Shown: piece by piece, positions 1 to 64,000 of the stretch
Layout: each line of letters starts with the position of its first letter
Position numbering within the stretch: position 1 is the first letter of the stretch
Source of the DNA: Hyphobacterium indicum
Lineage (GTDB): Bacteria; Pseudomonadota; Alphaproteobacteria; Caulobacterales; Maricaulaceae
Length of the DNA: 64,000 bases
Direction of reading: 5' to 3'
Assembly: GCF_003129605.1 (NCBI RefSeq)
Contig: NZ_QBDX01000004.1
Location: 186,001 to 250,000 of the forward strand
Translations under genes and position numbers: made by a program
Notes under the pieces: model-generated
The model's database searches: none
Told to the model about the DNA's origin: nothing
Seen by the model: only the letters and a program-made list of their open reading frames with translations

Positions 1-177
1 GTTTTCATAATAGGCCACGCAGACCGCCGTCGTGATGGTGAAGCCCGGCGGCACAGGCAGGCCCAGCCGCGCCATCTCGGCGAGATTGGCCCCCTTGCCG
101 CCCAGCAATTCGCGCTGGCTGGCATCGCCCTCGCTGGAACCGCCACCGAATGCATAGACCCACTTCGTCGCGCTCAT
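1..177 (-). CDS. ppdK: pyruvate, phosphate dikinase, N-terminal 59 residues (partial)
   Basis: The reverse strand reads from an ATG at 177 and is open to the window edge, so only the N-terminus is present. The translation begins [13 protein letters not shown] and contains [25 protein letters not shown] in pieces typical of the ATP-grasp start of pyruvate phosphate dikinase, which interconverts pyruvate and PEP. The GGKGANL and PPGFT stretches are the family hallmark. PEP synthase is the main alternative, but the very short lead before GGKGANL and the FGGG start favour PpdK. Its neighbour glyS lies upstream in the same direction, separated by about 130 bases that hold a palindromic repeat, so cotranscription is possible but unproven. 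Confidence 0.85.
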
Positions 178-307
178 ATCAGTCCCTTTGTCTTCCCCCC
201 TTCGAGGCATTCGTTCCGAATGCATCTCGCAGGAGAGGTAGAGCCAAACTCCTTTTCACCTCATCCTGAGGTGCCCGCGCAAGCGGGCCTCGAAGGACGA
301 GGGGAAA
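178..307. repeat. glyS-ppdK intergenic with REP-like palindrome (about 268-304)
   Basis: This gap carries an imperfect palindrome: CCTCATCCTGAGGTG near 268 pairs with CTCGAAGGACGAGG ending near 304, around a central GCGCAAGCG-type loop. This is the general form of the small palindromic repeats scattered between genes in many alphaproteobacterial genomes (established knowledge). A decayed relative is visible at about 14516-14558. No convincing gene or terminator with a T-run was found in the gap. Confidence 0.6.
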
Positions 308-2686
308 CTATCCCTCGATGCGGCCGAAATCGGCCACGGTGTGCGCCGCTTTCCGGATCATCGCCAGAAGGCGAAGCCTGTTGCGGCGCAGCATGCCGTC
401 TTTATCGTTCACAGTGACTTTGTCAAAGAAGGCATCAACGGGTGCGCGCATTTGCGACAGGGCCGCCATCGCGCCCTCGAAATCCTCGGCTTCGACCGCC
501 TTCGCCGCCGCCGGGCGCACACGCTCCAGCGCCGCGATCAGCGCCTTTTCCTCGGCCTCGGCAGGCGCATAATCGCTGTCGAGCTCGCCTTCGAACGCGC
601 CCTCGCCGTCGGTCTTCTCCTCGGCACGCAATATATTCGCCGCGCGCTTGTATCCGGCCAGCAGCGCCTTGCCGTCTTCGGTATCGAGGAAACCCTGAAG
701 GGCGCGGGCGCGATTCGTCACCCGCACCAGATCATCATCGCCCAAGGCAAAAACGGCATCGATCACATCGTGCGAAATGCCGTCATCCTTGAGATGGACT
801 TTGAGGCGGTCCGCGAAGAAGGCGAGAAGATTACCATCGTCCTGTAACGGTCGAAGAGCAAATTTTAGTCCAAGGTACTTGGTCTTAGCTGAAATTTGAC
901 TAGTAATTGACTCGACATCGAACCGGCTTTCGCGGAACCAATTCTCTGACCAGATTTTTCCAAAAGCTTCAAAGGCCTCGCGTCTCAGGGAGGCTTCTTC
1001 CTTCACGCCGAATGGAATTGCGGTTCTCATCGCAAAATATCGGAGATCAACGCGCGAAGATGTGGCCAGCAGTATCCGGATCACGCCCAGCGCGGCACGC
1101 CTCAGCGCAAACGGGTCTTTCGACCCGGTTGGCTTTTCATCGATCATCCAAAAGCCGACCAGCGTGTCCAGCTTGTCGGCGAGCGCAACGGCGGCACTGA
1201 CCGGCGCGATCGGCACGTCATCGGACGGGCCCTGCGGCCTGTAATGATCACGGATCGCATCGGCGATCTGTTGGGCTTCGGATTCAGAGAGACCGGCGAG
1301 CCCCCCCTCCACCACTTCGTGGTCCCCCTCCCCCGCAGGCGGGGGAGGAAAGGCGCCTTCCTGGTTTCCTCCCCCGTTTACGGGGGAGGTGTCCCGGACT
1401 TGATCCGGGACGGAGGGGGGACGGCGCCATTGCTCCATGACGTAATACCGGCCCATCACGCCCTGAAGTTCGGGAAATTCATAGACCATTTCCGAAACCA
1501 GGTCCGCCTTGGACAGGCGCGCGGCTTTCTCTGCGAGATCAGGATCAGCGCCAACGGCAGGCGCCAGTTCGCGCGCCAGCGCGGCGACGCGCTCCACCTT
1601 GTCGGCCACCGTGCCCAGCTTCTTGTGGAAGGTCACCTTGGAGAGCTCACCCGCCATATCCGACAGCGGCGTCTTGCGGTCATTGTCCCAGAAATGCCGG
1701 GCATCGGAGAGGCGCGCCGACAAGACCCGCGCATTGCCCGCGGCAATGGCCATGCCGCCATCGGGCGCGTCCTGATTGGCGACGACCACGAAATTCGGGG
1801 CCAGCTCACCCGTCTTGGGGTCACGCACAGCAAAATATTTCTGGTGCGTCTTCATCGACAGCTGGATGACTTCCGGCGGCAGGTCGAGGAAATCCGGGTC
1901 CATCCGGCCTAGAAGCGGAATCGGCCATTCGACCAAGCCCGCGACTTCCATCAGCAATCCATCATCCTCGATCAGTTCCAGCCCGGCGGCGGCACAGACC
2001 GTCTTCGCGCCTTCAAGGATCAATTCCTCGCGGCGGTCGCGATCAATGAGGACATGCCCCTCGCCTTCCAGCTGCGCCCTGTAATCGGCAAAATCCTTGA
2101 CCGTGAACGGTCCCGGCCCGTGCATGCGATGGCCTTCGGTGACATTGCCGGCGGTCAGGCCGAAGACCTCGACCGGTACCACCTCGCCGCCAAACAGGCA
2201 GACGATGCGTTGCAGCGGCCGCACCCAGCGCTGGGTCTTATCGCCTTCGCCAAACTTCATCGATTTCGGCCAGGGGAAATTCCTCACAATGTCCGGCACG
2301 ACCGAGGCGATCACATCCGCCGTCTTCACGCCCGGCTTCTCGATCACCGCGACGTAGAATTCGCCCTTCTTGTCCTGCCGCGTCTCACACTGGTCGAGGC
2401 TGGCAATCCCGGCCCCGCGCATGAAGCCTTCCAGCGCCTTTTCCGGCGCATCGGTGCGCGGGCCCTTGCGCTCCTCGCGGGTCGGTTCCGTTTCCTCGGG
2501 AAGATCGTCAACAACAAGCGTCAACCGACGCGGCCCAGCGAATGCTTGAACTGACCACCAGTCGGTGAAGTCTAATCCACGCGCTTTCATTTGTTGTTCG
2601 AACAGATTGACGAGTTCATGCTCCGCCCGCGGTTGCATGCGCGCGGGAATTTCCTCGGAAAAGAATTCAAGCAGAAGCTGGGGCAC
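308..2686 (-). CDS. glyS: glycyl-tRNA synthetase beta subunit, with in-frame repeat insertion
   Basis: GlyS is the beta chain of the bacterial alpha2beta2 glycyl-tRNA synthetase; the alpha chain glyQ is nearby in the same direction. The GTG start at 2686 gives MPQLLLEFFSEEIPARM, the canonical family N-terminus, and the C-terminal anticodon-binding part (FFDKVTVNDKD) is intact. At 792 residues it is about 100 longer than the usual near-690. Two stretches explain the excess. Residues about 422-463 are a proline/glycine-rich peptide encoded by a GC-rich palindromic repeat (1300-1422), placed between the conserved GVMGRYY and IRDHYRP blocks. Residues about 550-613 (roughly 846-1040) are encoded by DNA of clearly lower G+C. 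The frame stays open through both, so the gene is probably functional. Confidence 0.95.
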   Translation of the reverse strand: MPQLLLEFFSEEIPARMQPRAEHELVNLFEQQMKARGLDFTDWWSVQAFAGPRRLTLVVDDLPEETEPTREERKGPRTDAPEKALEGFMRGAGIASLDQCETRQDKKGEFYVAVIEKPGVKTADVIASVVPDIVRNFPWPKSMKFGEGDKTQRWVRPLQRIVCLFGGEVVPVEVFGLTAGNVTEGHRMHGPGPFTVKDFADYRAQLEGEGHVLIDRDRREELILEGAKTVCAAAGLELIEDDGLLMEVAGLVEWPIPLLGRMDPDFLDLPPEVIQLSMKTHQKYFAVRDPKTGELAPNFVVVANQDAPDGGMAIAAGNARVLSARLSDARHFWDNDRKTPLSDMAGELSKVTFHKKLGTVADKVERVAALARELAPAVGADPDLAEKAARLSKADLVSEMVYEFPELQGVMGRYYVMEQWRRPPSVPDQVRDTSPVNGGGNQEGAFPPPPAGEGDHEVVEGGLAGLSESEAQQIADAIRDHYRPQGPSDDVPIAPVSAAVALADKLDTLVGFWMIDEKPTGSKDPFALRRAALGVIRILLATSSRVDLRYFAMRTAIPFGVKEEASLRREAFEAFGKIWSENWFRESRFDVESITSQISAKTKYLGLKFALRPLQDDGNLLAFFADRLKVHLKDDGISHDVIDAVFALGDDDLVRVTNRARALQGFLDTEDGKALLAGYKRAANILRAEEKTDGEGAFEGELDSDYAPAEAEEKALIAALERVRPAAAKAVEAEDFEGAMAALSQMRAPVDAFFDKVTVNDKDGMLRRNRLRLLAMIRKAAHTVADFGRIEG
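1300..1422. repeat. GC-rich palindromic repeat inside the glyS reading frame
   Basis: The segment contains nested hairpins: CCCTCCCCCGCAGGCGGGGG near 1326, a CCTCCCCCG/CGGGGGAGG hairpin at 1368-1389, and GTCCCGGACTTGATCCGGGAC at about 1391-1411. The 1368-1389 hairpin matches the intergenic copy at 4445-4466 with one mismatch in 22 bases. About 120 bases are read as roughly 41 codons without a stop, so the glyS frame is preserved. Related copies lie at 3321-3440 and 4444-4550, both outside genes. Confidence 0.8.
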
Positions 2687-2698
2687 GTCAGTGATGTC

Positions 2699-3292
2699 CT
2701 AACCGGCAAAGACTTTTTGAAAGGCCGGGCGCGATTGCACGGCCTTGAGGTAGTTTTCAAATCCCGGGCGCATCTCGAACATGCCGAACTGGATGGCCCA
2801 GCCCAGCGCGCCGCCGATCAGCACGTCCGCCGCGGTAAACCAGTCACCGAACAGATACGGATCCGCTTTGGCCAGCCGCTGATCGAGCACATCCATGACC
2901 AGCTCGACATTGCCCCAACCGGCCTGCTGGCGCTGGGTCTCGAATTTCAGCCCCGCCTGCATCATCGCCGGATCGATGCACGCGCTCTGATAGGCAATCC
3001 AGCGCAGATATTCACCGCGCCGCGGATCATCAATCGCCGGTGCCAGATCGTTCGGCGTTTTGTATTTATCCGCCAGATAGATCGCGATGGCCGTCGTCTC
3101 GGTGACGATGGTCTCGCCATCCCTGATTGCCGGGATCTTGCCCATCGGGTTGATCGCCAGGAATTCCGGCGTCCGCATCGAGCCGTCCTCATAGGCGACG
3201 GGTCTGATCGTGTAGTCGCAGCCAATCTCTTCGAGCAGCCAGTGCGTCATCGCCGCCCGCGATTGCGGATTGTGATAGAATTCAAGCGCCAT
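2699..3292 (-). CDS. glutathione S-transferase family protein
   Basis: A 197-residue protein with the thioredoxin-fold N-terminal domain (MALEFYHNPQSRA, then NPMGKIPAIRDG with the cis-Pro loop, then ETTAIAIYLADKY) and an all-helical C-terminal domain from about residue 85, containing the FTAADVLIGG N-capping region of GST. It presumably conjugates or reduces substrates with glutathione in the cytoplasm; the substrate cannot be read from sequence. A longer open frame exists upstream, but it runs into the repeat at 3321-3440, so I chose the ATG at 3292 that starts the fold. It lies between glyQ and glyS in the same direction, splitting the two synthetase genes. Confidence 0.88.
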   Translation of the reverse strand: MALEFYHNPQSRAAMTHWLLEEIGCDYTIRPVAYEDGSMRTPEFLAINPMGKIPAIRDGETIVTETTAIAIYLADKYKTPNDLAPAIDDPRRGEYLRWIAYQSACIDPAMMQAGLKFETQRQQAGWGNVELVMDVLDQRLAKADPYLFGDWFTAADVLIGGALGWAIQFGMFEMRPGFENYLKAVQSRPAFQKVFAG

Positions 3293-3320
3293 GATGGGCC
3301 TCCATTGCGGCCCGGCACTT

Positions 3321-3440
3321 TCCCTCCCCCTTGAGGGGGGAGGTGGTCGAGCAAAGCGAGACCGGTAGGGGTGAATGGACAAACACACCCCACCCGGCCG
3401 GATCGGACGATCCGTCCACCCTCCCCATCAAGGGGAGGGG
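3321..3440. repeat. palindromic repeat between glyQ and the GST gene
   Basis: A composite inverted repeat: a CCTCCCCCTT/GAGGGGGGAGG hairpin at 3323-3343 and a CCCTCCCCATCAAGGGGAGGGG hairpin at 3419-3440 flank a less structured middle. It belongs to the same C/G-run family as the copies at 1300-1422 and 4444-4550. There is no T-run, so it is not a canonical terminator. Confidence 0.65.
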
Positions 3441-3463
3441 AAAAACCATTCCGGAGTTCCGCC

Positions 3464-4345
3464 TCATGCCGCCTCTCCTTCTTCGGAATGGACCCACGCT
3501 TCCGCGCAGCCCTTGGCGAGCTCGCGCACCCGCGCAATCCAGCTGGCGCGTTCGGCCACCGAAATCGCGCCGCGCGCATCGACCAGATTGAACAGGTGCG
3601 AGGCTTTCAGGCAGTAATCATAAGCTGGCAGCGGCAGGGGTTTCTCCAGCGCCAGCAGCGCCTTGCACTGCTTTTCGGCATCGCCAAACCAGGAGATCAG
3701 CATCTCGACATCGGCATGCTCGAAATTGAAGGCGGAATATTGCCGCTCGGCTTCCTGGAAGACATCGCCATAGGTCAGGCCCGCGCCATTGAAGTCGAGA
3801 TCGTAAACATTTTCAACGCCCTGCACATACATGGCGAGGCGTTCGAGCCCGTAGGTCAGCTCGCCGGAGACGAGATCGACATCCAGCCCGCCGACCTGCT
3901 GGAAATAGGTGAATTGCGAGACTTCCATCCCGTCACACCAGACTTCCCAGCCCAGCCCCCAGGCCCCGACGGTGGGGTTCTCCCAGTCATCCTCGACAAA
4001 GCGGACATCGTGCAGATTGCGGTCAATGCCGATGGCATCCAGCGAGCCGAGATAGAGCTCCTGCAGATTGAACGGGCATGGCTTCAGCAGCACCTGGAAC
4101 TGGTAGTAATGCTGCAAACGGTTGGGGTTTTCGCCATAGCGCCCATCCGCCGGACGGCGCGAGGGCTGCACATAGGCGGCGCGCCACGGCTTCGGCCCCA
4201 GCGAACGCAAGGTCGTTGCCGGATGCAGGGTTCCGGCCCCGACCTCGACATCATAGGGCTGCAAAATCGCACACCCCTGCCCGCCCCAATAGGCCTGCAG
4301 GCGGAGGATCAGTTCCTGGAAGGACGGTGCAGCTTTTTTGGTCAT
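3464..4345 (-). CDS. glyQ: glycyl-tRNA synthetase alpha subunit
   Basis: The 293-residue protein has the usual length and the signature of bacterial Gly[21 protein letters not shown], then [19 protein letters not shown] in pieces, FRSLGPKPW-like and [19 protein letters not shown]. This is the class II catalytic chain that, with GlyS, charges tRNA-Gly. The ATG at 4345 is the only reasonable start. It is encoded upstream of a GST gene and glyS, with palindromic repeats on both sides. The ending ...HSEEGEAA is near the family norm, with no truncation. Confidence 0.97.
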
Positions 4346-4443
4346 GGAAATATCGGCCCCGGCAGCCGGGAATCCGGCTCTGGATAAGTCGCGCGGACAC
4401 TAGGAAAGCAGGGCCCGTCAATCAAGCAAGGATGGCGGTGATG

Positions 4444-4550
4444 TCCTCCCCCGTTCACGGGGGAGGGGGACCGCGTAGCGGTGGAGGGGGCTGGCACCGG
4501 CATTGCCCCCCTCGTCGCTTCGCGACACTCCCCCCGCAAGCAGGGGGAGA
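4444..4550. repeat. palindromic repeat upstream of glyQ
   Basis: Between the TrmN6-like gene and glyQ (4346-4557, about 210 bases without a gene) lies a composite inverted repeat. It opens with the CCTCCCCCGTTCACGGGGG hairpin at 4445-4466 and closes with CTCCCCCCGCAAGCAGGGGG. The opening hairpin is nearly identical to the one embedded in glyS. I see no gene here; the glyQ promoter probably lies between 4346 and 4440. Confidence 0.7.
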
Positions 4551-4557
4551 AAGAGGC

Positions 4558-5286
4558 CTATCGCAGCTCGATCCGGTCGCTCCCGCGCAGGACGGACTCC
4601 GCCTCTGCGGTATATTTCCGGCCGGAACCATCATGCAGGACCAGCGGCGGCAGGAGCTTCATCGGCCCGTTCACCCCCTTGCGGGCGGACACCAGAATGC
4701 GCTTGGCCGGCTGGTCGGCATAGGGTGCCACCGGCTTGACCACGACATCGCCGAACCATTTTTTCATCAGCAACAGAATGTCATCCAGCCGGTCGGCGCG
4801 ATGGATCAGCGTGACCCGGCCTTTCGGTACCAGCACCTTGTTGGCGAGGCGGATCCAGGTCTCCAGCGGCACGCCATGGCCCATATAGGCGGCCTGCTTC
4901 TGGAATTTCGGCGGCACCATCTTTTTCGGATCATCATAATAGGGCGGATTGAAGAATACCTGGTGCACCAGGCCCAGATGCCCGGGATTGAGGACATCCG
5001 CCTGGAAGGCCACCATCCGGTCCTGCCAGCCATTGGCCGCGATATTCTCGTCGGCAAAGCCCAGCATCACAGCGTCCGTATCAAAGCCCTGGAACCGGCT
5101 CACAGTGTTGTGCCAGGCCGCCACCAGCATCGCCGCACCCGATCCGCAGCCAAATTCCAGCCCGACATGTTCCGGCTTGATGTCGATGGACGCCCCCAGC
5201 AGCACCGCATCCAGCCCCGAGCGGAACCCCGCCTCGGACTGCCGGGCAATGACCTTGCCGTCCAGCAGCGTGACCGGCTCAGTCAT
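4558..5286 (-). CDS. class I SAM methyltransferase, TrmN6-like
   Basis: 242 residues with a Rossmann methyltransferase core: the SAM-binding EFGCGSGAAML motif near residue 45 and the N6-adenine/N5-glutamine type catalytic NPPYYDD motif near residue 108. The short leader VTLLDGKVIARQSEAGFRSGLDAVLL resembles the TrmN6/YfiC group that methylates A37 of tRNA-Val. The exact substrate is inference. The ATG at 5286 overlaps the stop region of the DUF2007 gene by 8 bases, so the two are probably translationally coupled. Confidence 0.8.
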   Translation of the reverse strand: MTEPVTLLDGKVIARQSEAGFRSGLDAVLLGASIDIKPEHVGLEFGCGSGAAMLVAAWHNTVSRFQGFDTDAVMLGFADENIAANGWQDRMVAFQADVLNPGHLGLVHQVFFNPPYYDDPKKMVPPKFQKQAAYMGHGVPLETWIRLANKVLVPKGRVTLIHRADRLDDILLLMKKWFGDVVVKPVAPYADQPAKRILVSARKGVNGPMKLLPPLVLHDGSGRKYTAEAESVLRGSDRIELR

Positions 5287-5500
5287 CGGGCAAATCGTCG
5301 AACGCAGCCTTCAGCGCCGAACGGGCCTGGTGCGCCTCCTCGTCAATCACCATGATCCGGCGTTTGATGAAGGGCAGCGCGCCAGCATAGGCGCCGGCGG
5401 TTTCGCTATCCAGAACAATGGGTTCCAGCCCCGCCTGCCGCAGCACATTCTCGGCGAAATTGAGCTCTACCGGATTATTGGTTCGAAACACCTCGATCAC
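5279..5500 (-). CDS. DUF2007 domain protein
   Basis: A 73-residue protein made up almost entirely of one DUF2007 domain (MIEVFRTNNPVELNFAENVL, then LPFIKRRIMVIDEEAHQA). The family has been suggested to be a small signal-transducing or ligand-binding module, but no function is established. It is translationally coupled to the methyltransferase gene downstream, an arrangement I recall as common in alphaproteobacteria. It diverges from the prenyl synthase gene across about 120 bases. Confidence 0.8.
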   Translation of the reverse strand: MIEVFRTNNPVELNFAENVLRQAGLEPIVLDSETAGAYAGALPFIKRRIMVIDEEAHQARSALKAAFDDLPDD

Positions 5501-5623
5501 GAAACGCTCACTCCCATTTGTCCGGCTGCGACGATCAGCGCAGCGTTGCTTGCTTGCGGCAGTGTCTCCGCGTTTCTATTGTCTCTCAAGTCTAATGGGC
5601 CGTGGCTGTCGAAGGAAACCGGT

Positions 5624-6664
5624 TTGGATATCAGCGCAATTGCAAACCAGGCGCTCGAGCGCGCGGGCGAAGCAGCCGCGTCAGGACCCAATGCCGCCGA
5701 GACGCTGGCGCATCTGGCCGACGGCGAGATGAAGGCCGTCAACGCGCTGATCCTCGAGCGCATGGGCAGCCCGGTGCCGCTCATTCCCAAGCTGGCGAAA
5801 TATCTGGTGGAAGCCGGCGGCAAGCGCGTGCGCCCGCTGGTCACCATCGCGGCCGCCAACATGATCGGCTATACAGGCGATGCCCATCTCAAACTCGCCG
5901 CTGCCGTCGAATTCATCCACACCGCCACCCTGCTGCACGATGATGTCGTCGACGAGAGCGATCTGCGCCGGGGCCGGAAAGCCGCCAACCTGGTCTGGGG
6001 CAATGCGCCCAGCGTGCTGGTCGGTGACTTCCTCTTTGCCCGCGCCTTCATGCTGATGGTCGATGCCGGCTCCATGGACGCCCTGCACTCGCTGTCACGG
6101 GCTTCCAGCATCATCGCCGAAGGCGAGGTCCGCCAGCTGGCGGTGAAAGGTGATATCGACGCCACGGTGGGCTCCTACATGGAAATCATCGAAGCCAAGA
6201 CCGCCGCCCTTTTCGCCTCGGCGGCGGAAGTCTCGGCCATTGTTGCCGGCCGCCCGGCAGAGGAAATTGCCGCGCTCGACACCTATGGCCGCGAACTCGG
6301 CCTCGCTTTCCAGCTGGTCGACGACGCGCTGGATTATGGCGGCCTCGCCCAGTCGCTGGGCAAGAATACCGGCGATGATTTCCGCGAGGGGAAAGTCACC
6401 CTGCCCGTCGTGCTTGCCCTCAAGAAAAGCGGTCAGGCCGACAAGCAGTTCTGGGCGCGGGTGATGGCCGAAGGCGAACAGACCGAAGCCGATTTTGAAA
6501 CCGCCCTCGAACTCCTGCACCGTCATGATGCGCTGAAGGCCACGCTCGCCATGGCCGAGGACAAAGCGCGCACGGCCCAGCAGGCCCTTTCGGTTTTTCC
6601 GGACAACAAGTGGAAGACCGCCCTGTCCGATCTGGCTGAATTCGTGGTCCAGCGCGCCAGCTGA
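5624..6664 (+). CDS. ispB: polyprenyl (probably octa/decaprenyl) diphosphate synthase
   Basis: A trans-isoprenyl diphosphate synthase that makes the side chain of ubiquinone. The first aspartate-rich motif is in LLHDDVVDESD, the second in QLVDDALDY, and GGKRVRP with K/R substrate contacts lies upstream. The 346-residue reading from the TTG at 5624 matches the family length; AAGGAA lies about 8 bases upstream. The open frame extends 675 bases further back, but that part overlaps the DUF2007 and methyltransferase genes and has no homologous-looking content. The stop codon abuts the convergent glycosyltransferase gene with no gap. Chain length (C40 or C50) cannot be read reliably. Confidence 0.92.
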   Translation: MDISAIANQALERAGEAAASGPNAAETLAHLADGEMKAVNALILERMGSPVPLIPKLAKYLVEAGGKRVRPLVTIAAANMIGYTGDAHLKLAAAVEFIHTATLLHDDVVDESDLRRGRKAANLVWGNAPSVLVGDFLFARAFMLMVDAGSMDALHSLSRASSIIAEGEVRQLAVKGDIDATVGSYMEIIEAKTAALFASAAEVSAIVAGRPAEEIAALDTYGRELGLAFQLVDDALDYGGLAQSLGKNTGDDFREGKVTLPVVLALKKSGQADKQFWARVMAEGEQTEADFETALELLHRHDALKATLAMAEDKARTAQQALSVFPDNKWKTALSDLAEFVVQRAS

Positions 6665-7660
6665 TCAGGCCTTGAGGTCCAGTCCGGACCGGATGGCCAG
6701 ACGCCGTATCCCGGCATGCAGAAGCGTTGCCACCACAACGGCTCCGGCAAACATTGCGAACGGCACCACGCCGCCGAGCGCCGCCCCCAGCATGGCCATC
6801 ACGGCACACAGCGAAGAGGCGATGAAATAGGCCAGCGCCACGCGCCAATGCGGCCATCCCATGCGCGACAGCAATTGATAGGCATGGGTGCGGTGCGGGC
6901 TCAGAAATCCGATCCCGTTGCGGATTTTTCCGACCAGGGTCAGCAGCACATCCGCCAGCACCGGCAGGATCAGCAGCGGGTAGAGCCAGACCTCTCCCGG
7001 TGTCTCGATCCGCTGCAGGGCGATGGCGGCAAATACGCCACCGATCGCCAATGAACCAACATCGCCGAGAAACAGAAAGGCGCGCGGTACATTGAAGATG
7101 GCAAAACCCGCCAGTCCGGCCGCCAGCGCATAACCGGCATATCCGCCAGCGCCCTCCCCTGTCAGGCCGAGTGCCAGCCCCACCGGCACGAAAATCGCCA
7201 CGATCAGCCCGTCTGATCCGTCCATGAAATTGACCGCATTGGCGGCCACGAAAACCCAGAGCACCGAGCCTCCAAACCCCAGCCAGACCGGCAAAGGCAG
7301 GGCCAGGGCATCACCGGCACCGATGGCCGCGACGGGCCCGGCCAGCCAGACCAGCAGGCTGCCAAGGACAATGACCACGCCGAATTTCAGCCACGTGCCC
7401 AGCGCCAGCAGGTCGTCGGCAAGACCGAGCAAGCCAAAACCCAGCGCAGCCATCGCGGCCGGACGGATATCCAGCCCGGCCTGCAGGGCGGGAACGAGGC
7501 CCAGGCCGAGCGCCGCCAGGACGCCCAGCCCGCCCCCGCGCGGCGTCGGCCGTGAATGGCTGGAGCGGTGATTGGGATGATCGAGCACGCCGGCGCGCTT
7601 CGCCAGCCAGCAGACGCTTGTGGCCAGCGCAAAACACAGAAAGATCCAGATCGCACTCAT
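6665..7660 (-). CDS. polyprenyl-phosphate glycosyl-1-phosphate transferase (WecA/WbpL-like)
   Basis: A 331-residue polytopic membrane protein with about ten hydrophobic segments and the motifs of the MraY/WecA superfamily: LLGLADD (metal site), NAVNFMDGSDG, FLGDVGSL, and the cytoplasmic loop SPHRTHAYQLLSRMG. It would load a sugar-1-phosphate onto undecaprenyl phosphate to start a cell-surface polysaccharide. The HRTHAYQ loop resembles WbpL/WbcO more than MraY. Its ATG overlaps the ispE stop by four bases, so it is translated from the ispE message. No other polysaccharide gene is in the window, so the pathway is unknown. Confidence 0.85.
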   Translation of the reverse strand: MSAIWIFLCFALATSVCWLAKRAGVLDHPNHRSSHSRPTPRGGGLGVLAALGLGLVPALQAGLDIRPAAMAALGFGLLGLADDLLALGTWLKFGVVIVLGSLLVWLAGPVAAIGAGDALALPLPVWLGFGGSVLWVFVAANAVNFMDGSDGLIVAIFVPVGLALGLTGEGAGGYAGYALAAGLAGFAIFNVPRAFLFLGDVGSLAIGGVFAAIALQRIETPGEVWLYPLLILPVLADVLLTLVGKIRNGIGFLSPHRTHAYQLLSRMGWPHWRVALAYFIASSLCAVMAMLGAALGGVVPFAMFAGAVVVATLLHAGIRRLAIRSGLDLKA

Positions 7661-8538
7661 GCCGGATTTATCGCCGGAACACCCGGAAATTCAACCGGCT
7701 GAACAAGCCAGCCGGGATGCCTGGCCCGCAATTTTTCCGCCGCCGAATCACGGACGCCGCTGTCAGCATAGACCGCAAAACAGGTCGCGCCCGACCCCGA
7801 CATGCGCACCAGCTCCGCTGATCCGTCTTCCGCCAGCTCTGCCAGAACGCCGGAAATGTTCGGGGCCACGGCACACGCCGGGGCTGTCAAATCGTTTGTT
7901 GCAGCATTCAGGTCTGCCAGCACAGAAAGGCGGTCCAACCCGCCGGTCAGCCGGAATCCCTGACCGGTCCCGGCCGGCAGATCATCAAAGGCCTGGAACA
8001 CTTTCCCCGTGGCCACCGCCACACCGGGATTGACCAGCAAGGCCGTAAAGGCCGGCCACTCATCGATCAGCCGGATCCGTTCGCCGCGCCCGGTCATCCG
8101 CAAGGGTCGGGACCACAGGCAGGCGGGAATGTCGGAACCGATCTCCGCCCCGATCCCGGCCAGCATCTCCAATGGCCAGTCGAGTTCCCACAACCGATTG
8201 AGCGCCCGCAAGGCCGCTGCCGCATCCGCCGAGCCGCCGCCCAGACCGGCCCCGGCGGGGATAGACTTTGCCAGCCCGAGCCGAGCAGCCGCCTCGACGC
8301 CTGCGGCTTCCGCCAGCATCCGCGCCGCGCGCATGACCAGATTGGTTTCGTCCGCGGGAATGGCACCGCCCTGCGGTCCGGAAATCGACAGCGACAGCCC
8401 GTCCCCGGTTTCCGCCGTCAGCGCATCGCCCCAATCCGCAAAAACAACAATGGAATCCACGGGGTGATAGCCATCCTCGCGCACCTTTCCGGTGCGCAGG
8501 GTCAGATTGACTTTTGCCGGCGCGAATTCACGGATCAA
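7657..8538 (-). CDS. ispE: 4-diphosphocytidyl-2-C-methyl-D-erythritol kinase
   Basis: GHMP-family kinase of the MEP isoprenoid pathway, phosphorylating CDP-ME. The N-terminus FAPAKVNLTLRTGKVREDGYH carries the substrate-binding Lys and His, and the ATP-binding glycine-rich motif PAGAGLGGGSADAA is intact near residue 95. At 293 residues it has normal length. The start is a TTG at 8538 that overlaps the TPR lipoprotein stop (TTGA), implying coupled translation. With ispH, the prenyl synthase and ubiA this window holds four isoprenoid/quinone steps. Confidence 0.95.
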   Translation of the reverse strand: MIREFAPAKVNLTLRTGKVREDGYHPVDSIVVFADWGDALTAETGDGLSLSISGPQGGAIPADETNLVMRAARMLAEAAGVEAAARLGLAKSIPAGAGLGGGSADAAAALRALNRLWELDWPLEMLAGIGAEIGSDIPACLWSRPLRMTGRGERIRLIDEWPAFTALLVNPGVAVATGKVFQAFDDLPAGTGQGFRLTGGLDRLSVLADLNAATNDLTAPACAVAPNISGVLAELAEDGSAELVRMSGSGATCFAVYADSGVRDSAAEKLRARHPGWLVQPVEFPGVPAINPA

Positions 8539-10268
8539 GGCGCTTCAATGGCCGCATCCGCGACCCTCATATCCGGCAGGTCCGGGGCATCACCGGCGAG
8601 CCGCGCCATCAGTCCGGCGCGCTCATCCTCGTCCGGATCCAGCCCCAGCGCTCTTTCCCACTGGAAGCGGGCTTCCAGCTGCCGCCCGACCTGCCAGTAG
8701 GCATCGCCGAGATGATAATTGATGGTCGGCGCCTCGGGCGACAATTCTACCGCCCGCTCCAGATGCTGGACGGCGAGCGCGTAATTGCCGCGCACATAAT
8801 GGGCCCAGCCAAGGCTGTCGATAATATGACCCTGGTCCGGCGCAATCGCTGCGGCGCGTTCGATCATGTCGAACGCTTCGGCAATATTCTCGCCCCTTAT
8901 CACCCACATATAGCCCAGATAATTGAGCACTTCGGCTTCATTCGGCGAGATTGTGAGTGCGGACTGGAAATCGGCTTCCGCCATGGCCCAGCGCTCTGAC
9001 TGCTCGTAACAGATCGCCCGAAAATAATAATACCGCCAGTCGGGAACCAGGCCTTGCGCCTCCCGCGCCTCAAGCGCCCGCGTATAGAGCTCGGCCGCCA
9101 GCGTGTATTGCCCGGACGAGCGCAGGAGGTCGGCATAGACCAGCTGGGCCTCGACCGCGCCGCTCTCCTCGGACAGCTCACGGGCTTCCGCCAGCGCCGT
9201 ATCAACATCGCCTTGCGTGGCCCGCAACCAGATACGGTCAATATCGGCCGGCAAGCGGAACGGCCCTTCCGGAACGGTGTTATAGGCCGCGATCGCTGCC
9301 TCGGTGAGCCCGGTATTTTCCAGCGCCCCTGCCAGCAGGATCACAGCCGGCGCATAATCCGGATCCAGACGCGTGGTGAGGCGGAGATAGACAACGGACA
9401 GGTCGATATCGGCCTGGGAGGCCAGGGCCGCCGACGGCCCGAACACCGCCCGTGCGGCCGCCTCGCTGACCGTCATCCGGCGCGGCAGACGCCGTGTTTC
9501 GGCGGCAATGCGGCGCGCCTCGGTGATACTGCGTTCAATCGGATTCTGGCGCAGATACTGGTCATAGAGGGTGATCGCATCATCACGCCGGCGCTGGCGC
9601 AACAGGAAGTCGCCATAGAGCGCAACGGCCACGCGCGTGAACGGGCTTTCGCTGATGGCCGCCTGATAGGCCGCATCGGCATTTGTGGCATCACCAGCAT
9701 AATCGGCCAGCAAGGCGCGGTGCAGGGTCAGAAAAGCCGCCGCATAGCCCGGCACCGACGCTGACCGCGCCCGCGCCAGAGCGCCCTCGATATCGCCGCT
9801 TCCGGCACGCGCCCAGTCCGACATCAGCTCGGCAAGAAAGGTATTGAACGGACCCAGCTGATCGGCATCCAGCCAGGCGCTGGCGTCATCATAGCGCCGG
9901 GCGGAAAGAGCGTCTGCGGCCAGAAAAAGCCGGGCGAGACGGGTTTCGTCCCCGGCCAGCGCCGATACCCGCGCCGCCTCGATGGCCGTTTCCTCATGTC
10001 CTGACAGGACGGCGGAAAGGAAAGAGCGCTCGGCAAGAATGGCGCTGTCGGGTTCCAGCTCCCAGGCCGTGGCATAATAATCTGCAGCACTGTCCGCATC
10101 GCGGGCCGTGCCGGCAAAACGCCCGGCCAGAAACGCGCCATAGGACGACACGCCTTCATCTTCCACATCCGCGATGACGAGCCCGCTCGGCAGGCCGTCC
10201 GAAGTCGTCTGACATGCGGCGAGCATCAGGAATGATGCCGAAACGAGGAAGGAAATCCGGAGCTTCAT
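8535..10268 (-). CDS. tetratricopeptide-repeat lipoprotein
   Basis: A 577-residue protein with a lipoprotein signal peptide (MKLRISFLVSASFLMLAAC, Cys 19), so it is probably anchored in the outer or inner membrane. The rest is helical TPR-like, clearest near the C-terminus: AEVLNYLGYMWVIRG, IIDSLGWAHYVRGNYALAVQHLERAV and INYHLGDAYWQVGR. A TPR protein directly upstream of ispE is, as I recall, a recurrent alphaproteobacterial arrangement. No enzymatic motif is visible; a scaffold or assembly role is likely but unspecified. Confidence 0.85.
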   Translation of the reverse strand: MKLRISFLVSASFLMLAACQTTSDGLPSGLVIADVEDEGVSSYGAFLAGRFAGTARDADSAADYYATAWELEPDSAILAERSFLSAVLSGHEETAIEAARVSALAGDETRLARLFLAADALSARRYDDASAWLDADQLGPFNTFLAELMSDWARAGSGDIEGALARARSASVPGYAAAFLTLHRALLADYAGDATNADAAYQAAISESPFTRVAVALYGDFLLRQRRRDDAITLYDQYLRQNPIERSITEARRIAAETRRLPRRMTVSEAAARAVFGPSAALASQADIDLSVVYLRLTTRLDPDYAPAVILLAGALENTGLTEAAIAAYNTVPEGPFRLPADIDRIWLRATQGDVDTALAEARELSEESGAVEAQLVYADLLRSSGQYTLAAELYTRALEAREAQGLVPDWRYYYFRAICYEQSERWAMAEADFQSALTISPNEAEVLNYLGYMWVIRGENIAEAFDMIERAAAIAPDQGHIIDSLGWAHYVRGNYALAVQHLERAVELSPEAPTINYHLGDAYWQVGRQLEARFQWERALGLDPDEDERAGLMARLAGDAPDLPDMRVADAAIEAP

Positions 10269-10315
10269 GAATTCACGTTACGCCTCACAACTGGGCACAC
10301 AAGGGCAGGAGGTGC

Positions 10316-11986
10316 CTACAGATTCACATAGATCGGACCCTGACCGCCCTCCGGAGTTGTCCAGTTGATATTCTGATTGGGGTCCTTGATGTCGCAGGTT
10401 TTGCAATGCACGCAGTTCTGCGCATTGATAACGAACGACATTTCACCGGAATTCTCGTCCTTCACCCATTCATAGACACCAGCCGGGCAATAGCGGCTGG
10501 AGGGTCCGGCATAGACCTCCCATTCGCTGGATTTCTGCAGTGCCATATCCTTCACCTTCAGGTGAACCGGCTGGTCTTCCTCATGATTGGTGTTGGAAAT
10601 GAAGACCGACGACAACCGGTCAAAGGTCAGCACGCCATCCGGTTTCGGATAATCGATCTTTGTATGCTGTTCTGCCGGGTCCAGCGCTTCCGCATCGCTT
10701 TTGCCGTGCTTCATCGTCCCGAACAGTGACAATCCGCCGAACAGATAGTTGAACCACATGTCCACCCCGCCCAACGCGATGCCGAAGAAGGTGCCGAATT
10801 TTGACCAAAGCGGCTTCGCATTGCGGACCAGTTTCAGATCCCTGGCGACCCAGGATGTGTCATAGGCGGTCTGATATGCGGTCAGTTCATCGCCCTGGCG
10901 GTCGGCCTGCAGGGCCTCGAACACGCTTTCCGCGGCCAGCATGCCGGTCTTCATCGCATTATGGCTGCCCTTGATGCGCGGCACATTCACGAAACCGGCC
11001 GAACAACCGATCAGCGCGCCGCCCGGGAAGGTCAGCTTCGGCACCGACTGGAACCCGCCTTCGGTGATCGCCCGCGCGCCATAGGACAGGCGCTCGGCCC
11101 CCTCGAATACGCCCCTGATCTTCGGATGCGTCTTCATCCGCTGGAATTCCTCGAACGGCGAGATCCAGGGATTCTTGTAATTCAGGTGCACGACAAAGCC
11201 GACCGACACCAGATTATCGCCCCAGTGATAGAGGAAGGAGCCGCCACCGGTTGTATTGTCCAGCGGCCAGCCCATTGTGTGCTGCACCGTGCCGGGCTTG
11301 TGGTTTTCCGGTTTGACGCGCCACAATTCCTTCAGTCCGATACCGTATTTCTGCGGCTCCTTGCCATCGCTCAGCGCGAAGTGGTGGATCAGCTTTTTGG
11401 CCAGCGAGCCGCGCGCGCCTTCGCCGATCAGCGTGTATTTGCCGCGTAGCTCCATGCCCGGCTGATAGCCGTCCTTGTGGCTGCCATCGCGCGCCACGCC
11501 GAAATCACCGGTGATCACGCCCTTGATAACGCCGTCTTCCTCGATCAGCTCGGCGGCCGGGAAACCCGGATAGATTTCAACCCCCAGCGCCTCGGCCTGT
11601 TCGCCCAGCCATTTGCAGACGGCGCCGAGAGAGCCGGTATAGCAGCCATGATTGGACATGAAGGGCGGGAAGGCGATGTTCGGAAAGCGGAAGCCGGATG
11701 TTTCCGAGAGGGCGAGGAAAATGTCGTCCTTGACCTCTGTTTCCAGCGGACAGCCCTGATCGCGCCAGTCCGGGATCAGCTCGTTCAACGCCTTCGGATC
11801 CATCACCACGCCCGACAATATGTGCGCGCCGACCTCACCGCCTTTTTCCAGCACGGCGACGGAAATCTCCGCTCCGGACTCGGCGGCCATCTGCTTCAGC
11901 CGTATCGCGGCCGACAGCCCGGCCGGCCCCGCCCCGACGATGATGACGTCGTATTCCATCGACTCGCGCTGAATCTCGTCAGACAT
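10316..11986 (-). CDS. etfD: electron transfer flavoprotein-ubiquinone oxidoreductase
   Basis: ETF-QO passes electrons from ETF (fatty acid and amino acid oxidation) to ubiquinone at the inner membrane. The FAD-binding motif YDVIIVGAGPAGLSAA is at residues about 12-27, and the C-terminal 4Fe-4S ferredoxin-like segment contains NCVHCKTCDIKDP followed by the typical WTTPEGGQGP ending. The ATG at 11986 is preceded by AGGAG about nine bases away, so I prefer it to the upstream start at 12037. The resulting 556 residues fit the family. It diverges from the UDG gene across about 85 bases. Confidence 0.95.
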   Translation of the reverse strand: MSDEIQRESMEYDVIIVGAGPAGLSAAIRLKQMAAESGAEISVAVLEKGGEVGAHILSGVVMDPKALNELIPDWRDQGCPLETEVKDDIFLALSETSGFRFPNIAFPPFMSNHGCYTGSLGAVCKWLGEQAEALGVEIYPGFPAAELIEEDGVIKGVITGDFGVARDGSHKDGYQPGMELRGKYTLIGEGARGSLAKKLIHHFALSDGKEPQKYGIGLKELWRVKPENHKPGTVQHTMGWPLDNTTGGGSFLYHWGDNLVSVGFVVHLNYKNPWISPFEEFQRMKTHPKIRGVFEGAERLSYGARAITEGGFQSVPKLTFPGGALIGCSAGFVNVPRIKGSHNAMKTGMLAAESVFEALQADRQGDELTAYQTAYDTSWVARDLKLVRNAKPLWSKFGTFFGIALGGVDMWFNYLFGGLSLFGTMKHGKSDAEALDPAEQHTKIDYPKPDGVLTFDRLSSVFISNTNHEEDQPVHLKVKDMALQKSSEWEVYAGPSSRYCPAGVYEWVKDENSGEMSFVINAQNCVHCKTCDIKDPNQNINWTTPEGGQGPIYVNL

Positions 11987-12072
11987 GCTGTGCTGCTCCT
12001 TGCCCCGTAGTGCTTCGCTTTCTCTATGATCTGTCATAGCTTAGCTGTTCATATTCAGCTAGGGCACATTAC

Positions 12073-12951
12073 GTGTCCGATCCAGCCGAAAGCCGCATGT
12101 TCCAGACGATGCCCGACGCCGATACACACGCCCGCGCCCTCAAGGCTCTCACACTCTGGTGGGAGGATATGGGCATCGAGGCCGATCCCCTGCCCGTGGC
12201 CCGGCCGAAATTGCCCTCACCGTCTCCCGCGCCAAAATCCCAATCGCGCGATCCGCTGCAAGCGCCGGAAAAGCCCGCCATCGCCACCCCGCAGGCCGCA
12301 CGGGCCGCAGGCTTCGGCACACCCGATGGCGATCCCGAAGATGCGCGCAAGGCGGTCGCAAATGTGCGGACACTGGACGAGCTGAAGGCCGCGATTATGG
12401 CCTTTGACGGCTGTGCGCTGAAACGCACCGCGCGCAATACCGTTTTCTCGCGCGGCAATCCTGCGGCGGACATCATGATTGTCGGCGAGGCCCCGGGCCG
12501 CGATGAGGACGAACAGGGCAAGCCCTTTGTCGGCAAGTCCGGTCAGCTGCTCGACCGGATGATCCGTGCTTCCGGCCTCGACCCGGAAACAGACGTCTAT
12601 ATCTCCAACATTCTCAACTGGCGCCCGCCCGGCAACCGCACCCCCTCGACCGAGGAAATCGCCATCTGCCTGCCCCTGATCGAGCGCCATATTGCGATCG
12701 CACAACCGAAAGTGCTGGTCTTCGCCGGCGGGGTCTCGGCGCAAGCCCTCCTGCGCGCCACCACCGGCATCATGAAGCTGCGCGGCCGCTGGGCCGAATA
12801 CCGTTTCAAGGACGCGGACGGCGAAGCCGGTGACCACATCCCCGCCATGCCGCTTTTCCACCCGGCCTTCCTCCTCCGCCGCCCGCAGGAAAAGGCCCGC
12901 GCCTGGCGCGACTGGCTGGAAGTGGTGAAGAAGGTGGAGGGGGCGGACTAA
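12073..12951 (+). CDS. uracil-DNA glycosylase, family 4-like, lacking two cluster cysteines
   Basis: The C-terminal 190 residues are a family 4/SPO1-polymerase-related UDG domain: IMIVGEAPGRDEDEQGKPFVG (uracil-binding water-activating loop and following Phe), SNILNWRPPGNRTP, and a HPAFLLRRP motif with the catalytic-loop His. The first 110 residues are a low-complexity proline/alanine-rich extension. Canonical family 4 enzymes bind a 4Fe-4S cluster with CxxC and two later Cys. Here CxxC reads FDGC and the KCRPP Cys is Trp (NWRPP), so only two of four ligands remain. Cluster-free alphaproteobacterial relatives are known, so this is probably an active variant. The GTG at 12073 is the chosen start. 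Confidence 0.88.
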   Translation: MSDPAESRMFQTMPDADTHARALKALTLWWEDMGIEADPLPVARPKLPSPSPAPKSQSRDPLQAPEKPAIATPQAARAAGFGTPDGDPEDARKAVANVRTLDELKAAIMAFDGCALKRTARNTVFSRGNPAADIMIVGEAPGRDEDEQGKPFVGKSGQLLDRMIRASGLDPETDVYISNILNWRPPGNRTPSTEEIAICLPLIERHIAIAQPKVLVFAGGVSAQALLRATTGIMKLRGRWAEYRFKDADGEAGDHIPAMPLFHPAFLLRRPQEKARAWRDWLEVVKKVEGAD

Positions 12952-13238
12952 CACCCAACATCCTTTCAACATTTTACATCGTCATTCTCCGGCTTGACCG
13001 GAGGATCTGAACCCAGAGCGCCCGGCAAAGAGGTCCTCCGGTTAAACCGGAGGATGACGCGCGTTGACGTTCGCACGGATGACGGAGTGGGTGGTACTTC
13101 CCGCACTATTCGCACCCATGCGTCACCCGCTCCCGCAAGGGTGAGGGGCAAAGCGCGACGGCGCGCCCGCAGCGTTTCCAGCTTGCCTGGAATAAGCGAG
13201 GAGCGACGGTCCGGATGGACCGGAGTATCAGCATAAGT
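12952..13238. repeat. 326-base gene-free stretch with paired CCGGAGG hairpins
   Basis: There is no convincing gene here. Two hairpins, CTCCGGCTTGACCGGAG at 12987-13003 and CCTCCGGTTAAACCGGAGG at 13035-13053, are bracketed by CGTCAT (from 12980) and ATGACG (to about 13059), making one composite inverted repeat. A second structured part at about 13121-13157 (CACCCGCTCCCGCAAGGGTGAG) and a small TTCCAGCTTGCCTGGAA hairpin at 13176-13192 follow. Relatives of the first type recur at 14434-14490. Confidence 0.65.
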
Positions 13239-13253
13239 GTTCTTGATTTGTTC
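13239..13253 (+). promoter_or_regulatory. LexA (SOS) box, GTTC-N7-GTTC
   Basis: The sequence GTTCTTGATTTGTTC matches the alphaproteobacterial LexA operator GTTC-N7-GTTC exactly. It ends 24 bases before the ATG of the radical SAM gene, a normal operator position. The match is seen directly; repression by LexA is inferred. Confidence 0.7.
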
Positions 13254-13277
13254 GCTTGATAGGAACATAATCCTGTC

Positions 13278-14405
13278 ATGTCGAAAGCCCCTCGCACGCC
13301 ACCCTGCCTGAACGCCGATCTCACCGGTGACCCCCTGCCCGCGCCCCTGCAGCCACGCGGCCGCGGCGCGCGCTCCAACCGCAGCAACCGCTTCGAGGAC
13401 AAGGCGTATGAGCCTTTCGACGATGGCTGGCGCGACACCGACCCGCAGCCGGAACAATTGCGTACGGTTACGCTGATTGATTCCTCACGCTCCATCGTCA
13501 CGCGCAATCATTCGCCGGATATTTCCTTCAACCAGTCGATCAACCCCTATCGCGGCTGCGAACATGGCTGTGTCTATTGTTATGCCCGGCCCAGCCACGC
13601 CTATTGGGGCTATTCGCCGGGCCTTGATTTCGAAAGCGTCATCTTCAAGAAGCCCGAGGCCGCGAAACTGCTGGTCCGCACCTTCATGGACCGTAATTAC
13701 CGGCCCGAGCCCATTGTGATCGGGGCCAATACCGATTGCTATCAACCGGTCGAACGCAAGGAGGAAATCACCCGCGATATTCTGAAAGTCTGTGCGGAAT
13801 TCCACCATCCGGTCAGCGTCATCACCAAGTCCGCGCTGATCCTGCGCGACCTCGACATCATCGCGCCGCTGGCGAAAAAGGGCCTGTTCCGCGCCGCCAT
13901 CTCCATCACCACGCTGGACCGCAAGCTGGCACGCGACATGGAACCGCGCGCCGCCACGCCGTCGCGGCGGCTGGAGACGGTGAAACAGCTCGCCGGGGCC
14001 GGCATTCCCGTCACCGTCATGGCGGCGCCGATGATCCCGGCGCTCAATGACCGCGAGCTGGAAGCCATACTGCAGGCCGCCGCCGAAGCCGGGGCCGTCT
14101 CGGCCGGTTATGTGCTCCTGCGCCTGCCCATGGAGATCAAGGGACTGTTCAAGGAATGGCTGGCAACGACGCGGCCGGATTCAGCCTCGCACGTCATGTC
14201 GCTGGTGCGTCAGACCCGCGGCGGTGCGGAATATGATTCAGCGTTCGGGAAAAGGCAGCGTGGCGACGGCCCCTATGCCCGCCTCCTCGCCAGCCGCTTC
14301 CGGCGCGCGATTGAACGCTATGGCCTGAAGACGCGCGGCCCGGGCCTGCGCTGTGACCTCTTCGAACGGCCGCTCGGCCACGGCAACCAGCCGAGCCTGT
14401 TCTAG
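13278..14405 (+). CDS. PA0069-family radical SAM protein (SplB-like)
   Basis: A 375-residue radical SAM enzyme. The cluster motif is CEHGCVYC within NPYRGCEHGCVYCYARPSH near residue 95, followed by GTNTD-like GANTDCYQPVE and KSALILRDLDI elements typical of the PA0069/spore photoproduct lyase-like group. Its reaction is not known; a DNA-lesion repair role has been suspected from SplB similarity. The LexA box just upstream supports a DNA-damage link here. RNase HII follows on the same strand after about 200 bases containing repeats. Confidence 0.85.
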   Translation: MSKAPRTPPCLNADLTGDPLPAPLQPRGRGARSNRSNRFEDKAYEPFDDGWRDTDPQPEQLRTVTLIDSSRSIVTRNHSPDISFNQSINPYRGCEHGCVYCYARPSHAYWGYSPGLDFESVIFKKPEAAKLLVRTFMDRNYRPEPIVIGANTDCYQPVERKEEITRDILKVCAEFHHPVSVITKSALILRDLDIIAPLAKKGLFRAAISITTLDRKLARDMEPRAATPSRRLETVKQLAGAGIPVTVMAAPMIPALNDRELEAILQAAAEAGAVSAGYVLLRLPMEIKGLFKEWLATTRPDSASHVMSLVRQTRGGAEYDSAFGKRQRGDGPYARLLASRFRRAIERYGLKTRGPGLRCDLFERPLGHGNQPSLF

Positions 14406-14433
14406 CTTGAGGACGATGAAAAAAATTGCGCCT

Positions 14434-14490
14434 CCCTCCGGCTTGACCGGAGGGGCTCTTTGACATCGAGATCGTCCGGTCAAGCCGGAC
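14434..14490. repeat. pair of CCGG-hairpin repeats between radical SAM gene and rnhB
   Basis: CCCTCCGGCTTGACCGGAGGGG at 14434-14454 and GTCCGGTCAAGCCGGAC at 14474-14490 form two short hairpins of the same type as those at 12987-13053. Slightly downstream, about 14516-14558 resembles a decayed copy of the CCTCATCCTGAGG-type palindrome at 268-304. No T-run follows, so termination is doubtful. Confidence 0.6.
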
Positions 14491-14608
14491 GAAAACGGAG
14501 AGAGTTGGCCACCTCATGGCGAGGTGCCCGGCGCAGACGGCTCTCGAACCACGTGCCCTCTGTTGGCCGGGGTTTTTACGCAGCCACCAATCAGGCTAGC
14601 TATGGCGC

Positions 14609-15178
14609 ATGGACAGAACAGACACCATCGCCGGCATCGACGAGGCCGGCCGCGGGCCGCTGGCCGGGCCGGTGGTGGCGGCGGCCGTGATATTGCGGGA
14701 GCCCATCGAGGGGCTGAACGATTCCAAGAAGCTGAGCGAAAAACGCCGCGTCGCACTGGCGCGCGAGATCCGCGACACCGCCCTGTTCGGCATCGGCATT
14801 GCCGAGCCGGAAGAAATCGACCGTATCAATATTTTGCAGGCGACCCTGGTGGCCATGCGCCGGGCCGCCCTCAATCTCGGCGAAATCCCGGCCGAATTCC
14901 TGGTCGACGGCAATCGCACGCCCGGCCAGCTGCCCGCCACTGCCAGATTTATCATTGGCGGGGACGGCCTCGAACCGGCCATATCCGCCGCCTCCATCAT
15001 CGCCAAGACCGTCCGCGATGATCTGATGATCCGGGCCGCAGAACGTTGGCCCGCTTACGGATTCGAGGGCCATAAGGGCTATGGCGCGCGCACGCATCTG
15101 GAGGCGATCGCCACGCACGGCCCCTGCCCGATCCACCGCATGAGTTTTTCACCCATGCGCCAACCCGCATTCGTTTAA
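14609..15178 (+). CDS. rnhB: ribonuclease HII
   Basis: 189 residues with the RNase HII active-site motif GIDEAGRGPLAGP near the N-terminus, the DSKKLSEKRR element, and the C-terminal EGHKGYGARTHLEAIATHGPCPIHR signature in the expected order. It removes ribonucleotides from DNA and RNA-DNA hybrids. The ATG at 14609 fits the family start. Its TAA stop codon lies inside the CtrA-like box of ccrM. A second RNase H (rnhA) occurs 20 kb away. Confidence 0.95.
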   Translation: MDRTDTIAGIDEAGRGPLAGPVVAAAVILREPIEGLNDSKKLSEKRRVALAREIRDTALFGIGIAEPEEIDRINILQATLVAMRRAALNLGEIPAEFLVDGNRTPGQLPATARFIIGGDGLEPAISAASIIAKTVRDDLMIRAAERWPAYGFEGHKGYGARTHLEAIATHGPCPIHRMSFSPMRQPAFV

Positions 15179-15205
15179 CCGCCCGTTAGGCCCGAGGCGC
15201 GAGTC
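15175..15205 (+). promoter_or_regulatory. ccrM promoter region: CtrA-like box and GANTC site
   Basis: TTAACCGCCCGTTAG at 15175-15189 matches TTAA-N7-TTAA, the CtrA recognition sequence, with one mismatch. GAGTC at 15201-15205 is a GANTC methylation site, and a second (GATTC) lies at 15270-15274 just inside the gene. In Caulobacter ccrM is activated by CtrA and its promoter carries GANTC sites (established knowledge), so the arrangement suggests the same cell-cycle control here. Confidence 0.65.
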
Positions 15206-15225
15206 TGGGCCGCTAACAAGGTTAA

Positions 15226-17390
<2,165 letters not shown>

Positions 17391-17437
17391 GGCGAACAGA
17401 CTTGTCTTGCCAGCGCGCACAGGCAACGATGATTGTC

Positions 17438-17956
17438 ATGACAAGCTTCCGCCGCCCGACCCCTCTGGAAACCCTGGCCGCGCGCTATCTCAATGAGCGC
17501 CGGGGCAAGGCAGCATATCGCGGCGCGCCGCCCGCCGGGCAGGCAGCGGCGAAAATCCTCAGACCGCTTTCGCTCAAATTCGGGCCCGGCACAGACCGGC
17601 TGGCCGAACACTGGAGCGAAATCGTCGGTGACCGCCTCGCGGGTTGGTCGGCGCCGGAAGCCATACGCGGCGGAACATTGTATATCATCGCCAAAGGCCC
17701 GGCCGGCGCGCTGATCGAAGCGGACGCGCCGAGGATTCTGGAGCGTCTGAAAACCCTGTCCGGCCCCTCGGCACCCGGCCGGCTTCGTGTCAAACAGGGC
17801 AATCCGAGCACCACCGGCCCCGGTTCGCAACGAAATGTGAGCCGCGAAGTGAAAAAAGACATGAGCGAGGGGGTAGAGATTGACCCGGATGCCCGGCTAT
17901 CCTCTGCGCTGAAACGTTTCGAGCGGGCGAATGAGCGCCGCGAACGGGGAGAATGA
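17438..17956 (+). CDS. dciA: DUF721/DciA-family protein
   Basis: About 172 residues with the DUF721 fold near residues 20-105: LSLKFGPGTDRLAEHWSEIVGDRLAGWSAP in pieces and then GGTLYIIAKGPAGALIEADAPRILERL. DciA proteins load or operate the replicative helicase DnaB in bacteria lacking DnaC (established for the family). An ATG at 17429 is equally possible. The gene sits between mutY and a DsbA-like gene, with ccrM and smc close by, an alphaproteobacterial replication/chromosome cluster. Confidence 0.75.
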   Translation: MTSFRRPTPLETLAARYLNERRGKAAYRGAPPAGQAAAKILRPLSLKFGPGTDRLAEHWSEIVGDRLAGWSAPEAIRGGTLYIIAKGPAGALIEADAPRILERLKTLSGPSAPGRLRVKQGNPSTTGPGSQRNVSREVKKDMSEGVEIDPDARLSSALKRFERANERRERGE

Positions 17957-17960
17957 ACGC

Positions 17961-18719
17961 ATGACCTTAACACGCCGGGCCATGGCCCTCACTTCGATGG
18001 CGACTGCTGCCCTTCTTGTGGCCTGCGGCGGTGGCGGATCCTCGTCCTCGGGCGGCGGCACGCAGTTCGAACGCGAAGGTGACCGCGCCCTCGGCTCCGC
18101 CGATGCACAGGTCACGGTGATCGAATACGCTTCGACCTCCTGCCCGCATTGCGCGGAGTATCACGCGGAAGTCTTTCCGGCGATCGAGGCGCGCTATATC
18201 GACACCGGCCAGGTCCGCTATGTGTTCCGCGAAATGCTGACCGGTGAGCCGCGTCTGGCACAGGCCGGCTTCATGCTGGCGCGTTGCGCCCCTGAAGACC
18301 GCTATTTTGATGTGATTGATCTGCTCTTCCAGCAGCAACAATCCATCTTCCAGGCGGCTGGCAGCCCGACCGGCGCGCGCAACGAATTCTGGAACATCGC
18401 CCAGACCGTTGGCATGACGCGCGACCAGTTCAATGCCTGCATCACCAATGCCGAATTGCGCGATGCGGTGAATGACGCCCACAATCAGGCCATTGAGGAC
18501 GAGATCGACGGCACTCCGCGCTTCGTCATCAACGGGCATATTCTGGATGCCGAACGCTCCGGCGGCCAGCTGGTCTATTACTGGAATGGTGCCCCGCTGA
18601 TGATCAATGGCGAAACCGTCCCGGCCACGGTGGACGAGGACACCTTCATCCGCATTTTTGATCATTTCGTGGCCGAAAACGGTGGCGCACCCACAGCAGA
18701 CACTCCGGCGGAGGACTAA
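17961..18719 (+). CDS. DsbA-like thioredoxin-domain lipoprotein
   Basis: A periplasmic thiol oxidoreductase. From the ATG at 17961 (GGGGAG ten bases upstream) the protein has a lipoprotein signal ending TAALLVAC, a glycine/serine linker (GGGGSSSSGGG), then a DsbA fold with the CPHC active site in STSCPHCAEYH and the cis-Pro loop IDGTPRFVINGH. The lipid anchor suggests it works close to a membrane. A close paralogue follows with a one-base stop/start overlap (TAATG). Confidence 0.9.
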   Translation: MTLTRRAMALTSMATAALLVACGGGGSSSSGGGTQFEREGDRALGSADAQVTVIEYASTSCPHCAEYHAEVFPAIEARYIDTGQVRYVFREMLTGEPRLAQAGFMLARCAPEDRYFDVIDLLFQQQQSIFQAAGSPTGARNEFWNIAQTVGMTRDQFNACITNAELRDAVNDAHNQAIEDEIDGTPRFVINGHILDAERSGGQLVYYWNGAPLMINGETVPATVDEDTFIRIFDHFVAENGGAPTADTPAED

Positions 18720-19441
18720 TGTCTATCAGGCTTCTGGCACTTGCATTTGGCGCGCTCCTGATTGCGGGAAGCGCATCGGCACAGACACCGCATCCCGGTG
18801 AGGAACGGCCGGATGACCGGGCCATCGGTGAAGCCGATGCGCCGATCCGGATGGTGGAATATGCGTCGGTCGCCTGTCCGCACTGCCGCTCCTGGTATGA
18901 AACCGTCTGGCCCATGGTGCAGGACGAATTCATCTCCACCGGCGAAATGCGCTTCATCTACCGCGAAATGCTGACCGGCCAGCCGCAACTGGCGGCCATC
19001 GGTTTCATGATTGCCGATTGCGCACCGGATGATCAGTATTTCAACGCCCTGCACCTTCTGTTTGAAACCCAGACAGAGATTTTCAGCCTCGCTCAGGAGC
19101 AACAGAGCACCGCCCCGGTCTATTACCGTGTGGCCGAAGCGCTTGGCCTGTCAGAGGACGAGGCCAATGCCTGCATCGAGGACGAAGCGGTGCAGCAAGG
19201 TGTGCTGGCGCGCCATCAACAGTCGATTGAAGATGGCGCAGGCGGAACCCCGGCCTTTTTTATCAACAATTATCTGCTGACAACTGATCCGACCCCGGAC
19301 GGATTAGCTTATGTATATCATGTAGATGGTGAGCCATTGATGCTGGATGGCGATCTGGTCCCTTCTACACATGATGCAGACACATTCCGCCGAATCATTT
19401 TGTATCTGGCCTATGAGCACGGTGAAAACACCGGCGAATAG
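18719..19441 (+). CDS. DsbA-like periplasmic thiol oxidoreductase
   Basis: 240 residues with a cleavable signal peptide (LALAFGALLIAGSASAQ) in place of the lipobox of its upstream neighbour, then the same DsbA-like fold with CPHC (SVACPHCRSWYE) and the cis-Pro element AGGTPAFFINNY. The two proteins share REMLTG and the DxxY-rich helical insert and look like a tandem duplication that split into anchored and soluble forms. Substrates are unknown. The next gene, smc, begins about 55 bases downstream, so cotranscription is likely. Confidence 0.9.
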   Translation: MSIRLLALAFGALLIAGSASAQTPHPGEERPDDRAIGEADAPIRMVEYASVACPHCRSWYETVWPMVQDEFISTGEMRFIYREMLTGQPQLAAIGFMIADCAPDDQYFNALHLLFETQTEIFSLAQEQQSTAPVYYRVAEALGLSEDEANACIEDEAVQQGVLARHQQSIEDGAGGTPAFFINNYLLTTDPTPDGLAYVYHVDGEPLMLDGDLVPSTHDADTFRRIILYLAYEHGENTGE

Positions 19442-19496
19442 GATGGGTTAGACGGCAGCCACAAGGCGTAGGACCGTCATACAGGGACGGGACTGC

Positions 19497-22400
19497 GTGG
19501 AATTCAACTCACTCAGGCTGACCGGCTTCAAGTCGTTCGTGGACTCGACCGAACTCTCGATCGAGCCCGGCCTGACGGGCGTGATCGGGCCCAATGGCTG
19601 CGGCAAGTCCAACCTGCTGGAAGCGCTGCGCTGGGTGATGGGAGCCACCTCCGCCAAATCCCTGCGCGGCTCCGGCATGGAAGATGTCATTTTCTCCGGA
19701 ACCGATGCCCGCCCCTCTCGCGAACATGCCGAAGTGCGTCTGGTCATCAGCAATGAGGACCGCACCGCCCCGGCCCGTTTCAATGACAATACCATCCTTG
19801 AAGTCGTGCGCCGCATCGTCCGGGGGGCCGGGTCGAGCTACAAGGTCAATGGCGAGGAAGTCCGTGCCAAGGATGTCCAGCTCCTGTTTGCCGATGCCGG
19901 CACCGGCGCCAATTCACCGGCCCTCGTGCGTCAGGGGCAGATCAGCGAGCTGATCAATGCCAAGCCGGAAAACCGGCGCAAGGTGCTGGAGGAAGCCGCC
20001 GGCGTTTCCGGCCTGCGCGCCCGCCGCCATGAAAGCGAATTGCGGCTCAAGGGTGCGGAAACCAATCTCGACCGCTTGCAGGACGTCATCGACGAGCTGG
20101 AATCGCGCCAGGCCGATCTCGAACGCCAGTCCCGTCAGGCGGCGCGCTACCGCAAGCTGTCCGCCGACATCCGCGCGCTCGAAGCCGCGCTTTGGCTGCA
20201 CCGCTGGCGCGAAGCCGAAGCCGCCGTGCTGACTGCCTCCGAGGCGCTGGAGATTTCCGGAGCCGCCGCCAGTGAAGCCGCAGAGGCGGCCGCCTCGGCC
20301 AGCCTGGCCGCGGAAAAGACGGCGGCCGATCTTGATCCCTTGCGTCAGGCCGAAGCCGAAGCCAGTGCGGCCCTGCGCCGGGTCGAACGCGAGCGCGACA
20401 CGCTCGACCGCGATGCCGCCGATGCCGGGCGTCAGGTCGCCGCCCTGGAACAGCGATTGCACGATCTGCGGGCCCAGATTGATCGCGAAGGATTGATTGG
20501 CGAGGACGCGGACGCCGCCATCAACCGCATTCGCGATGCAATCGCCGCCCTCCAATCCGAAGCGGCTGGCGAAGCAGAAGCCATGGAAACGGCCGCCGCG
20601 CTTCGGGACACGCAGGACGCAGACCGGCTGGAAAAGCAATCGGCGCTGGACGATGCGTCTAACGCTTTCGCGGCCATCCGCGCCGAACGCGATGCCGCCG
20701 CCCGCAACAAGACCCAGGCCGAACAGCGTGTGTCCCGGCTCTCCATGGAGCGTGATCGCGCCAATCAGTCTTTTGCGCTCCTTGGTCAGGGCGATGAAAG
20801 CGATCTGATGGCCGTCATCAAGGCGGCCGAAACCGCCGAATTGCAGGTCGAGACCGCCCGCAAGGCCCGCGACGAGGCCGAGGCCGCCCGGCTTGAAGCC
20901 GAAAGCATCGAACGTTCGGCGCAGGATCCCCTGAATGCGCTGCAGTCGGAAGCCTCGGCACTGGAGCGCGAAATCGCGACGCTGACACGCCTGCTGGAAC
21001 AGGACCATGTCGAGGACCGCGCCCTTGATTCCATGCGCGCCGCACCGGGATATGAAAAGGCGCTGGGAGCCGCACTCGGCGACGACCTCGAAGCCTCGCT
21101 CAATTCCGGGTCTGCCCGCCATTGGGGCGGCAAGGCGACTCAGGCCGGGGAATTGCCGGAGGGCTGCGAGCCATTGACGGCCTATGTCGAGGCCCCCGCG
21201 GCCCTGTCCGCCCGGCTGCAGGCCATCGGTATCGCCAGTGCCGACACGGCAGCGGATCTCGCCACCCGGCTGCGGCCAGGCCAGCGCATTGTAACGCGCC
21301 AGGGCGATCTCTGGCGCTGGGATGGCTATGTCTCGCGTGCCGATGCGCCGTCGGCGGCAGCCGCCCGGCTGGAACAGCGCAACCGCCTCGAAACCGCCCG
21401 CCGGGAAGCGGCCGCGCTGGAAGCGAAAATTCAGGCCGCATCGGATGCGGTGGACGAGGCCCGGCTGGCCCTCGCCCAGGCCCGTGAATTCGAACGCAAG
21501 ATGCGCGAACAGGCCGCCAGTGCCGAACGAGCGGCCCGTGAAGCCCAGTCGAAAGCCGCCGGAGCGCGCGAAAAGGCGGCCCGCGACAATGAACGCCGCG
21601 CCGCCCTGTCGGCAGAAATCGACCGGCTGACGGCCGAGTATGAGGACGCCCGCACGCAGCTGAAAACCGCTGAAGCCGCACTGCAGGATGATACCCGGCT
21701 GGCCCGGGCGCAGGACGATCTGTCAGCGGCGCGTGAAGCCGCCGATCAGGCCCGCGCACGCTTTGACGAAGCCCGTCAGGCCTATGAAGACCTGGCGCGC
21801 GCCGCCGCAGACCGGCAGCGGCGGATCGCAGATCTCGGCCGCGAGGAAGCCGAATGGCAAAGCCGCGCGGCCAGTGCGGAACAGCGTCTGGCCGAATTGA
21901 ACGAAACCAGATCCGGCACCGAAGCCGCGCTGGACACCGCCCGCCTGAAACCGGGTGAGATCCGCAGCCGGCTGGAGAAAATCGGCGAAACCCTCGCCGA
22001 CGCCACACGTCTCGCCGAAGAGGCCCGTGACCGCGCAATGGGTGCCGAGACCGCGGCCAAGGCATCGGATGCCGCAGCGCGCGCGGCCGAACGCGAAGCC
22101 TCGACGGCGCGCGAAAGACGGGCCGCCGATGAAGCCCGACTGGCCGCGGCCCGCGAGCGGCTGGATGAAACCGATTCGCGCCTCAGGGAAGCGACGGGTG
22201 AAACCGCCCTCATCCTTGCCGAACGGGTTGAGCCGGCCTTCGAGAAACTTGATCTCGAGGATCTGGAGCGCAAGCTGGAGGGCGCCCGCCAGTCCCGCGA
22301 ACGCCTCGGCGCCGTCAATCTGCGGGCCGACCAGGAAGCCGCCGAGCTGAAGGAAAAGCGCGACGAACTGGTCACCGAACGCGATGATCTGCTCGCCGCC

Positions 22401-22931
22401 ATCGACCGCCTGCGCAAGGGGATTGATGCCCTGTCGCGTGAAGGCCGGGCGCGGCTGCTGGAGGCTTTCGAACGAATCGATCAGCATTTCCGCCAATTGT
22501 TCGAGACCCTGTTCGAAGGCGGGCATGCCGAGCTGGCCCTGACCGAAAGCGATGATCCGCTCGAAGCGGGGCTGGAAATCTTCGCCTGCCCGCCCGGCAA
22601 GAAGATGGAACGCATGTCGCTGATGTCCGGCGGTGAGCAGGCGCTGACCGCTTCGGCATTGATTTTTGCGGTCTTCCTGTCGAACCCGGCCCCGGTTTGC
22701 GTTCTCGATGAGGTCGACGCCCCGCTCGATGATGCCAATGTGGACCGCTATTGCCGTATGCTCGACGAAATGCGGCGCCTGACGAAGACGCGTTTTCTGG
22801 TGATTACTCACAATGCCCTCACCATGTCGCGCATGGACCGGCTCTACGGAGTGACGATGGCGGAACGCGGGGTTTCGCAGCTGGTTTCCGTTGATCTCGC
22901 ACGTGCAGAACAGCTCATTGCCGCCGAATAA
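19497..22931 (+). CDS. smc: chromosome segregation protein SMC
   Basis: A 1144-residue condensin ATPase with the complete domain order: Walker A IGPNGCGKSN near residue 32, coiled coil, a hinge around residues 502-620 (GYEKALGAALGDDL onward), return coiled coil very rich in Ala/Glu/Arg, then the ABC signature LMSGGEQALTA and Walker B VCVLDEVDAPLDDANV. It organises and segregates the chromosome with ScpA/ScpB, which are not in the window. The GTG at 19497 directly starts the head domain (MEFNSLRLTGFKSFVDST). Confidence 0.97.
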   Translation: MEFNSLRLTGFKSFVDSTELSIEPGLTGVIGPNGCGKSNLLEALRWVMGATSAKSLRGSGMEDVIFSGTDARPSREHAEVRLVISNEDRTAPARFNDNTILEVVRRIVRGAGSSYKVNGEEVRAKDVQLLFADAGTGANSPALVRQGQISELINAKPENRRKVLEEAAGVSGLRARRHESELRLKGAETNLDRLQDVIDELESRQADLERQSRQAARYRKLSADIRALEAALWLHRWREAEAAVLTASEALEISGAAASEAAEAAASASLAAEKTAADLDPLRQAEAEASAALRRVERERDTLDRDAADAGRQVAALEQRLHDLRAQIDREGLIGEDADAAINRIRDAIAALQSEAAGEAEAMETAAALRDTQDADRLEKQSALDDASNAFAAIRAERDAAARNKTQAEQRVSRLSMERDRANQSFALLGQGDESDLMAVIKAAETAELQVETARKARDEAEAARLEAESIERSAQDPLNALQSEASALEREIATLTRLLEQDHVEDRALDSMRAAPGYEKALGAALGDDLEASLNSGSARHWGGKATQAGELPEGCEPLTAYVEAPAALSARLQAIGIASADTAADLATRLRPGQRIVTRQGDLWRWDGYVSRADAPSAAAARLEQRNRLETARREAAALEAKIQAASDAVDEARLALAQAREFERKMREQAASAERAAREAQSKAAGAREKAARDNERRAALSAEIDRLTAEYEDARTQLKTAEAALQDDTRLARAQDDLSAAREAADQARARFDEARQAYEDLARAAADRQRRIADLGREEAEWQSRAASAEQRLAELNETRSGTEAALDTARLKPGEIRSRLEKIGETLADATRLAEEARDRAMGAETAAKASDAAARAAEREASTARERRAADEARLAAARERLDETDSRLREATGETALILAERVEPAFEKLDLEDLERKLEGARQSRERLGAVNLRADQEAAELKEKRDELVTERDDLLAAIDRLRKGIDALSREGRARLLEAFERIDQHFRQLFETLFEGGHAELALTESDDPLEAGLEIFACPPGKKMERMSLMSGGEQALTASALIFAVFLSNPAPVCVLDEVDAPLDDANVDRYCRMLDEMRRLTKTRFLVITHNALTMSRMDRLYGVTMAERGVSQLVSVDLARAEQLIAAE

Positions 22932-22975
22932 AATTCGGCAATAAATTCATAAAGATAAATGGCACACACCTGTGC

Positions 22976-23003
22976 TTGACTTGCCCTCCCCCCTTGTCTA
23001 GCT
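22976..23003 (+). promoter_or_regulatory. possible sigma70-type promoter of the F0 operon
   Basis: TTGACT at 22976-22981 is followed after 16 bases by CTAGCT at 22998-23003, close to the -10 pattern seen in alphaproteobacteria. It lies about 33 bases before the atpI start in an A/T-rich gap after smc. Spacing and position fit; the -10 is only a moderate match. Confidence 0.45.
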
Positions 23004-23035
23004 TGCGCGCGCTTTCCGGGGGTCCGGGAAGCGCC

Positions 23036-23374
23036 ATGATCATGATGTCCAATCGCGACGAACCAGACCGGAGCAATCCTGAAGATCGACTGGCCGATTT
23101 CGAGAAAAGGCTTTCCGCCCGCCTCGAATCCCGGAATGCGGAAGATCGCAAATATGACCGCCCCAGACAGGGCTGGGCCATAGGATTGCGTTATGGGACT
23201 GAGTTCATGGTTGGTGTGTTGGTAGGGGCGGCAATCGGCTATCTGATTGATCGCGTTTTCGACACCCTTCCTTTCGGGCTTCTGATCGGGACATTTTTGG
23301 GTTTTGGCGCGGGCACGATGAACGTCGTTCGCGCCGCAAAAGAACTGAGCGAACGCGCATTGCGCGACAATTAA
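23036..23374 (+). CDS. atpI: ATP synthase protein I (AtpI)
   Basis: A 112-residue AtpI/AtpQ-type protein with a charged N-terminus and two membrane helices (EFMVGVLVGAAIGYLIDRVF and GLLIGTFLGFGAGTMNVV). It assists assembly of the c-ring or Mg2+ uptake in other bacteria. I chose the ATG at 23036, which has GGGAAG nine bases upstream; another ATG at 23045 is possible. It heads the F0 genes with atpB starting 10 bases downstream. Confidence 0.88.
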   Translation: MIMMSNRDEPDRSNPEDRLADFEKRLSARLESRNAEDRKYDRPRQGWAIGLRYGTEFMVGVLVGAAIGYLIDRVFDTLPFGLLIGTFLGFGAGTMNVVRAAKELSERALRDN

Positions 23375-23384
23375 GGGGCCGGAC

Positions 23385-24170
23385 GTGGCAGACACGAACC
23401 CGATCAAACAGTTCGAGATACATGAAGTCGCACCGCTGGAGATTGCGGGCCTCAATCTGGCATTCACGAACTCCGCTTTCTTCATGTTGCTGGCGACCGT
23501 ATCGGTCACCCTGCTGATGGCATTGGCCACCAACAAGCGGGCGCTGGTACCGGGGCGTGGCCAGTCCATTGCCGAAATTCTCTACGGTTTCGTGGCCGAC
23601 ATGGTCCGGTCATCGGCCGGAAATGAAGGCCTGCGCTTCTTCCCCTTCGTCTTCACGCTCTTTATCTTCATTCTTGCGGGCAACATGTTCGGCATGTTCC
23701 CCTATCTGCCCCTGCCCATCCCCGGCGTGGACAATCACGGCTTCACCATTACCAGCCACATCATCGTCACGCTGACCCTGTCGATGATGGTGATGGCCAT
23801 CGTCGTCGGCTTCGGCGTGTACAAGAACGGCTTCAAATTCCTGAAACTCTTCGTGCCCGCTGGCGTACCGCCCATTCTCTATATTATCGTGACGCCGATT
23901 GAGGTGATTTCCTTCCTCTCGCGTCCGATTTCCCTGTCCGTGCGTCTGTTCGCAAACATGCTGGCCGGTCACATTCTGCTGAAAGTGTTCGCGGGCTTCA
24001 TTGTCATGCTGGGGGCTGCCGGCGCAGCCTGGGGCATTGTCGGCATCCTGCCGTTTGCGATGGTCATCGGACTGACGGCGCTGGAATTCCTCGTGGCCTT
24101 CCTTCAGGCTTACGTCTTCGCCATTCTGACTTGCATTTATCTCAACGACGCGCTTCACCCGGCGCACTGA
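23385..24170 (+). CDS. atpB: F0F1 ATP synthase subunit a
   Basis: 261 residues with five or six membrane helices. The proton-channel helix carries the essential arginine in ISLSVRLFANMLAGHILL, and the last helices (LEFLVAFLQAYVFAILTCIYLNDA) contain the expected Gln/Tyr. The GTG at 23385 follows a GGGGCCGG stretch and gives MADTNPIKQFEIHEV, the common alphaproteobacterial N-terminus. Confidence 0.97.
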   Translation: MADTNPIKQFEIHEVAPLEIAGLNLAFTNSAFFMLLATVSVTLLMALATNKRALVPGRGQSIAEILYGFVADMVRSSAGNEGLRFFPFVFTLFIFILAGNMFGMFPYLPLPIPGVDNHGFTITSHIIVTLTLSMMVMAIVVGFGVYKNGFKFLKLFVPAGVPPILYIIVTPIEVISFLSRPISLSVRLFANMLAGHILLKVFAGFIVMLGAAGAAWGIVGILPFAMVIGLTALEFLVAFLQAYVFAILTCIYLNDALHPAH

Positions 24171-24218
24171 CGGGTTTAGCCAATCTATCTAACCGGACCG
24201 CTTACAAGGAGCTCCAAA

Positions 24219-24455
24219 ATGGAACAGGGTCTTATTGATCTCGGAAAATACATCGGCGCTGGCCTCGCTTGCCTCGGCATGCTGGGCGCCGCCATGGGCG
24301 TGGGCAACATCTTTGGTTCCTTCCTTCAAGGTGCCATGCGCAATCCTGCCGCTGCCCAGCAACAGTTCGGCACGCTGATCTTCGGCTTCGCCGTGACGGA
24401 AGCCCTCGGCATCTTCTCGCTGCTGATCGCGCTTCTGCTTCTCTTCGTCGTCTAG
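24219..24455 (+). CDS. atpE: F0F1 ATP synthase subunit c
   Basis: A 78-residue hairpin proteolipid: helix 1 KYIGAGLACLGMLGAAMGVGN, polar loop with RNPAAAQQ, and helix 2 with the proton-binding glutamate in FAVTEALGIFS. A Glu at this site with no Na+-binding neighbours points to proton coupling. It forms the c-ring. An AAGGAG Shine-Dalgarno lies nine bases before the ATG. Confidence 0.97.
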   Translation: MEQGLIDLGKYIGAGLACLGMLGAAMGVGNIFGSFLQGAMRNPAAAQQQFGTLIFGFAVTEALGIFSLLIALLLLFVV

Positions 24456-24530
24456 GACGGCAAATCCCGATTGGCCGCGGGCGCTTCTGCCCGCGGCTGA
24501 CGCTATTGTGCTAACGGAAAGAGTCGTCCC

Positions 24531-25097
24531 ATGACGCTCATTGCGCTGATGAATCTGGCGGTCACCGCGGCTGAGGAAGCCGGCGGCGGAGAGCATGAAG
24601 CCTCCGGCGCCTTCCCGCCGTTTGATCCGACCTATTTTGCCTCGCAGATCTTCTGGCTCCTGATCACCTTCGCAGCGCTCTACCTGCTGATGTCGCGCTG
24701 GATTCTGCCGCGGATAGGCGGGATCATCGAGGAACGCCGCGACCGCATCGCCGACGATCTTGATGCGGCCCAGCAGATATCTGCCGAAGCCGATCAGACC
24801 CGTTCCGCCTATGAGCAGGCGCTGGCGGATGCCCGTGCCCGGGCCCATAATCTGGCCGCCGAAGCCAAAGCCGCCATGGACCGGGAAATCGCGGATGAGA
24901 CCGCCGAGGTCGATGCCGAGATTGCCGCCAAGTCAGCCGAAGCCGAGAAAACGCTGGCAGACGCCCGCGCCAAGGCGCTTGCCGAAGTGCGGAATATCGC
25001 GGCGCCCACCGCCGCAGAGGCTGCCAACCGGATTGGCGGCCTGGCGGTGACGGAAAAAGACGCGGATCAGGCCATCAAGGCCCTCGAAAGCCGGTAG
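24531..25097 (+). CDS. atpG: F0F1 ATP synthase subunit b'
   Basis: 188 residues: a short N-terminal extension, one membrane helix ([19 protein letters not shown]), then a long Ala/Glu-rich amphipathic helix forming half of the peripheral stalk. The early proline-rich [14 protein letters not shown] context is typical of the b' chain of alphaproteobacteria, which carry two different b subunits. The gene is usually called atpF2 or atpG; naming varies. Confidence 0.92.
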
Positions 25098-25108
25098 GAG
25101 AACAGCCT

Positions 25109-25603
25109 ATGACCTATCTTCTGCAGGACACCTCCTTCTGGGCCATGCTCGGGGTCGTCATTTTTTTCGGCATTCTGGTCTGGGCCAAGGTGCCCGGCAT
25201 TATCACCAGGCAACTCGACACCCGCGCCGACAAGATCCGCAATGATCTCGACGATGCCCGCCGGATGCGGGAAGAAGCCCAGGAATTGCTGGCCAGCTTC
25301 CAGCGCAAGCAGCGCGAGGCTGAAGCCGAGGCCGAAGCCATCATCGAGCAGGCCAAATCAGACGCGAAACATCTGCGTGAAGCGGCCCGGACCGAGCTGG
25401 CGGCCCGCCTCGAACGCCGGACGGCACTGGCAGAACAGCGGATCGCCCAGGCCGAGGCCCATGCCGTGGCCGAGGTCAAGGCCCTCGCAGCCGATCTGGC
25501 AACCGATGCGGCCGCCCGTCTGATCGCCGAACACACAAAGAAGGCCGATCACGCCGAACGCCTGAAAGCCGACCTCGCCGATCTCGAGACGCGGCTGAAC
25601 TGA
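25109..25603 (+). CDS. atpF: F0F1 ATP synthase subunit b
   Basis: 164 residues with one N-terminal membrane helix (TSFWAMLGVVIFFGILVWAKV) followed by a charged coiled coil, the second half of the heterodimeric peripheral stalk. It starts 11 bases after b'. The F1 genes (atpHAGDC) are absent, as expected in alphaproteobacteria where F0 and F1 operons are separate. A strong terminator follows 20 bases after the stop. Confidence 0.95.
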   Translation: MTYLLQDTSFWAMLGVVIFFGILVWAKVPGIITRQLDTRADKIRNDLDDARRMREEAQELLASFQRKQREAEAEAEAIIEQAKSDAKHLREAARTELAARLERRTALAEQRIAQAEAHAVAEVKALAADLATDAAARLIAEHTKKADHAERLKADLADLETRLN

Positions 25604-25623
25604 TCAGCGTTACCAGCTAAAAG

Positions 25624-25651
25624 AAAAGCCCCGCTCGAGCGGGGCTTTTTT
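25624..25651. terminator. bidirectional intrinsic terminator after the F0 operon
   Basis: AGCCCCGCTCGAGCGGGGCT (25627-25646) is a perfect 20-base palindrome followed by a T-run on the plus strand and preceded by AAGAAAA, which supplies T residues for the minus strand. It sits between the convergent atpF and membrane-protein genes, overlapping the end of the latter, so it can serve both. Confidence 0.92.
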
Positions 25652-25961
25652 ATGTCGGATTGGCCGGTTTTTCGTCTTCCGGATCATCATCCTTCTCGCC
25701 AAAGGCCCGTTTGACCCGGTTCCAGAAGCCGGGATGGCGCTTCAGATATCCGGTGATCATCCGGTGCGCCCGCGGCGAGCTGCCCGCCAGCATCAGCGTG
25801 CCGATGATAAAGAGCGGGACACCCAGCGGAATGGGCGTGACCGCCAGCGGTATGGCAATGATCATCAGGGCCAGGCCGAGTGCTATCCCGACCATGCGCA
25901 GAACGGTGGCAATGACGCTGCCCAGCGGCGTCTTGCTCATATTGTTCAACGCATCATTCAT
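25650..25961 (-). CDS. small two-helix membrane protein, function unknown
   Basis: 103 residues with two adjacent hydrophobic segments (LGSVIATVLRMVGIALGLAL and PLAVTPIPLGVPLFIIGTLML), then a basic stretch (RMITGYLKRHPGFWNRVKRAF) and an acidic tail. The PIPLGVPLFIIGT turn resembles PGPGW-type small membrane proteins, but I do not recognise a named family with confidence. An internal Met at 25940 is an alternative start. It reads towards the F0 operon and ends in the shared terminator. Confidence 0.65.
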   Translation of the reverse strand: MNDALNNMSKTPLGSVIATVLRMVGIALGLALMIIAIPLAVTPIPLGVPLFIIGTLMLAGSSPRAHRMITGYLKRHPGFWNRVKRAFGEKDDDPEDEKPANPT

Positions 25962-26090
25962 TCGGGACTTTCCTGCTCCCTGACATAGATGGGCCTGCCT
26001 AGAAAGTGATCAAGATCAACGCTAGGTCCATAACGACACAATAGCAGCGAAAACGACCGAATTCGGGCGAAATGCAGTGCTAACTGTTGA

Positions 26091-27665
26091 TTATTCCGCG
26101 GCTTCCGCGACCGGCGGTGTCCAGCGCAGCACCGGTTGGCGGGCCGCCCGCGTCTCGTCCAGACGCCGCATCGGCGCATGCACAGGTGCCGCCCTGAAAC
26201 GGTCCGCATCACCGGCGGCCGCCGCAGCCGCAAGCCCCAGAAGCACATCACAGAAACGGTCCAGACCGGATTTTGATTCGGTCTCGGTTGGCTCGATCAG
26301 CATGGCCCCGTGAACGACCAGCGGGAAATACATGGTCATCGGGTGATAGCCCTCATCGATCATGGCCTTCGCAAAATCGAGCGTGGTCACGCCGGTATCT
26401 TTAAGGAAGCGGTCATCAAACAGCGCTTCGTGCATGCAGGTCCCGTCAAAGGCCGGGGTCATGACATCCTTCAGCCGCGCCAGGATATAGTTCGCATTCA
26501 GCACGGCATCTTCCGACGCCTGCTTCAGCCCATCCGCGCCATGGCTCATCATATAGGTCAGCGCCCGGGTGAACATGCCCATCTGGCCATGGAAGGCGGT
26601 CAGGCGGCCAAAGGGCCGCGCCTCGCCATCGGCATCACCGTCATTTTCCGCCATTTTCAGCTGTGCGCCATCGGCGGTTTTCACGATGAAGGGCAAGGGC
26701 GCAAACGGGGCCAGTGCTTCGGAGAAGACCGTCGGGCCCGAGCCCGGACCGCCGCCACCATGCGGCGTGGAGAAAGTCTTGTGCAGATTGATATGCATCG
26801 CATCGATGCCGAGATCGCCCGGACGGACACGCCCGACAATGGCGTTGAAATTCGCCCCGTCGCAATAGAAATAGCCACCCGCCTCGTGGATCAGATCGGC
26901 AATTTCCTTGATGTCGCGTTCAAACAGGCCGCACGTATTCGGATTGGTCAGCATGATGCCGGCGACATCATCGCCCAGCTTGGCCTTGAAGGCCTCCATG
27001 TCGACCCGGCCCGTCTTGTCAGCCGGAATTTCGTCGGTGAAGAAGCCGCACTGGACCGCCGTCGCCGGATTGGTCCCGTGCGCTGATTCCGGCACCAGCA
27101 CGCGGCGGCGGCCGGTTTCGCCGCGCGCATCCAGCGCCGCGCGGATCGCCATCATGCCGCATAATTCGCCATGCGCGCCGGCTTTCGGGCTCATCGCCAC
27201 GGCCGGGGTATTGGTCAGCACCATCAGCCAGCGGGCCAATTCCTCGATCAGCTTGTAGGCGCCCTGCACCGTCTTTTCCGGTTGCAGCGGGTGGATGTCG
27301 GCAAAGCCCGGCAAGCGCGCCATCTTCTCGTTGAGGCGGGGATTATGCTTCATCGTGCACGAGCCCAGCGGATAGAGCCCCAGATCGATCGCATAATTCT
27401 TGCGCGACAGGCGCACATAATGGCGCATGGCTTCCGGCTCGGCGAGGCCCGGCAGTCCAATCGGGCCCTCGCGCTTCATCGTCCCCAGACGGTTCAGCCC
27501 GCCCTTCGGCGTTGGCAGATCCACACCGGTGACCTCCAGCGATCCGCGCTCGAACAAGAGCGGCTCGGCCTGGTCCAGCCCGCGTGAGCCGGACAGCGTC
27601 TCATAGCCGCCGGGATCGATATCATGCTCGATACGCGTCGGACGGCCTTGTGTGTTCATGCTCAT
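26091..27665 (-). CDS. gcvPB: glycine dehydrogenase (decarboxylating) subunit 2
   Basis: 524 residues: the C-terminal half of the P-protein of the glycine cleavage system, holding the PLP lysine in NLHKTFSTPHGGGGPG, with GSCTMKHNPRLNE and SPKAGAHGELCGM also diagnostic. Together with GcvPA it decarboxylates glycine and transfers the aminomethyl group to lipoyl-GcvH. The split PA/PB form is normal in many bacteria. Start ATG at 27665, two bases after the DUF2513 stop. It is the last gene of the gcv operon. Confidence 0.97.
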   Translation of the reverse strand: MSMNTQGRPTRIEHDIDPGGYETLSGSRGLDQAEPLLFERGSLEVTGVDLPTPKGGLNRLGTMKREGPIGLPGLAEPEAMRHYVRLSRKNYAIDLGLYPLGSCTMKHNPRLNEKMARLPGFADIHPLQPEKTVQGAYKLIEELARWLMVLTNTPAVAMSPKAGAHGELCGMMAIRAALDARGETGRRRVLVPESAHGTNPATAVQCGFFTDEIPADKTGRVDMEAFKAKLGDDVAGIMLTNPNTCGLFERDIKEIADLIHEAGGYFYCDGANFNAIVGRVRPGDLGIDAMHINLHKTFSTPHGGGGPGSGPTVFSEALAPFAPLPFIVKTADGAQLKMAENDGDADGEARPFGRLTAFHGQMGMFTRALTYMMSHGADGLKQASEDAVLNANYILARLKDVMTPAFDGTCMHEALFDDRFLKDTGVTTLDFAKAMIDEGYHPMTMYFPLVVHGAMLIEPTETESKSGLDRFCDVLLGLAAAAAAGDADRFRAAPVHAPMRRLDETRAARQPVLRWTPPVAEAAE

Positions 27666-27667
27666 TG

Positions 27668-28045
27668 CTAGAACTCCAATCCGGTATGGTTCGATATCTG
27701 CTTTTTGATGATGCTGATGGCTACATCTCGCAGCACGTCAACAGAGAAGCCTTTTCCTTTTTCGGCGACATCTTTGGTTCGCTCCCAAACATCTGCATCT
27801 CGAACGGCTTCTAGGTATTGGTAACCATCATAGGTAACACCTTGGACAAAAACTGCGTCTTCCATCCAAGACAGCTTCTCATCTCTCAGAAGCCCCCCTT
27901 CCATCATGAGCTCAACGTGAGCTCCGACCACCGGAATATCATGATCGGGAAAGTCGCTTTCTGACCAAGTGATGCTCTGATTTGCAGGCATCTCGGCTTC
28001 TGCTTTCAAGAGAATTTGGCGAACCAGCTCGAGATCCATCTTCAT
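27668..28045 (-). CDS. DUF2513-like protein inserted in the gcv operon
   Basis: 125 residues resembling DUF2513 proteins: [18 protein letters not shown], a [13 protein letters not shown] stretch, then [21 protein letters not shown] and a closing helix [18 protein letters not shown]2513 proteins occur on phages, plasmids and in genomic islands; their function is not established, though the pattern suggests a winged-helix-like fold (inference). The DNA is about 43-50% G+C per 60 bases, well below its neighbours. Its ATG overlaps the gcvPA stop by four bases and its stop lies two bases before gcvPB, so it is fully embedded in the operon. Confidence 0.75.
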
Positions 28046-29391
28046 GCCAACACCTCCCGCAGGGCGGTTTCGAACGCCGCCAGATCCTCTGGCGTATTGG
28101 TTTCCGTGGCCGCGACGATCAGCACATCGTCCAGCCCCTCGCCCGGATACAGGCGCGAGGCAGGAACACCGCCCAGCACGCCCCGGTCCACCAGCGCATC
28201 CACGACATCAGCCGCAGGCTTGGTCAGGCGCAGGGCGAATTCATTGAAGAAAGTATCTGTCAGAAGCTCCACGCCCGCCACCGCGCTCAGCCGGTCTGCC
28301 AGATCACAGGCCGTTTCATGGTTCAGCTGTGCCAGCGTCGTCAGGCCTTTTTCGCCCAGCAGCGTCATGTGAATGGTGAAAGCGAGCGCGCACAGGCCGG
28401 AATTGGTGCAGATATTCGAGGTCGCCTTGTCGCGGCGGATATGCTGCTCGCGCGTGGAGAGCGTCAGCACATAGCCCCGGCGGCCATCGGCATCAACGGT
28501 TTCGCCCGCCAGCCGGCCCGGCAGATTGCGGATGAAATTGCGATCATTCTTGCAGGCAAACAAACCGACATACGGCCCGCCGAAATTGAGGCCGACGCCG
28601 ATCCCCTGGCCCTCGCCAACGGCAATATCCGCGCCCATTTCACCGGGTGACTTCACCAGCCCCAGCGAGACCGGCTCGGTAAAGACGGCGATCACCAGCG
28701 CGCCATGCTTGTGCGCTTTTTCCGAGATCTCCGTCAGGTCATGCAGGCGGCCGAAGACGTCCGGCGTCTGGATCACCACACAGGCGGTTTCATCATCAAT
28801 CGTCTCGGCAATACCCGCCAGCCCGTCAAGATCGGGCGCGGTAGAGGCCACCGCGATATCCATGTATTTGGCCAGCGTCTTGGTCGTTGCGGCATAATGC
28901 GGGTGCAGCGAACCGGCGAGCACCGCCTTCTTGCGTTTCGTGACCCGCGCCGCCATCAGCACGGCTTCGCCGCAGGCGGTCGAGCCGTCATACATGGACG
29001 CATTGGCGACATCCATGCCGGTCATAAGCGCGACCTGGGTCTGGAATTCGAACAGCGTTTGCAGCGTGCCCTGGCTGATCTCCGGCTGGTAGGGCGTATA
29101 GGCGGTCAGGAATTCCGAGCGCTGGATGAGGTGGTCCACCGTCGCGGGGACATGGTGCTTGTAGGCCCCGGCCCCGACAAAGAAGGGCACGCTGGAGGCC
29201 GGCGTGTTCTCGCCCGCCAGTTTCGACAGCGCCCGCTCCACCTGAAGCTCGGTCTGATGCATCGGCAGGTCCACCGGCCCGTCGAGCCGCGCGGCTTCGG
29301 GCACATCGGTGAACAGGGCATCAATGGATGCCGCGCCGATCCGCTTCAGCATGTCTTGCCGGTCAGCCGGCGTCAGGGGGAGATATCGCAT
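28042..29391 (-). CDS. gcvPA: glycine dehydrogenase (decarboxylating) subunit 1
   Basis: 449 residues matching the N-terminal half of the P-protein: [15 protein letters not shown] at the start, [39 protein letters not shown] and [14 protein letters not shown] in pieces are hallmark motifs. It pairs with GcvPB. It lies 20 bases after gcvH and is separated from gcvPB by the DUF2513 gene, whereas the two are usually adjacent. Confidence 0.96.
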
Positions 29392-29411
29392 CCGCTTGTC
29401 CTGTTGGAAAT

Positions 29412-29777
29412 CTAGGAGATATGGGCCTGATAGGCGGCGTCATCCATGAGACCGTCGAGCTGGCTTGTATCGCTCAGCTTCAGCTTCACGAACCAGCCAC
29501 CGGCGTCCGGGCTTTCATTGACCTTTTGAGGCTCGCCTTCCAGCCCGTCATTGACCGCCACGACTTCGCCGGAAACCGGCGCGTAGACCTCAGACGCGGC
29601 CTTCACCGACTCGACCACCGCCATTTCATCGCCCTGATCGAAGGATTTGCCGACCTCCGGAAGTTCGACAAACACGACATCGCCCAGTTGTTCGGCGGCA
29701 TAGGCGGTGATGCCGACCGTGGCGGTGTCGCCATCGACTTTCACCCATTCATGGTCCTTGGTGTATTTCACGCTCAT
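29412..29777 (-). CDS. gcvH: glycine cleavage system H protein
   Basis: 121 residues, standard length, with the lipoylated lysine at residue 59 in [19 protein letters not shown] and the N-terminal KYTKDHEWV. It shuttles the aminomethyl intermediate between P, T and L proteins. GGGGAGGA lies just before the ATG at 29777. It is 18 bases downstream of gcvT. Confidence 0.97.
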
Positions 29778-29795
29778 CGCGTCCTCCCCTTGTGG

Positions 29796-30890
29796 CTATT
29801 CGCCCCGATAATACCGTTGTTCGACGAAAGGCATTTTCGTCACCTGTGCCGGCCGCGCCTTGCCGCGCAGCAGAATTTCAATCTCCGTCCCCGGGCTGGC
29901 ATGATCCAGATCGATATAGGCCATGCCCACCGGACCGCCGACCGTCGGACCGAACCCGCCGGAGGTGACGATTCCGATGCTCTGGCCATCCTTGACGATC
30001 TCGGCGCCTTCGCGGGCAGGCGCGCCGGCCATGGTGAAGCCCACACGCTTGCGCGCCGGCTTGTCGGCGAACATCTGCATCACCCGCTTCGCACCGGGAA
30101 AGTCGAGGCGCTCGCGGCGTGGCTTGGCCACCGCCCACATCAGCACGGCTTCCACCGGCGTCGTCTCCTCATTCATGTCATGCCCGTAAAGGCAGAGTCC
30201 GGCCTCCAGGCGCAGCGAATCGCGCGCGCCCAGACCAATCGGCTTGACCCGCGCATCGGCGAGAATCAGACGCGCAATGGCCTCGGCCCGGTCCGCCGGA
30301 ATGGAAATTTCAAACCCGTCCTCGCCGGTATAGCCAGAGCGCGAGACCCAAATCTCTGTCCCGTCCAGCGTGAACACACCGCACTGCATGAATACCAGCT
30401 TCGCCGCGTCCGGCACCAGCGCGCCAAAAACATCGGCCGCCTGAGGGCCCTGCAACGCGATCAGCGCGCGATCCTCTATGACGCGCAATTCACCCTTTCC
30501 GGCGGTATTCCTGGCAATATGGGCAAAATCATCAGCTTTGGTCGCCGCATTGACGACCAGGAACAGGCCATCATCACCGAACGGGCGAGAAACCATCAGA
30601 TCATCGCGAATCCCGCCCTGCTCATTCAGCAGCAGCGTGTATTTCTGTTCGCCGGGTGCCAGCGCCGAAAGATCCGCCGTGATCAGCTTTTCCAGCGCCG
30701 CCTCGTCGCCGGTATAATGCGCCTGGCCCATATGGGAGACGTCGAACAGGCCGGCCGCCGCGCGCGTGTGATTGTGCTCGGCCATGATGCCTTCGTATTG
30801 CAGCGGCATGTCATAGCCCGCAAACGGCGTCATCTTCGCACCCAGTGCGGTGTGAAGGTCATAAAGCGGCGTCCGCAGCGTATCGGTCAT
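29796..30890 (-). CDS. gcvT: glycine cleavage system T protein (aminomethyltransferase)
   Basis: 364 residues from the ATG at 30890: LRTPLYDLHTALGAKMTPFAGY and the folate-site region MPLQYEGIMAEHNHTR...GLFDVSHMGQ, with the C-terminal barrel YIDLDHASPGTEIEI. It transfers the methylene group to tetrahydrofolate. An in-frame start at 30914 is also open; neither has a strong Shine-Dalgarno. First gene behind the glycine riboswitch, so glycine should control the whole gcvT-H-PA-DUF2513-PB transcript. Confidence 0.95.
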   Translation of the reverse strand: MTDTLRTPLYDLHTALGAKMTPFAGYDMPLQYEGIMAEHNHTRAAAGLFDVSHMGQAHYTGDEAALEKLITADLSALAPGEQKYTLLLNEQGGIRDDLMVSRPFGDDGLFLVVNAATKADDFAHIARNTAGKGELRVIEDRALIALQGPQAADVFGALVPDAAKLVFMQCGVFTLDGTEIWVSRSGYTGEDGFEISIPADRAEAIARLILADARVKPIGLGARDSLRLEAGLCLYGHDMNEETTPVEAVLMWAVAKPRRERLDFPGAKRVMQMFADKPARKRVGFTMAGAPAREGAEIVKDGQSIGIVTSGGFGPTVGGPVGMAYIDLDHASPGTEIEILLRGKARPAQVTKMPFVEQRYYRGE

Positions 30891-30944
30891 GGTCTCGGGC
30901 CCCGTTACCGGCATGTCCGGATGGTCCGGACGGCCCCCGCTGTC

Positions 30945-31135
30945 TTGGGTGACCTGAGAGATTCCGCAAGAAGAAGGATGATCCCTCCCTTGCTTGCTCC
31001 GTCGGTGGGACGCTCTTTCAAGCGCCCGCTTTCCAGCGTTTCGTCATCCCGCGGTCCATCTGCCTGAGCGTTTCCGGGGCGGTTGCGCCTTCGGCGCCGG
31101 CCTTATTTGCCGGTCTCTCCCGCGGGGACGGGAAG
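30945..31135 (-). ncRNA. tandem glycine riboswitch
   Basis: On the minus strand the leader shows the first aptamer as GGGAGAGACCGGC, a GCGCCGAAGGCGCAACC core, then GGAAACGCTCAGGCA and GGACCGCGGG. A linker leads to a second aptamer with GAAAGAGCG, ACCGACGGAGCAAG and GCGGAATCTCTCAGGT. These are the conserved cores of the cooperative two-aptamer glycine riboswitch. It ends about 55 bases before gcvT and would switch on the gcv operon when glycine is high. No separate gene is needed to explain 30891-31191. Confidence 0.93.
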
Positions 31136-31141
31136 TGATGA

Positions 31142-31169
31142 GGTTTAGAGCGCGCGAATTGAGAGTCAA
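31142..31169 (-). promoter_or_regulatory. possible promoter of the gcv operon
   Basis: Read on the minus strand, TTGACT (31169-31164) is followed after 16 bases by TAAACC (31147-31142). The predicted start of transcription would fall a few bases before the first riboswitch aptamer, which is where it should be. The -10 is weak. Confidence 0.5.
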
Positions 31170-31191
31170 TCGCGCAAAACCGGGAAGCTGT

Positions 31192-32955
31192 TTACATTTT
31201 CTCCGGCGCGTCCAGCCCGATCAGTGACAGCGCGATCTCCAGCTGTTTCAGCGTGGTTTGCGCCAGCATCAGGCGCGAGGCGCGGATGGTTTCATCCTTT
31301 TCCGGCAGGATCGGGCAGGCCGCATAGAAGGACGAGAAGGCCTGTGCCAGGGCATAGACATGGTCGCAGACATGATTGGGCGCGCGCAGCTCATAGGCCC
31401 GCTGCAAGGCCGCATCAAACCCGTCGAGACGCCGGACCAACGCGGCCTCGGCCGGGTCGGTGATCCGGACAGGTCCGGCTGTCAGCCCTTCCGCTTCCGC
31501 CTTGCGCATGATCGATTTCACCCGCACCGCCTGATACAGGAGATAGGGGCCGGTCTTGCCTTCAAACGAGATGAAGCGATCGAGCTCGAAAATGTAATTT
31601 GTCGTGCGGTAATTCTGCAGATCGGCAAACTTGATCGCGGCATTGGCGACCATGCGTGCGACACGGTCGAATTCCGCAGGCGCCAGCTCTGACCCCAGCC
31701 CCGCCTCATTGAGCCGGGCCTTGGCGCGCTCGAATGCCTCATTGATCAGATCGGCGAGCCGGAAAGTCCCGCCCGCGCGCGTCCGCAGGCGCTTGCCATC
31801 CGGCCCGTTCACCGTGCCGAACTTGATATGTTCGAGCGAGCCTTCCTTCGCGAGCCCGGCCTTGTAGGCGGCGCGATAGACCTGTTCGAAATGATCGGAC
31901 TGGCCCAGATCCACGACATAGAGAATCAGGTCCGGGCCAACCGTGTTTTTCCGGTCCAGAATGGTGGCCAGATCGGTCGTGCCATAAAGCGCCGAGCCCT
32001 GCGATGAAACAAGAATGAGCGGCGCCAGCTCCTTCTTGTCATCGTCGCGGGCCACCCGCACTACCCAGGCACCGTCGGATTTTTCGGCCACGCCGCGCGC
32101 CTTGAAATCCGCGACCAGGTCCGGGATCAGCTCATTGACATCGCTTTCGCCCTTCCAAAGGTCGAAATGCACGCCGAGCGTATCGAAATCATGTTTCAGC
32201 GCCGCGATGGACACGGAAATGAAATGCGCCAGCAGCGCCCGGTAGCCGCGCCGCCCGGCCTGCAATTCGGCTGTCGCCTTGCGGGCCAGCGCCGCACGTT
32301 CGTCATCTTCCTTCGCAGCGGCCGCCGCTTGCGGATACAGCCGCGACAAGTCCTCGATCGTGACCGGTGGTTCGGAGGGGTATTCGCCCTCATAGGCTGG
32401 ATCGAAATAGGGCAGATCCGGCTGCTCGGCCTGCAGCTCGGTGACCAGCAGGCCCATCTGATACCCCCAGTCGCCGAGGTGAATGTCAGACACCACATCG
32501 TCGCCGCGAAAGCGGAACAGGCGCTGCAGGCTGTCGCCCAGCACGGAGGACCGCAAATGCCCGACATGCATCGGCTTGGCGACATTGGGGCCGCCGAAAT
32601 CGATCATCACCTTTCGCGGGGCCTCGACATGACCGGCTCCCGCCCGGTCATCGGCAGCGATGGCATTCGCCTGGCGTTCATAGACGTCCGCGGCTGGCGT
32701 GATGTTCAGAAAGCCCGGCCCGGCGATTTCCAGATCGGCGATCATCTCATCGCCACCCAGCTGCGCGGCAATCTCTTCCGCGACGGCCCGCGGCGCCTTT
32801 TTGGCCAGCTTCGCAGCCGCCATCGCACCATTGCATTGATACGGGGCGAGGTCCGGACGGTCGGATTCCGTGCACCGGCCCAGTTCGGCAGGCAGGCCAA
32901 CAGCATCGAACGCCGCACCGATACGGGCGGTCAACTGGTCAACAATAGACGTCAT
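31192..32955 (-). CDS. argS: arginyl-tRNA synthetase
   Basis: 587 residues from the ATG at 32955. Class I features: the HIGH-equivalent HVGH in NVAKPMHVGHLRSSVLGD, the N-terminal additional domain recognising the tRNA D-loop, and the KMSKS region as GPDGKRLRTRAGG, the lysine-displaced form usual for ArgRS rather than a defect. The ending LIGLDAPEKM is typical of the anticodon-binding domain. It lies four bases downstream of a lipoprotein gene and upstream of the riboswitch. Confidence 0.97.
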   Translation of the reverse strand: MTSIVDQLTARIGAAFDAVGLPAELGRCTESDRPDLAPYQCNGAMAAAKLAKKAPRAVAEEIAAQLGGDEMIADLEIAGPGFLNITPAADVYERQANAIAADDRAGAGHVEAPRKVMIDFGGPNVAKPMHVGHLRSSVLGDSLQRLFRFRGDDVVSDIHLGDWGYQMGLLVTELQAEQPDLPYFDPAYEGEYPSEPPVTIEDLSRLYPQAAAAAKEDDERAALARKATAELQAGRRGYRALLAHFISVSIAALKHDFDTLGVHFDLWKGESDVNELIPDLVADFKARGVAEKSDGAWVVRVARDDDKKELAPLILVSSQGSALYGTTDLATILDRKNTVGPDLILYVVDLGQSDHFEQVYRAAYKAGLAKEGSLEHIKFGTVNGPDGKRLRTRAGGTFRLADLINEAFERAKARLNEAGLGSELAPAEFDRVARMVANAAIKFADLQNYRTTNYIFELDRFISFEGKTGPYLLYQAVRVKSIMRKAEAEGLTAGPVRITDPAEAALVRRLDGFDAALQRAYELRAPNHVCDHVYALAQAFSSFYAACPILPEKDETIRASRLMLAQTTLKQLEIALSLIGLDAPEKM

Positions 32956-32959
32956 GAGC

Positions 32960-33523
32960 TCAGTCCTGGCCCTGACCGGCATCCACGCGGAAACGTTGGC
33001 CGGCGCGGTTCCATTCAATCTGTTCCGGGGTCAGGTCGAAACCGACAATGATCTCGAAATTGGAACCCGAGGTCGTTTCCCTGGCCCGCGGAATGGAAAT
33101 GCGATTCAGCGTTTCGGTCAGGAAGACCCGGTCCTGACCCGGTTCGAAGCGCACAGTGATCGGAAATTCCTCGCGATGGATCACGACACTATCGCGGCGC
33201 GTTACCGCCACGAAATAGGTGTAGGTATGCTCATTCCCCTGCGCCGCAGGACCACGGCCAAATCCGAAATCAATCTCCAGATTGGCCCTGATCGGCTCGA
33301 GCTCGTAATAGCGGCATAGCGAGCGCACACCATTGATCTCCCCGGTGAATCCGACGGAATCAATGGTTGCGGGTTGCTCAGTCAGTTCGACGACACGATG
33401 CGCATCGTACAAAGCCAAGGCGGAAGGGCAGGGTCCCGGATTGTCAGGAGCTTCGTTTATGGCACGATCTAACGAGCTGCAGCCAGCAAGGGCAATCGCA
33501 ATCAGCGGGACAAACAAGCGCAT
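32960..33523 (-). CDS. lipoprotein of unknown function
   Basis: 187 residues with a lipoprotein signal (MRLFVPLIAIALAGC, Cys 15). The mature part has a few regularly spaced Cys (GPCPSA, RSLCRYY) and a beta-rich pattern with TYTYFVAVTRRDSVVIHRE. I do not recognise a named family. It precedes argS by four bases and diverges from ispH, so it may be cotranscribed with argS. Confidence 0.75.
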   Translation of the reverse strand: MRLFVPLIAIALAGCSSLDRAINEAPDNPGPCPSALALYDAHRVVELTEQPATIDSVGFTGEINGVRSLCRYYELEPIRANLEIDFGFGRGPAAQGNEHTYTYFVAVTRRDSVVIHREEFPITVRFEPGQDRVFLTETLNRISIPRARETTSGSNFEIIVGFDLTPEQIEWNRAGQRFRVDAGQGQD

Positions 33524-33617
33524 GGGTGATGACTCCGGACGGACGCTTCACTAGATCAGGGTCTTACGATGCCTGATCAGCCGCCGCAACGCCACGACCG
33601 CACATGAAGGACAAGAA

Positions 33618-34565
33618 ATGACGCAGGAAAAACGCCCGATGAAAGTCTTGCTGGCCGCGCCGCGCGGATTTTGCGCGGGTGTGGACCGGGCGATCCAGAT
33701 TGTCGAACAGGCCATCACCAAATTCGGCACACCGGTCTATGTACGCCACGAGATTGTCCACAACCGGCATGTGGTCGAGCGCCTCGAGCGGATCGGGGCG
33801 ATTTTTGTCGATGAGCTGGACGAGGCGCCGGTGGACCGGCCGGTCGTGTTTTCTGCCCATGGCGTACCGAAATCCGTGCCCGAAGAAGCCCGGCGCCGGG
33901 AGATGATCTATATCGACGCCACCTGCCCGCTGGTTTCGAAAGTGCATGTCGAGGCCCAGCGCCATCATGCGGCGGGCATGGAAATTGTCCTGATCGGCCA
34001 TGCCGGCCATCCGGAAGTCGTCGGCACGCTGGGGCAATTGCCCGAAGGTGCCATCACCCTGGTTGAAACCGTCGGGGACGCCGAAAAATTCGAGCCCAAA
34101 GACCCCGCCCGGATCGCCTTCGCGACCCAGACAACGCTCTCCGTTGACGATACGGCCGAGATCGTGGCGGTGCTGCAAAGACGTTTCCCCGGCATTGCCG
34201 CGCCGCACAAGGAAGACATCTGCTATGCCACAACCAACCGGCAGGCGGCGGTCAAGACCATGGCCGAACCCTGTGATGTGGTGCTGGTGATCGGGTCGGA
34301 AACCTCCTCCAACTCCAAGCGCCTTGTCGAGGTCGCCCTGCGCGCCGGTGCCCGTAAGGCCGTGCTGGTGGAAGATGCCAGCGCCGTTGACTGGTCACTG
34401 CTGGAAACGGCGCAGACAGTCGGCGTCACGGCCGGCGCCTCGGCCCCGGAGCAACTGGTCGAGGATCTCATCGCCGCCATTGGCGCGCGCTATGATACGG
34501 CGGTTGAAGAATTGCGGGTGACTGACGAGAATGTGGTCTTCAAACTGCCCAGACTGGTTGCCTGA
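33618..34565 (+). CDS. ispH: 4-hydroxy-3-methylbut-2-enyl diphosphate reductase
   Basis: 315 residues; the last MEP-pathway enzyme, producing IPP and DMAPP with a cluster bound by three cysteines: [10 protein letters not shown] (Cys 19), [11 protein letters not shown] and [11 protein letters not shown]. The conserved glutamate-containing loop and [10 protein letters not shown] element are present. An AAGGAC stands seven bases before the ATG. It heads a short operon with a DUF1801 gene (2-base gap) and rnhA. Confidence 0.97.
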
Positions 34566-34567
34566 TC

Positions 34568-34996
34568 ATGAGTGACAACAAGACCCGGCCAACCGCCCTC
34601 TCACCCCGGGACTACATCGCCTCGATCGAATCCGAACGGCGGCGCAGGGAAGGCGAAATCCTGCTCGACCTGTTTGAAAAAACCACGGGCTGGAAAGCCA
34701 GGATGTGGGGCCCGGCGATTATCGGATTCGGTGAGTATCACTACAAATACGAAAGCGGCCGCGAGGGCGATTTTCTGGCCACCGGCTTTTCGCCGCGCAA
34801 GGCCAAACTCTCCATCTACATCCTGCCCGGCTATTCGGATTATTCGCCGATCCTGGCCCGGCTGGGCAAGCACTCTCACGGCAAGTCATGCCTGTATATC
34901 AACAAGCTGGACGATATTGATCTTGATGTGCTCGCCGAGCTGATCACTGCCGGCCTTGCCGATCTGTCCCGGAAATACCCGGTGAAACCCAGCTAA
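34568..34996 (+). CDS. DUF1801 domain protein
   Basis: 142 residues. The core [24 protein letters not shown] followed by [17 protein letters not shown] matches DUF1801/YdhG-like proteins, whose function is undefined. A basic leader ([12 protein letters not shown]) precedes the domain. It lies between ispH and rnhA, where many alphaproteobacteria have thrB. Its stop overlaps the rnhA start (TAATG). Confidence 0.82.
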
Positions 34997-35442
34997 TGGG
35001 CATGATCACGATTCATACTGACGGAGCCTGTTCCGGCAATCCGGGGCCCGGCGGCTGGGGCGCGCTGCTGGAATGGAAAGGCCATGAAAAGGAACTCTAT
35101 GGCGGCGAGGCCGAGACCACCAATAACCGGATGGAATTGATGGCGGCGATATGCGCGCTGGAAAGCCTGAAACGCCCGTCCACCGTCCGTCTGGTCACCG
35201 ACAGCGTCTATGTCCGCGATGGCGTCACCAAATGGATTCACGGGTGGAAGAAGAATGGCTGGAAAACAGCCGCGAAAAAGCCGGTGAAGAACGAGGATTT
35301 ATGGCGGCGGCTCGAAGAGGCTGCCCGCCGCCATGATGTCCGCTGGGACTGGATCAAGGGCCATTCCGGCGATCCCGGCAATGAACGCGCCGATGCCCTG
35401 GCCGTCAAAGGCCGGGACGAAGCCGGTGCCGGCCGGATATGA
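34996..35442 (+). CDS. rnhA: ribonuclease HI
   Basis: 148 residues with all RNase HI catalytic carboxylates: Asp9 in [15 protein letters not shown], Glu in NNRMELMAA, Asp in LVTDSVYV and Asp in GNERADALA, plus the flexible-loop His in WIKGHSGD. It cleaves RNA in RNA-DNA hybrids (primers, R-loops). The start is the ATG at 34996 or the next Met at 35002. It ends the ispH operon. Confidence 0.97.
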
Positions 35443-35477
35443 GGACCGGCACCGCAGTTTGATCGCCCGGCAGTCCG

Positions 35478-35972
35478 TCAGTTGCCCTCAACCCCGGCCA
35501 TGCCGTCATCCGCGCCGGTTTCGGCGGGAGCGGTTTCAGCTACGCTGGCTTGCGCGGCGGCCTCGGCGGCACGGCGCAGGACGGCATCGCATTCCCGTCC
35601 CTCATAGAGACCGTTGAGATAATACCACCGGCGTTCAGCAATCACCTGGCGGGCCTCCTCTTCCTCGCGACGGCGCTGCGCTGCCCGGCCGAGCATGCCC
35701 CCCACGGCCCCGATTCCCGGTATGGCGCGGCCCACACCCGAATGCAGAGCGCCCTGCATGGCAAGGCCGGTCGCGGCATTGATCGCCTGCTCGCTTGCGA
35801 ACACGCCACCTTCCGGTGCGCCGCCGAGAATTTCGGTGGCTTCATTGGCCGCCACGACAATTTCCGGACACGTCATCGCCGAATCGCCCAGCAGGATCAC
35901 CTGGCTTTGCTGCGCTGCGGCCGCCCCGCTGGCCAGCAGGCAGACTGCGGCGATGGATAGTGACTTGGACAT
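35478..35972 (-). CDS. secreted hypothetical protein
   Basis: 164 residues from the ATG at 35972, which has AGAGGAA seven bases upstream; the longer frame to 35993 lacks this. A signal peptide (SIAAVCLLASGAAAAQQ) precedes a mature region with a glycine-rich hydrophobic stretch (GVGRAIPGIGAVGGMLG) next to a very charged segment (AQRRREEEEARQVIAERR). Two Cys (MTCPEI, GRECDAV) might form a disulphide. Not recognised as a named family. Confidence 0.7.
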   Translation of the reverse strand: MSKSLSIAAVCLLASGAAAAQQSQVILLGDSAMTCPEIVVAANEATEILGGAPEGGVFASEQAINAATGLAMQGALHSGVGRAIPGIGAVGGMLGRAAQRRREEEEARQVIAERRWYYLNGLYEGRECDAVLRRAAEAAAQASVAETAPAETGADDGMAGVEGN

Positions 35973-36112
35973 GATGAATTCCTCTCTGTTCACACCGTCA
36001 GCAGGAGGAATATGGAATCCCGGCCCGGAGCGGCATCCCCTGTTCAGGGGAGGCGGCGGGCCGCGCCGGGCGCGCAGGCCGGGCGTTCAGACCGTTGCAG
36101 GCCGGATCCGGC

Positions 36113-36568
36113 TCAGGCAGGTTTCACGATCAGACGTGTGCCGTCCAGCGCTGCAACGACAACATTGGCCCCTTCGGCCAGATCGGATCCGTCCGCGGTT
36201 TTCGCCGACCATTCCGTGTCGCCATGGCGGACCCGTCCGCGGCCTTCGGTGAAACCGCCGACCACCGTCACCCGTTCGCCGACCAGATAGGTCGCCCGGG
36301 TATTCAGCCCGCTTTCCGGCGCGCTTTTCAGGAGCGGCTTCACGAAACGGTCGCCGAGAATGAGGAAGATCACGCCGAAGACGGCAAAGCTGAGCAATTC
36401 CACGGGCCAGCCCACAAAGCTGGCCAGCAGGGCGGTGACAAGAGCAGCGGCCGCCGGCCACAATATATAGGTCGTGCCGGTCAGCACTTCGGAGACCAGC
36501 AGGATCGCGGCAAAGCCCAGCCACCACCAGATATTCAGGCTGTCCAGAGCTGTGAGGATGATATCCAT
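36113..36568 (-). CDS. NfeD-family membrane protein
   Basis: 151 residues: three or four N-terminal membrane helices (WWWLGFAAILLVSEVLTG onward) and a C-terminal OB-fold domain from about residue 90 (LVGERVTVVGGFTEGRGRVRHGDTEW in pieces). NfeD proteins partner SPFH/stomatin proteins at membranes; here the SPFH gene starts just upstream, 12 bases away. The exact process they control is unknown. Confidence 0.9.
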   Translation of the reverse strand: MDIILTALDSLNIWWWLGFAAILLVSEVLTGTTYILWPAAAALVTALLASFVGWPVELLSFAVFGVIFLILGDRFVKPLLKSAPESGLNTRATYLVGERVTVVGGFTEGRGRVRHGDTEWSAKTADGSDLAEGANVVVAALDGTRLIVKPA

Positions 36569-36580
36569 GACCTTCCCTCC

Positions 36581-37552
36581 CTAGCCGGTTGGCGGAACGC
36601 TGCCGCGGTTCTGTTTGACGGCGCCCTCGGCGGCATCCTTGGCCGAATTGCGGGCTGCCTTGGCCAGCTCGCCGACCCCCATCACGGTCGAGACAATGTT
36701 CGAGAATTCCGCCGGAATGATCACGGTTTTCTGCTGATCGCTCTCGGCCAGCTTGCCGAAGGCCTCGACATATTTCTGGCCGAGGAAATAGTTGATCGCA
36801 TTGAGATCGCCTTCGGCAATCGCCTTCGACACCATCTCGGTGGCCTTGGCTTCCGCTTCCGCCGCCCGTTCGCGGGCTTCGGCATCGCGGAACGCGGCTT
36901 CCTTGCGGCCCTCGGCTTCCAGGATCTGGGATTGTTTTTCGCCCTCGGCACGGAGAATTTCGGACTGCTTCTGGCCCTCAGCTTCCAGGATTTCCGCGCG
37001 CTTCAGGCGTTCGGCCTTCATCTGCCGTGCCATGGCCTCGGTAATGTCCGGCGGCGGCGACAGGTCCCGGATCTCGATCCGCGTCACCTTCACCCCCCAG
37101 GGATTGGTGGCCGCATCGATCACCGACAGCAGCCGGGCATTGATATCATCGCGGTTGGACAGCACCTGGTCGAGATCCATCGAGCCGACCACGGTCCGCA
37201 CATTCGTCATCGCCAGATTGAGAATGGAAAAGTCGAGATTATCGACTTCATAGGCGGCCCGCGCCGCTTCCATCACCTGGATGAAGACCACGGCATCGAC
37301 CGATACCATGGCATTGTCCTTGGTGATCACTTCCTGCTTGGGCACGTCCAGAACGCGCTCGCGCATATTGATCTTGTACCCGACCTTGTCGAAGAAGGGG
37401 ATGATGAAGTGAAGGCCCGGGCCCATCTTCCGGGTGAAGCGGCCGAACCGCTCGAGCGTGTATTCCATGCTCTGCGGCACGACCTTGATGGTCGACGTGA
37501 CCAGGACAAGCGCCAGAAGAACGACAACGCCGATAAAGATCAAAGTGCCCAT
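36581..37552 (-). CDS. SPFH/stomatin-like protein (QmcA type)
   Basis: 323 residues: an N-terminal membrane helix (IFIGVVVLLALVLVTSTI), the SPFH/band 7 domain from about residue 22 to 190 (VVPQSMEYTLERFGRF, DVPKQEVITKDNA, VTRIEIRDLSPP), then an Ala/Glu coiled coil and NYFLGQKYVEAFGKLA. Such proteins assemble into membrane microdomains, often regulating proteases. It forms a two-gene unit with nfeD downstream. Confidence 0.93.
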   Translation of the reverse strand: MGTLIFIGVVVLLALVLVTSTIKVVPQSMEYTLERFGRFTRKMGPGLHFIIPFFDKVGYKINMRERVLDVPKQEVITKDNAMVSVDAVVFIQVMEAARAAYEVDNLDFSILNLAMTNVRTVVGSMDLDQVLSNRDDINARLLSVIDAATNPWGVKVTRIEIRDLSPPPDITEAMARQMKAERLKRAEILEAEGQKQSEILRAEGEKQSQILEAEGRKEAAFRDAEARERAAEAEAKATEMVSKAIAEGDLNAINYFLGQKYVEAFGKLAESDQQKTVIIPAEFSNIVSTVMGVGELAKAARNSAKDAAEGAVKQNRGSVPPTG

Positions 37553-37574
37553 GGGCCTTCACTCCTGTGTCAGA

Positions 37575-38057
37575 TTAGAGCTGGCCGAGCATGTGTTCGG
37601 CACTGGAGGTGCGGAAATCGCCCGGCTCTTCCGTGTTCAGTATCTCGACCACTCCGTCCTTCACCAGCATGGAAAAGCGCTGCGAGCGTGTGCCCATGCC
37701 AAAGCCGCTGCCATCCATGGTCAGGCCCGTCGTCTTGGCGAAATCGCCATTGCCATCAGCGAGCATCACAATGTCGTCGCCGACGCCCTGATCCTTGCCC
37801 CAGGCATTCATGACAAACACATCGTTGACGGACACGCAGGCGATGTCATCAACACCCTTGGCCCGCAGCTCGGCGGCTTTTTCGACAAATCCCGGCAGAT
37901 GCTTGGCCGAGCAGGTCGGCGTGAAAGCGCCGGGCACGGCAAACAGCGCCACCGTCTTGCCGGCGAAAACGTCGGACGTGCTTTTCTGGGAGGGGCCATC
38001 TTCCGTCATGATGCCGAACTTGACGTCGGGGAGGCGGTCACCTTTGGAAATCGTCAT
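37575..38057 (-). CDS. peroxiredoxin, Prx5 type
   Basis: 160 residues with the peroxidatic cysteine at residue 49 in PGAFTPTCSAKHLPGF and the helper Arg in GTRSQRFSML. The length and the VNDVFVMNAWGKDQG motif place it in the Prx5/AhpE-like group that reduces peroxides with glutathione or glutaredoxin. The closest neighbour in the same direction is the SPFH gene, 22 bases downstream. Confidence 0.93.
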   Translation of the reverse strand: MTISKGDRLPDVKFGIMTEDGPSQKSTSDVFAGKTVALFAVPGAFTPTCSAKHLPGFVEKAAELRAKGVDDIACVSVNDVFVMNAWGKDQGVGDDIVMLADGNGDFAKTTGLTMDGSGFGMGTRSQRFSMLVKDGVVEILNTEEPGDFRTSSAEHMLGQL

Positions 38058-38168
38058 ATTTCATGCTCCTCGCATTTTCTGTTATAATTCATGTCTGCCC
38101 GATCAAATCCCGCCTGAACAGCGGGAAATTGACTTTACCTGTCCCCGGATTCCGGCAAGCATACAGAT

Positions 38169-38735
38169 ATGGGCGAAGAAGGATATCTCACCGGCAAGCT
38201 GCTGATCGCAAGTCCTGCGATCGGCGATCCGCGATTCGATCGCGCCCTGATCTATGTCTGCGACCATGACGAGGACCACGCCATGGGCATCGCCATCAAC
38301 AATCCGGTCGAGGATCTGCGCCTGCCCGCCCTGTTCGGGCAGCTCGGCATTGAAAGCGACATCATCCTGCCCGACCGTGCCGTGCTGAATGGCGGACCGG
38401 TCGATGGCGATCGCGGTTTCGTCCTGCATACACCGGACTTTGCCCATGACAGCGCCACCATGCGGGTCTCGGGTAATATCTGCCTGACAGCGACGCGCGA
38501 GGTGCTGGATGCGATGGCGTCCGATCACCCGCCGCGGCAGGCCGTTCTGGCGCTCGGCTATGCCGGCTGGGGGCCGGGCCAGCTGGAGGACGAGTTACAG
38601 GCCAGCGCCTGGCTCGTGGCCGACCCGGAAGAGGGTCTGATCTTCGATGACCGTTTCGACGACAAATGGGAGCGGGCCCTGCAACAGATCGGCGTCGACC
38701 CCGCGCGGCTGTCCGCTATTTCCGGCCACGCCTGA
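38169..38735 (+). CDS. YqgE/AlgH family protein (UPF0301)
   Basis: 188 residues with the family core: LTGKLLIASPAIGDPRFDRALIYVCDHDEDHAMGIAINNP in pieces, GGPVDGDRGFVLH, and LGYAGWGPGQLEDEL. The family is conserved and of unknown biochemical role. It converges with the EAL-domain gene across three bases. Confidence 0.93.
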   Translation: MGEEGYLTGKLLIASPAIGDPRFDRALIYVCDHDEDHAMGIAINNPVEDLRLPALFGQLGIESDIILPDRAVLNGGPVDGDRGFVLHTPDFAHDSATMRVSGNICLTATREVLDAMASDHPPRQAVLALGYAGWGPGQLEDELQASAWLVADPEEGLIFDDRFDDKWERALQQIGVDPARLSAISGHA

Positions 38736-38738
38736 GCC

Positions 38739-39869
38739 TCAGCCCAGTGGCGATATGATCCGCCCCGGCAGGCCGGATCTTACGATCTCCGCGGCCAGTT
38801 CCGGAGCCACCGCGCCGGCAAAGCGGAAGCCCTGACCGAAATCGCACCCCATGGCCGCGAGCTGATCGGCGGTCTCGGCCGACTCAATGCCTTCGGCGAC
38901 CACGGTCATGCCGTAATGCTTTGCCAGCTGCAGCACGGATTCGACAACTTTGGCCGCACTCGCCGAAGCCGACATGGCGCGGACGAAATAGCGGTCGATC
39001 TTGACCGTATCGAAGCTGAATTCATCAAGCCGGGACAGCGAGGAATAACCGGTGCCGAAATCATCCAGCGCAATCTGTATGCCCGCGGCTTTCAGCTCCG
39101 CAATCACCGCCGCCGCCCGGTCCGGCTCGCGCATGATCTCGGTTTCGGCGATTTCCAGCTTGTAGGTGCCCGCCCGCAGCCCGGCCTTGGTGACAGCGGC
39201 GATCAACCGGTCTGTAAACCCGTCAGCCAGCAGCTCGCCGACACTGGCATTGGCCGCCATGAACAGCGGAGCCCCGGACGCTGACCGGCGCCAGGCGGCC
39301 AGATCGCGCGCCGCGGTCTCGCGGACCTGATCGCCAATCCGGCCCAGAAGGTCGAGATCATCGGCCAGCGCCAGAAAATCATCCGGCCCGATAATGCCCA
39401 CGCCTGGCCGGTCCCATCGCGCCAGCGCCTCAAACCCGGCCAGCCGGCCCGTCTCGAGCGCGATGATCGGCTGGTAATGGGCCAGGATTTCACCGTCCTC
39501 GACGGCGTCGGTGACGCGTGTTTCCCGGTCAAGCTGATCGCGGGCGTCAATGGAAAACCGGCCGGCCGGCAGGATGAGTCCGGTCAGGCTTTCATCGCCC
39601 GCGCGCGAACCGATAAAGCGCAGATAGCGGACCGCGCCCTCCTCGCCGACCATGCGCACGCGCAGATCGATATCGCCGGAGACCAGCGCAGCGGTGAAAT
39701 CCTCGCGGTCGCCGGGCGCCAGCATGTCGATGATATCATCCATCCGGTAATCCGGCTTCAACAGCCCGATCTCGCCAACCGGACCGGAAAAATGCGCCCG
39801 GTCCAGATCAAGCGAAAACGCAACGGCTCCGGTCGCCCTTGCGGCGCGGCTGAACAGGGCGTCATCCAC
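38739..39869 (-). CDS. EAL-domain cyclic-di-GMP phosphodiesterase with PAS-like N-terminus
   Basis: 376 residues from the GTG at 39869, which has GGAG nine bases upstream and overlaps the GNAT stop by eight bases; an ATG at 39905 is an alternative. Residues 1-120 look like a PAS-type sensor (VAFSLDLDRAHFSG, then VRYLRFIGSRAG). The EAL domain follows with FEALARW, AANASVGEL, EIAETEI, LDDFGTGYSSL, KIDRYFV and VVAEGIES, so the metal-binding and catalytic residues appear complete. No GGDEF domain is present, so it should only degrade c-di-GMP, relevant to motile/sessile switching. Confidence 0.9.
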   Translation of the reverse strand: MDDALFSRAARATGAVAFSLDLDRAHFSGPVGEIGLLKPDYRMDDIIDMLAPGDREDFTAALVSGDIDLRVRMVGEEGAVRYLRFIGSRAGDESLTGLILPAGRFSIDARDQLDRETRVTDAVEDGEILAHYQPIIALETGRLAGFEALARWDRPGVGIIGPDDFLALADDLDLLGRIGDQVRETAARDLAAWRRSASGAPLFMAANASVGELLADGFTDRLIAAVTKAGLRAGTYKLEIAETEIMREPDRAAAVIAELKAAGIQIALDDFGTGYSSLSRLDEFSFDTVKIDRYFVRAMSASASAAKVVESVLQLAKHYGMTVVAEGIESAETADQLAAMGCDFGQGFRFAGAVAPELAAEIVRSGLPGRIISPLG

Positions 39870-40443
39870 GGATCGGATCTCCGGCCAGCAGCGCCAGCCT
39901 GTCATGATCCCGCCATTCGCCGGCAATGAACAGGAGCCGCCGCGCCAGCCCCTCATGCTGGAACCCGATCTCTTCCAGCAGGGCACGCGACACGGTATTC
40001 GCCGGCTGCACCGCGGCCTCGATACGGTTCAAATGCAATTCACTGAAGGCAAAGGCCAGGACGCGGCGGACAGCCTGCCGCGCATAGCCCTGACGCACAT
40101 AGGGCGCGCCGATCCAGTAGCCGATATCTGCCGACTGCATCACACCGCGTTTGATATTGTTGAGATTGCAGGCCCCGATCAGAAGATTGCCCCGCTTGCG
40201 GATCACGAAGAAAGGCGCGCCGCGCCCCTCCTTCCAGTCCAGATCATACCGCCGTAACCGGCCGCGATAGGCGGTGCGCGTCAGCTCGTCTTCGGTCCAG
40301 GACGGCTCCCACGGCTCGGTATGGCGGCGGCTGGCCGCGCGCAGCTTCGCCCAGGCCTCGTAATCCTCGGCGCGCGGGGCCCTGAGCACCAGATCACGGG
40401 TTTCCAGCTCAATGGTGGGAGAATCATCGCGCCACAGCGCCAT
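39862..40443 (-). CDS. GNAT acetyltransferase, RimJ/RimL-like
   Basis: 193 residues with the GNAT fold in RimJ form: an N-terminal ELETRDLVLRAPRAEDYEAWAKLR in two pieces, ADIGYWIGAPYVRQGYARQAVRRVLAFAF with the acetyl-CoA Q/RxxGxA-type loop, then NRIEAAVQPANTVSRALLEEIGFQHEG. It probably acetylates the N-terminus of a ribosomal protein or similar; the substrate is not certain. Translationally coupled to the EAL gene. Confidence 0.9.
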   Translation of the reverse strand: MALWRDDSPTIELETRDLVLRAPRAEDYEAWAKLRAASRRHTEPWEPSWTEDELTRTAYRGRLRRYDLDWKEGRGAPFFVIRKRGNLLIGACNLNNIKRGVMQSADIGYWIGAPYVRQGYARQAVRRVLAFAFSELHLNRIEAAVQPANTVSRALLEEIGFQHEGLARRLLFIAGEWRDHDRLALLAGDPIRG

Positions 40444-40487
40444 AGGTCAGCCTCATGCTCGTCGATGATCTGTATACACCAAACCCG

Positions 40488-41174
40488 CTAACGCCGGGTG
40501 AAACGCAACCGCCCGGCCTGCACATGCATCAGCAGATAGACAGCCACAAGACCGATGGCCAGCCCCCACCAGGTGAGCGCATAGCCCAGATGCTGACCTG
40601 GCGGCACATTGGCCAGATGCGGCGGCAAGCCGTTTTCCGCCTCGATCAGCCACGCCTCCCCGGTCATCGGCCGGCCGCCAAGCGCAGACGACAGCGAATC
40701 CGGTTCGAAGCGGAAGAATTCACCGGTTTCCGGATTGTTGGCGGCATCGAACAGGCCCGCTTCCGGCGGCCGGGCAAACACCAGCGTCGACGGTGCCGGC
40801 AGCACCGCGCCCTCGAAGGTTTCAAATCCGGTCTGCACCAGCATGTAGTCCCCGGCCGCCGGATCAAAGCAGGCGGGCACCTCCAGGGGCGACATCAGCC
40901 GCCAGCCCAGCTCCCCCGATGCCGACCGGCCATGAAACCGGATCTGCGCGGAGTCAACGCCCTCGGGCGGGCGGATATCGATGCCGGTAAAGCTGGCCCG
41001 GATATCACAGAGCGCGGCCTGCCAGTCGAGCACTTCCCCGCCCTGCCGGGCCTCCCAGGCGGCAATCGCATCGGCCTTTTCCGCCATACGCCCGAATTGC
41101 CAGCTGCCCAGCCAGATCAACAAGGCCAGCGCAGGAATGAAAAGGAGAGTCAGAATGGGAAGCGGGCGGAACAT
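40488..41174 (-). CDS. SURF1 family cytochrome oxidase assembly protein
   Basis: 228 residues with two membrane helices at the ends (ILTLLFIPALALLIWLGSWQF and YALTWWGLAIGLVAVYLLM), the LGSWQ/R motif and the closing HLGYALTWW signature of SURF1. It helps insert heme a into subunit I. It is the last gene of the cta cluster, 12 bases downstream of the DUF983 gene. Confidence 0.92.
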   Translation of the reverse strand: MFRPLPILTLLFIPALALLIWLGSWQFGRMAEKADAIAAWEARQGGEVLDWQAALCDIRASFTGIDIRPPEGVDSAQIRFHGRSASGELGWRLMSPLEVPACFDPAAGDYMLVQTGFETFEGAVLPAPSTLVFARPPEAGLFDAANNPETGEFFRFEPDSLSSALGGRPMTGEAWLIEAENGLPPHLANVPPGQHLGYALTWWGLAIGLVAVYLLMHVQAGRLRFTRR

Positions 41175-41186
41175 CAGCGCCTCGCA

Positions 41187-41552
41187 TCAGTGGTCGTCAT
41201 TGAAGCGTGCTTCTTCGGCTGCATGCTTGAACTGCAGGGCAAACAATATGCCCTTGCACGGCCGCAGCAGGAGCAGGCAGAGCGCCACTGTTACCGGCAG
41301 CCATACCACCATATGCACCCAGAGCGGCGGGCCAACCGCGACTTCAAAAAGCAGCGCCAGAAACACCACCGGAAAGCCGACAATCGACATCACGAAGAAC
41401 GCCGGACCGTCCCCCGCATCCGCAAAGCCGTAATCCAGATCACAGGCGCTGCAGGACGGCGCGATCGTCAGAAAGCCGGAAAACATCGCCCCCTCCCCGC
41501 ATCGCGGGCAGCGGCCTTTTGCGCCCGCGAGGAAGGGGGAGACGGCGGTCAT
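41187..41552 (-). CDS. DUF983 protein
   Basis: 121 residues: a zinc-finger-like start (GRCPRCGEGAMF and CSACDLDYG, two CxxC pairs) followed by two membrane helices. This family sits within cytochrome oxidase clusters of alphaproteobacteria between ctaE and SURF1, as here, so a role in oxidase biogenesis is inferred. It begins four bases after ctaE. Confidence 0.9.
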   Translation of the reverse strand: MTAVSPFLAGAKGRCPRCGEGAMFSGFLTIAPSCSACDLDYGFADAGDGPAFFVMSIVGFPVVFLALLFEVAVGPPLWVHMVVWLPVTVALCLLLLRPCKGILFALQFKHAAEEARFNDDH

Positions 41553-41555
41553 GTC

Positions 41556-42419
41556 CTACTGGAAGGTGACGTAGACGAAAGCGAACAGGAACAGCCAGAC
41601 CACGTCCACGAAGTGCCAGTACCAGGCGGCGGCCTCGAGGCCGAAATGCTTCTGCGGAGTCATGCCGCCCATCAACAGACGGATCAGGCAGACCGCCAGG
41701 AAGATCGTCCCGATGACAACGTGCGCCCCGTGGAAGCCCGTCGCCATGAAGAAGGTCGCGCCATAGAGGTTGCCATCGAACGCGAAGTGCGCGTGGCTAT
41801 ACTCATAGATCTGGACCGCGGTGAAGCTCATGCCGAGCAGCACGGTCAGGATCAGGCCCTGGATGGCCCCCTTGCGGTCGCCATGTTGCAGCGCATGGTG
41901 CGCCCAGGTCACCGTCGTGCCCGAGAGCAGCAGGATCAGCGTGTTTATCAGCGGCAGATGCCAGGGATCAAACGTCTCGACACCCGGCGGCGGCCAGCTT
42001 TCCCAGCCAGCGAAATCGGCTCCGATGGCAATCGCATCCCAGCTCTCGCCAGCCCGCAATTCGTGGAAAAGTGCGCCTTCGAAGAACACCCAGAACCAGG
42101 CCACGAAGAACATGATTTCCGACACGATGAACAGGATCATGCCATAGCGCAGGCCGATATCGACCACCGGCGTGTGATCACCGGCGCGTGATTCCTTGAT
42201 CACATCGCCCCACCAGCCGAACATCACATAGAAGATGCCCAGCAGGCCGGTGAAGAACAGCCAGGGCTGACCTTCGCCAAGGAAGAAATTGCCCTCTGCA
42301 AGGCCCTTCATCCAGACGACAGCGCCCAGCATCATGATAAAGGCGAACAGTGAACCGACAACCGGCCATGGGCTCGGATTGACGAGGTGGTAATCGTGTT
42401 TGACGGCGTGACCGGCCAT
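41556..42419 (-). CDS. ctaE: cytochrome c oxidase subunit III
   Basis: 287 residues, seven membrane helices. Family motifs: [33 protein letters not shown], and the last part [21 protein letters not shown] with [17 protein letters not shown]. Stabilises the proton/oxygen path of the aa3 oxidase. It lies after ctaG with about 72 bases between. Confidence 0.97.
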
Positions 42420-42491
42420 GTCCTGTCTCCTGCGAGTCGTCCCCGGACGAATTTCAAATCCTGATACAGGCCGCCGGGGGAAGGATCAATG

Positions 42492-43052
42492 CTATGGTGC
42501 CGCTTCGCGGCGACCTGTCGCGCCGGCGCCGTCGGCATCCTGTTCGAAAAAGGTGTAGGACAATGTGATGGTGCGCACATCATCCATGCGTCTTTCCTCG
42601 TCAATCAACGGATCAACGAAGAACAAGACAGGCATTTCAATGCTTTCGCCCGGCTGCAAGGTCTGCTCGGTAAAGCAGAAACATTCCAGTTTGGAAAAAT
42701 AGGGAGCGGCCTTGAAGGGTGTGACATTATAGGTCGCCATGCCGGTCACGGGCTGGTCCGAATTATTGGTCGCCCGGTAGAAGGCCAGCGATGTTTCGCC
42801 AACATTCACCGTCATGGACGTCTGCACAGGTTCGAACGTCCAGGGCAGGCCGCGTTCCATGCTGGAATCAAACCGGACTTCCACCGTGCGTTCGAGCACC
42901 GAACCGGCTTCCGCGGTCGCTACCTGTGTCGTGCCGCCATATCCGGTGATCTGGCAGAACAGATTGTACAGCGGCACCGCGGCATAGGCGGCACCGACCA
43001 TGGCCACCGCGACACCGGACAGCGTCACCAAGAGGCGGGTATTCTTATTCAT
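42492..43052 (-). CDS. ctaG: cytochrome c oxidase assembly protein CtaG (Cox11)
   Basis: 186 residues from the ATG at 43052 (overlapping the coxF-like stop): one membrane anchor (LLVTLSGVAVAMVGAAYAAV), PLYNLFCQITGYGGT, and the copper-binding CFCF motif in KLECFCFTEQTLQPGE. Delivers CuB to subunit I. The longer frame up to 43088 would invade the upstream gene. Confidence 0.95.
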   Translation of the reverse strand: MNKNTRLLVTLSGVAVAMVGAAYAAVPLYNLFCQITGYGGTTQVATAEAGSVLERTVEVRFDSSMERGLPWTFEPVQTSMTVNVGETSLAFYRATNNSDQPVTGMATYNVTPFKAAPYFSKLECFCFTEQTLQPGESIEMPVLFFVDPLIDEERRMDDVRTITLSYTFFEQDADGAGATGRREAAP

Positions 43053-43305
43053 CGTAACCGGCCTCCTCTCCTGCCGGAGCATTTGCATCCTGTTCCATCA
43101 CAGCGTCCTGCCGTGCAGCCAGATTCTGGGTCAGGCGGATGGCCGTAATGGAAAAGATCAGCACCATGAAAGCCACCAGCGACAAGGCAATCATCACATT
43201 GCGGCGCTTGCGCGCCTTGATGAAGTCCTGCTGCGTCGGCGCATTGCCTGCCGGTTCCGTAGCGCCGCTGCCTTCAGTTTCACCGGCTACCGGATCATCA
43301 CTCAC
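43045..43305 (-). CDS. small single-helix membrane protein (CoxF-like)
   Basis: 86 residues with a soluble Gly/Glu/Ala-rich head, a basic RKRRN stretch and one membrane helix (VMIALSLVAFMVLIFSITAI). Position and topology match the small CoxF-type proteins between ctaB and ctaG. Its GTG start overlaps the ctaB stop by four bases, and it overlaps the ctaG start, so all three are coupled. Confidence 0.8.
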   Translation of the reverse strand: MSDDPVAGETEGSGATEPAGNAPTQQDFIKARKRRNVMIALSLVAFMVLIFSITAIRLTQNLAARQDAVMEQDANAPAGEEAGYDE

Positions 43306-44291
43306 AGCACACCTCCCAGCGGAGTCGCGATATAGGCGCCCATGGCATGTTCGGCGATGAGCGCGGCAAACAGCGTGGCCAGATATCCGATGGAATAGGC
43401 GAACAGGTCGCGCGCGGCCTTGTCACCGGCCCGCACGGCATAGAGCGCGCCCTCCTCGGCGGATCCGGCTTCTCCGGCGCGCGAATCAAAAATCCGCCAC
43501 GCCAGGATGATGAAGACCGCGCCCCCCAGGAAAGCCGCCAGCCCGTAGAGCACGCCGCCGAGGCCGGTCAGCACCGGGGCCAGCGCAAACGGCGTCAGGA
43601 TCAGCGAATAGATCAGGATTTCCAGCCGCGTCCGTTTGGCTCCCTTGGCCACCGGCATCATGGGCACGCCGGCATCGGCATAATCGCCGGCCTTGTAGAG
43701 CGCCAGCGCCCAGGAGTGCGGCGGCGTCCACAAAAAGATGATGGCAAACAGGATCACCGCATCCATCGACACACTGCCCGTGGCGATCACCCAGCCGATC
43801 ATTGGCGGGAAGGCCCCGGCGGCACCGCCGATGACGATATTCTGCGGCGTCCGCCGCTTCAGGATCATGGTGTAAATGACCGCGTAGAAGAAAATCGAGA
43901 AGGCCAGCAGCGCCGCGGCAAACAGGTTCGCGGCCAGTGTCATCAGCACGATCGAGATGGCGGCGGTGACAATGCCGAAACCATAGGCATCTTCCTGCCG
44001 GACCTTGCCCAGCGGCACCGGGCGGAGCCGTGTCCGCCGCATGCGCCGGTCGATATCGGCATCATAGGCCATGTTCAGGGCACCGGCCGCGCCCGCCCCC
44101 ATCGCCAAAGCGAGAATGGCGATGGCCGCCATGACGGGATGCAGGGAGTCCGGCGCCGCGATATAGCCGGCGAAAGCTGTGAACACGACCAGCGTCATCA
44201 CCCGCGGCTTCATCAGCGAGAGATAGTCCCGCCATTCAGCGGGTCTGGACGAGACAAGCTCCGTCAGGGCGATATCGCTTCGCGTTTCCAT
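43302..44291 (-). CDS. ctaB: protoheme IX farnesyltransferase (heme O synthase)
   Basis: 329 residues, UbiA superfamily, with nine hydrophobic helices. The first Asp-rich motif is NMAYDADIDRRMRRTRLRP; SLMKPRVMTLVVFTAFAGY near the N-terminus is the heme O synthase signature. It makes heme O, the precursor of heme a, for the oxidase encoded next door. Confidence 0.96.
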   Translation of the reverse strand: METRSDIALTELVSSRPAEWRDYLSLMKPRVMTLVVFTAFAGYIAAPDSLHPVMAAIAILALAMGAGAAGALNMAYDADIDRRMRRTRLRPVPLGKVRQEDAYGFGIVTAAISIVLMTLAANLFAAALLAFSIFFYAVIYTMILKRRTPQNIVIGGAAGAFPPMIGWVIATGSVSMDAVILFAIIFLWTPPHSWALALYKAGDYADAGVPMMPVAKGAKRTRLEILIYSLILTPFALAPVLTGLGGVLYGLAAFLGGAVFIILAWRIFDSRAGEAGSAEEGALYAVRAGDKAARDLFAYSIGYLATLFAALIAEHAMGAYIATPLGGVL

Positions 44292-44311
44292 GTTCTCAAT
44301 CAGTTGCGGTT

Positions 44312-44335
44312 GGGGCGGAAGTTTCCCTCCGCCCC
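44312..44335 (-). other. hairpin between ctaD and ctaB
   Basis: GGGGCGGA at 44312-44319 pairs perfectly with TCCGCCCC at 44328-44335. No T-run follows on either strand, so it is more likely an mRNA stability or attenuation structure between ctaD and ctaB than a terminator. Confidence 0.4.
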
Positions 44336-44346
44336 TGACCTGTGTC

Positions 44347-46856
<2,510 letters not shown>

Positions 46857-46910
46857 GGCTTCCCCAAATAATTGTTTTTCCGCGAGTAGCCCCCTCGCGG
46901 GTTGAGCCGG

Positions 46911-46939
46911 AATATAGAGCGCCGGATCAAGCCTGTCAG
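46911..46939 (-). promoter_or_regulatory. sigma70-like promoter of the cta operon
   Basis: On the minus strand CTGACA (46939-46934), a 17-base spacer and TATATT (46916-46911) closely match the -35/-10 consensus. It lies 55 bases upstream of ctaC. The rest of the 46857-47090 gap shows only a weak CCGCGAG/CTCGCGG hairpin at about 46880-46900. Confidence 0.65.
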
Positions 46940-47090
46940 GCCGCTATCAGCGCTTTTTTGTCGCATACGTGCCTCTACCCGGAATGTCGATGAAAAACAT
47001 CCGCATAATTCAGTATTTTCCAAATTGACGGCATTCTGCTAGTTTATGGATCTGCCCTGGATCAGGGTCCGCACATGGAGGGTGCAGGCG

Positions 47091-47645
47091 ATGAAAAAGC
47101 TGGCAATCGGAATTCTGGCCACCTGCCTTCTGGCCGGCACGGCGACCGCGCAATCGCTAATGGTGATTGGCGATAGCCCGGCGTCGCAATGTTTTGACAA
47201 TGCCCGCTGGGCCCGGGCCTATCCATCCTCGCTGGACGCCTGTGATACCGCCCTCGCCGCTTCGGATCTGCCGCTGCGCGACCGTCAGCGGACCTGGGTG
47301 AATCGTGCCGTTATCAATCTGCATCTCGGTGAGCCCGAAGGCGCCCTCCACGATCTGGATCAGGCCGTCCGCCTCGGTTTTGACTCGCCCGAGATCGAGA
47401 TGAACCGGTCGGCTGCCCTGATTCGCCTGTCGCGCTTCGAGGAAGCCATTGAAGCTGCCACGCTGGCGCTGGAAGGCGGATTGCGCGATTCGGAGAAAGC
47501 CTATTTCAACCGCGCCGTCGCATATGAACGCCTCGGCCGGATCGCCGAAGCCTATGATGATTTCCGGGCCGCCCGGGCCGCGGCGCCGAACTGGGCCGCC
47601 CCGCGCGAGCAATTGGCGCGCTTCAGCGTTTCCCGCGGCAGCTGA
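47091..47645 (+). CDS. secreted TPR protein
   Basis: 184 residues from the ATG at 47091; a GGAGG lies about 11 bases before. Signal peptide (KLAIGILATCLLAGTATAQ), then about three TPR units (WVNRAVINLHLGEPEGALHDLDQAVRLG, MNRSAALIRLSRFEEAIEAATLAL, YFNRAVAYERLGRIAEAYDDFRAA in pieces). A periplasmic adaptor is likely; the partner is unknown. It diverges from the cta operon. Confidence 0.82.
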   Translation: MKKLAIGILATCLLAGTATAQSLMVIGDSPASQCFDNARWARAYPSSLDACDTALAASDLPLRDRQRTWVNRAVINLHLGEPEGALHDLDQAVRLGFDSPEIEMNRSAALIRLSRFEEAIEAATLALEGGLRDSEKAYFNRAVAYERLGRIAEAYDDFRAARAAAPNWAAPREQLARFSVSRGS

Positions 47646-47729
47646 CCGGCCTCACCTTCAACAGTTACAAGGCTCGCAACCGGAGCGCCGCACAGCTATG
47701 TCTGTTTCATGGCTTGCAGGAGTACGGAC

Positions 47730-49142
47730 ATGTCGAGCGATCCTTTCGCACCGTTTCAGTTTGATGCCGATGCGGCGCGTTCCGTCATTGCAGACCCCTT
47801 GAGCGGCGCCGACGACGGGGAACTCTTCCTCGAACACGGCACCTCGGAAACCCTGGTGTTCGATGATGGCCGCCTGAAAACCGCTTCTTTCGACGCGCTC
47901 CGCGGTTTCGGACTCCGCTGCGTGTCCGGTGAAGCCTCCGGCTATGCCCATTCCAGCGATCCGACCCTGGACGCGCTGAAACGCGCTGCCGCGACAGTCG
48001 GCGCGGCACGGGAAGGCCGCAATGGCACATTTGCCGAGGCACCGGCCGGCACGAACCGCCATCTCTACGATGCCATCGACCCGGTCAACGAGCCCGGATT
48101 CGAGGCCAAATCGGCGCTCCTCCAGGAGATTGACGCCTATTTGCGTGCCCGCGATCCTTCCGTGGTCCAGGTGTCTGCCTCCATTGCCGGCTCGCGCCGG
48201 ATTGTCGGCATCCTGCGTCCGGATGGCGATCTGAAAACCGATGACCGCCCGCTGGTGCGGCTGAATGTGTCCGTCACGGTCGAACGCGATGGCCGCCGCG
48301 AATCCGGGTCCGCCGGGGCCGGCGGGCGCGATGTCTTCGAAGCCTGGATCGCGCCGGACAGCTGGAAAGCGCTCGCCGACGAGGCCTTGAGGATTGCCCG
48401 GGTCAATCTCGATGCCGTCGATATCAAGGCCGGGCAGATGGATGTGGTGCTCGGACCGGGTTGGCCCGCCGTGCTGCTGCACGAGGCCGTGGGCCACGGG
48501 CTGGAGGGGGATTTCAACCGCAAGGGCACATCCGCCTTTGCCGGCCGCATGGGCCAGCAAGTCGCGTCCAAGGGCGTCACCGTCGTCGACGATGGCACGA
48601 TGGAAAAACGCCGCGGCTCGCTGACAATCGACGATGAAGGCACGCCGACCGAACGCACCGTGCTGATCGAGGACGGCATCCTGGTCGGATATATGCAGGA
48701 TCGCCAGAATGCCCGGCTGATGGGAATGCCGGCCACCGGCAATGGCCGCCGCGAATCCTATGCCCATACGCCCATGCCGCGCATGACCAATACCTATATG
48801 CTGGCAGGAGACCATGAGCCGGCCGAGATGCTGGAAAGCCTGGATGACGGGCTCTATGCGGTCGGCTTTGGCGGCGGACAGGTCGACATCACCTCCGGCA
48901 AATTCGTCTTTCAGTGCACCGAAGCCTACCGCGTCCGCAACGGCAGGGTGGAGGAACCGGTCAAGGGCGCAACCCTGATCGGCGATGGCCCGACTGCCCT
49001 GACCAAAGTCTCGATGATCGGCAATGATTTCTCGATGGATCCCGGCGTGGGTGTCTGCGGCAAGGCCGGCCAGGGCGTGCCCGTCGGCGTGGGCCAGCCC
49101 TCGCTGAAAATCGCCGGCCTGACCGTCGGCGGGGCCGGCTGA
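47730..49142 (+). CDS. tldD: metalloprotease TldD
   Basis: 470 residues from the ATG at 47730, preceded by AGGAG. The zinc-binding HEAVGHGLEGD motif (HExxxH) lies near residue 251, with NGRRESYAHTPMPRMTNTYM and FSMDPGVGVCGKAGQGVPVGVGQP-type ends typical of TldD. With PmbA (not in the window) it degrades unfolded peptides and matures RiPPs in other bacteria. Near the cta cluster, a conserved alphaproteobacterial neighbourhood. Confidence 0.96.
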   Translation: MSSDPFAPFQFDADAARSVIADPLSGADDGELFLEHGTSETLVFDDGRLKTASFDALRGFGLRCVSGEASGYAHSSDPTLDALKRAAATVGAAREGRNGTFAEAPAGTNRHLYDAIDPVNEPGFEAKSALLQEIDAYLRARDPSVVQVSASIAGSRRIVGILRPDGDLKTDDRPLVRLNVSVTVERDGRRESGSAGAGGRDVFEAWIAPDSWKALADEALRIARVNLDAVDIKAGQMDVVLGPGWPAVLLHEAVGHGLEGDFNRKGTSAFAGRMGQQVASKGVTVVDDGTMEKRRGSLTIDDEGTPTERTVLIEDGILVGYMQDRQNARLMGMPATGNGRRESYAHTPMPRMTNTYMLAGDHEPAEMLESLDDGLYAVGFGGGQVDITSGKFVFQCTEAYRVRNGRVEEPVKGATLIGDGPTALTKVSMIGNDFSMDPGVGVCGKAGQGVPVGVGQPSLKIAGLTVGGAG

Positions 49143-49256
49143 TCACGCCATCTCGCGTTTTGGTGATTGAAATTACGGTCATTTAATCCCGCCAGCCGCG
49201 AATATCTCTAGATTGCAACCCACCGGGCTTTGGGGGCCTGACAGGGGAAGATCTTC

Positions 49257-51353
49257 ATGCGAGGGAGATTTGCGGCCTGCGCGTCTGCGCTGGCTCTGGG
49301 CCTGTTTGCCGCCACGGCAAATGCCCAGGAAAACACCACCCATTCCGGTGAAAACCCAAGTTCGGCGATTGTCGGCTTCGGCACCGACTTCTTCACATCC
49401 TTCAATCCGGTCACCGCACTGGACATGGTCAGCCGCATTCCGGGCTTTTCCCTGTCCGGCGGAGATACCGAGCGCCGCGGACTGGCCGATTCCTTCGGCA
49501 ATCTGCTGGTTGACGGGCGGCGGCCCTCGAACAAGACGATCTCGCTCGAAACCGTGCTGCAGCGGATCAATGCCGCAGATGTCGAGCGGGTCGAGCTGAT
49601 CCGCGAACCCGTACCGCAATACGAAATGCGCGGCCATGCCAGGCTGGTGAATGTCGTGCTGCGCGAGGGCGCCGGCTCGTCCGGTTCATGGTCGGCGCGG
49701 GTCAATCATTTTGACGGCGGGCGAATCGGCGGTGTCACTGAGATCGCATACGCCACGCGGCTGGGCGAAACCGATCTGAATATCGGCCTCGAATCCATTT
49801 TGCGCGGCCCCCGCATCCGGCGCCGCGAATCGCTCTTTGACGGGGCTGGTGCGCAAACCGAGGCGCGCGACGAGAATGAGCAGCGCCGCTATTGGGAACA
49901 TGTTGCGACCGCTTCCCTGGCCCGCCAGCTCGGCGAGGACACACGTCTGCAACTGGATGGCCGGTTTTTCTTCTGGGAATGGCGGCGGCATCAGAATTCC
50001 TTCGTCGACGGCTTTGCCGGCGGCACGGTCTTCCCGCTTCGCTATGAACAGTCAGCGACCACGAATTACGGTCAGGGCGGATCGTTCACCGGCACACTGA
50101 ACCATGATTTCAGTGACCGGCTCTCATCCACGACGACACTCCTGTGGCGGCGCGAATTCTGGGATGATGGTCCGGAGCCGTTCGAAACCTTCGATCCCGT
50201 GAATTTTGTCGACGCCGTCATCTTTACGGCGAATGCCTACACTTCAGAAACCGTGCTCCGTCAGAGCCTGAATTATACCGTGAATGACCGCCACACCGTC
50301 GAGTTCGGGGCGGAAGCCGCGATCAACTGGCGCGACACATCGCTGAGCCTGCAGCTCGATGACGGCAACAGCGTCACGCCGATTCCTGTCCCCGTCGCCG
50401 ATACTCGCGTCGAGGAACGCCGCGCGGAGGCCTTCATCAATCATGTCTGGGCCATCAATGACGTGGTCAATCTGGAATCCGGCATCCGCTTCGAGGCGTC
50501 CGAAATCGAGCAGACTGGCGACACCCGGCAATCGCGGACATTCTCTTACCCGAAACCGTCCATAGCCCTGACCTGGCAGGCCCGTCCGGATACCAGCATC
50601 CGAATCGCCGGACGCCGTGATGTCGACCAGCTCAACTTCGGGAAATTCGCAAGCTCTGTGGATGTCGCCGACAATAACGCCGTCGTCGGCAATCCCGACT
50701 ATGAACCCCAGCGCACCTGGACACTGGAAGCCGAAGCCGAACGCCGGATCGGCGAAGGTGGCTCGGTCACCTTCCGCATCGGTCAGGACTGGATTGAAGG
50801 CGTTGATGATTTTATCTCGATTGTCACACCCAATGGGGTCTTCGATGCGCCGGGCAATATCGGCGATGGCACGATCTTCCGCCTGACCGGCGAATTTTCA
50901 ATGCCGCTCGACTCGATCGGTCTTTCCAATGCCGTGCTCGATGGGTTTCTGGAATGGTATGACACGGACATCTACGACACGCTGACACAGCAGCAACGCC
51001 ATCTGTCGAACTTTCGGGAGTGGGAATTGCGCCTGGACTACCGCCAGACTTTCCCGGCGCTCGACCTCGCCTGGGGATGGGACTATTTCTGGCTCTCGGA
51101 CGGCGAGGTGTTCCGCGCCCGCGAATACCGGCTCGAAGGCCATACCGACGGCGATCTCGATATTTATGTCGAGACCACGCGCTGGGCCGGGCTGACGGCC
51201 CGTCTCGGCATCGACCAGGCGCTCGATAACGGGTTTTCGCGGCAACGTGTCTTCTACAACGGGTCCCGCGCGCTGAATGTGATCGACGCCACCGAATACC
51301 AGAATCGCCGCGAAGGGCCGCTGATCTATCTGCAGCTTCGCGGCACCTTCTGA
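49257..51353 (+). CDS. TonB-dependent outer-membrane receptor
   Basis: 698 residues. Signal peptide (ALALGLFAATANAQ), a plug domain starting NPVTALDMVSRIPGFSLSGGD and including NLLVDGRRPSNK and VERVELIREPVPQYEMRG, then a 22-strand-type beta barrel ending in an aromatic-rich strand with C-terminal Phe (LIYLQLRGTF). No N-terminal STN signalling domain and no clear ligand signature. No paired sigma/anti-sigma genes are nearby. Next gene: a two-domain aspartic protease 69 bases downstream. Confidence 0.92.
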   Translation: MRGRFAACASALALGLFAATANAQENTTHSGENPSSAIVGFGTDFFTSFNPVTALDMVSRIPGFSLSGGDTERRGLADSFGNLLVDGRRPSNKTISLETVLQRINAADVERVELIREPVPQYEMRGHARLVNVVLREGAGSSGSWSARVNHFDGGRIGGVTEIAYATRLGETDLNIGLESILRGPRIRRRESLFDGAGAQTEARDENEQRRYWEHVATASLARQLGEDTRLQLDGRFFFWEWRRHQNSFVDGFAGGTVFPLRYEQSATTNYGQGGSFTGTLNHDFSDRLSSTTTLLWRREFWDDGPEPFETFDPVNFVDAVIFTANAYTSETVLRQSLNYTVNDRHTVEFGAEAAINWRDTSLSLQLDDGNSVTPIPVPVADTRVEERRAEAFINHVWAINDVVNLESGIRFEASEIEQTGDTRQSRTFSYPKPSIALTWQARPDTSIRIAGRRDVDQLNFGKFASSVDVADNNAVVGNPDYEPQRTWTLEAEAERRIGEGGSVTFRIGQDWIEGVDDFISIVTPNGVFDAPGNIGDGTIFRLTGEFSMPLDSIGLSNAVLDGFLEWYDTDIYDTLTQQQRHLSNFREWELRLDYRQTFPALDLAWGWDYFWLSDGEVFRAREYRLEGHTDGDLDIYVETTRWAGLTARLGIDQALDNGFSRQRVFYNGSRALNVIDATEYQNRREGPLIYLQLRGTF

Positions 51354-51422
51354 ACCGCTAACGCTTTTGTGTTTTCCAGTTGACCAGAGGCCCGCCTAAG
51401 CATGGACGCAAAAGGGAGAGTT

Positions 51423-52355
51423 ATGTCCATTCGTACAATGATATCTGCGGCCGCTCTCAGCCTGACGGCCTGGGGAATGGCCGGGGCCGATGATGCACTC
51501 GAACTCCGCCAATCCTATGCCGGACATTATGTCCTGCCGACCATGGTGGGCGATCGCGGCCCCTTCCCCTTCATTCTCGACACCGGTGCCAATCACACGG
51601 CCATCCTTGAACTGCTCGCGCACCAGCTGGATCTGTCGCTGCGGGACGGGGTTCCGGACACGCTCTATGGTCTGACCGGCTCGAATGCCACCGTCATTCT
51701 CGGGGTTGCCGCGCTGGATTTCGGGGCCGGCCCCGCGCCGGTCGAGCGGGCCGTGACGATAGATGCCGATGTCAATGCCGATCTGGTGGCTTTCGGCATT
51801 ATCGGGACAGATGCCTTCCGCGGCCAGCGTCTCGAAATCGACCTGACGGAATATGTGATCCGGGTCGATCCGGATGCGCCATGGGATCTGGATGAACTCG
51901 AAGGCCGGATCTCGCGCAATGGCATGTTGCTCGCCCGGGGCACGGTGAGCGGCATCGAAACCACCTTCATGATCGATACCGGCGCGACCCGCAGCTTCAT
52001 CAACCGCGCGCTCGCAGAAGAAGTCATGACCGGCCGTCAGATGCAGCGTGTCGAAGTGTTCGGCATGGGCCCGCAAGGCGGCAATGCCGGCGAGGTGGGC
52101 ATCGGCACCGTGCGCTTCACCGGCCTGTGTCATCGCAATGTCAGGGCGCTGGCGAGCGATTTTCCGATCTTTGAAACGCTGGATCTGGCCGATGAGCCGG
52201 CCATGATCGTCGGCCTGGACCTGCTCGACCAGGGCGTGATCCGGATCGACTTTACCAACGGTGTTTTCACCATCGACAGCTCCGCGGCCTGCCGGCGGCG
52301 GTCGTCCAGCCTGCTCGACCGCAATCTCATCTATGACCGCTGGGGCGATGACTGA
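51423..52355 (+). CDS. secreted two-domain retropepsin-like aspartic protease
   Basis: 310 residues from the ATG at 51423 (GGGAGAG just upstream). Signal peptide to about residue 22, then two tandem retropepsin-like halves, each with a catalytic motif: ILDTGANHT (Asp53) and MIDTGATRS (Asp185), and each with a later hydrophobic-Gly (IIGTD; VGLDLL). The two Asp could form one active site within a single chain. Periplasmic location is predicted; substrates are unknown. It may be cotranscribed with the receptor. Confidence 0.85.
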   Translation: MSIRTMISAAALSLTAWGMAGADDALELRQSYAGHYVLPTMVGDRGPFPFILDTGANHTAILELLAHQLDLSLRDGVPDTLYGLTGSNATVILGVAALDFGAGPAPVERAVTIDADVNADLVAFGIIGTDAFRGQRLEIDLTEYVIRVDPDAPWDLDELEGRISRNGMLLARGTVSGIETTFMIDTGATRSFINRALAEEVMTGRQMQRVEVFGMGPQGGNAGEVGIGTVRFTGLCHRNVRALASDFPIFETLDLADEPAMIVGLDLLDQGVIRIDFTNGVFTIDSSAACRRRSSSLLDRNLIYDRWGDD

Positions 52356-52375
52356 GCCCCGTTCCGGATAAGAAA

Positions 52376-52408
52376 AAACCGCCGCGGAACCCGGTTCCGC
52401 GGCGGTTT
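52376..52408. terminator. bidirectional terminator between protease and peptide transporter genes
   Basis: A near-perfect hairpin AAACCGCCGCGGAACC / GGTTCCGCGGCGGTTT flanked by AAGAAAA on the left and TTTGGTTT on the right. It separates two convergent genes, so it can stop transcription from both sides. Confidence 0.88.
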
Positions 52409-52430
52409 GGTTTCCGCTCTCAATAAAGCG

Positions 52431-54239
52431 TCACGGGGCTCCGGACGAACGGTCCATGGACGGACCTCCCGCTTCGGTATCCTCCGGATGCGGTGTCATC
52501 GTGCCGTCTGCATCGCCCATCAGCTTCTTGATGATCGGTGAGATCAGCAACATGCCGACCGCAATCGCCATCGCGATCAAACCAACCTGCGTATAGACCG
52601 CCGTATAGGTGGCCTTGGCCGCTTCCACATCGGTCAGCTGCCCGCCAATGGTTTCCGCGCCCGTTGACGAGGCAATGATCCCCGCAAGGAAGTTGGACAG
52701 GCCGGAATAGAGGAACCAGGCCCCCATCGTCATGCCCACCACGCGCGCCGGGGCCAGCTTGGTGACCGCCGACAGGCCGACCGGCGACAGCATCAACTCG
52801 CCCATCGTGTGAACAAAGTAGATGAGGAATATGAAGTAAACGGCTGTCATCCCCGCCGTGCCGCTGACATTCATGCCCAGCACCAGTGCCAGAAATCCGA
52901 GACCGACGAGGAAAACGCCGAAGGCGAATTTCACCGGCGTCGACGGATTCATCCGCCGCTTGGCGAGATAGATCCACAGCCAGGCGATCAGCGGCGCGAA
53001 GATGAATATGAAAGCCGCATTCAGGCTCTGGAAGACCGGTGCCGGCACCGACCAGCCAAACATGGTGCGGTCAACAAGCCGGTCGGTAAACAGGTTCAGC
53101 GAGGAGCCGGCCTGTTCAAACAGCGCCCAGAACGGGATCTGAGCCAGCACGAAATAGATCGCGGCGAACATCTGACCGCGTTCCTGGCCGGCCGTCTTGG
53201 TGAAAGCGTAAATCACCAGGAAAGCCAGCATGATCAGGCCGAGCGGACCCAGAATGCCGCCCATATATTGCGGGTTCATCACCGCCAGCATGGAAATGCC
53301 GATAATCGCCAGTCCCGCCAGATAGCAGGCCCATTCCACATTGACCGGGCCGAAGACCTTCTTTTTCAGCTTCTCGGCATCCGGCGGATCGGCACGGCCC
53401 TCCAGCCATCCCTGGAAGAACAGGAAGGTCAGCAAACCGACCAGCATGCCCACACCCGCGAGCCCGAAGCCCCACGCCCAGCCATAGACAATGCCGATAA
53501 TCCCGACCGTGATCGAGGACAGGAAGGACCCCAGATTGATGCCCATATAGAACAGGGTGAAACCGGAATCCCGGCGCGTATCGCCCAGCCCGTAAAGCGT
53601 GCCGACAATGGTCGAGATATTGGCTTTCAGAAAGCCCACACCGGCAATGATCAGGGCCAGCGCGAAATAGAGGATATTGACGTATAATTCTTCCTGCTCG
53701 ATCCGGGTCATGTCGCCGGAAAACTCGATCTGCGCGGGAAGACCGACCGCCGCCGGGTCGTCCACGATCATGACGCTGCCCTGGTTTTCAAACCGGATGA
53801 CGGACTGGCCGGAATCTGAAATGACGATCTGGTTGGCATCGCCGCCGCGGCCATCCAGTGTCAGCTGGTATTCCGCGCCTTCATACGTCATGATTTCGCG
53901 GGAGCCGGCGCCTTCAAAGGCCATCATGCCGTGACCCAGAACGAGGAGAATCGCCCCGTAGGTCACCGCTTTTCTTTGCCCCAGATAACGGTCGGCGAGC
54001 GTGCCGCCGATGATCGTCATCACATAGACCAGCGCCGTATAGGCACCATAGATCAGGGTCGAGCGCTCATCCGAGAACAGGAAGTGCTGTGTCAGATAGA
54101 TGATCAGCAGGCCGCGCATTCCGTAATAGGAAAAGCGTTCCCACATCTCGGTGAAAAACAGGATGGCCAGCCCTTTCGGGTGGCCGAAGAAACTGGTGTC
54201 CTGCGATGCAGGCGTTACCGAAGCCGTTGTATCAGTCAA
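52431..54239 (-). CDS. POT-family proton:oligopeptide symporter with periplasmic insert
   Basis: 602 residues. The proton-coupling motif EMWERFSYYG at residues 31-40, the A-loop TLADRYLGQRK, and the later helices with FFIGINLGSF-like (FYMGINLGSF) and PxxxxIPLFAL-type (AQIPFWALFEQAGSS) segments identify the PTR2/POT family. Between helices 3 and 4, residues about 110-186 form a polar, beta-looking segment (EGAEYQLTLDG, NQIVISDSGQSVIRFEN) far longer than the short loop of DtpA-type members. It imports di/tripeptides. Confidence 0.93.
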   Translation of the reverse strand: MTDTTASVTPASQDTSFFGHPKGLAILFFTEMWERFSYYGMRGLLIIYLTQHFLFSDERSTLIYGAYTALVYVMTIIGGTLADRYLGQRKAVTYGAILLVLGHGMMAFEGAGSREIMTYEGAEYQLTLDGRGGDANQIVISDSGQSVIRFENQGSVMIVDDPAAVGLPAQIEFSGDMTRIEQEELYVNILYFALALIIAGVGFLKANISTIVGTLYGLGDTRRDSGFTLFYMGINLGSFLSSITVGIIGIVYGWAWGFGLAGVGMLVGLLTFLFFQGWLEGRADPPDAEKLKKKVFGPVNVEWACYLAGLAIIGISMLAVMNPQYMGGILGPLGLIMLAFLVIYAFTKTAGQERGQMFAAIYFVLAQIPFWALFEQAGSSLNLFTDRLVDRTMFGWSVPAPVFQSLNAAFIFIFAPLIAWLWIYLAKRRMNPSTPVKFAFGVFLVGLGFLALVLGMNVSGTAGMTAVYFIFLIYFVHTMGELMLSPVGLSAVTKLAPARVVGMTMGAWFLYSGLSNFLAGIIASSTGAETIGGQLTDVEAAKATYTAVYTQVGLIAMAIAVGMLLISPIIKKLMGDADGTMTPHPEDTEAGGPSMDRSSGAP

Positions 54240-54332
54240 AAAAACCTCCCCGATTCCGGCATGCGCCGGGTGTCGGGCGGCACTTGACCACGGCGTTAAC
54301 CACAGAACAAGCCGGGTCCTGTCACGAAACTG

Positions 54333-55706
54333 TCAGTAAGCGCATTCGCGGAAAGCGGGATCGACCGAATACTCCCATCCGGAATGATAGCGCTGCAGGA
54401 GTTCGCGCGCCGGACTGCGGCCGCTAGCGGCAATCGCGTCCAGCTCGTCCAGGAAGATGGTTTCATTCTCGCCATGCCCGTTCGGACGGCCGCGCGCCCG
54501 CAATCCGTCCCGGGAAATGGCCAGCACATCCTTGGCAATGTCCTGCAGAGTCCGGTCGCGGAAGGGCGCATGCAGCGCCAACTTCGCGGCTCCACGGCGC
54601 AAATCCTCGCGTTCTTCGGCGGTCCAGTCCCGGACCAGATTCCACGCCGCATCCAGCGACGCGTCATCATAGAGAATACCCGTCCAGAAGGCCGGCAACG
54701 CACACAGCCGGTTCCAGGGACCGCCATCCGCGCCGCGCATTTCTAGAAAGGTTTTCAGCCGCACTTCGGGGAAGATGGTCGACAGGTGATCGTCGAAATC
54801 CTCCATGGTCGGGCGCTCGCCCGGCAACACCGGCAGCTTTCCGGCGAGGAAATCGCGGAAGCTCAGCCCCGTGGCATCGATAAACTCGCCCTTGCGTTTG
54901 ACGAAATACATCGGCACGTCCAGCGCATATTCGACATAGCGCTCGAAACCCATCCCGTCCTCGAACACGAAGGGCAGCATGCCGGTGCGGTTGTTGTCCG
55001 TGTCGGTCCAGATATGCGCCCGGTAGGACATGAAGCCGTTCGGCTTGCCTTCGGTGAAGGGCGAATTGGCGAACAGCGCGGTTGCTACCGGCTGCAGCGC
55101 CAGCGAGACGCGGAACATCTTCACCATCGTCGCTTCGCTGTCGAAATCGAGATTCACCTGCACCGTGCAGGAGCGGAACATCATCTGATGCCCCAGCGTG
55201 CCGACCTTGGGCATGTAGGCTTTCATCAGGCCATAGCGGCCCTTCGGCATCATCGGCGTTTCTTCAAGCGTCCATTTCGGCGAAAAACCCAGCCCCAGAA
55301 AGCCGGCCCCGATTTCATCGGCCACGGCGCGCACTTCGCGCAGATGCGAATTCACTTCCGCACAGGTCTGGTGGACGGTTTCCAGCGGCGCGCCTGACAG
55401 TTCAAACTGCCCGCCCGGTTCCAGGCTGACGCTGGCACCCTCGCGCTTCAGGGCAATCGGCTTGCCCTTTTCCAGCACGGGCTCCCAGCCGAACCGCGTC
55501 AGGCCTTCCAGCATCTTGCGCACGGTCGGGCCGTCGCCTTCATAGGGCAAGGGGCCGTGATCGCTCAGACGGAAGCCGAATTTCTCGTGCTCGGTGCCGA
55601 TGCGCCACCGGTCCTTGGGCTTGCAGCCCGTGGCCAGATGGTCCGCCATCTCGCTGATGGTTTCGATGACCGGCCCCTGGCCGCCGTCTGAATAGGATCC
55701 GCTCAA
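54333..55706 (-). CDS. gshA: glutamate-cysteine ligase
   Basis: 457 residues from the TTG at 55706, preceded by GGGGAG; the open frame also allows a GTG at 55775 without a ribosome site. The plant/alphaproteobacterial type of Gsh[34 protein letters not shown] and [22 protein letters not shown] in pieces. It catalyses the first step of glutathione synthesis. Together with rsmE it forms a conserved pair. Confidence 0.95.
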
Positions 55707-55778
55707 AAGCTTGCCGCTCCCCTTGCCCTTTTCGCCTAGGTAGTCAGCCGGTATGCGTCCGGCAAGGCGGAACACGCA

Positions 55779-56525
55779 TTAATCACGCGCTTGTGCGTGC
55801 CCGGCCCAGTCCCCGCAACCGCTTTGCCAGAGCGTCAGGGCCGCCGCCACAGCCGTATCCGCCCGCAATATGCGCGGCCCGAGGCTGACCGGCATTGCGG
55901 CAGGCAGGCGGCGGATGCGGTCACGCTCTTCGGGTGTGAACCCGCCTTCCGGCCCGATCAGTATGGCGGCCTTGCTGGCGCCGCGGCCCCGCAATGCCTC
56001 TGCCATCGGCGGCGCTTCCCCCGCCTCGTCGCAAAAGATCAGGACGCGGTCAGCCGGCCATCCATTGAGAACGGCGTCCAGTTTTTCAGCTTCAAAAATC
56101 TCCGGCAGGTCAAAACGCTCGGTCTGCTCGGCCGCTTCCCGTGCCAGCGCCGCCAGCCGGTCGATTCGCACCTTGTCGGCAATGGTCCGCCGGGTCAGCA
56201 CCGGGCGGATCCGGCGCACGCCGAGTTCCGTGGCTTTTTCCACAATGAAATCGGTCCGCGCTTTCTTGACCGGCGCGAACAGCAGATCGAGATCCGGGAC
56301 GCCCTGCGCAGCGCGCAGCTTTTCTTCGGGCCGCAGGATCGTGCCCTTGCGGTCGGCTGTCAGGATGACGGCGCGCCATTCCCCGTCCTGGGCATTGAAA
56401 AGCCTGACACTATCACCGGCCTGACGGCGCATGACGGAGACCAGGTAATGGCTCTCATCGCGGCCGAGCCTGATCTCGTCCGAAGCGCGCAGCGGATCGC
56501 CGTAGTATAGGCGCGGGTCTGTCAT
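55779..56525 (-). CDS. rsmE: 16S rRNA (uracil-1498-N3)-methyltransferase
   Basis: 248 residues from the ATG at 56525: N-terminal PUA-like domain (RLYYGDPLRASDEIRLG, HYLVSVMRRQAGDSVRLF) and a SPOUT knot with KKARTDFIVEKATELGVRRI and LIGPEGGFTPEERD. The upstream extension to 56603 would overlap the ubiA promoter region. It diverges from ubiA and precedes gshA. Confidence 0.95.
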   Translation of the reverse strand: MTDPRLYYGDPLRASDEIRLGRDESHYLVSVMRRQAGDSVRLFNAQDGEWRAVILTADRKGTILRPEEKLRAAQGVPDLDLLFAPVKKARTDFIVEKATELGVRRIRPVLTRRTIADKVRIDRLAALAREAAEQTERFDLPEIFEAEKLDAVLNGWPADRVLIFCDEAGEAPPMAEALRGRGASKAAILIGPEGGFTPEERDRIRRLPAAMPVSLGPRILRADTAVAAALTLWQSGCGDWAGHAQARD

Positions 56526-56601
56526 GCCTTGCCGGTACGCATGTGCAGCTGCGGCGTCAACTCTCTTGCCCGGCTTTGCCGGATCAGGGCAGATTGGGCG
56601 C

Positions 56602-57534
56602 ATGGTTATGCAATCGGATCGGCGGGTGGCAGACAGCCTCCCGAAAAGCTGGGTGGATCATGCCCCGGACCGGTTCCGGCCGTTCCTGCGGCTCGCCCGC
56701 TATGACCGGCCCGTGGGGTTCTGGCTGCTGGCGATTCCCTGCTGGACCGGTCTGCTGCTCGCCCGTCTCGGCAGCGGCCTTGCCCCGCAATGGAGTGATC
56801 TCGGCCTGGCCGTATTATTCGCCATCGGCGCCATCGCCATGCGCGGCGCCGGCTGCACCTATAACGATATCGTGGACCGCGATCTCGACCGCCGCGTCGC
56901 GCGCACCGCAGACCGGCCGCTGGCGGCGGGCACGATCTCTGTCCGTTCGGCCTGGCTGTTCCTGCTGGCCCAATGCCTCACCGGCTTTGTCATCCTGATG
57001 CAATTGCCGCCGCTGGCCATCTGGATGGCACTCGGATCGCTGGTGCTGGTCGCCGCCTATCCGTTCATGAAGCGGATCACCTGGTGGCCGCAGGCCTGGC
57101 TGGGGCTGACTTTCAACTGGGGTGTGCTGGTCGGATATGCCGCCATTGCCGGCCGGATCGATGCGCCCATGCTGCTCCTCTATGCGTCCAGCGTGTTCTG
57201 GACGATCGGCTATGACACCATCTATGCCTGTCAGGACAGGGAGGATGACGCGCTTGTCGGCGTCAAGTCCACGGCCCGGGCCCTGCAGGCTCATCTGCAT
57301 CTCTGGCTGTGGGGGTTTTACGGGCTCACCGCAGCGCTTGCCGCCCTCGCGGGCGTACTCGCCGGAGCGCCTGTGTGGTTCGCGCTGGCCCTCCTGCCTT
57401 TCACGTTTCACCTGTTCGACCAGATCCGCAAGGTCGATCCGGAAGACGGGCGGGCCTGCCTGGCCGTGTTCAGAAGCAACCGGACAACCGGCCTCCTGCT
57501 GGCAGCGGCCTTTCTTGTCTGTTCGTTCATTTGA
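56602..57534 (+). CDS. ubiA: 4-hydroxybenzoate polyprenyltransferase
   Basis: About 310 residues with eight or nine helices and both Asp-rich motifs: NDIVDRDLDRRVARTADRP and DTIYACQDREDD. It attaches the polyprenyl tail, made from the product of the prenyl synthase at 5.6 kb, to 4-hydroxybenzoate for ubiquinone. Starts at 56602 or 56608 are both possible. It is divergent from rsmE by 76 bases. Confidence 0.95.
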   Translation: MVMQSDRRVADSLPKSWVDHAPDRFRPFLRLARYDRPVGFWLLAIPCWTGLLLARLGSGLAPQWSDLGLAVLFAIGAIAMRGAGCTYNDIVDRDLDRRVARTADRPLAAGTISVRSAWLFLLAQCLTGFVILMQLPPLAIWMALGSLVLVAAYPFMKRITWWPQAWLGLTFNWGVLVGYAAIAGRIDAPMLLLYASSVFWTIGYDTIYACQDREDDALVGVKSTARALQAHLHLWLWGFYGLTAALAALAGVLAGAPVWFALALLPFTFHLFDQIRKVDPEDGRACLAVFRSNRTTGLLLAAAFLVCSFI

Positions 57535-57606
57535 CCTTTGCCGCGCAACGTGGCGGGATAGCGTGAAACTTGCGCCAGAAGCGGCGCGAATTGAGGGAGG
57601 CGATTT

Positions 57607-59031
57607 ATGGTAAACCGGCTATTGGCCGTATTGGGAGCCGCTGCGCTGTTTGCCTGCAGCGAACCGGTGACCCCACCGGACACCGATACCACGACGGACC
57701 ACACACAGACCGACAGCACCGTTTCGGGCATTCAGCTGGATGTGCAATATCACACGCTGGACAATGGCTTGCGGGTCGTCCTGTCGCGCGATGCCTCGGT
57801 GCCGACCGCGACCGTGGCGGTCTATTACGGCGTCGGTTTCCGCAACGAGCCGCGCGGCCGCACCGGATTTGCCCACCTTTTCGAGCATCTGATGTTCGAG
57901 GGGTCGGAAAACCTTCCCGGCGGCACGATGACCAATCTCATCTATAATGCCGGCGGCGTTCAGAACGGCTCGACGCGTTTCGATTTCACCAACTATTTCG
58001 AGGTCGTGCCGCGGAATGCGCTGGAAGCCGTCATCTGGGCCGAAGCCGACCGCATGGCGCGCCCCATCATTGACGAGGAAAACCTGGCCGCCCAGGGCGG
58101 GGTCGTCGAAAACGAAGTGCTGGTGAATGTCATCAACCAGCCCTATGGCGGCTGGATCTGGATCGATCTGCCCATGCTGGCCAATGAAAACTGGCACAAT
58201 GCGCACAATTTCTATGGCGATCTGGAGGATCTCCGGGCCGCAACGCTGGACGATGTCCAGGCCTTCTTCGACACCTATTACGCCGTCAACAACGCCGTGA
58301 TCGTCGTCGTCGGCGACATTGACTATGACGAGACGCTCGGCTGGATCGAGGCCAATTTCGGCAATATCGAACCCGGCCCGCCCCTGCCGGAGATCGACAT
58401 TTCCGAACCGCGCCAGGAAGAAGAGAAATTCGGCGAGATCTATGACCGTCTCGCCCCGCAACCGGCGCTCGGCTTCGGCTATCACATGCCGGAACGCGGC
58501 ACGCCGGAATACTATGCCATGGCGGTGCTCGACCAGATTCTGGTCCAGGGCGATGACAGCCTCTTGAACCAGCGTATCGTCAATGAGGAAGGCTATGCCT
58601 CGAGCGTCTTTGGCGGCATCAACCTTCTTGGCAACATGTATAATTACAATGGCCCGATGCTCTGGTCCGCCGGCATGATCCATGGCGATGAATACGACCA
58701 TGAAGTGATCATGGGCGATGTCGATGAGGTCATTGAGGGCCTGCGCACCGAAGAGATCAGCCAGGAACAGCTGGACCGGGCGATCACGAAATTGCGGTCG
58801 CAATTCTACAATATTGTCGATTCCTCCTCGCGCTTCGGCCTGGCCGATCTGCTCGCGGTGTTCGCCATGTTCGATGATGATCCCACGCGCATCAACCGCA
58901 TCGAGGAAGGCTTTGATCAGGTCACACCGGAACTCGTTCTGGCGACCGCGCAGGAATATCTGCGTCCCACCAACCGATCGGTGCTGCGGGTCATTCCTGA
59001 CCCGGACGGCACGATGAGCGGCGAAGAGTGA
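57607..59031 (+). CDS. M16 zinc peptidase, lipoprotein, catalytic partner
   Basis: 474 residues with a lipobox (AALFAC, Cys 17), a Thr/Asp-rich linker, and the inverted zinc motif HLFEH (His90, Glu93, His94) in TGFAHLFEHLMFEGSENLPGG, with the downstream third ligand in GVVENEV. The second half carries the usual inactive M16 C-domain fold. Probably acts with the next gene, which lacks the zinc site, as a heterodimer in the periplasm (inference from family). AGGCGA precedes the ATG. Confidence 0.92.
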   Translation: MVNRLLAVLGAAALFACSEPVTPPDTDTTTDHTQTDSTVSGIQLDVQYHTLDNGLRVVLSRDASVPTATVAVYYGVGFRNEPRGRTGFAHLFEHLMFEGSENLPGGTMTNLIYNAGGVQNGSTRFDFTNYFEVVPRNALEAVIWAEADRMARPIIDEENLAAQGGVVENEVLVNVINQPYGGWIWIDLPMLANENWHNAHNFYGDLEDLRAATLDDVQAFFDTYYAVNNAVIVVVGDIDYDETLGWIEANFGNIEPGPPLPEIDISEPRQEEEKFGEIYDRLAPQPALGFGYHMPERGTPEYYAMAVLDQILVQGDDSLLNQRIVNEEGYASSVFGGINLLGNMYNYNGPMLWSAGMIHGDEYDHEVIMGDVDEVIEGLRTEEISQEQLDRAITKLRSQFYNIVDSSSRFGLADLLAVFAMFDDDPTRINRIEEGFDQVTPELVLATAQEYLRPTNRSVLRVIPDPDGTMSGEE

Positions 59032-59041
59032 TCTGGAGGAT

Positions 59042-60460
59042 ATGACGATGTTGAGATCAAACACCATTCTGATGGCAGCCGCCGCCGCGCTCCTCACGGC
59101 CGCGCCGGTTTTCTCGCAAGCCCTGCCGCGCCCGGACATCGGGCCTGCTCCGGACTTCGAGCTGCCCGAAACCACCACCATCGAACTCGATAACGGCCTC
59201 GAGATCACCTTCATCGATTTCGGCCTCGCGCCGAAGGTGAATATCTCGGTCCAGGTCCTCGCCGGAAACGTCTTTGATGGCGAAAACACCTATATGGCCG
59301 ATGTCGTCGGCGCCATGATGGAAGAAGGCGCAGGCGGGGAATCCCCGGAGTCCATCGCACGCGCCTTTGCCTCCATGGGCGGAGACATGAATGTCGGCGT
59401 CGGCATGCACACGACCGGCTTCTCGGCCAACGTCCTGTCCGAATTCGGTCCCGACGCCATCGCCCGGATGGCCACCGTCATCCGTCAGCCCGATTTTCCG
59501 GAATCCGAATTCAACCGCATTCTGCAATCGCAGATCCGCAATATGACCGTCGCCCGCTCACAGCCGGGCCCGGTCGCATCCGAAGCCTATGCCGCCCTGC
59601 TCTATGGGGAGGGCCACCCCTATGGTCAGGGCCTGCCCGATGTCGGCCAGATGGATTCCTACACGCTGGACCAGGTGCGTGAATTCTATGATGCGAATTA
59701 CGGCGCCGCCCGGACCCGCATCTATGTGGCCGGCCGGTTCGACCATGCCGCCATGGAAGCTGCGATCCGTGACGCGTTCGGAGACTGGGAAGCCGGTCCC
59801 GAACCCGACGTTCCGCCAGCAGAAATCCGCGGCGGTCCTGTGGTTCAGCTGATCGACCGGCCCGGCGCGCCCCAGGCCACGGTGCGGCTGGGCTATCCGG
59901 TGGCACCGATCGGCACCGAAGACGCCTACCGGATGACGGTGATGAATGCGATCCTCGGCGGCTCTTTCACCTCCCGCCTCACCAGCAATCTGCGCGAGGA
60001 ACATGGCTGGACCTATTCACCGGGATCGGGCGTCACCAACCGCCTGGGCTCGTCCTACTGGACCTTCAATGCGGACATCAGCACGCCCAATACGGTCGAG
60101 GCTTTTGCCGAGATTTTCAGCGAGATCCAGACGCTGCAGCTGACTCCGCCGGACGAGGAAGAAGCCGGCGGCATGCGCAACTGGCTCTCCGGCCTCTTCA
60201 TCTTGCAGAATGCCTCGACGGGCGGGCTTATCGCCCAGATCTCCAACCGCGATTTCTTCGGCCTGCCGGATGATTATCTCGAAACCTATGTCGACCGGAT
60301 CAATTCGGTATCGAATGGCGACATATCGGCTGTTGCATCGGAATATCTGCAACCCGGTCAGATGGTCGTCGTCGTGGTCGGCGATCTCGCCACCATCGGG
60401 GAAGGCCTGCAGGCTTTCCCGCAATTTGCCGATGCCGAATTCATCATCGATGAAGAATAG
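59042..60460 (+). CDS. M16 peptidase-like protein, non-catalytic partner
   Basis: 472 residues with a signal peptide (MAAAAALLTAAPVFSQ). The M16 fold is clear (GHPYGQGLPD, PVAPIGTEDAYRMTVMNAILGGSFTSRL, EHGWTYSPGSGV), but the position of HxxEH reads MADVVGAMMEEGAGG, so no zinc site. Such inactive subunits clamp substrate for the active partner. It follows 10 bases after the first M16 gene, with GGAGG before the ATG. Confidence 0.92.
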   Translation: MTMLRSNTILMAAAAALLTAAPVFSQALPRPDIGPAPDFELPETTTIELDNGLEITFIDFGLAPKVNISVQVLAGNVFDGENTYMADVVGAMMEEGAGGESPESIARAFASMGGDMNVGVGMHTTGFSANVLSEFGPDAIARMATVIRQPDFPESEFNRILQSQIRNMTVARSQPGPVASEAYAALLYGEGHPYGQGLPDVGQMDSYTLDQVREFYDANYGAARTRIYVAGRFDHAAMEAAIRDAFGDWEAGPEPDVPPAEIRGGPVVQLIDRPGAPQATVRLGYPVAPIGTEDAYRMTVMNAILGGSFTSRLTSNLREEHGWTYSPGSGVTNRLGSSYWTFNADISTPNTVEAFAEIFSEIQTLQLTPPDEEEAGGMRNWLSGLFILQNASTGGLIAQISNRDFFGLPDDYLETYVDRINSVSNGDISAVASEYLQPGQMVVVVVGDLATIGEGLQAFPQFADAEFIIDEE

Positions 60461-60476
60461 GCAGACTTGACCGAGA

Positions 60477-60516
60477 GAAGGGCCGGGCTCAAAAAAAGCC
60501 CGGCCCTTCTTTTCTT
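60477..60516. terminator. intrinsic terminator after the M16 pair
   Basis: GAAGGGCCGGGCT / AGCCCGGCCCTTC with an A-rich loop, then TTTTCTT. It follows the M16 operon by 16 bases. On the other strand the A-rich side yields less T-rich sequence, so it mainly serves the plus strand. Confidence 0.9.
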
Positions 60517-60550
60517 GCGGAACCCTGCGGGGAATCAGATGCAACCAAGG

Positions 60551-60964
60551 TTAAGTCGGGTCAGCATTTTGACATAAATCATAACCCAAATCCATCATGT
60601 GATCGCGTATACTTGAATTCATAACGTCTATTTCATATTGATCTTCCTGATTATTTTTCAAATAAAAATATATTGTCATTTCATGCTCATATAATCCGTT
60701 AACAGCAGTAACAAACATGTTATCGTTCCATGCATTTATTACGTTAATGTTGTGGGTCCCGGAAGGATTGACGTGCCGGGAGGCACCCATGCTATTATTT
60801 CTTAGAAAATCGAATAGCTCTGTGGAAAAATTGTCGGCACTCTCGACTGTAAAGCACACAGCCTGCCGCGGTTCCGTTTCGTATTGCCCGCGCCGGCCTT
60901 GACAGTTTGCTGTCACTAGCAAAACCAAAGTTAGCACTACAAACCTGATCACGGTGACATTCAT
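60551..60964 (-). CDS. orphan low-GC lipoprotein
   Basis: 137 residues: lipoprotein signal (RFVVLTLVLLVTANC, Cys 21), then a soluble domain with two further Cys (QAVCFTVES; YDLCQNAD), rich in Asn (NNSMG, NINVINAWNDN). I do not recognise the family. G+C is about 27-48% per 60 bases inside the gene, far below its neighbours, suggesting recent acquisition. It stands alone on the minus strand between two plus-strand operons. Confidence 0.65.
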   Translation of the reverse strand: MNVTVIRFVVLTLVLLVTANCQGRRGQYETEPRQAVCFTVESADNFSTELFDFLRNNSMGASRHVNPSGTHNINVINAWNDNMFVTAVNGLYEHEMTIYFYLKNNQEDQYEIDVMNSSIRDHMMDLGYDLCQNADPT

Positions 60965-61166
60965 CAGAACCCTCGCGAAGATGTGCTGTAAAACCGGTAG
61001 TTATGTTCGCAATCCCACCTTGGGCGTTATGACCGGAGTGCATCTCAAATTTCAGGCGTCGGGTCTTTCCAAGGCCCCTGTTTCAGGTTTGGAATTGCAC
61101 ACCCTTTAGGCAATTATTTCAACCCGGTTTCTTTCGGAAACGAACGAATCGGCCTTATCTTCCGGA
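60965..61166. other. gene-free stretch between orphan lipoprotein and MarR gene
   Basis: About 200 bases of mixed composition, less GC-rich than average. It should hold the divergent promoters of the lipoprotein and MarR genes, but I could not assign confident -35/-10 elements. No repeat or RNA gene was recognised. Confidence 0.5.
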
Positions 61167-61601
61167 ATGGCCAGAATTCGTGCCGTTGACCGGCGATTAT
61201 TCCTGTTGATCGAGATTGCCGCCCGCCGCCTGAACCGGGAGGCCGACAAGCGCCTGAAAGCCGAGGCCGGCGTCTCTGCGGCCCAGGCCGGCGTGCTTTT
61301 CCTTCTGCTCCGGCGCGGCCAGCGCCGCATGGGCAGCCTCAGCAAGACATTGTCCCTGAACCCGCCTGCCGTCACCGGCCTGGTGGACCGCATGGTCCGG
61401 GCGGGGCTGGTCACAAAGACCACCGATCAGACCGACGGGCGCGGGGCCATGGTCGCTCTCACCGCCGAGGGCAGCGAGGCGGCCGAGCGCGCCGATATCG
61501 TGCTGCGCGATTTGAATGCGGATCTGGAAGCGCGCCTCGGAGACGAGGTTTCCGACATCCTCCATGATGCCTTTACCCGGATTGTTATCGCGGAAAGTTG
61601 A
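61167..61601 (+). CDS. MarR-family transcriptional regulator
   Basis: 144 residues with the winged-helix core: GVSAAQAGVLFLLLRRGQRRMGSLSKTLSLNPPAVTGLVDRMVRAGLV in pieces, followed by the wing TTDQTDGRGAMVALTAEG. It lies upstream of an enoyl-CoA isomerase gene in the same direction, with a 72-base gap, so it may control that operon in response to an acyl or aromatic ligand (inference). Confidence 0.9.
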   Translation: MARIRAVDRRLFLLIEIAARRLNREADKRLKAEAGVSAAQAGVLFLLLRRGQRRMGSLSKTLSLNPPAVTGLVDRMVRAGLVTKTTDQTDGRGAMVALTAEGSEAAERADIVLRDLNADLEARLGDEVSDILHDAFTRIVIAES

Positions 61602-61673
61602 CGTCTGCGCGAACTGGATTTGGCCGCCGGAACTGCCTACACATGCCGCTGGCAACAGCAACGGAGTGTGCCC

Positions 61674-62450
61674 ATGAGTGATCTCGTCTCGGTTGAAACG
61701 TCTGAAGGCGTCCGCACAATCCGCTGGAACCGGCCGGAAAAGAAAAACGCCCTGTTGCGCGAAATGTATGACACCGCCGCGGAAGCCTTTGAAACGGGTG
61801 AAACCGAAAAAGACGTGCGCGTGTTCATTCTGGGCGGTCAGCCCGGTCTCTTCACCGCCGGCAATGATCTCGTCGACTTCATGGAAGCCCCGCCCCATAT
61901 CGGCGGCGCCGACACACCCCCGGTCGAACGCTTCATGCGCGCGCTGATGAATGCGGAGAAGCCCGTAATTGTCGAGGTCGACGGTCTTGCCATCGGCATC
62001 GGCACCACGCTTTTGATGCATTGCGATCTGTCCTATGCGTCCGAAAATGCAGCGTTCAAGACGCCATTCGTGGATCTGGCACTGGCCCCGGAATTTGCCT
62101 CCAGCCTGCTGTTTCCGACGCGGCTTGGCCGCGCCGCCGCTTCCGACCTGTTGATGCTGGGCAGTGTCTGGGATGCCACCCGGGCGAAAGAGGCCGGCCT
62201 CATCACGGATATCTTTCCGTCCGCCAGTCTTGCCGATGAGGTGCGCAAGAAGGCGCTGGCCCTCGCCGCCAAGTCGCCGGGCGCCGTGCGCAAGGCCAAG
62301 GCGCTGATGATGACCGCGGAAGAACCGGTTGAAGACCGCATGAAACGCGAAGGCGGCATTTTTGCCGAAATGCTGCAATCGCCCGAATTTGCCGAAGCCG
62401 TGGGCGCGTTCATGGAACGCCGGGCGCCCGATTTCTCGAAGTTCGGCTGA
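61674..62450 (+). CDS. enoyl-CoA hydratase/isomerase, ECI2-like (delta3,delta2-enoyl-CoA isomerase)
   Basis: 258 residues from the ATG at 61674 (GGAG upstream). Crotonase fold: oxyanion-hole FTAGNDL and GLAIGIGTT. The two hydratase glutamates are absent: the QPE position reads TPF and the second site is Asp (AAASDLLMLG). Instead the PECI/ECI2-type Glu is present at residue 140 (LAPEFASS). This favours double-bond isomerisation over hydration. Followed, with a one-base overlap, by the aminotransferase gene. Confidence 0.85.
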   Translation: MSDLVSVETSEGVRTIRWNRPEKKNALLREMYDTAAEAFETGETEKDVRVFILGGQPGLFTAGNDLVDFMEAPPHIGGADTPPVERFMRALMNAEKPVIVEVDGLAIGIGTTLLMHCDLSYASENAAFKTPFVDLALAPEFASSLLFPTRLGRAAASDLLMLGSVWDATRAKEAGLITDIFPSASLADEVRKKALALAAKSPGAVRKAKALMMTAEEPVEDRMKREGGIFAEMLQSPEFAEAVGAFMERRAPDFSKFG

Positions 62451-63358
62451 TGGGCAAGGGCGCGCACTCCTATATCGACGATCCGCGCAATGCGGAGGTT
62501 CGGGTCTGGATCAATGGCGAGCTTTTCCCGCGCGCCGAAGCCAAGGTCTCGGTGCTCGATTCCGGCTTCGTGCTGGGCGATGGCGTCTGGGAAGGCTTGC
62601 GCGTCCACAAGGGCAAAATCGCTTTTCTGGACCGGCATCTCGACCGGCTGGAAGAAGGTGCCAAGGCGCTGGATTATGAGCTCGGCCTGACACGGGACGA
62701 GCTGACCCGGGCGCTTTATGACACGCTGAAGGCCAATGACATGCTGGACGGCGATGGCGTCCATATCCGGCTGATGACCACGCGCGGGCTGAAGGCCACC
62801 CCCTATCAGGATCCCCGCGTCACCATATCGCCCGCCACCATCGTCATCCTGCCGGAGTGGAAAACACCTGATCCGAAAGTCGCCGAAAAAGGCCTGCGCC
62901 TCTTCACCGTCCATGTCCGGCGCGGCTATCCCGATGTGCAGGACCAGAAGCTGAACTCGCACTCCAAGATCAACTGCATCACCGCCTGCATCCAGGCCAC
63001 CAAGGCCGGGGCGGACGAAGCCCTGATGCTGGACCCGCACGGCTTTGTTGCCACCTGCAACTCGACCCACTTCTTCATCGTCCGCAAGGGCGAGGTCTGG
63101 ACCTCGACCGGTGATTATTGCTTGGGCGGTGTGACGCGCGGCGTGATCATCGATATCTGCCGCCAGGCCGGCATTCCGGTGTTTGAAAAGAATTTCACCC
63201 TCACACAGGTCTATTCTGCCGACGAGGCCTTCACCACCGGCACCTTTGCCGGCCTCGTCCCGGTCACCGAGGTTGATGGCCGCACGATTTCCGGGGGCCG
63301 CGGCCCGATGGTGGAACGCCTGCAGGCGCTCTACCGGGAGACAATCGCGGCGCAATGA
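62450..63358 (+). CDS. class IV aminotransferase (branched-chain/D-amino acid type)
   Basis: 302 residues of fold-type IV PLP enzyme: VWINGELFPRAEAKVSVLDSGFVLGDGVWEGLRV in pieces; PLP lysine in LNSHSKINCITACI; phosphate-binding GGVTRGVIIDIC and TTGTFAGLVPVTEVDGR. The specific substrate (branched-chain, D-amino acid or other) cannot be assigned. ATG start overlaps the isomerase stop; its own stop overlaps the next gene start (ATGA). Confidence 0.92.
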   Translation: MGKGAHSYIDDPRNAEVRVWINGELFPRAEAKVSVLDSGFVLGDGVWEGLRVHKGKIAFLDRHLDRLEEGAKALDYELGLTRDELTRALYDTLKANDMLDGDGVHIRLMTTRGLKATPYQDPRVTISPATIVILPEWKTPDPKVAEKGLRLFTVHVRRGYPDVQDQKLNSHSKINCITACIQATKAGADEALMLDPHGFVATCNSTHFFIVRKGEVWTSTGDYCLGGVTRGVIIDICRQAGIPVFEKNFTLTQVYSADEAFTTGTFAGLVPVTEVDGRTISGGRGPMVERLQALYRETIAAQ

Positions 63359-64000
63359 GGGAAACCATCCGCATCTGCCTGTGGTCCGGCCCGCGCAACA
63401 TCTCGACGGCCACCATGCGGTCGTTTGAAAACCGCCCCGACTGCGCGGTCTGGGACGAACCCTTCTACGGGCCTTACCTGGTCCGGACCGGGCTCGATCA
63501 TCCCGGCCGCGACACCATCCTCGCCGCCGTGCCTCTGGATGAAGACGATATTGCTGCCCGCTGTGCCGGTGAGGCCCCCGAAAGCGCGCCGCTCTTCTTC
63601 CAGAAACATATGTGCCAGCACATGCTGGATGATATCCCGCGCGACTGGATGGCCGCCTGCCGTCACATCTTCCTGATCCGCGATCCGGCCGAAGTCGCCG
63701 CCAGCTTCGCGGCAACAACCGGTGGTGCGACCGCAGACGATCTGGGAGCGATCCGCCAGGCCGAACTGTTCGAATATGCCTGCCAGCTGACCGGCCAGGC
63801 CTGGCCGGTGATCGAGGGGGCGGATGTGCTCTCCGATCCCGAGGGCATGCTACGCGCGCTTTGCGCCGCCATCGACATTCCCTTTGATGCCGCCATGTTG
63901 TCCTGGCCGGCGGGCAGGCGGGAGAGTGACGGCGTCTGGGCACCCTGGTGGTATGATCGTGTGGAGGCCTCCACCGGTTTCGAGCCGCCACAGCCGAGCC
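63355..64000 (+). CDS. sulfotransferase-like P-loop protein (partial, runs off the window)
   Basis: 215 residues read from the ATG at 63355 to the window end with no stop. Sulfotransferase-type motifs: PAPS 5'-phosphosulfate loop WSGPRNISTATM near residue 12 and the 3'-phosphate site HIFLIRDPAEVAASF near residue 103. The FYGPY segment (DEPFYGPYLVRTGLDHPGR) is characteristic of a group annotated as sulfotransferases or BCAT-like proteins. Tight overlap with the aminotransferase suggests one functional unit. True sulfotransferase activity is unproven. Confidence 0.85.
   Translation, partial: MRETIRICLWSGPRNISTATMRSFENRPDCAVWDEPFYGPYLVRTGLDHPGRDTILAAVPLDEDDIAARCAGEAPESAPLFFQKHMCQHMLDDIPRDWMAACRHIFLIRDPAEVAASFAATTGGATADDLGAIRQAELFEYACQLTGQAWPVIEGADVLSDPEGMLRALCAAIDIPFDAAMLSWPAGRRESDGVWAPWWYDRVEASTGFEPPQPS

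Follow-up and report, generated by a model that had tools for sequence, protein, structure and literature searches.

The SplB protein of Bacillus and Geobacillus, spore photoproduct lyase (SPL), is regulated by sporulation, in contrast to the PA0069-family gene analyzed here, for which regulation by LexA is predicted. The gene PA0069 was reportedly among the LexA-dependent genes of P. aeruginosa in a study from 2006. Of the four cysteines that are conserved in SPL, three belong to the cluster motif and the fourth, Cys141, is the hydrogen donor; Tyr99 serves as a radical relay (PMC3742179). Sanchez-Alberola et al. predicted in 2012 by comparative genomics a LexA-regulated splB (COG1533) for multi-chromosome alpha- and betaproteobacteria, found that the motif differs between the two classes, and termed the function photoreactivation (PMC3323433). 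SOS regulation of SplB (COG1533) in several species was also reported (PMC8565304). A likeness is also found in Streptomyces venezuelae, where the LexA ChIP/RNA-seq table contains the radical SAM protein vnz_31145; an SOS box lies 61 nt upstream of the start of its gene, and ChIP shows enrichment of LexA (PMC9380542). We compare it as a radical SAM gene in general.

The window, i.e. the whole 64-kb stretch of Hyphobacterium indicum DNA that was analyzed, contains on its forward strand the gene of a PA0069-family radical SAM protein with 375 residues (13278-14405). It is preceded on the same strand by the predicted LexA operator GTTCTTGATTTGTTC (13239-13253), of the alphaproteobacterial direct-repeat type GTTC-N7-GTTC, and 24 nt separate this box from the ATG at 13278. 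The first-pass annotation had reported an exact box with this spacing, and its sequence, coordinates and distance were all correct. It had also named the PA0069 family, which agrees with the NCBIfam model NF033668 (rSAM_PA0069) matching residues 27-375 with 514.7 bits at a cut-off of 360. LexA control of such genes was predicted before (PMC3323433), and the regulatory finding is therefore not new. The 2012 study made the same regulatory claim for multi-chromosome species only, found no gammaproteobacterial case and named the product a photolyase. What we add is the breadth of conservation of the box, with many more genera, other Pseudomonadota and a switch of the motif by lineage over a large sample, as well as the geometry of operator, −35 element and probably leaderless start, and evidence against SPL chemistry in form of the missing catalytic residues. 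True SPL occurs in 2 of 150 Pseudomonadota genomes, and Agrobacterium carries a PA0069-type gene with the box; the splB of the 2012 study is therefore very probably a member of the PA0069 family.

Taken alone, the bare GTTC-N7-GTTC pattern is at chance level and uninformative. It occurs once in the window compared to an expected 1.56, and genome-wide (2.79 Mb) 48 times compared to 37 times for the reversed pattern, which is a weak enrichment. These counts, with approximately 1.6 matches expected per window, are the argument for regarding the box as a chance match before a gene outside LexA control. We give this reading hardly any probability and reject it on the conservation data: position and sequence of the box are kept across the class, and in other classes a different LexA operator is found in its place. 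It is the comparison across orthologues that makes the box decisive. A search of the genome with the 15 bases of GTTCTTGATTTGTTC gave no other site with fewer than two mismatches.

The motif could also be compared to the LexA regulon of the same genome. Upstream of the lexA gene (C2:282146-282820), at a distance of 41 nt from its start, lies the box GTTCTATGAGTGTTC, with a second, imperfect box GTTTCCGATTTGTTC between GTTCTATGAGTGTTC and the gene. Exact GTTC-N7-GTTC boxes are located 69 nt before recA, between the divergent genes ssb and uvrA, and before comM/yifB. From its presence at lexA, recA, uvrA/ssb and comM it follows that GTTC-N7-GTTC is the motif of the resident LexA. A further copy, GTTCTTATCTTGTTC, lies at C2:529116-529130, with a gene for a ROK-type kinase on one side and a gene for a divK-like response regulator on the other, and is possibly another LexA target with a link to the cell cycle.

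Absence of the box in front of orthologues had been named in the first-pass annotation as an observation that would refute LexA control; instead, we found the box to be kept in all three sets of loci that were compared. Within the order, the gene was found in 68 out of 99 genomes, and an exact box is present in 61 of these 68 orthologous loci, in most cases 23-25 nt from the start. The box is retained in these relatives where protein identity drops below 50% and the bases around it have diverged. The seven remaining loci comprise one truncated at the end of its contig, one with a broken gene and its box further upstream, three with one mismatch in the box (L066, L072 and L073), and two with no recognisable LexA box upstream (L075 and L077). 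In one relative (L050) the radical SAM gene is in pieces, and the LexA box is retained before the first piece. The phylum-wide sample, in which 177 out of 398 genomes possess the family, added further alphaproteobacterial loci, of which 42 out of 50 have an exact match in the 250 bp that were scanned. In a third set, taken from contigs of other genomes, 68 out of 80 loci gave the exact box, and outside this position these loci match the pattern at a rate of 0.37% per 260 bp. The genera with the box include Agrobacterium, Bradyrhizobium, Caulobacter, Brevundimonas and Azospirillum.

Outside the Alphaproteobacteria the motif changes. Most beta- and gammaproteobacteria have the palindrome CTGT-N8-ACAG as their LexA operator. 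This palindrome is present in exact form in 23 out of 40 loci from the other classes of Pseudomonadota, where GTTC-N7-GTTC occurs in none of the 40, and it is absent in exact form from all 50 alphaproteobacterial loci over the same 250 bp. Fisher tests of motif against class gave p values of about 1e-17 for GTTC-N7-GTTC and 6e-11 for CTGT-N8-ACAG, which overstate independence as related genomes were counted; the conclusion holds without these values. A promoter element that tracks the specificity of the repressor by lineage is hard to explain other than by LexA control, and on this comparative basis we consider SOS control of the radical SAM gene very likely. One locus with neither operator type (L167) carries TTAGCAATAATACTAA, which we take to be similar to the LexA box of Xanthomonas; this is a single case. 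Several gammaproteobacterial lineages have orthologues without a recognisable LexA box. Together with the two such loci in the order, this means that SOS control is not universal. Six of the non-alphaproteobacterial loci without a LexA box (L169, L174, L177, L198, L199 and L203) have a TGAGAC-type −35 element in common, and their ATG follows after a short distance, which suggests that they use a different, perhaps constitutive, promoter.

The position of the box relative to the promoter was analyzed as well. Scanning 12950-13400 for promoters revealed a single promoter-like site (0.1 expected), with a probable −35 element TTGATT at 13243-13248, inside the LexA box, and a probable −10 element CATAAT at 13266-13271, both on the forward strand and separated by 17 nt. 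To see how general this arrangement is, 162 distinct orthologue regions were aligned on the box. TTG occupies box positions 5-7 in 77% of them, a TAnnnT motif is most frequent at offsets 26/27, counted from the box (54 out of 162, compared to 12 for the best shuffle at any offset), and ATG or GTG is found at offsets 38-40 in 101 out of 162. The −10 element of this conserved promoter ends 6-8 nt before the ATG, and a Shine-Dalgarno-like tetramer is present in only 16 of the 115 regions that have a nearby ATG. We infer from this geometry that the operator also serves as the −35 element of the radical SAM promoter, and that transcription probably begins on or right next to the start codon, leaving an mRNA that is leaderless or nearly so. 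Both features together would explain the constant 24-nt spacing between box and ATG.

Regarding the protein, the Pfam scan returned Radical_SAM alone. The nearest sister NCBIfam model is that of the actinobacterial Rv2578c family (NF038135), to which the protein does not belong, as its 206 bits stay below the cut-off of 430. A phmmer search with the single protein against PDB sequences gave no match, and a profile search gave weak matches to SkfB and NifB only; the link to SPL therefore rests on the fold search. The AlphaFold model, built from 37 sequences, has a pLDDT of 82.9. In the fold search SPL entries top both lists, with Z scores of 19.4-19.9 for the top six over 262-272 residues at 15-17% identity, and the next family follows at Z 15.5. 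The best match is to SplB of the PDB 4FHC series (Z about 19.9, 269 residues, 3.4 Å), and both proteins have the CxxxCxxC motif with a tyrosine beside it. The first-pass annotation had called the family SPL-like and without assigned substrate; the fold agrees with this description, and the catalytic cysteine of SPL is absent.

This absence is best seen in the alignment of 180 PA0069-family sequences. The three cysteines of the CxxxCxxC motif for the [4Fe-4S] cluster and SAM (C94, C98 and C101; 13557-13580, forward strand) are the only highly conserved ones, and positions 147-157 contain no conserved cysteine. Tyr100, which corresponds to Tyr97 of SPL, is invariant. The position equivalent to Tyr99 of SPL is occupied by Phe in 124 and by Tyr in 55 of the 180 sequences, the protein from the window itself having Tyr102. 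An hhalign comparison to a genuine SPL (L328) aligned only the C-terminal half and provides no residue-by-residue equivalent of Cys141. While the placement of Cys141 was made by alignment at 16-18% identity, the lack of a fourth conserved cysteine is independent of that alignment. With no fourth conserved cysteine and a Tyr99 position that is mostly Phe, the family therefore lacks the hydrogen-return relay of SPL and, in spite of the SPL-like fold, should not be classified as SPL.

These residues bear on the proposal of 2012 that the gene is SOS controlled and its product performs true SPL-type photoproduct reversal, an SOS-regulated photoreactivation (PMC3323433). The nearest solved fold is indeed that of SPL, and the cluster motif and the first tyrosine are invariant. 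SPL requires Cys141 (PMC3742179), however, and the family has neither a conserved counterpart to it nor a consistently kept relay tyrosine. The Pfam SPL family PF20903 matches neither the protein nor any other part of this genome. Spore photoproduct moreover forms in dormant spores, and these bacteria are not known to form spores. As SPL works without light, photoreactivation is in any case a loose term. We therefore regard true SPL activity as quite improbable. Judged from sequence and model, the PA0069 protein is probably not an SPL, and instead resembles SPL in fold and acts on another lesion. “DNA repair photolyase SplB”, as the family is commonly labeled, is likely a misnomer with regard to its chemistry.

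The gene neighborhood was analyzed for further indications of function. Downstream of the radical SAM gene lies the RNase HII gene rnhB (14609-15178, forward strand; NF000595, 233.9 bits), a conserved neighbor that follows on the same strand in 87 out of 87 loci with both genes inside the fetched flank. The order radical SAM gene, rnhB and often then ccrM, on one strand, represents a widespread alphaproteobacterial neighborhood (L010-L039, L115-L144 and L235-L314). In 23 of the 87 loci the gap between the first two genes is at most 30 nt, with the earliest start taken, and with so short a gap RNase HII may come under SOS control as well. In the window the gap measures 203 bp and contains palindromic repeats; an SOS operon with rnhB was for this reason rejected for Hyphobacterium indicum, and co-transcription of the two genes is unlikely here. 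Upstream lies a family 4 uracil-DNA glycosylase (UDG) gene (12073-12951, forward strand; TIGR00758, 185.2 bits), which according to the neighbor tally is found at this place in this genus and some relatives. It has no LexA box of its own, the scan of the window having returned no second GTTC-N7-GTTC. The synteny with RNase HII fits a role of the radical SAM enzyme in repair.

An SOS-controlled enzyme could also modify RNA, protein or a small molecule, e.g. to protect translation or metabolism during damage. The radical SAM fold by itself leaves the substrate unfixed, and fold matches at Z 13-15 were also obtained to radical SAM enzymes that modify RNA or protein. SPL nevertheless stands 4 Z units above every other family, and the radical SAM gene has DNA-repair genes as neighbors, with RNase HII on one side and, in this genus, UDG on the other. 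We consider a substrate of this kind unlikely, and a DNA-damage-related function of the PA0069 enzyme likely.

The mechanism we favor combines these aspects. LexA bound to the box would cover the −35 element of the one promoter that is recognisable for this gene, and would thus block transcription. Upon DNA damage, activated RecA would lead to self-cleavage of LexA, and the probably leaderless radical SAM mRNA would be made. The enzyme, with its SPL-like fold, would most likely use a 5'-deoxyadenosyl radical to process damaged nucleotides or DNA; its target lesion or its chemistry would be one for which the hydrogen-donor cysteine of SPL is dispensable. As a whole, the explanation by a working LexA operator and a radical SAM enzyme of SPL-like fold acting on another lesion or by another chemistry appears to us well founded and probable. 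More tentatively, and as one possibility, the PA0069 family could represent a distinct SOS-induced 4Fe-4S radical SAM enzyme that is widespread in non-sporing Pseudomonadota, reverses a lesion different from spore photoproduct and is possibly connected to ribonucleotide excision repair through the adjacent RNase HII.

The family is present in more than 40% of the sampled Pseudomonadota genomes and has no assigned substrate. The predicted use of at least two unrelated LexA operators in its control is strong evidence, based on selection, that cells with damaged DNA need it. Together with the missing SPL cysteine, SOS control leads to a concrete question that can be assayed, namely on which lesion the PA0069 enzyme acts.

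Cargo of a phage was considered as an origin of the gene and rejected, as only 13 matches to viral contigs were obtained, and three of the four closest reach a contig end. We further observed paired palindromic repeats, CTCCGGCTTGACCGGAG and variants of it, on both sides of the radical SAM gene (window positions 12987-13052 and 14436-14490). With 11 exact copies of CTCCGGCTTGACCGGAG in the genome compared to none for the reversed control, these repeats look like a dispersed element of the REP type.
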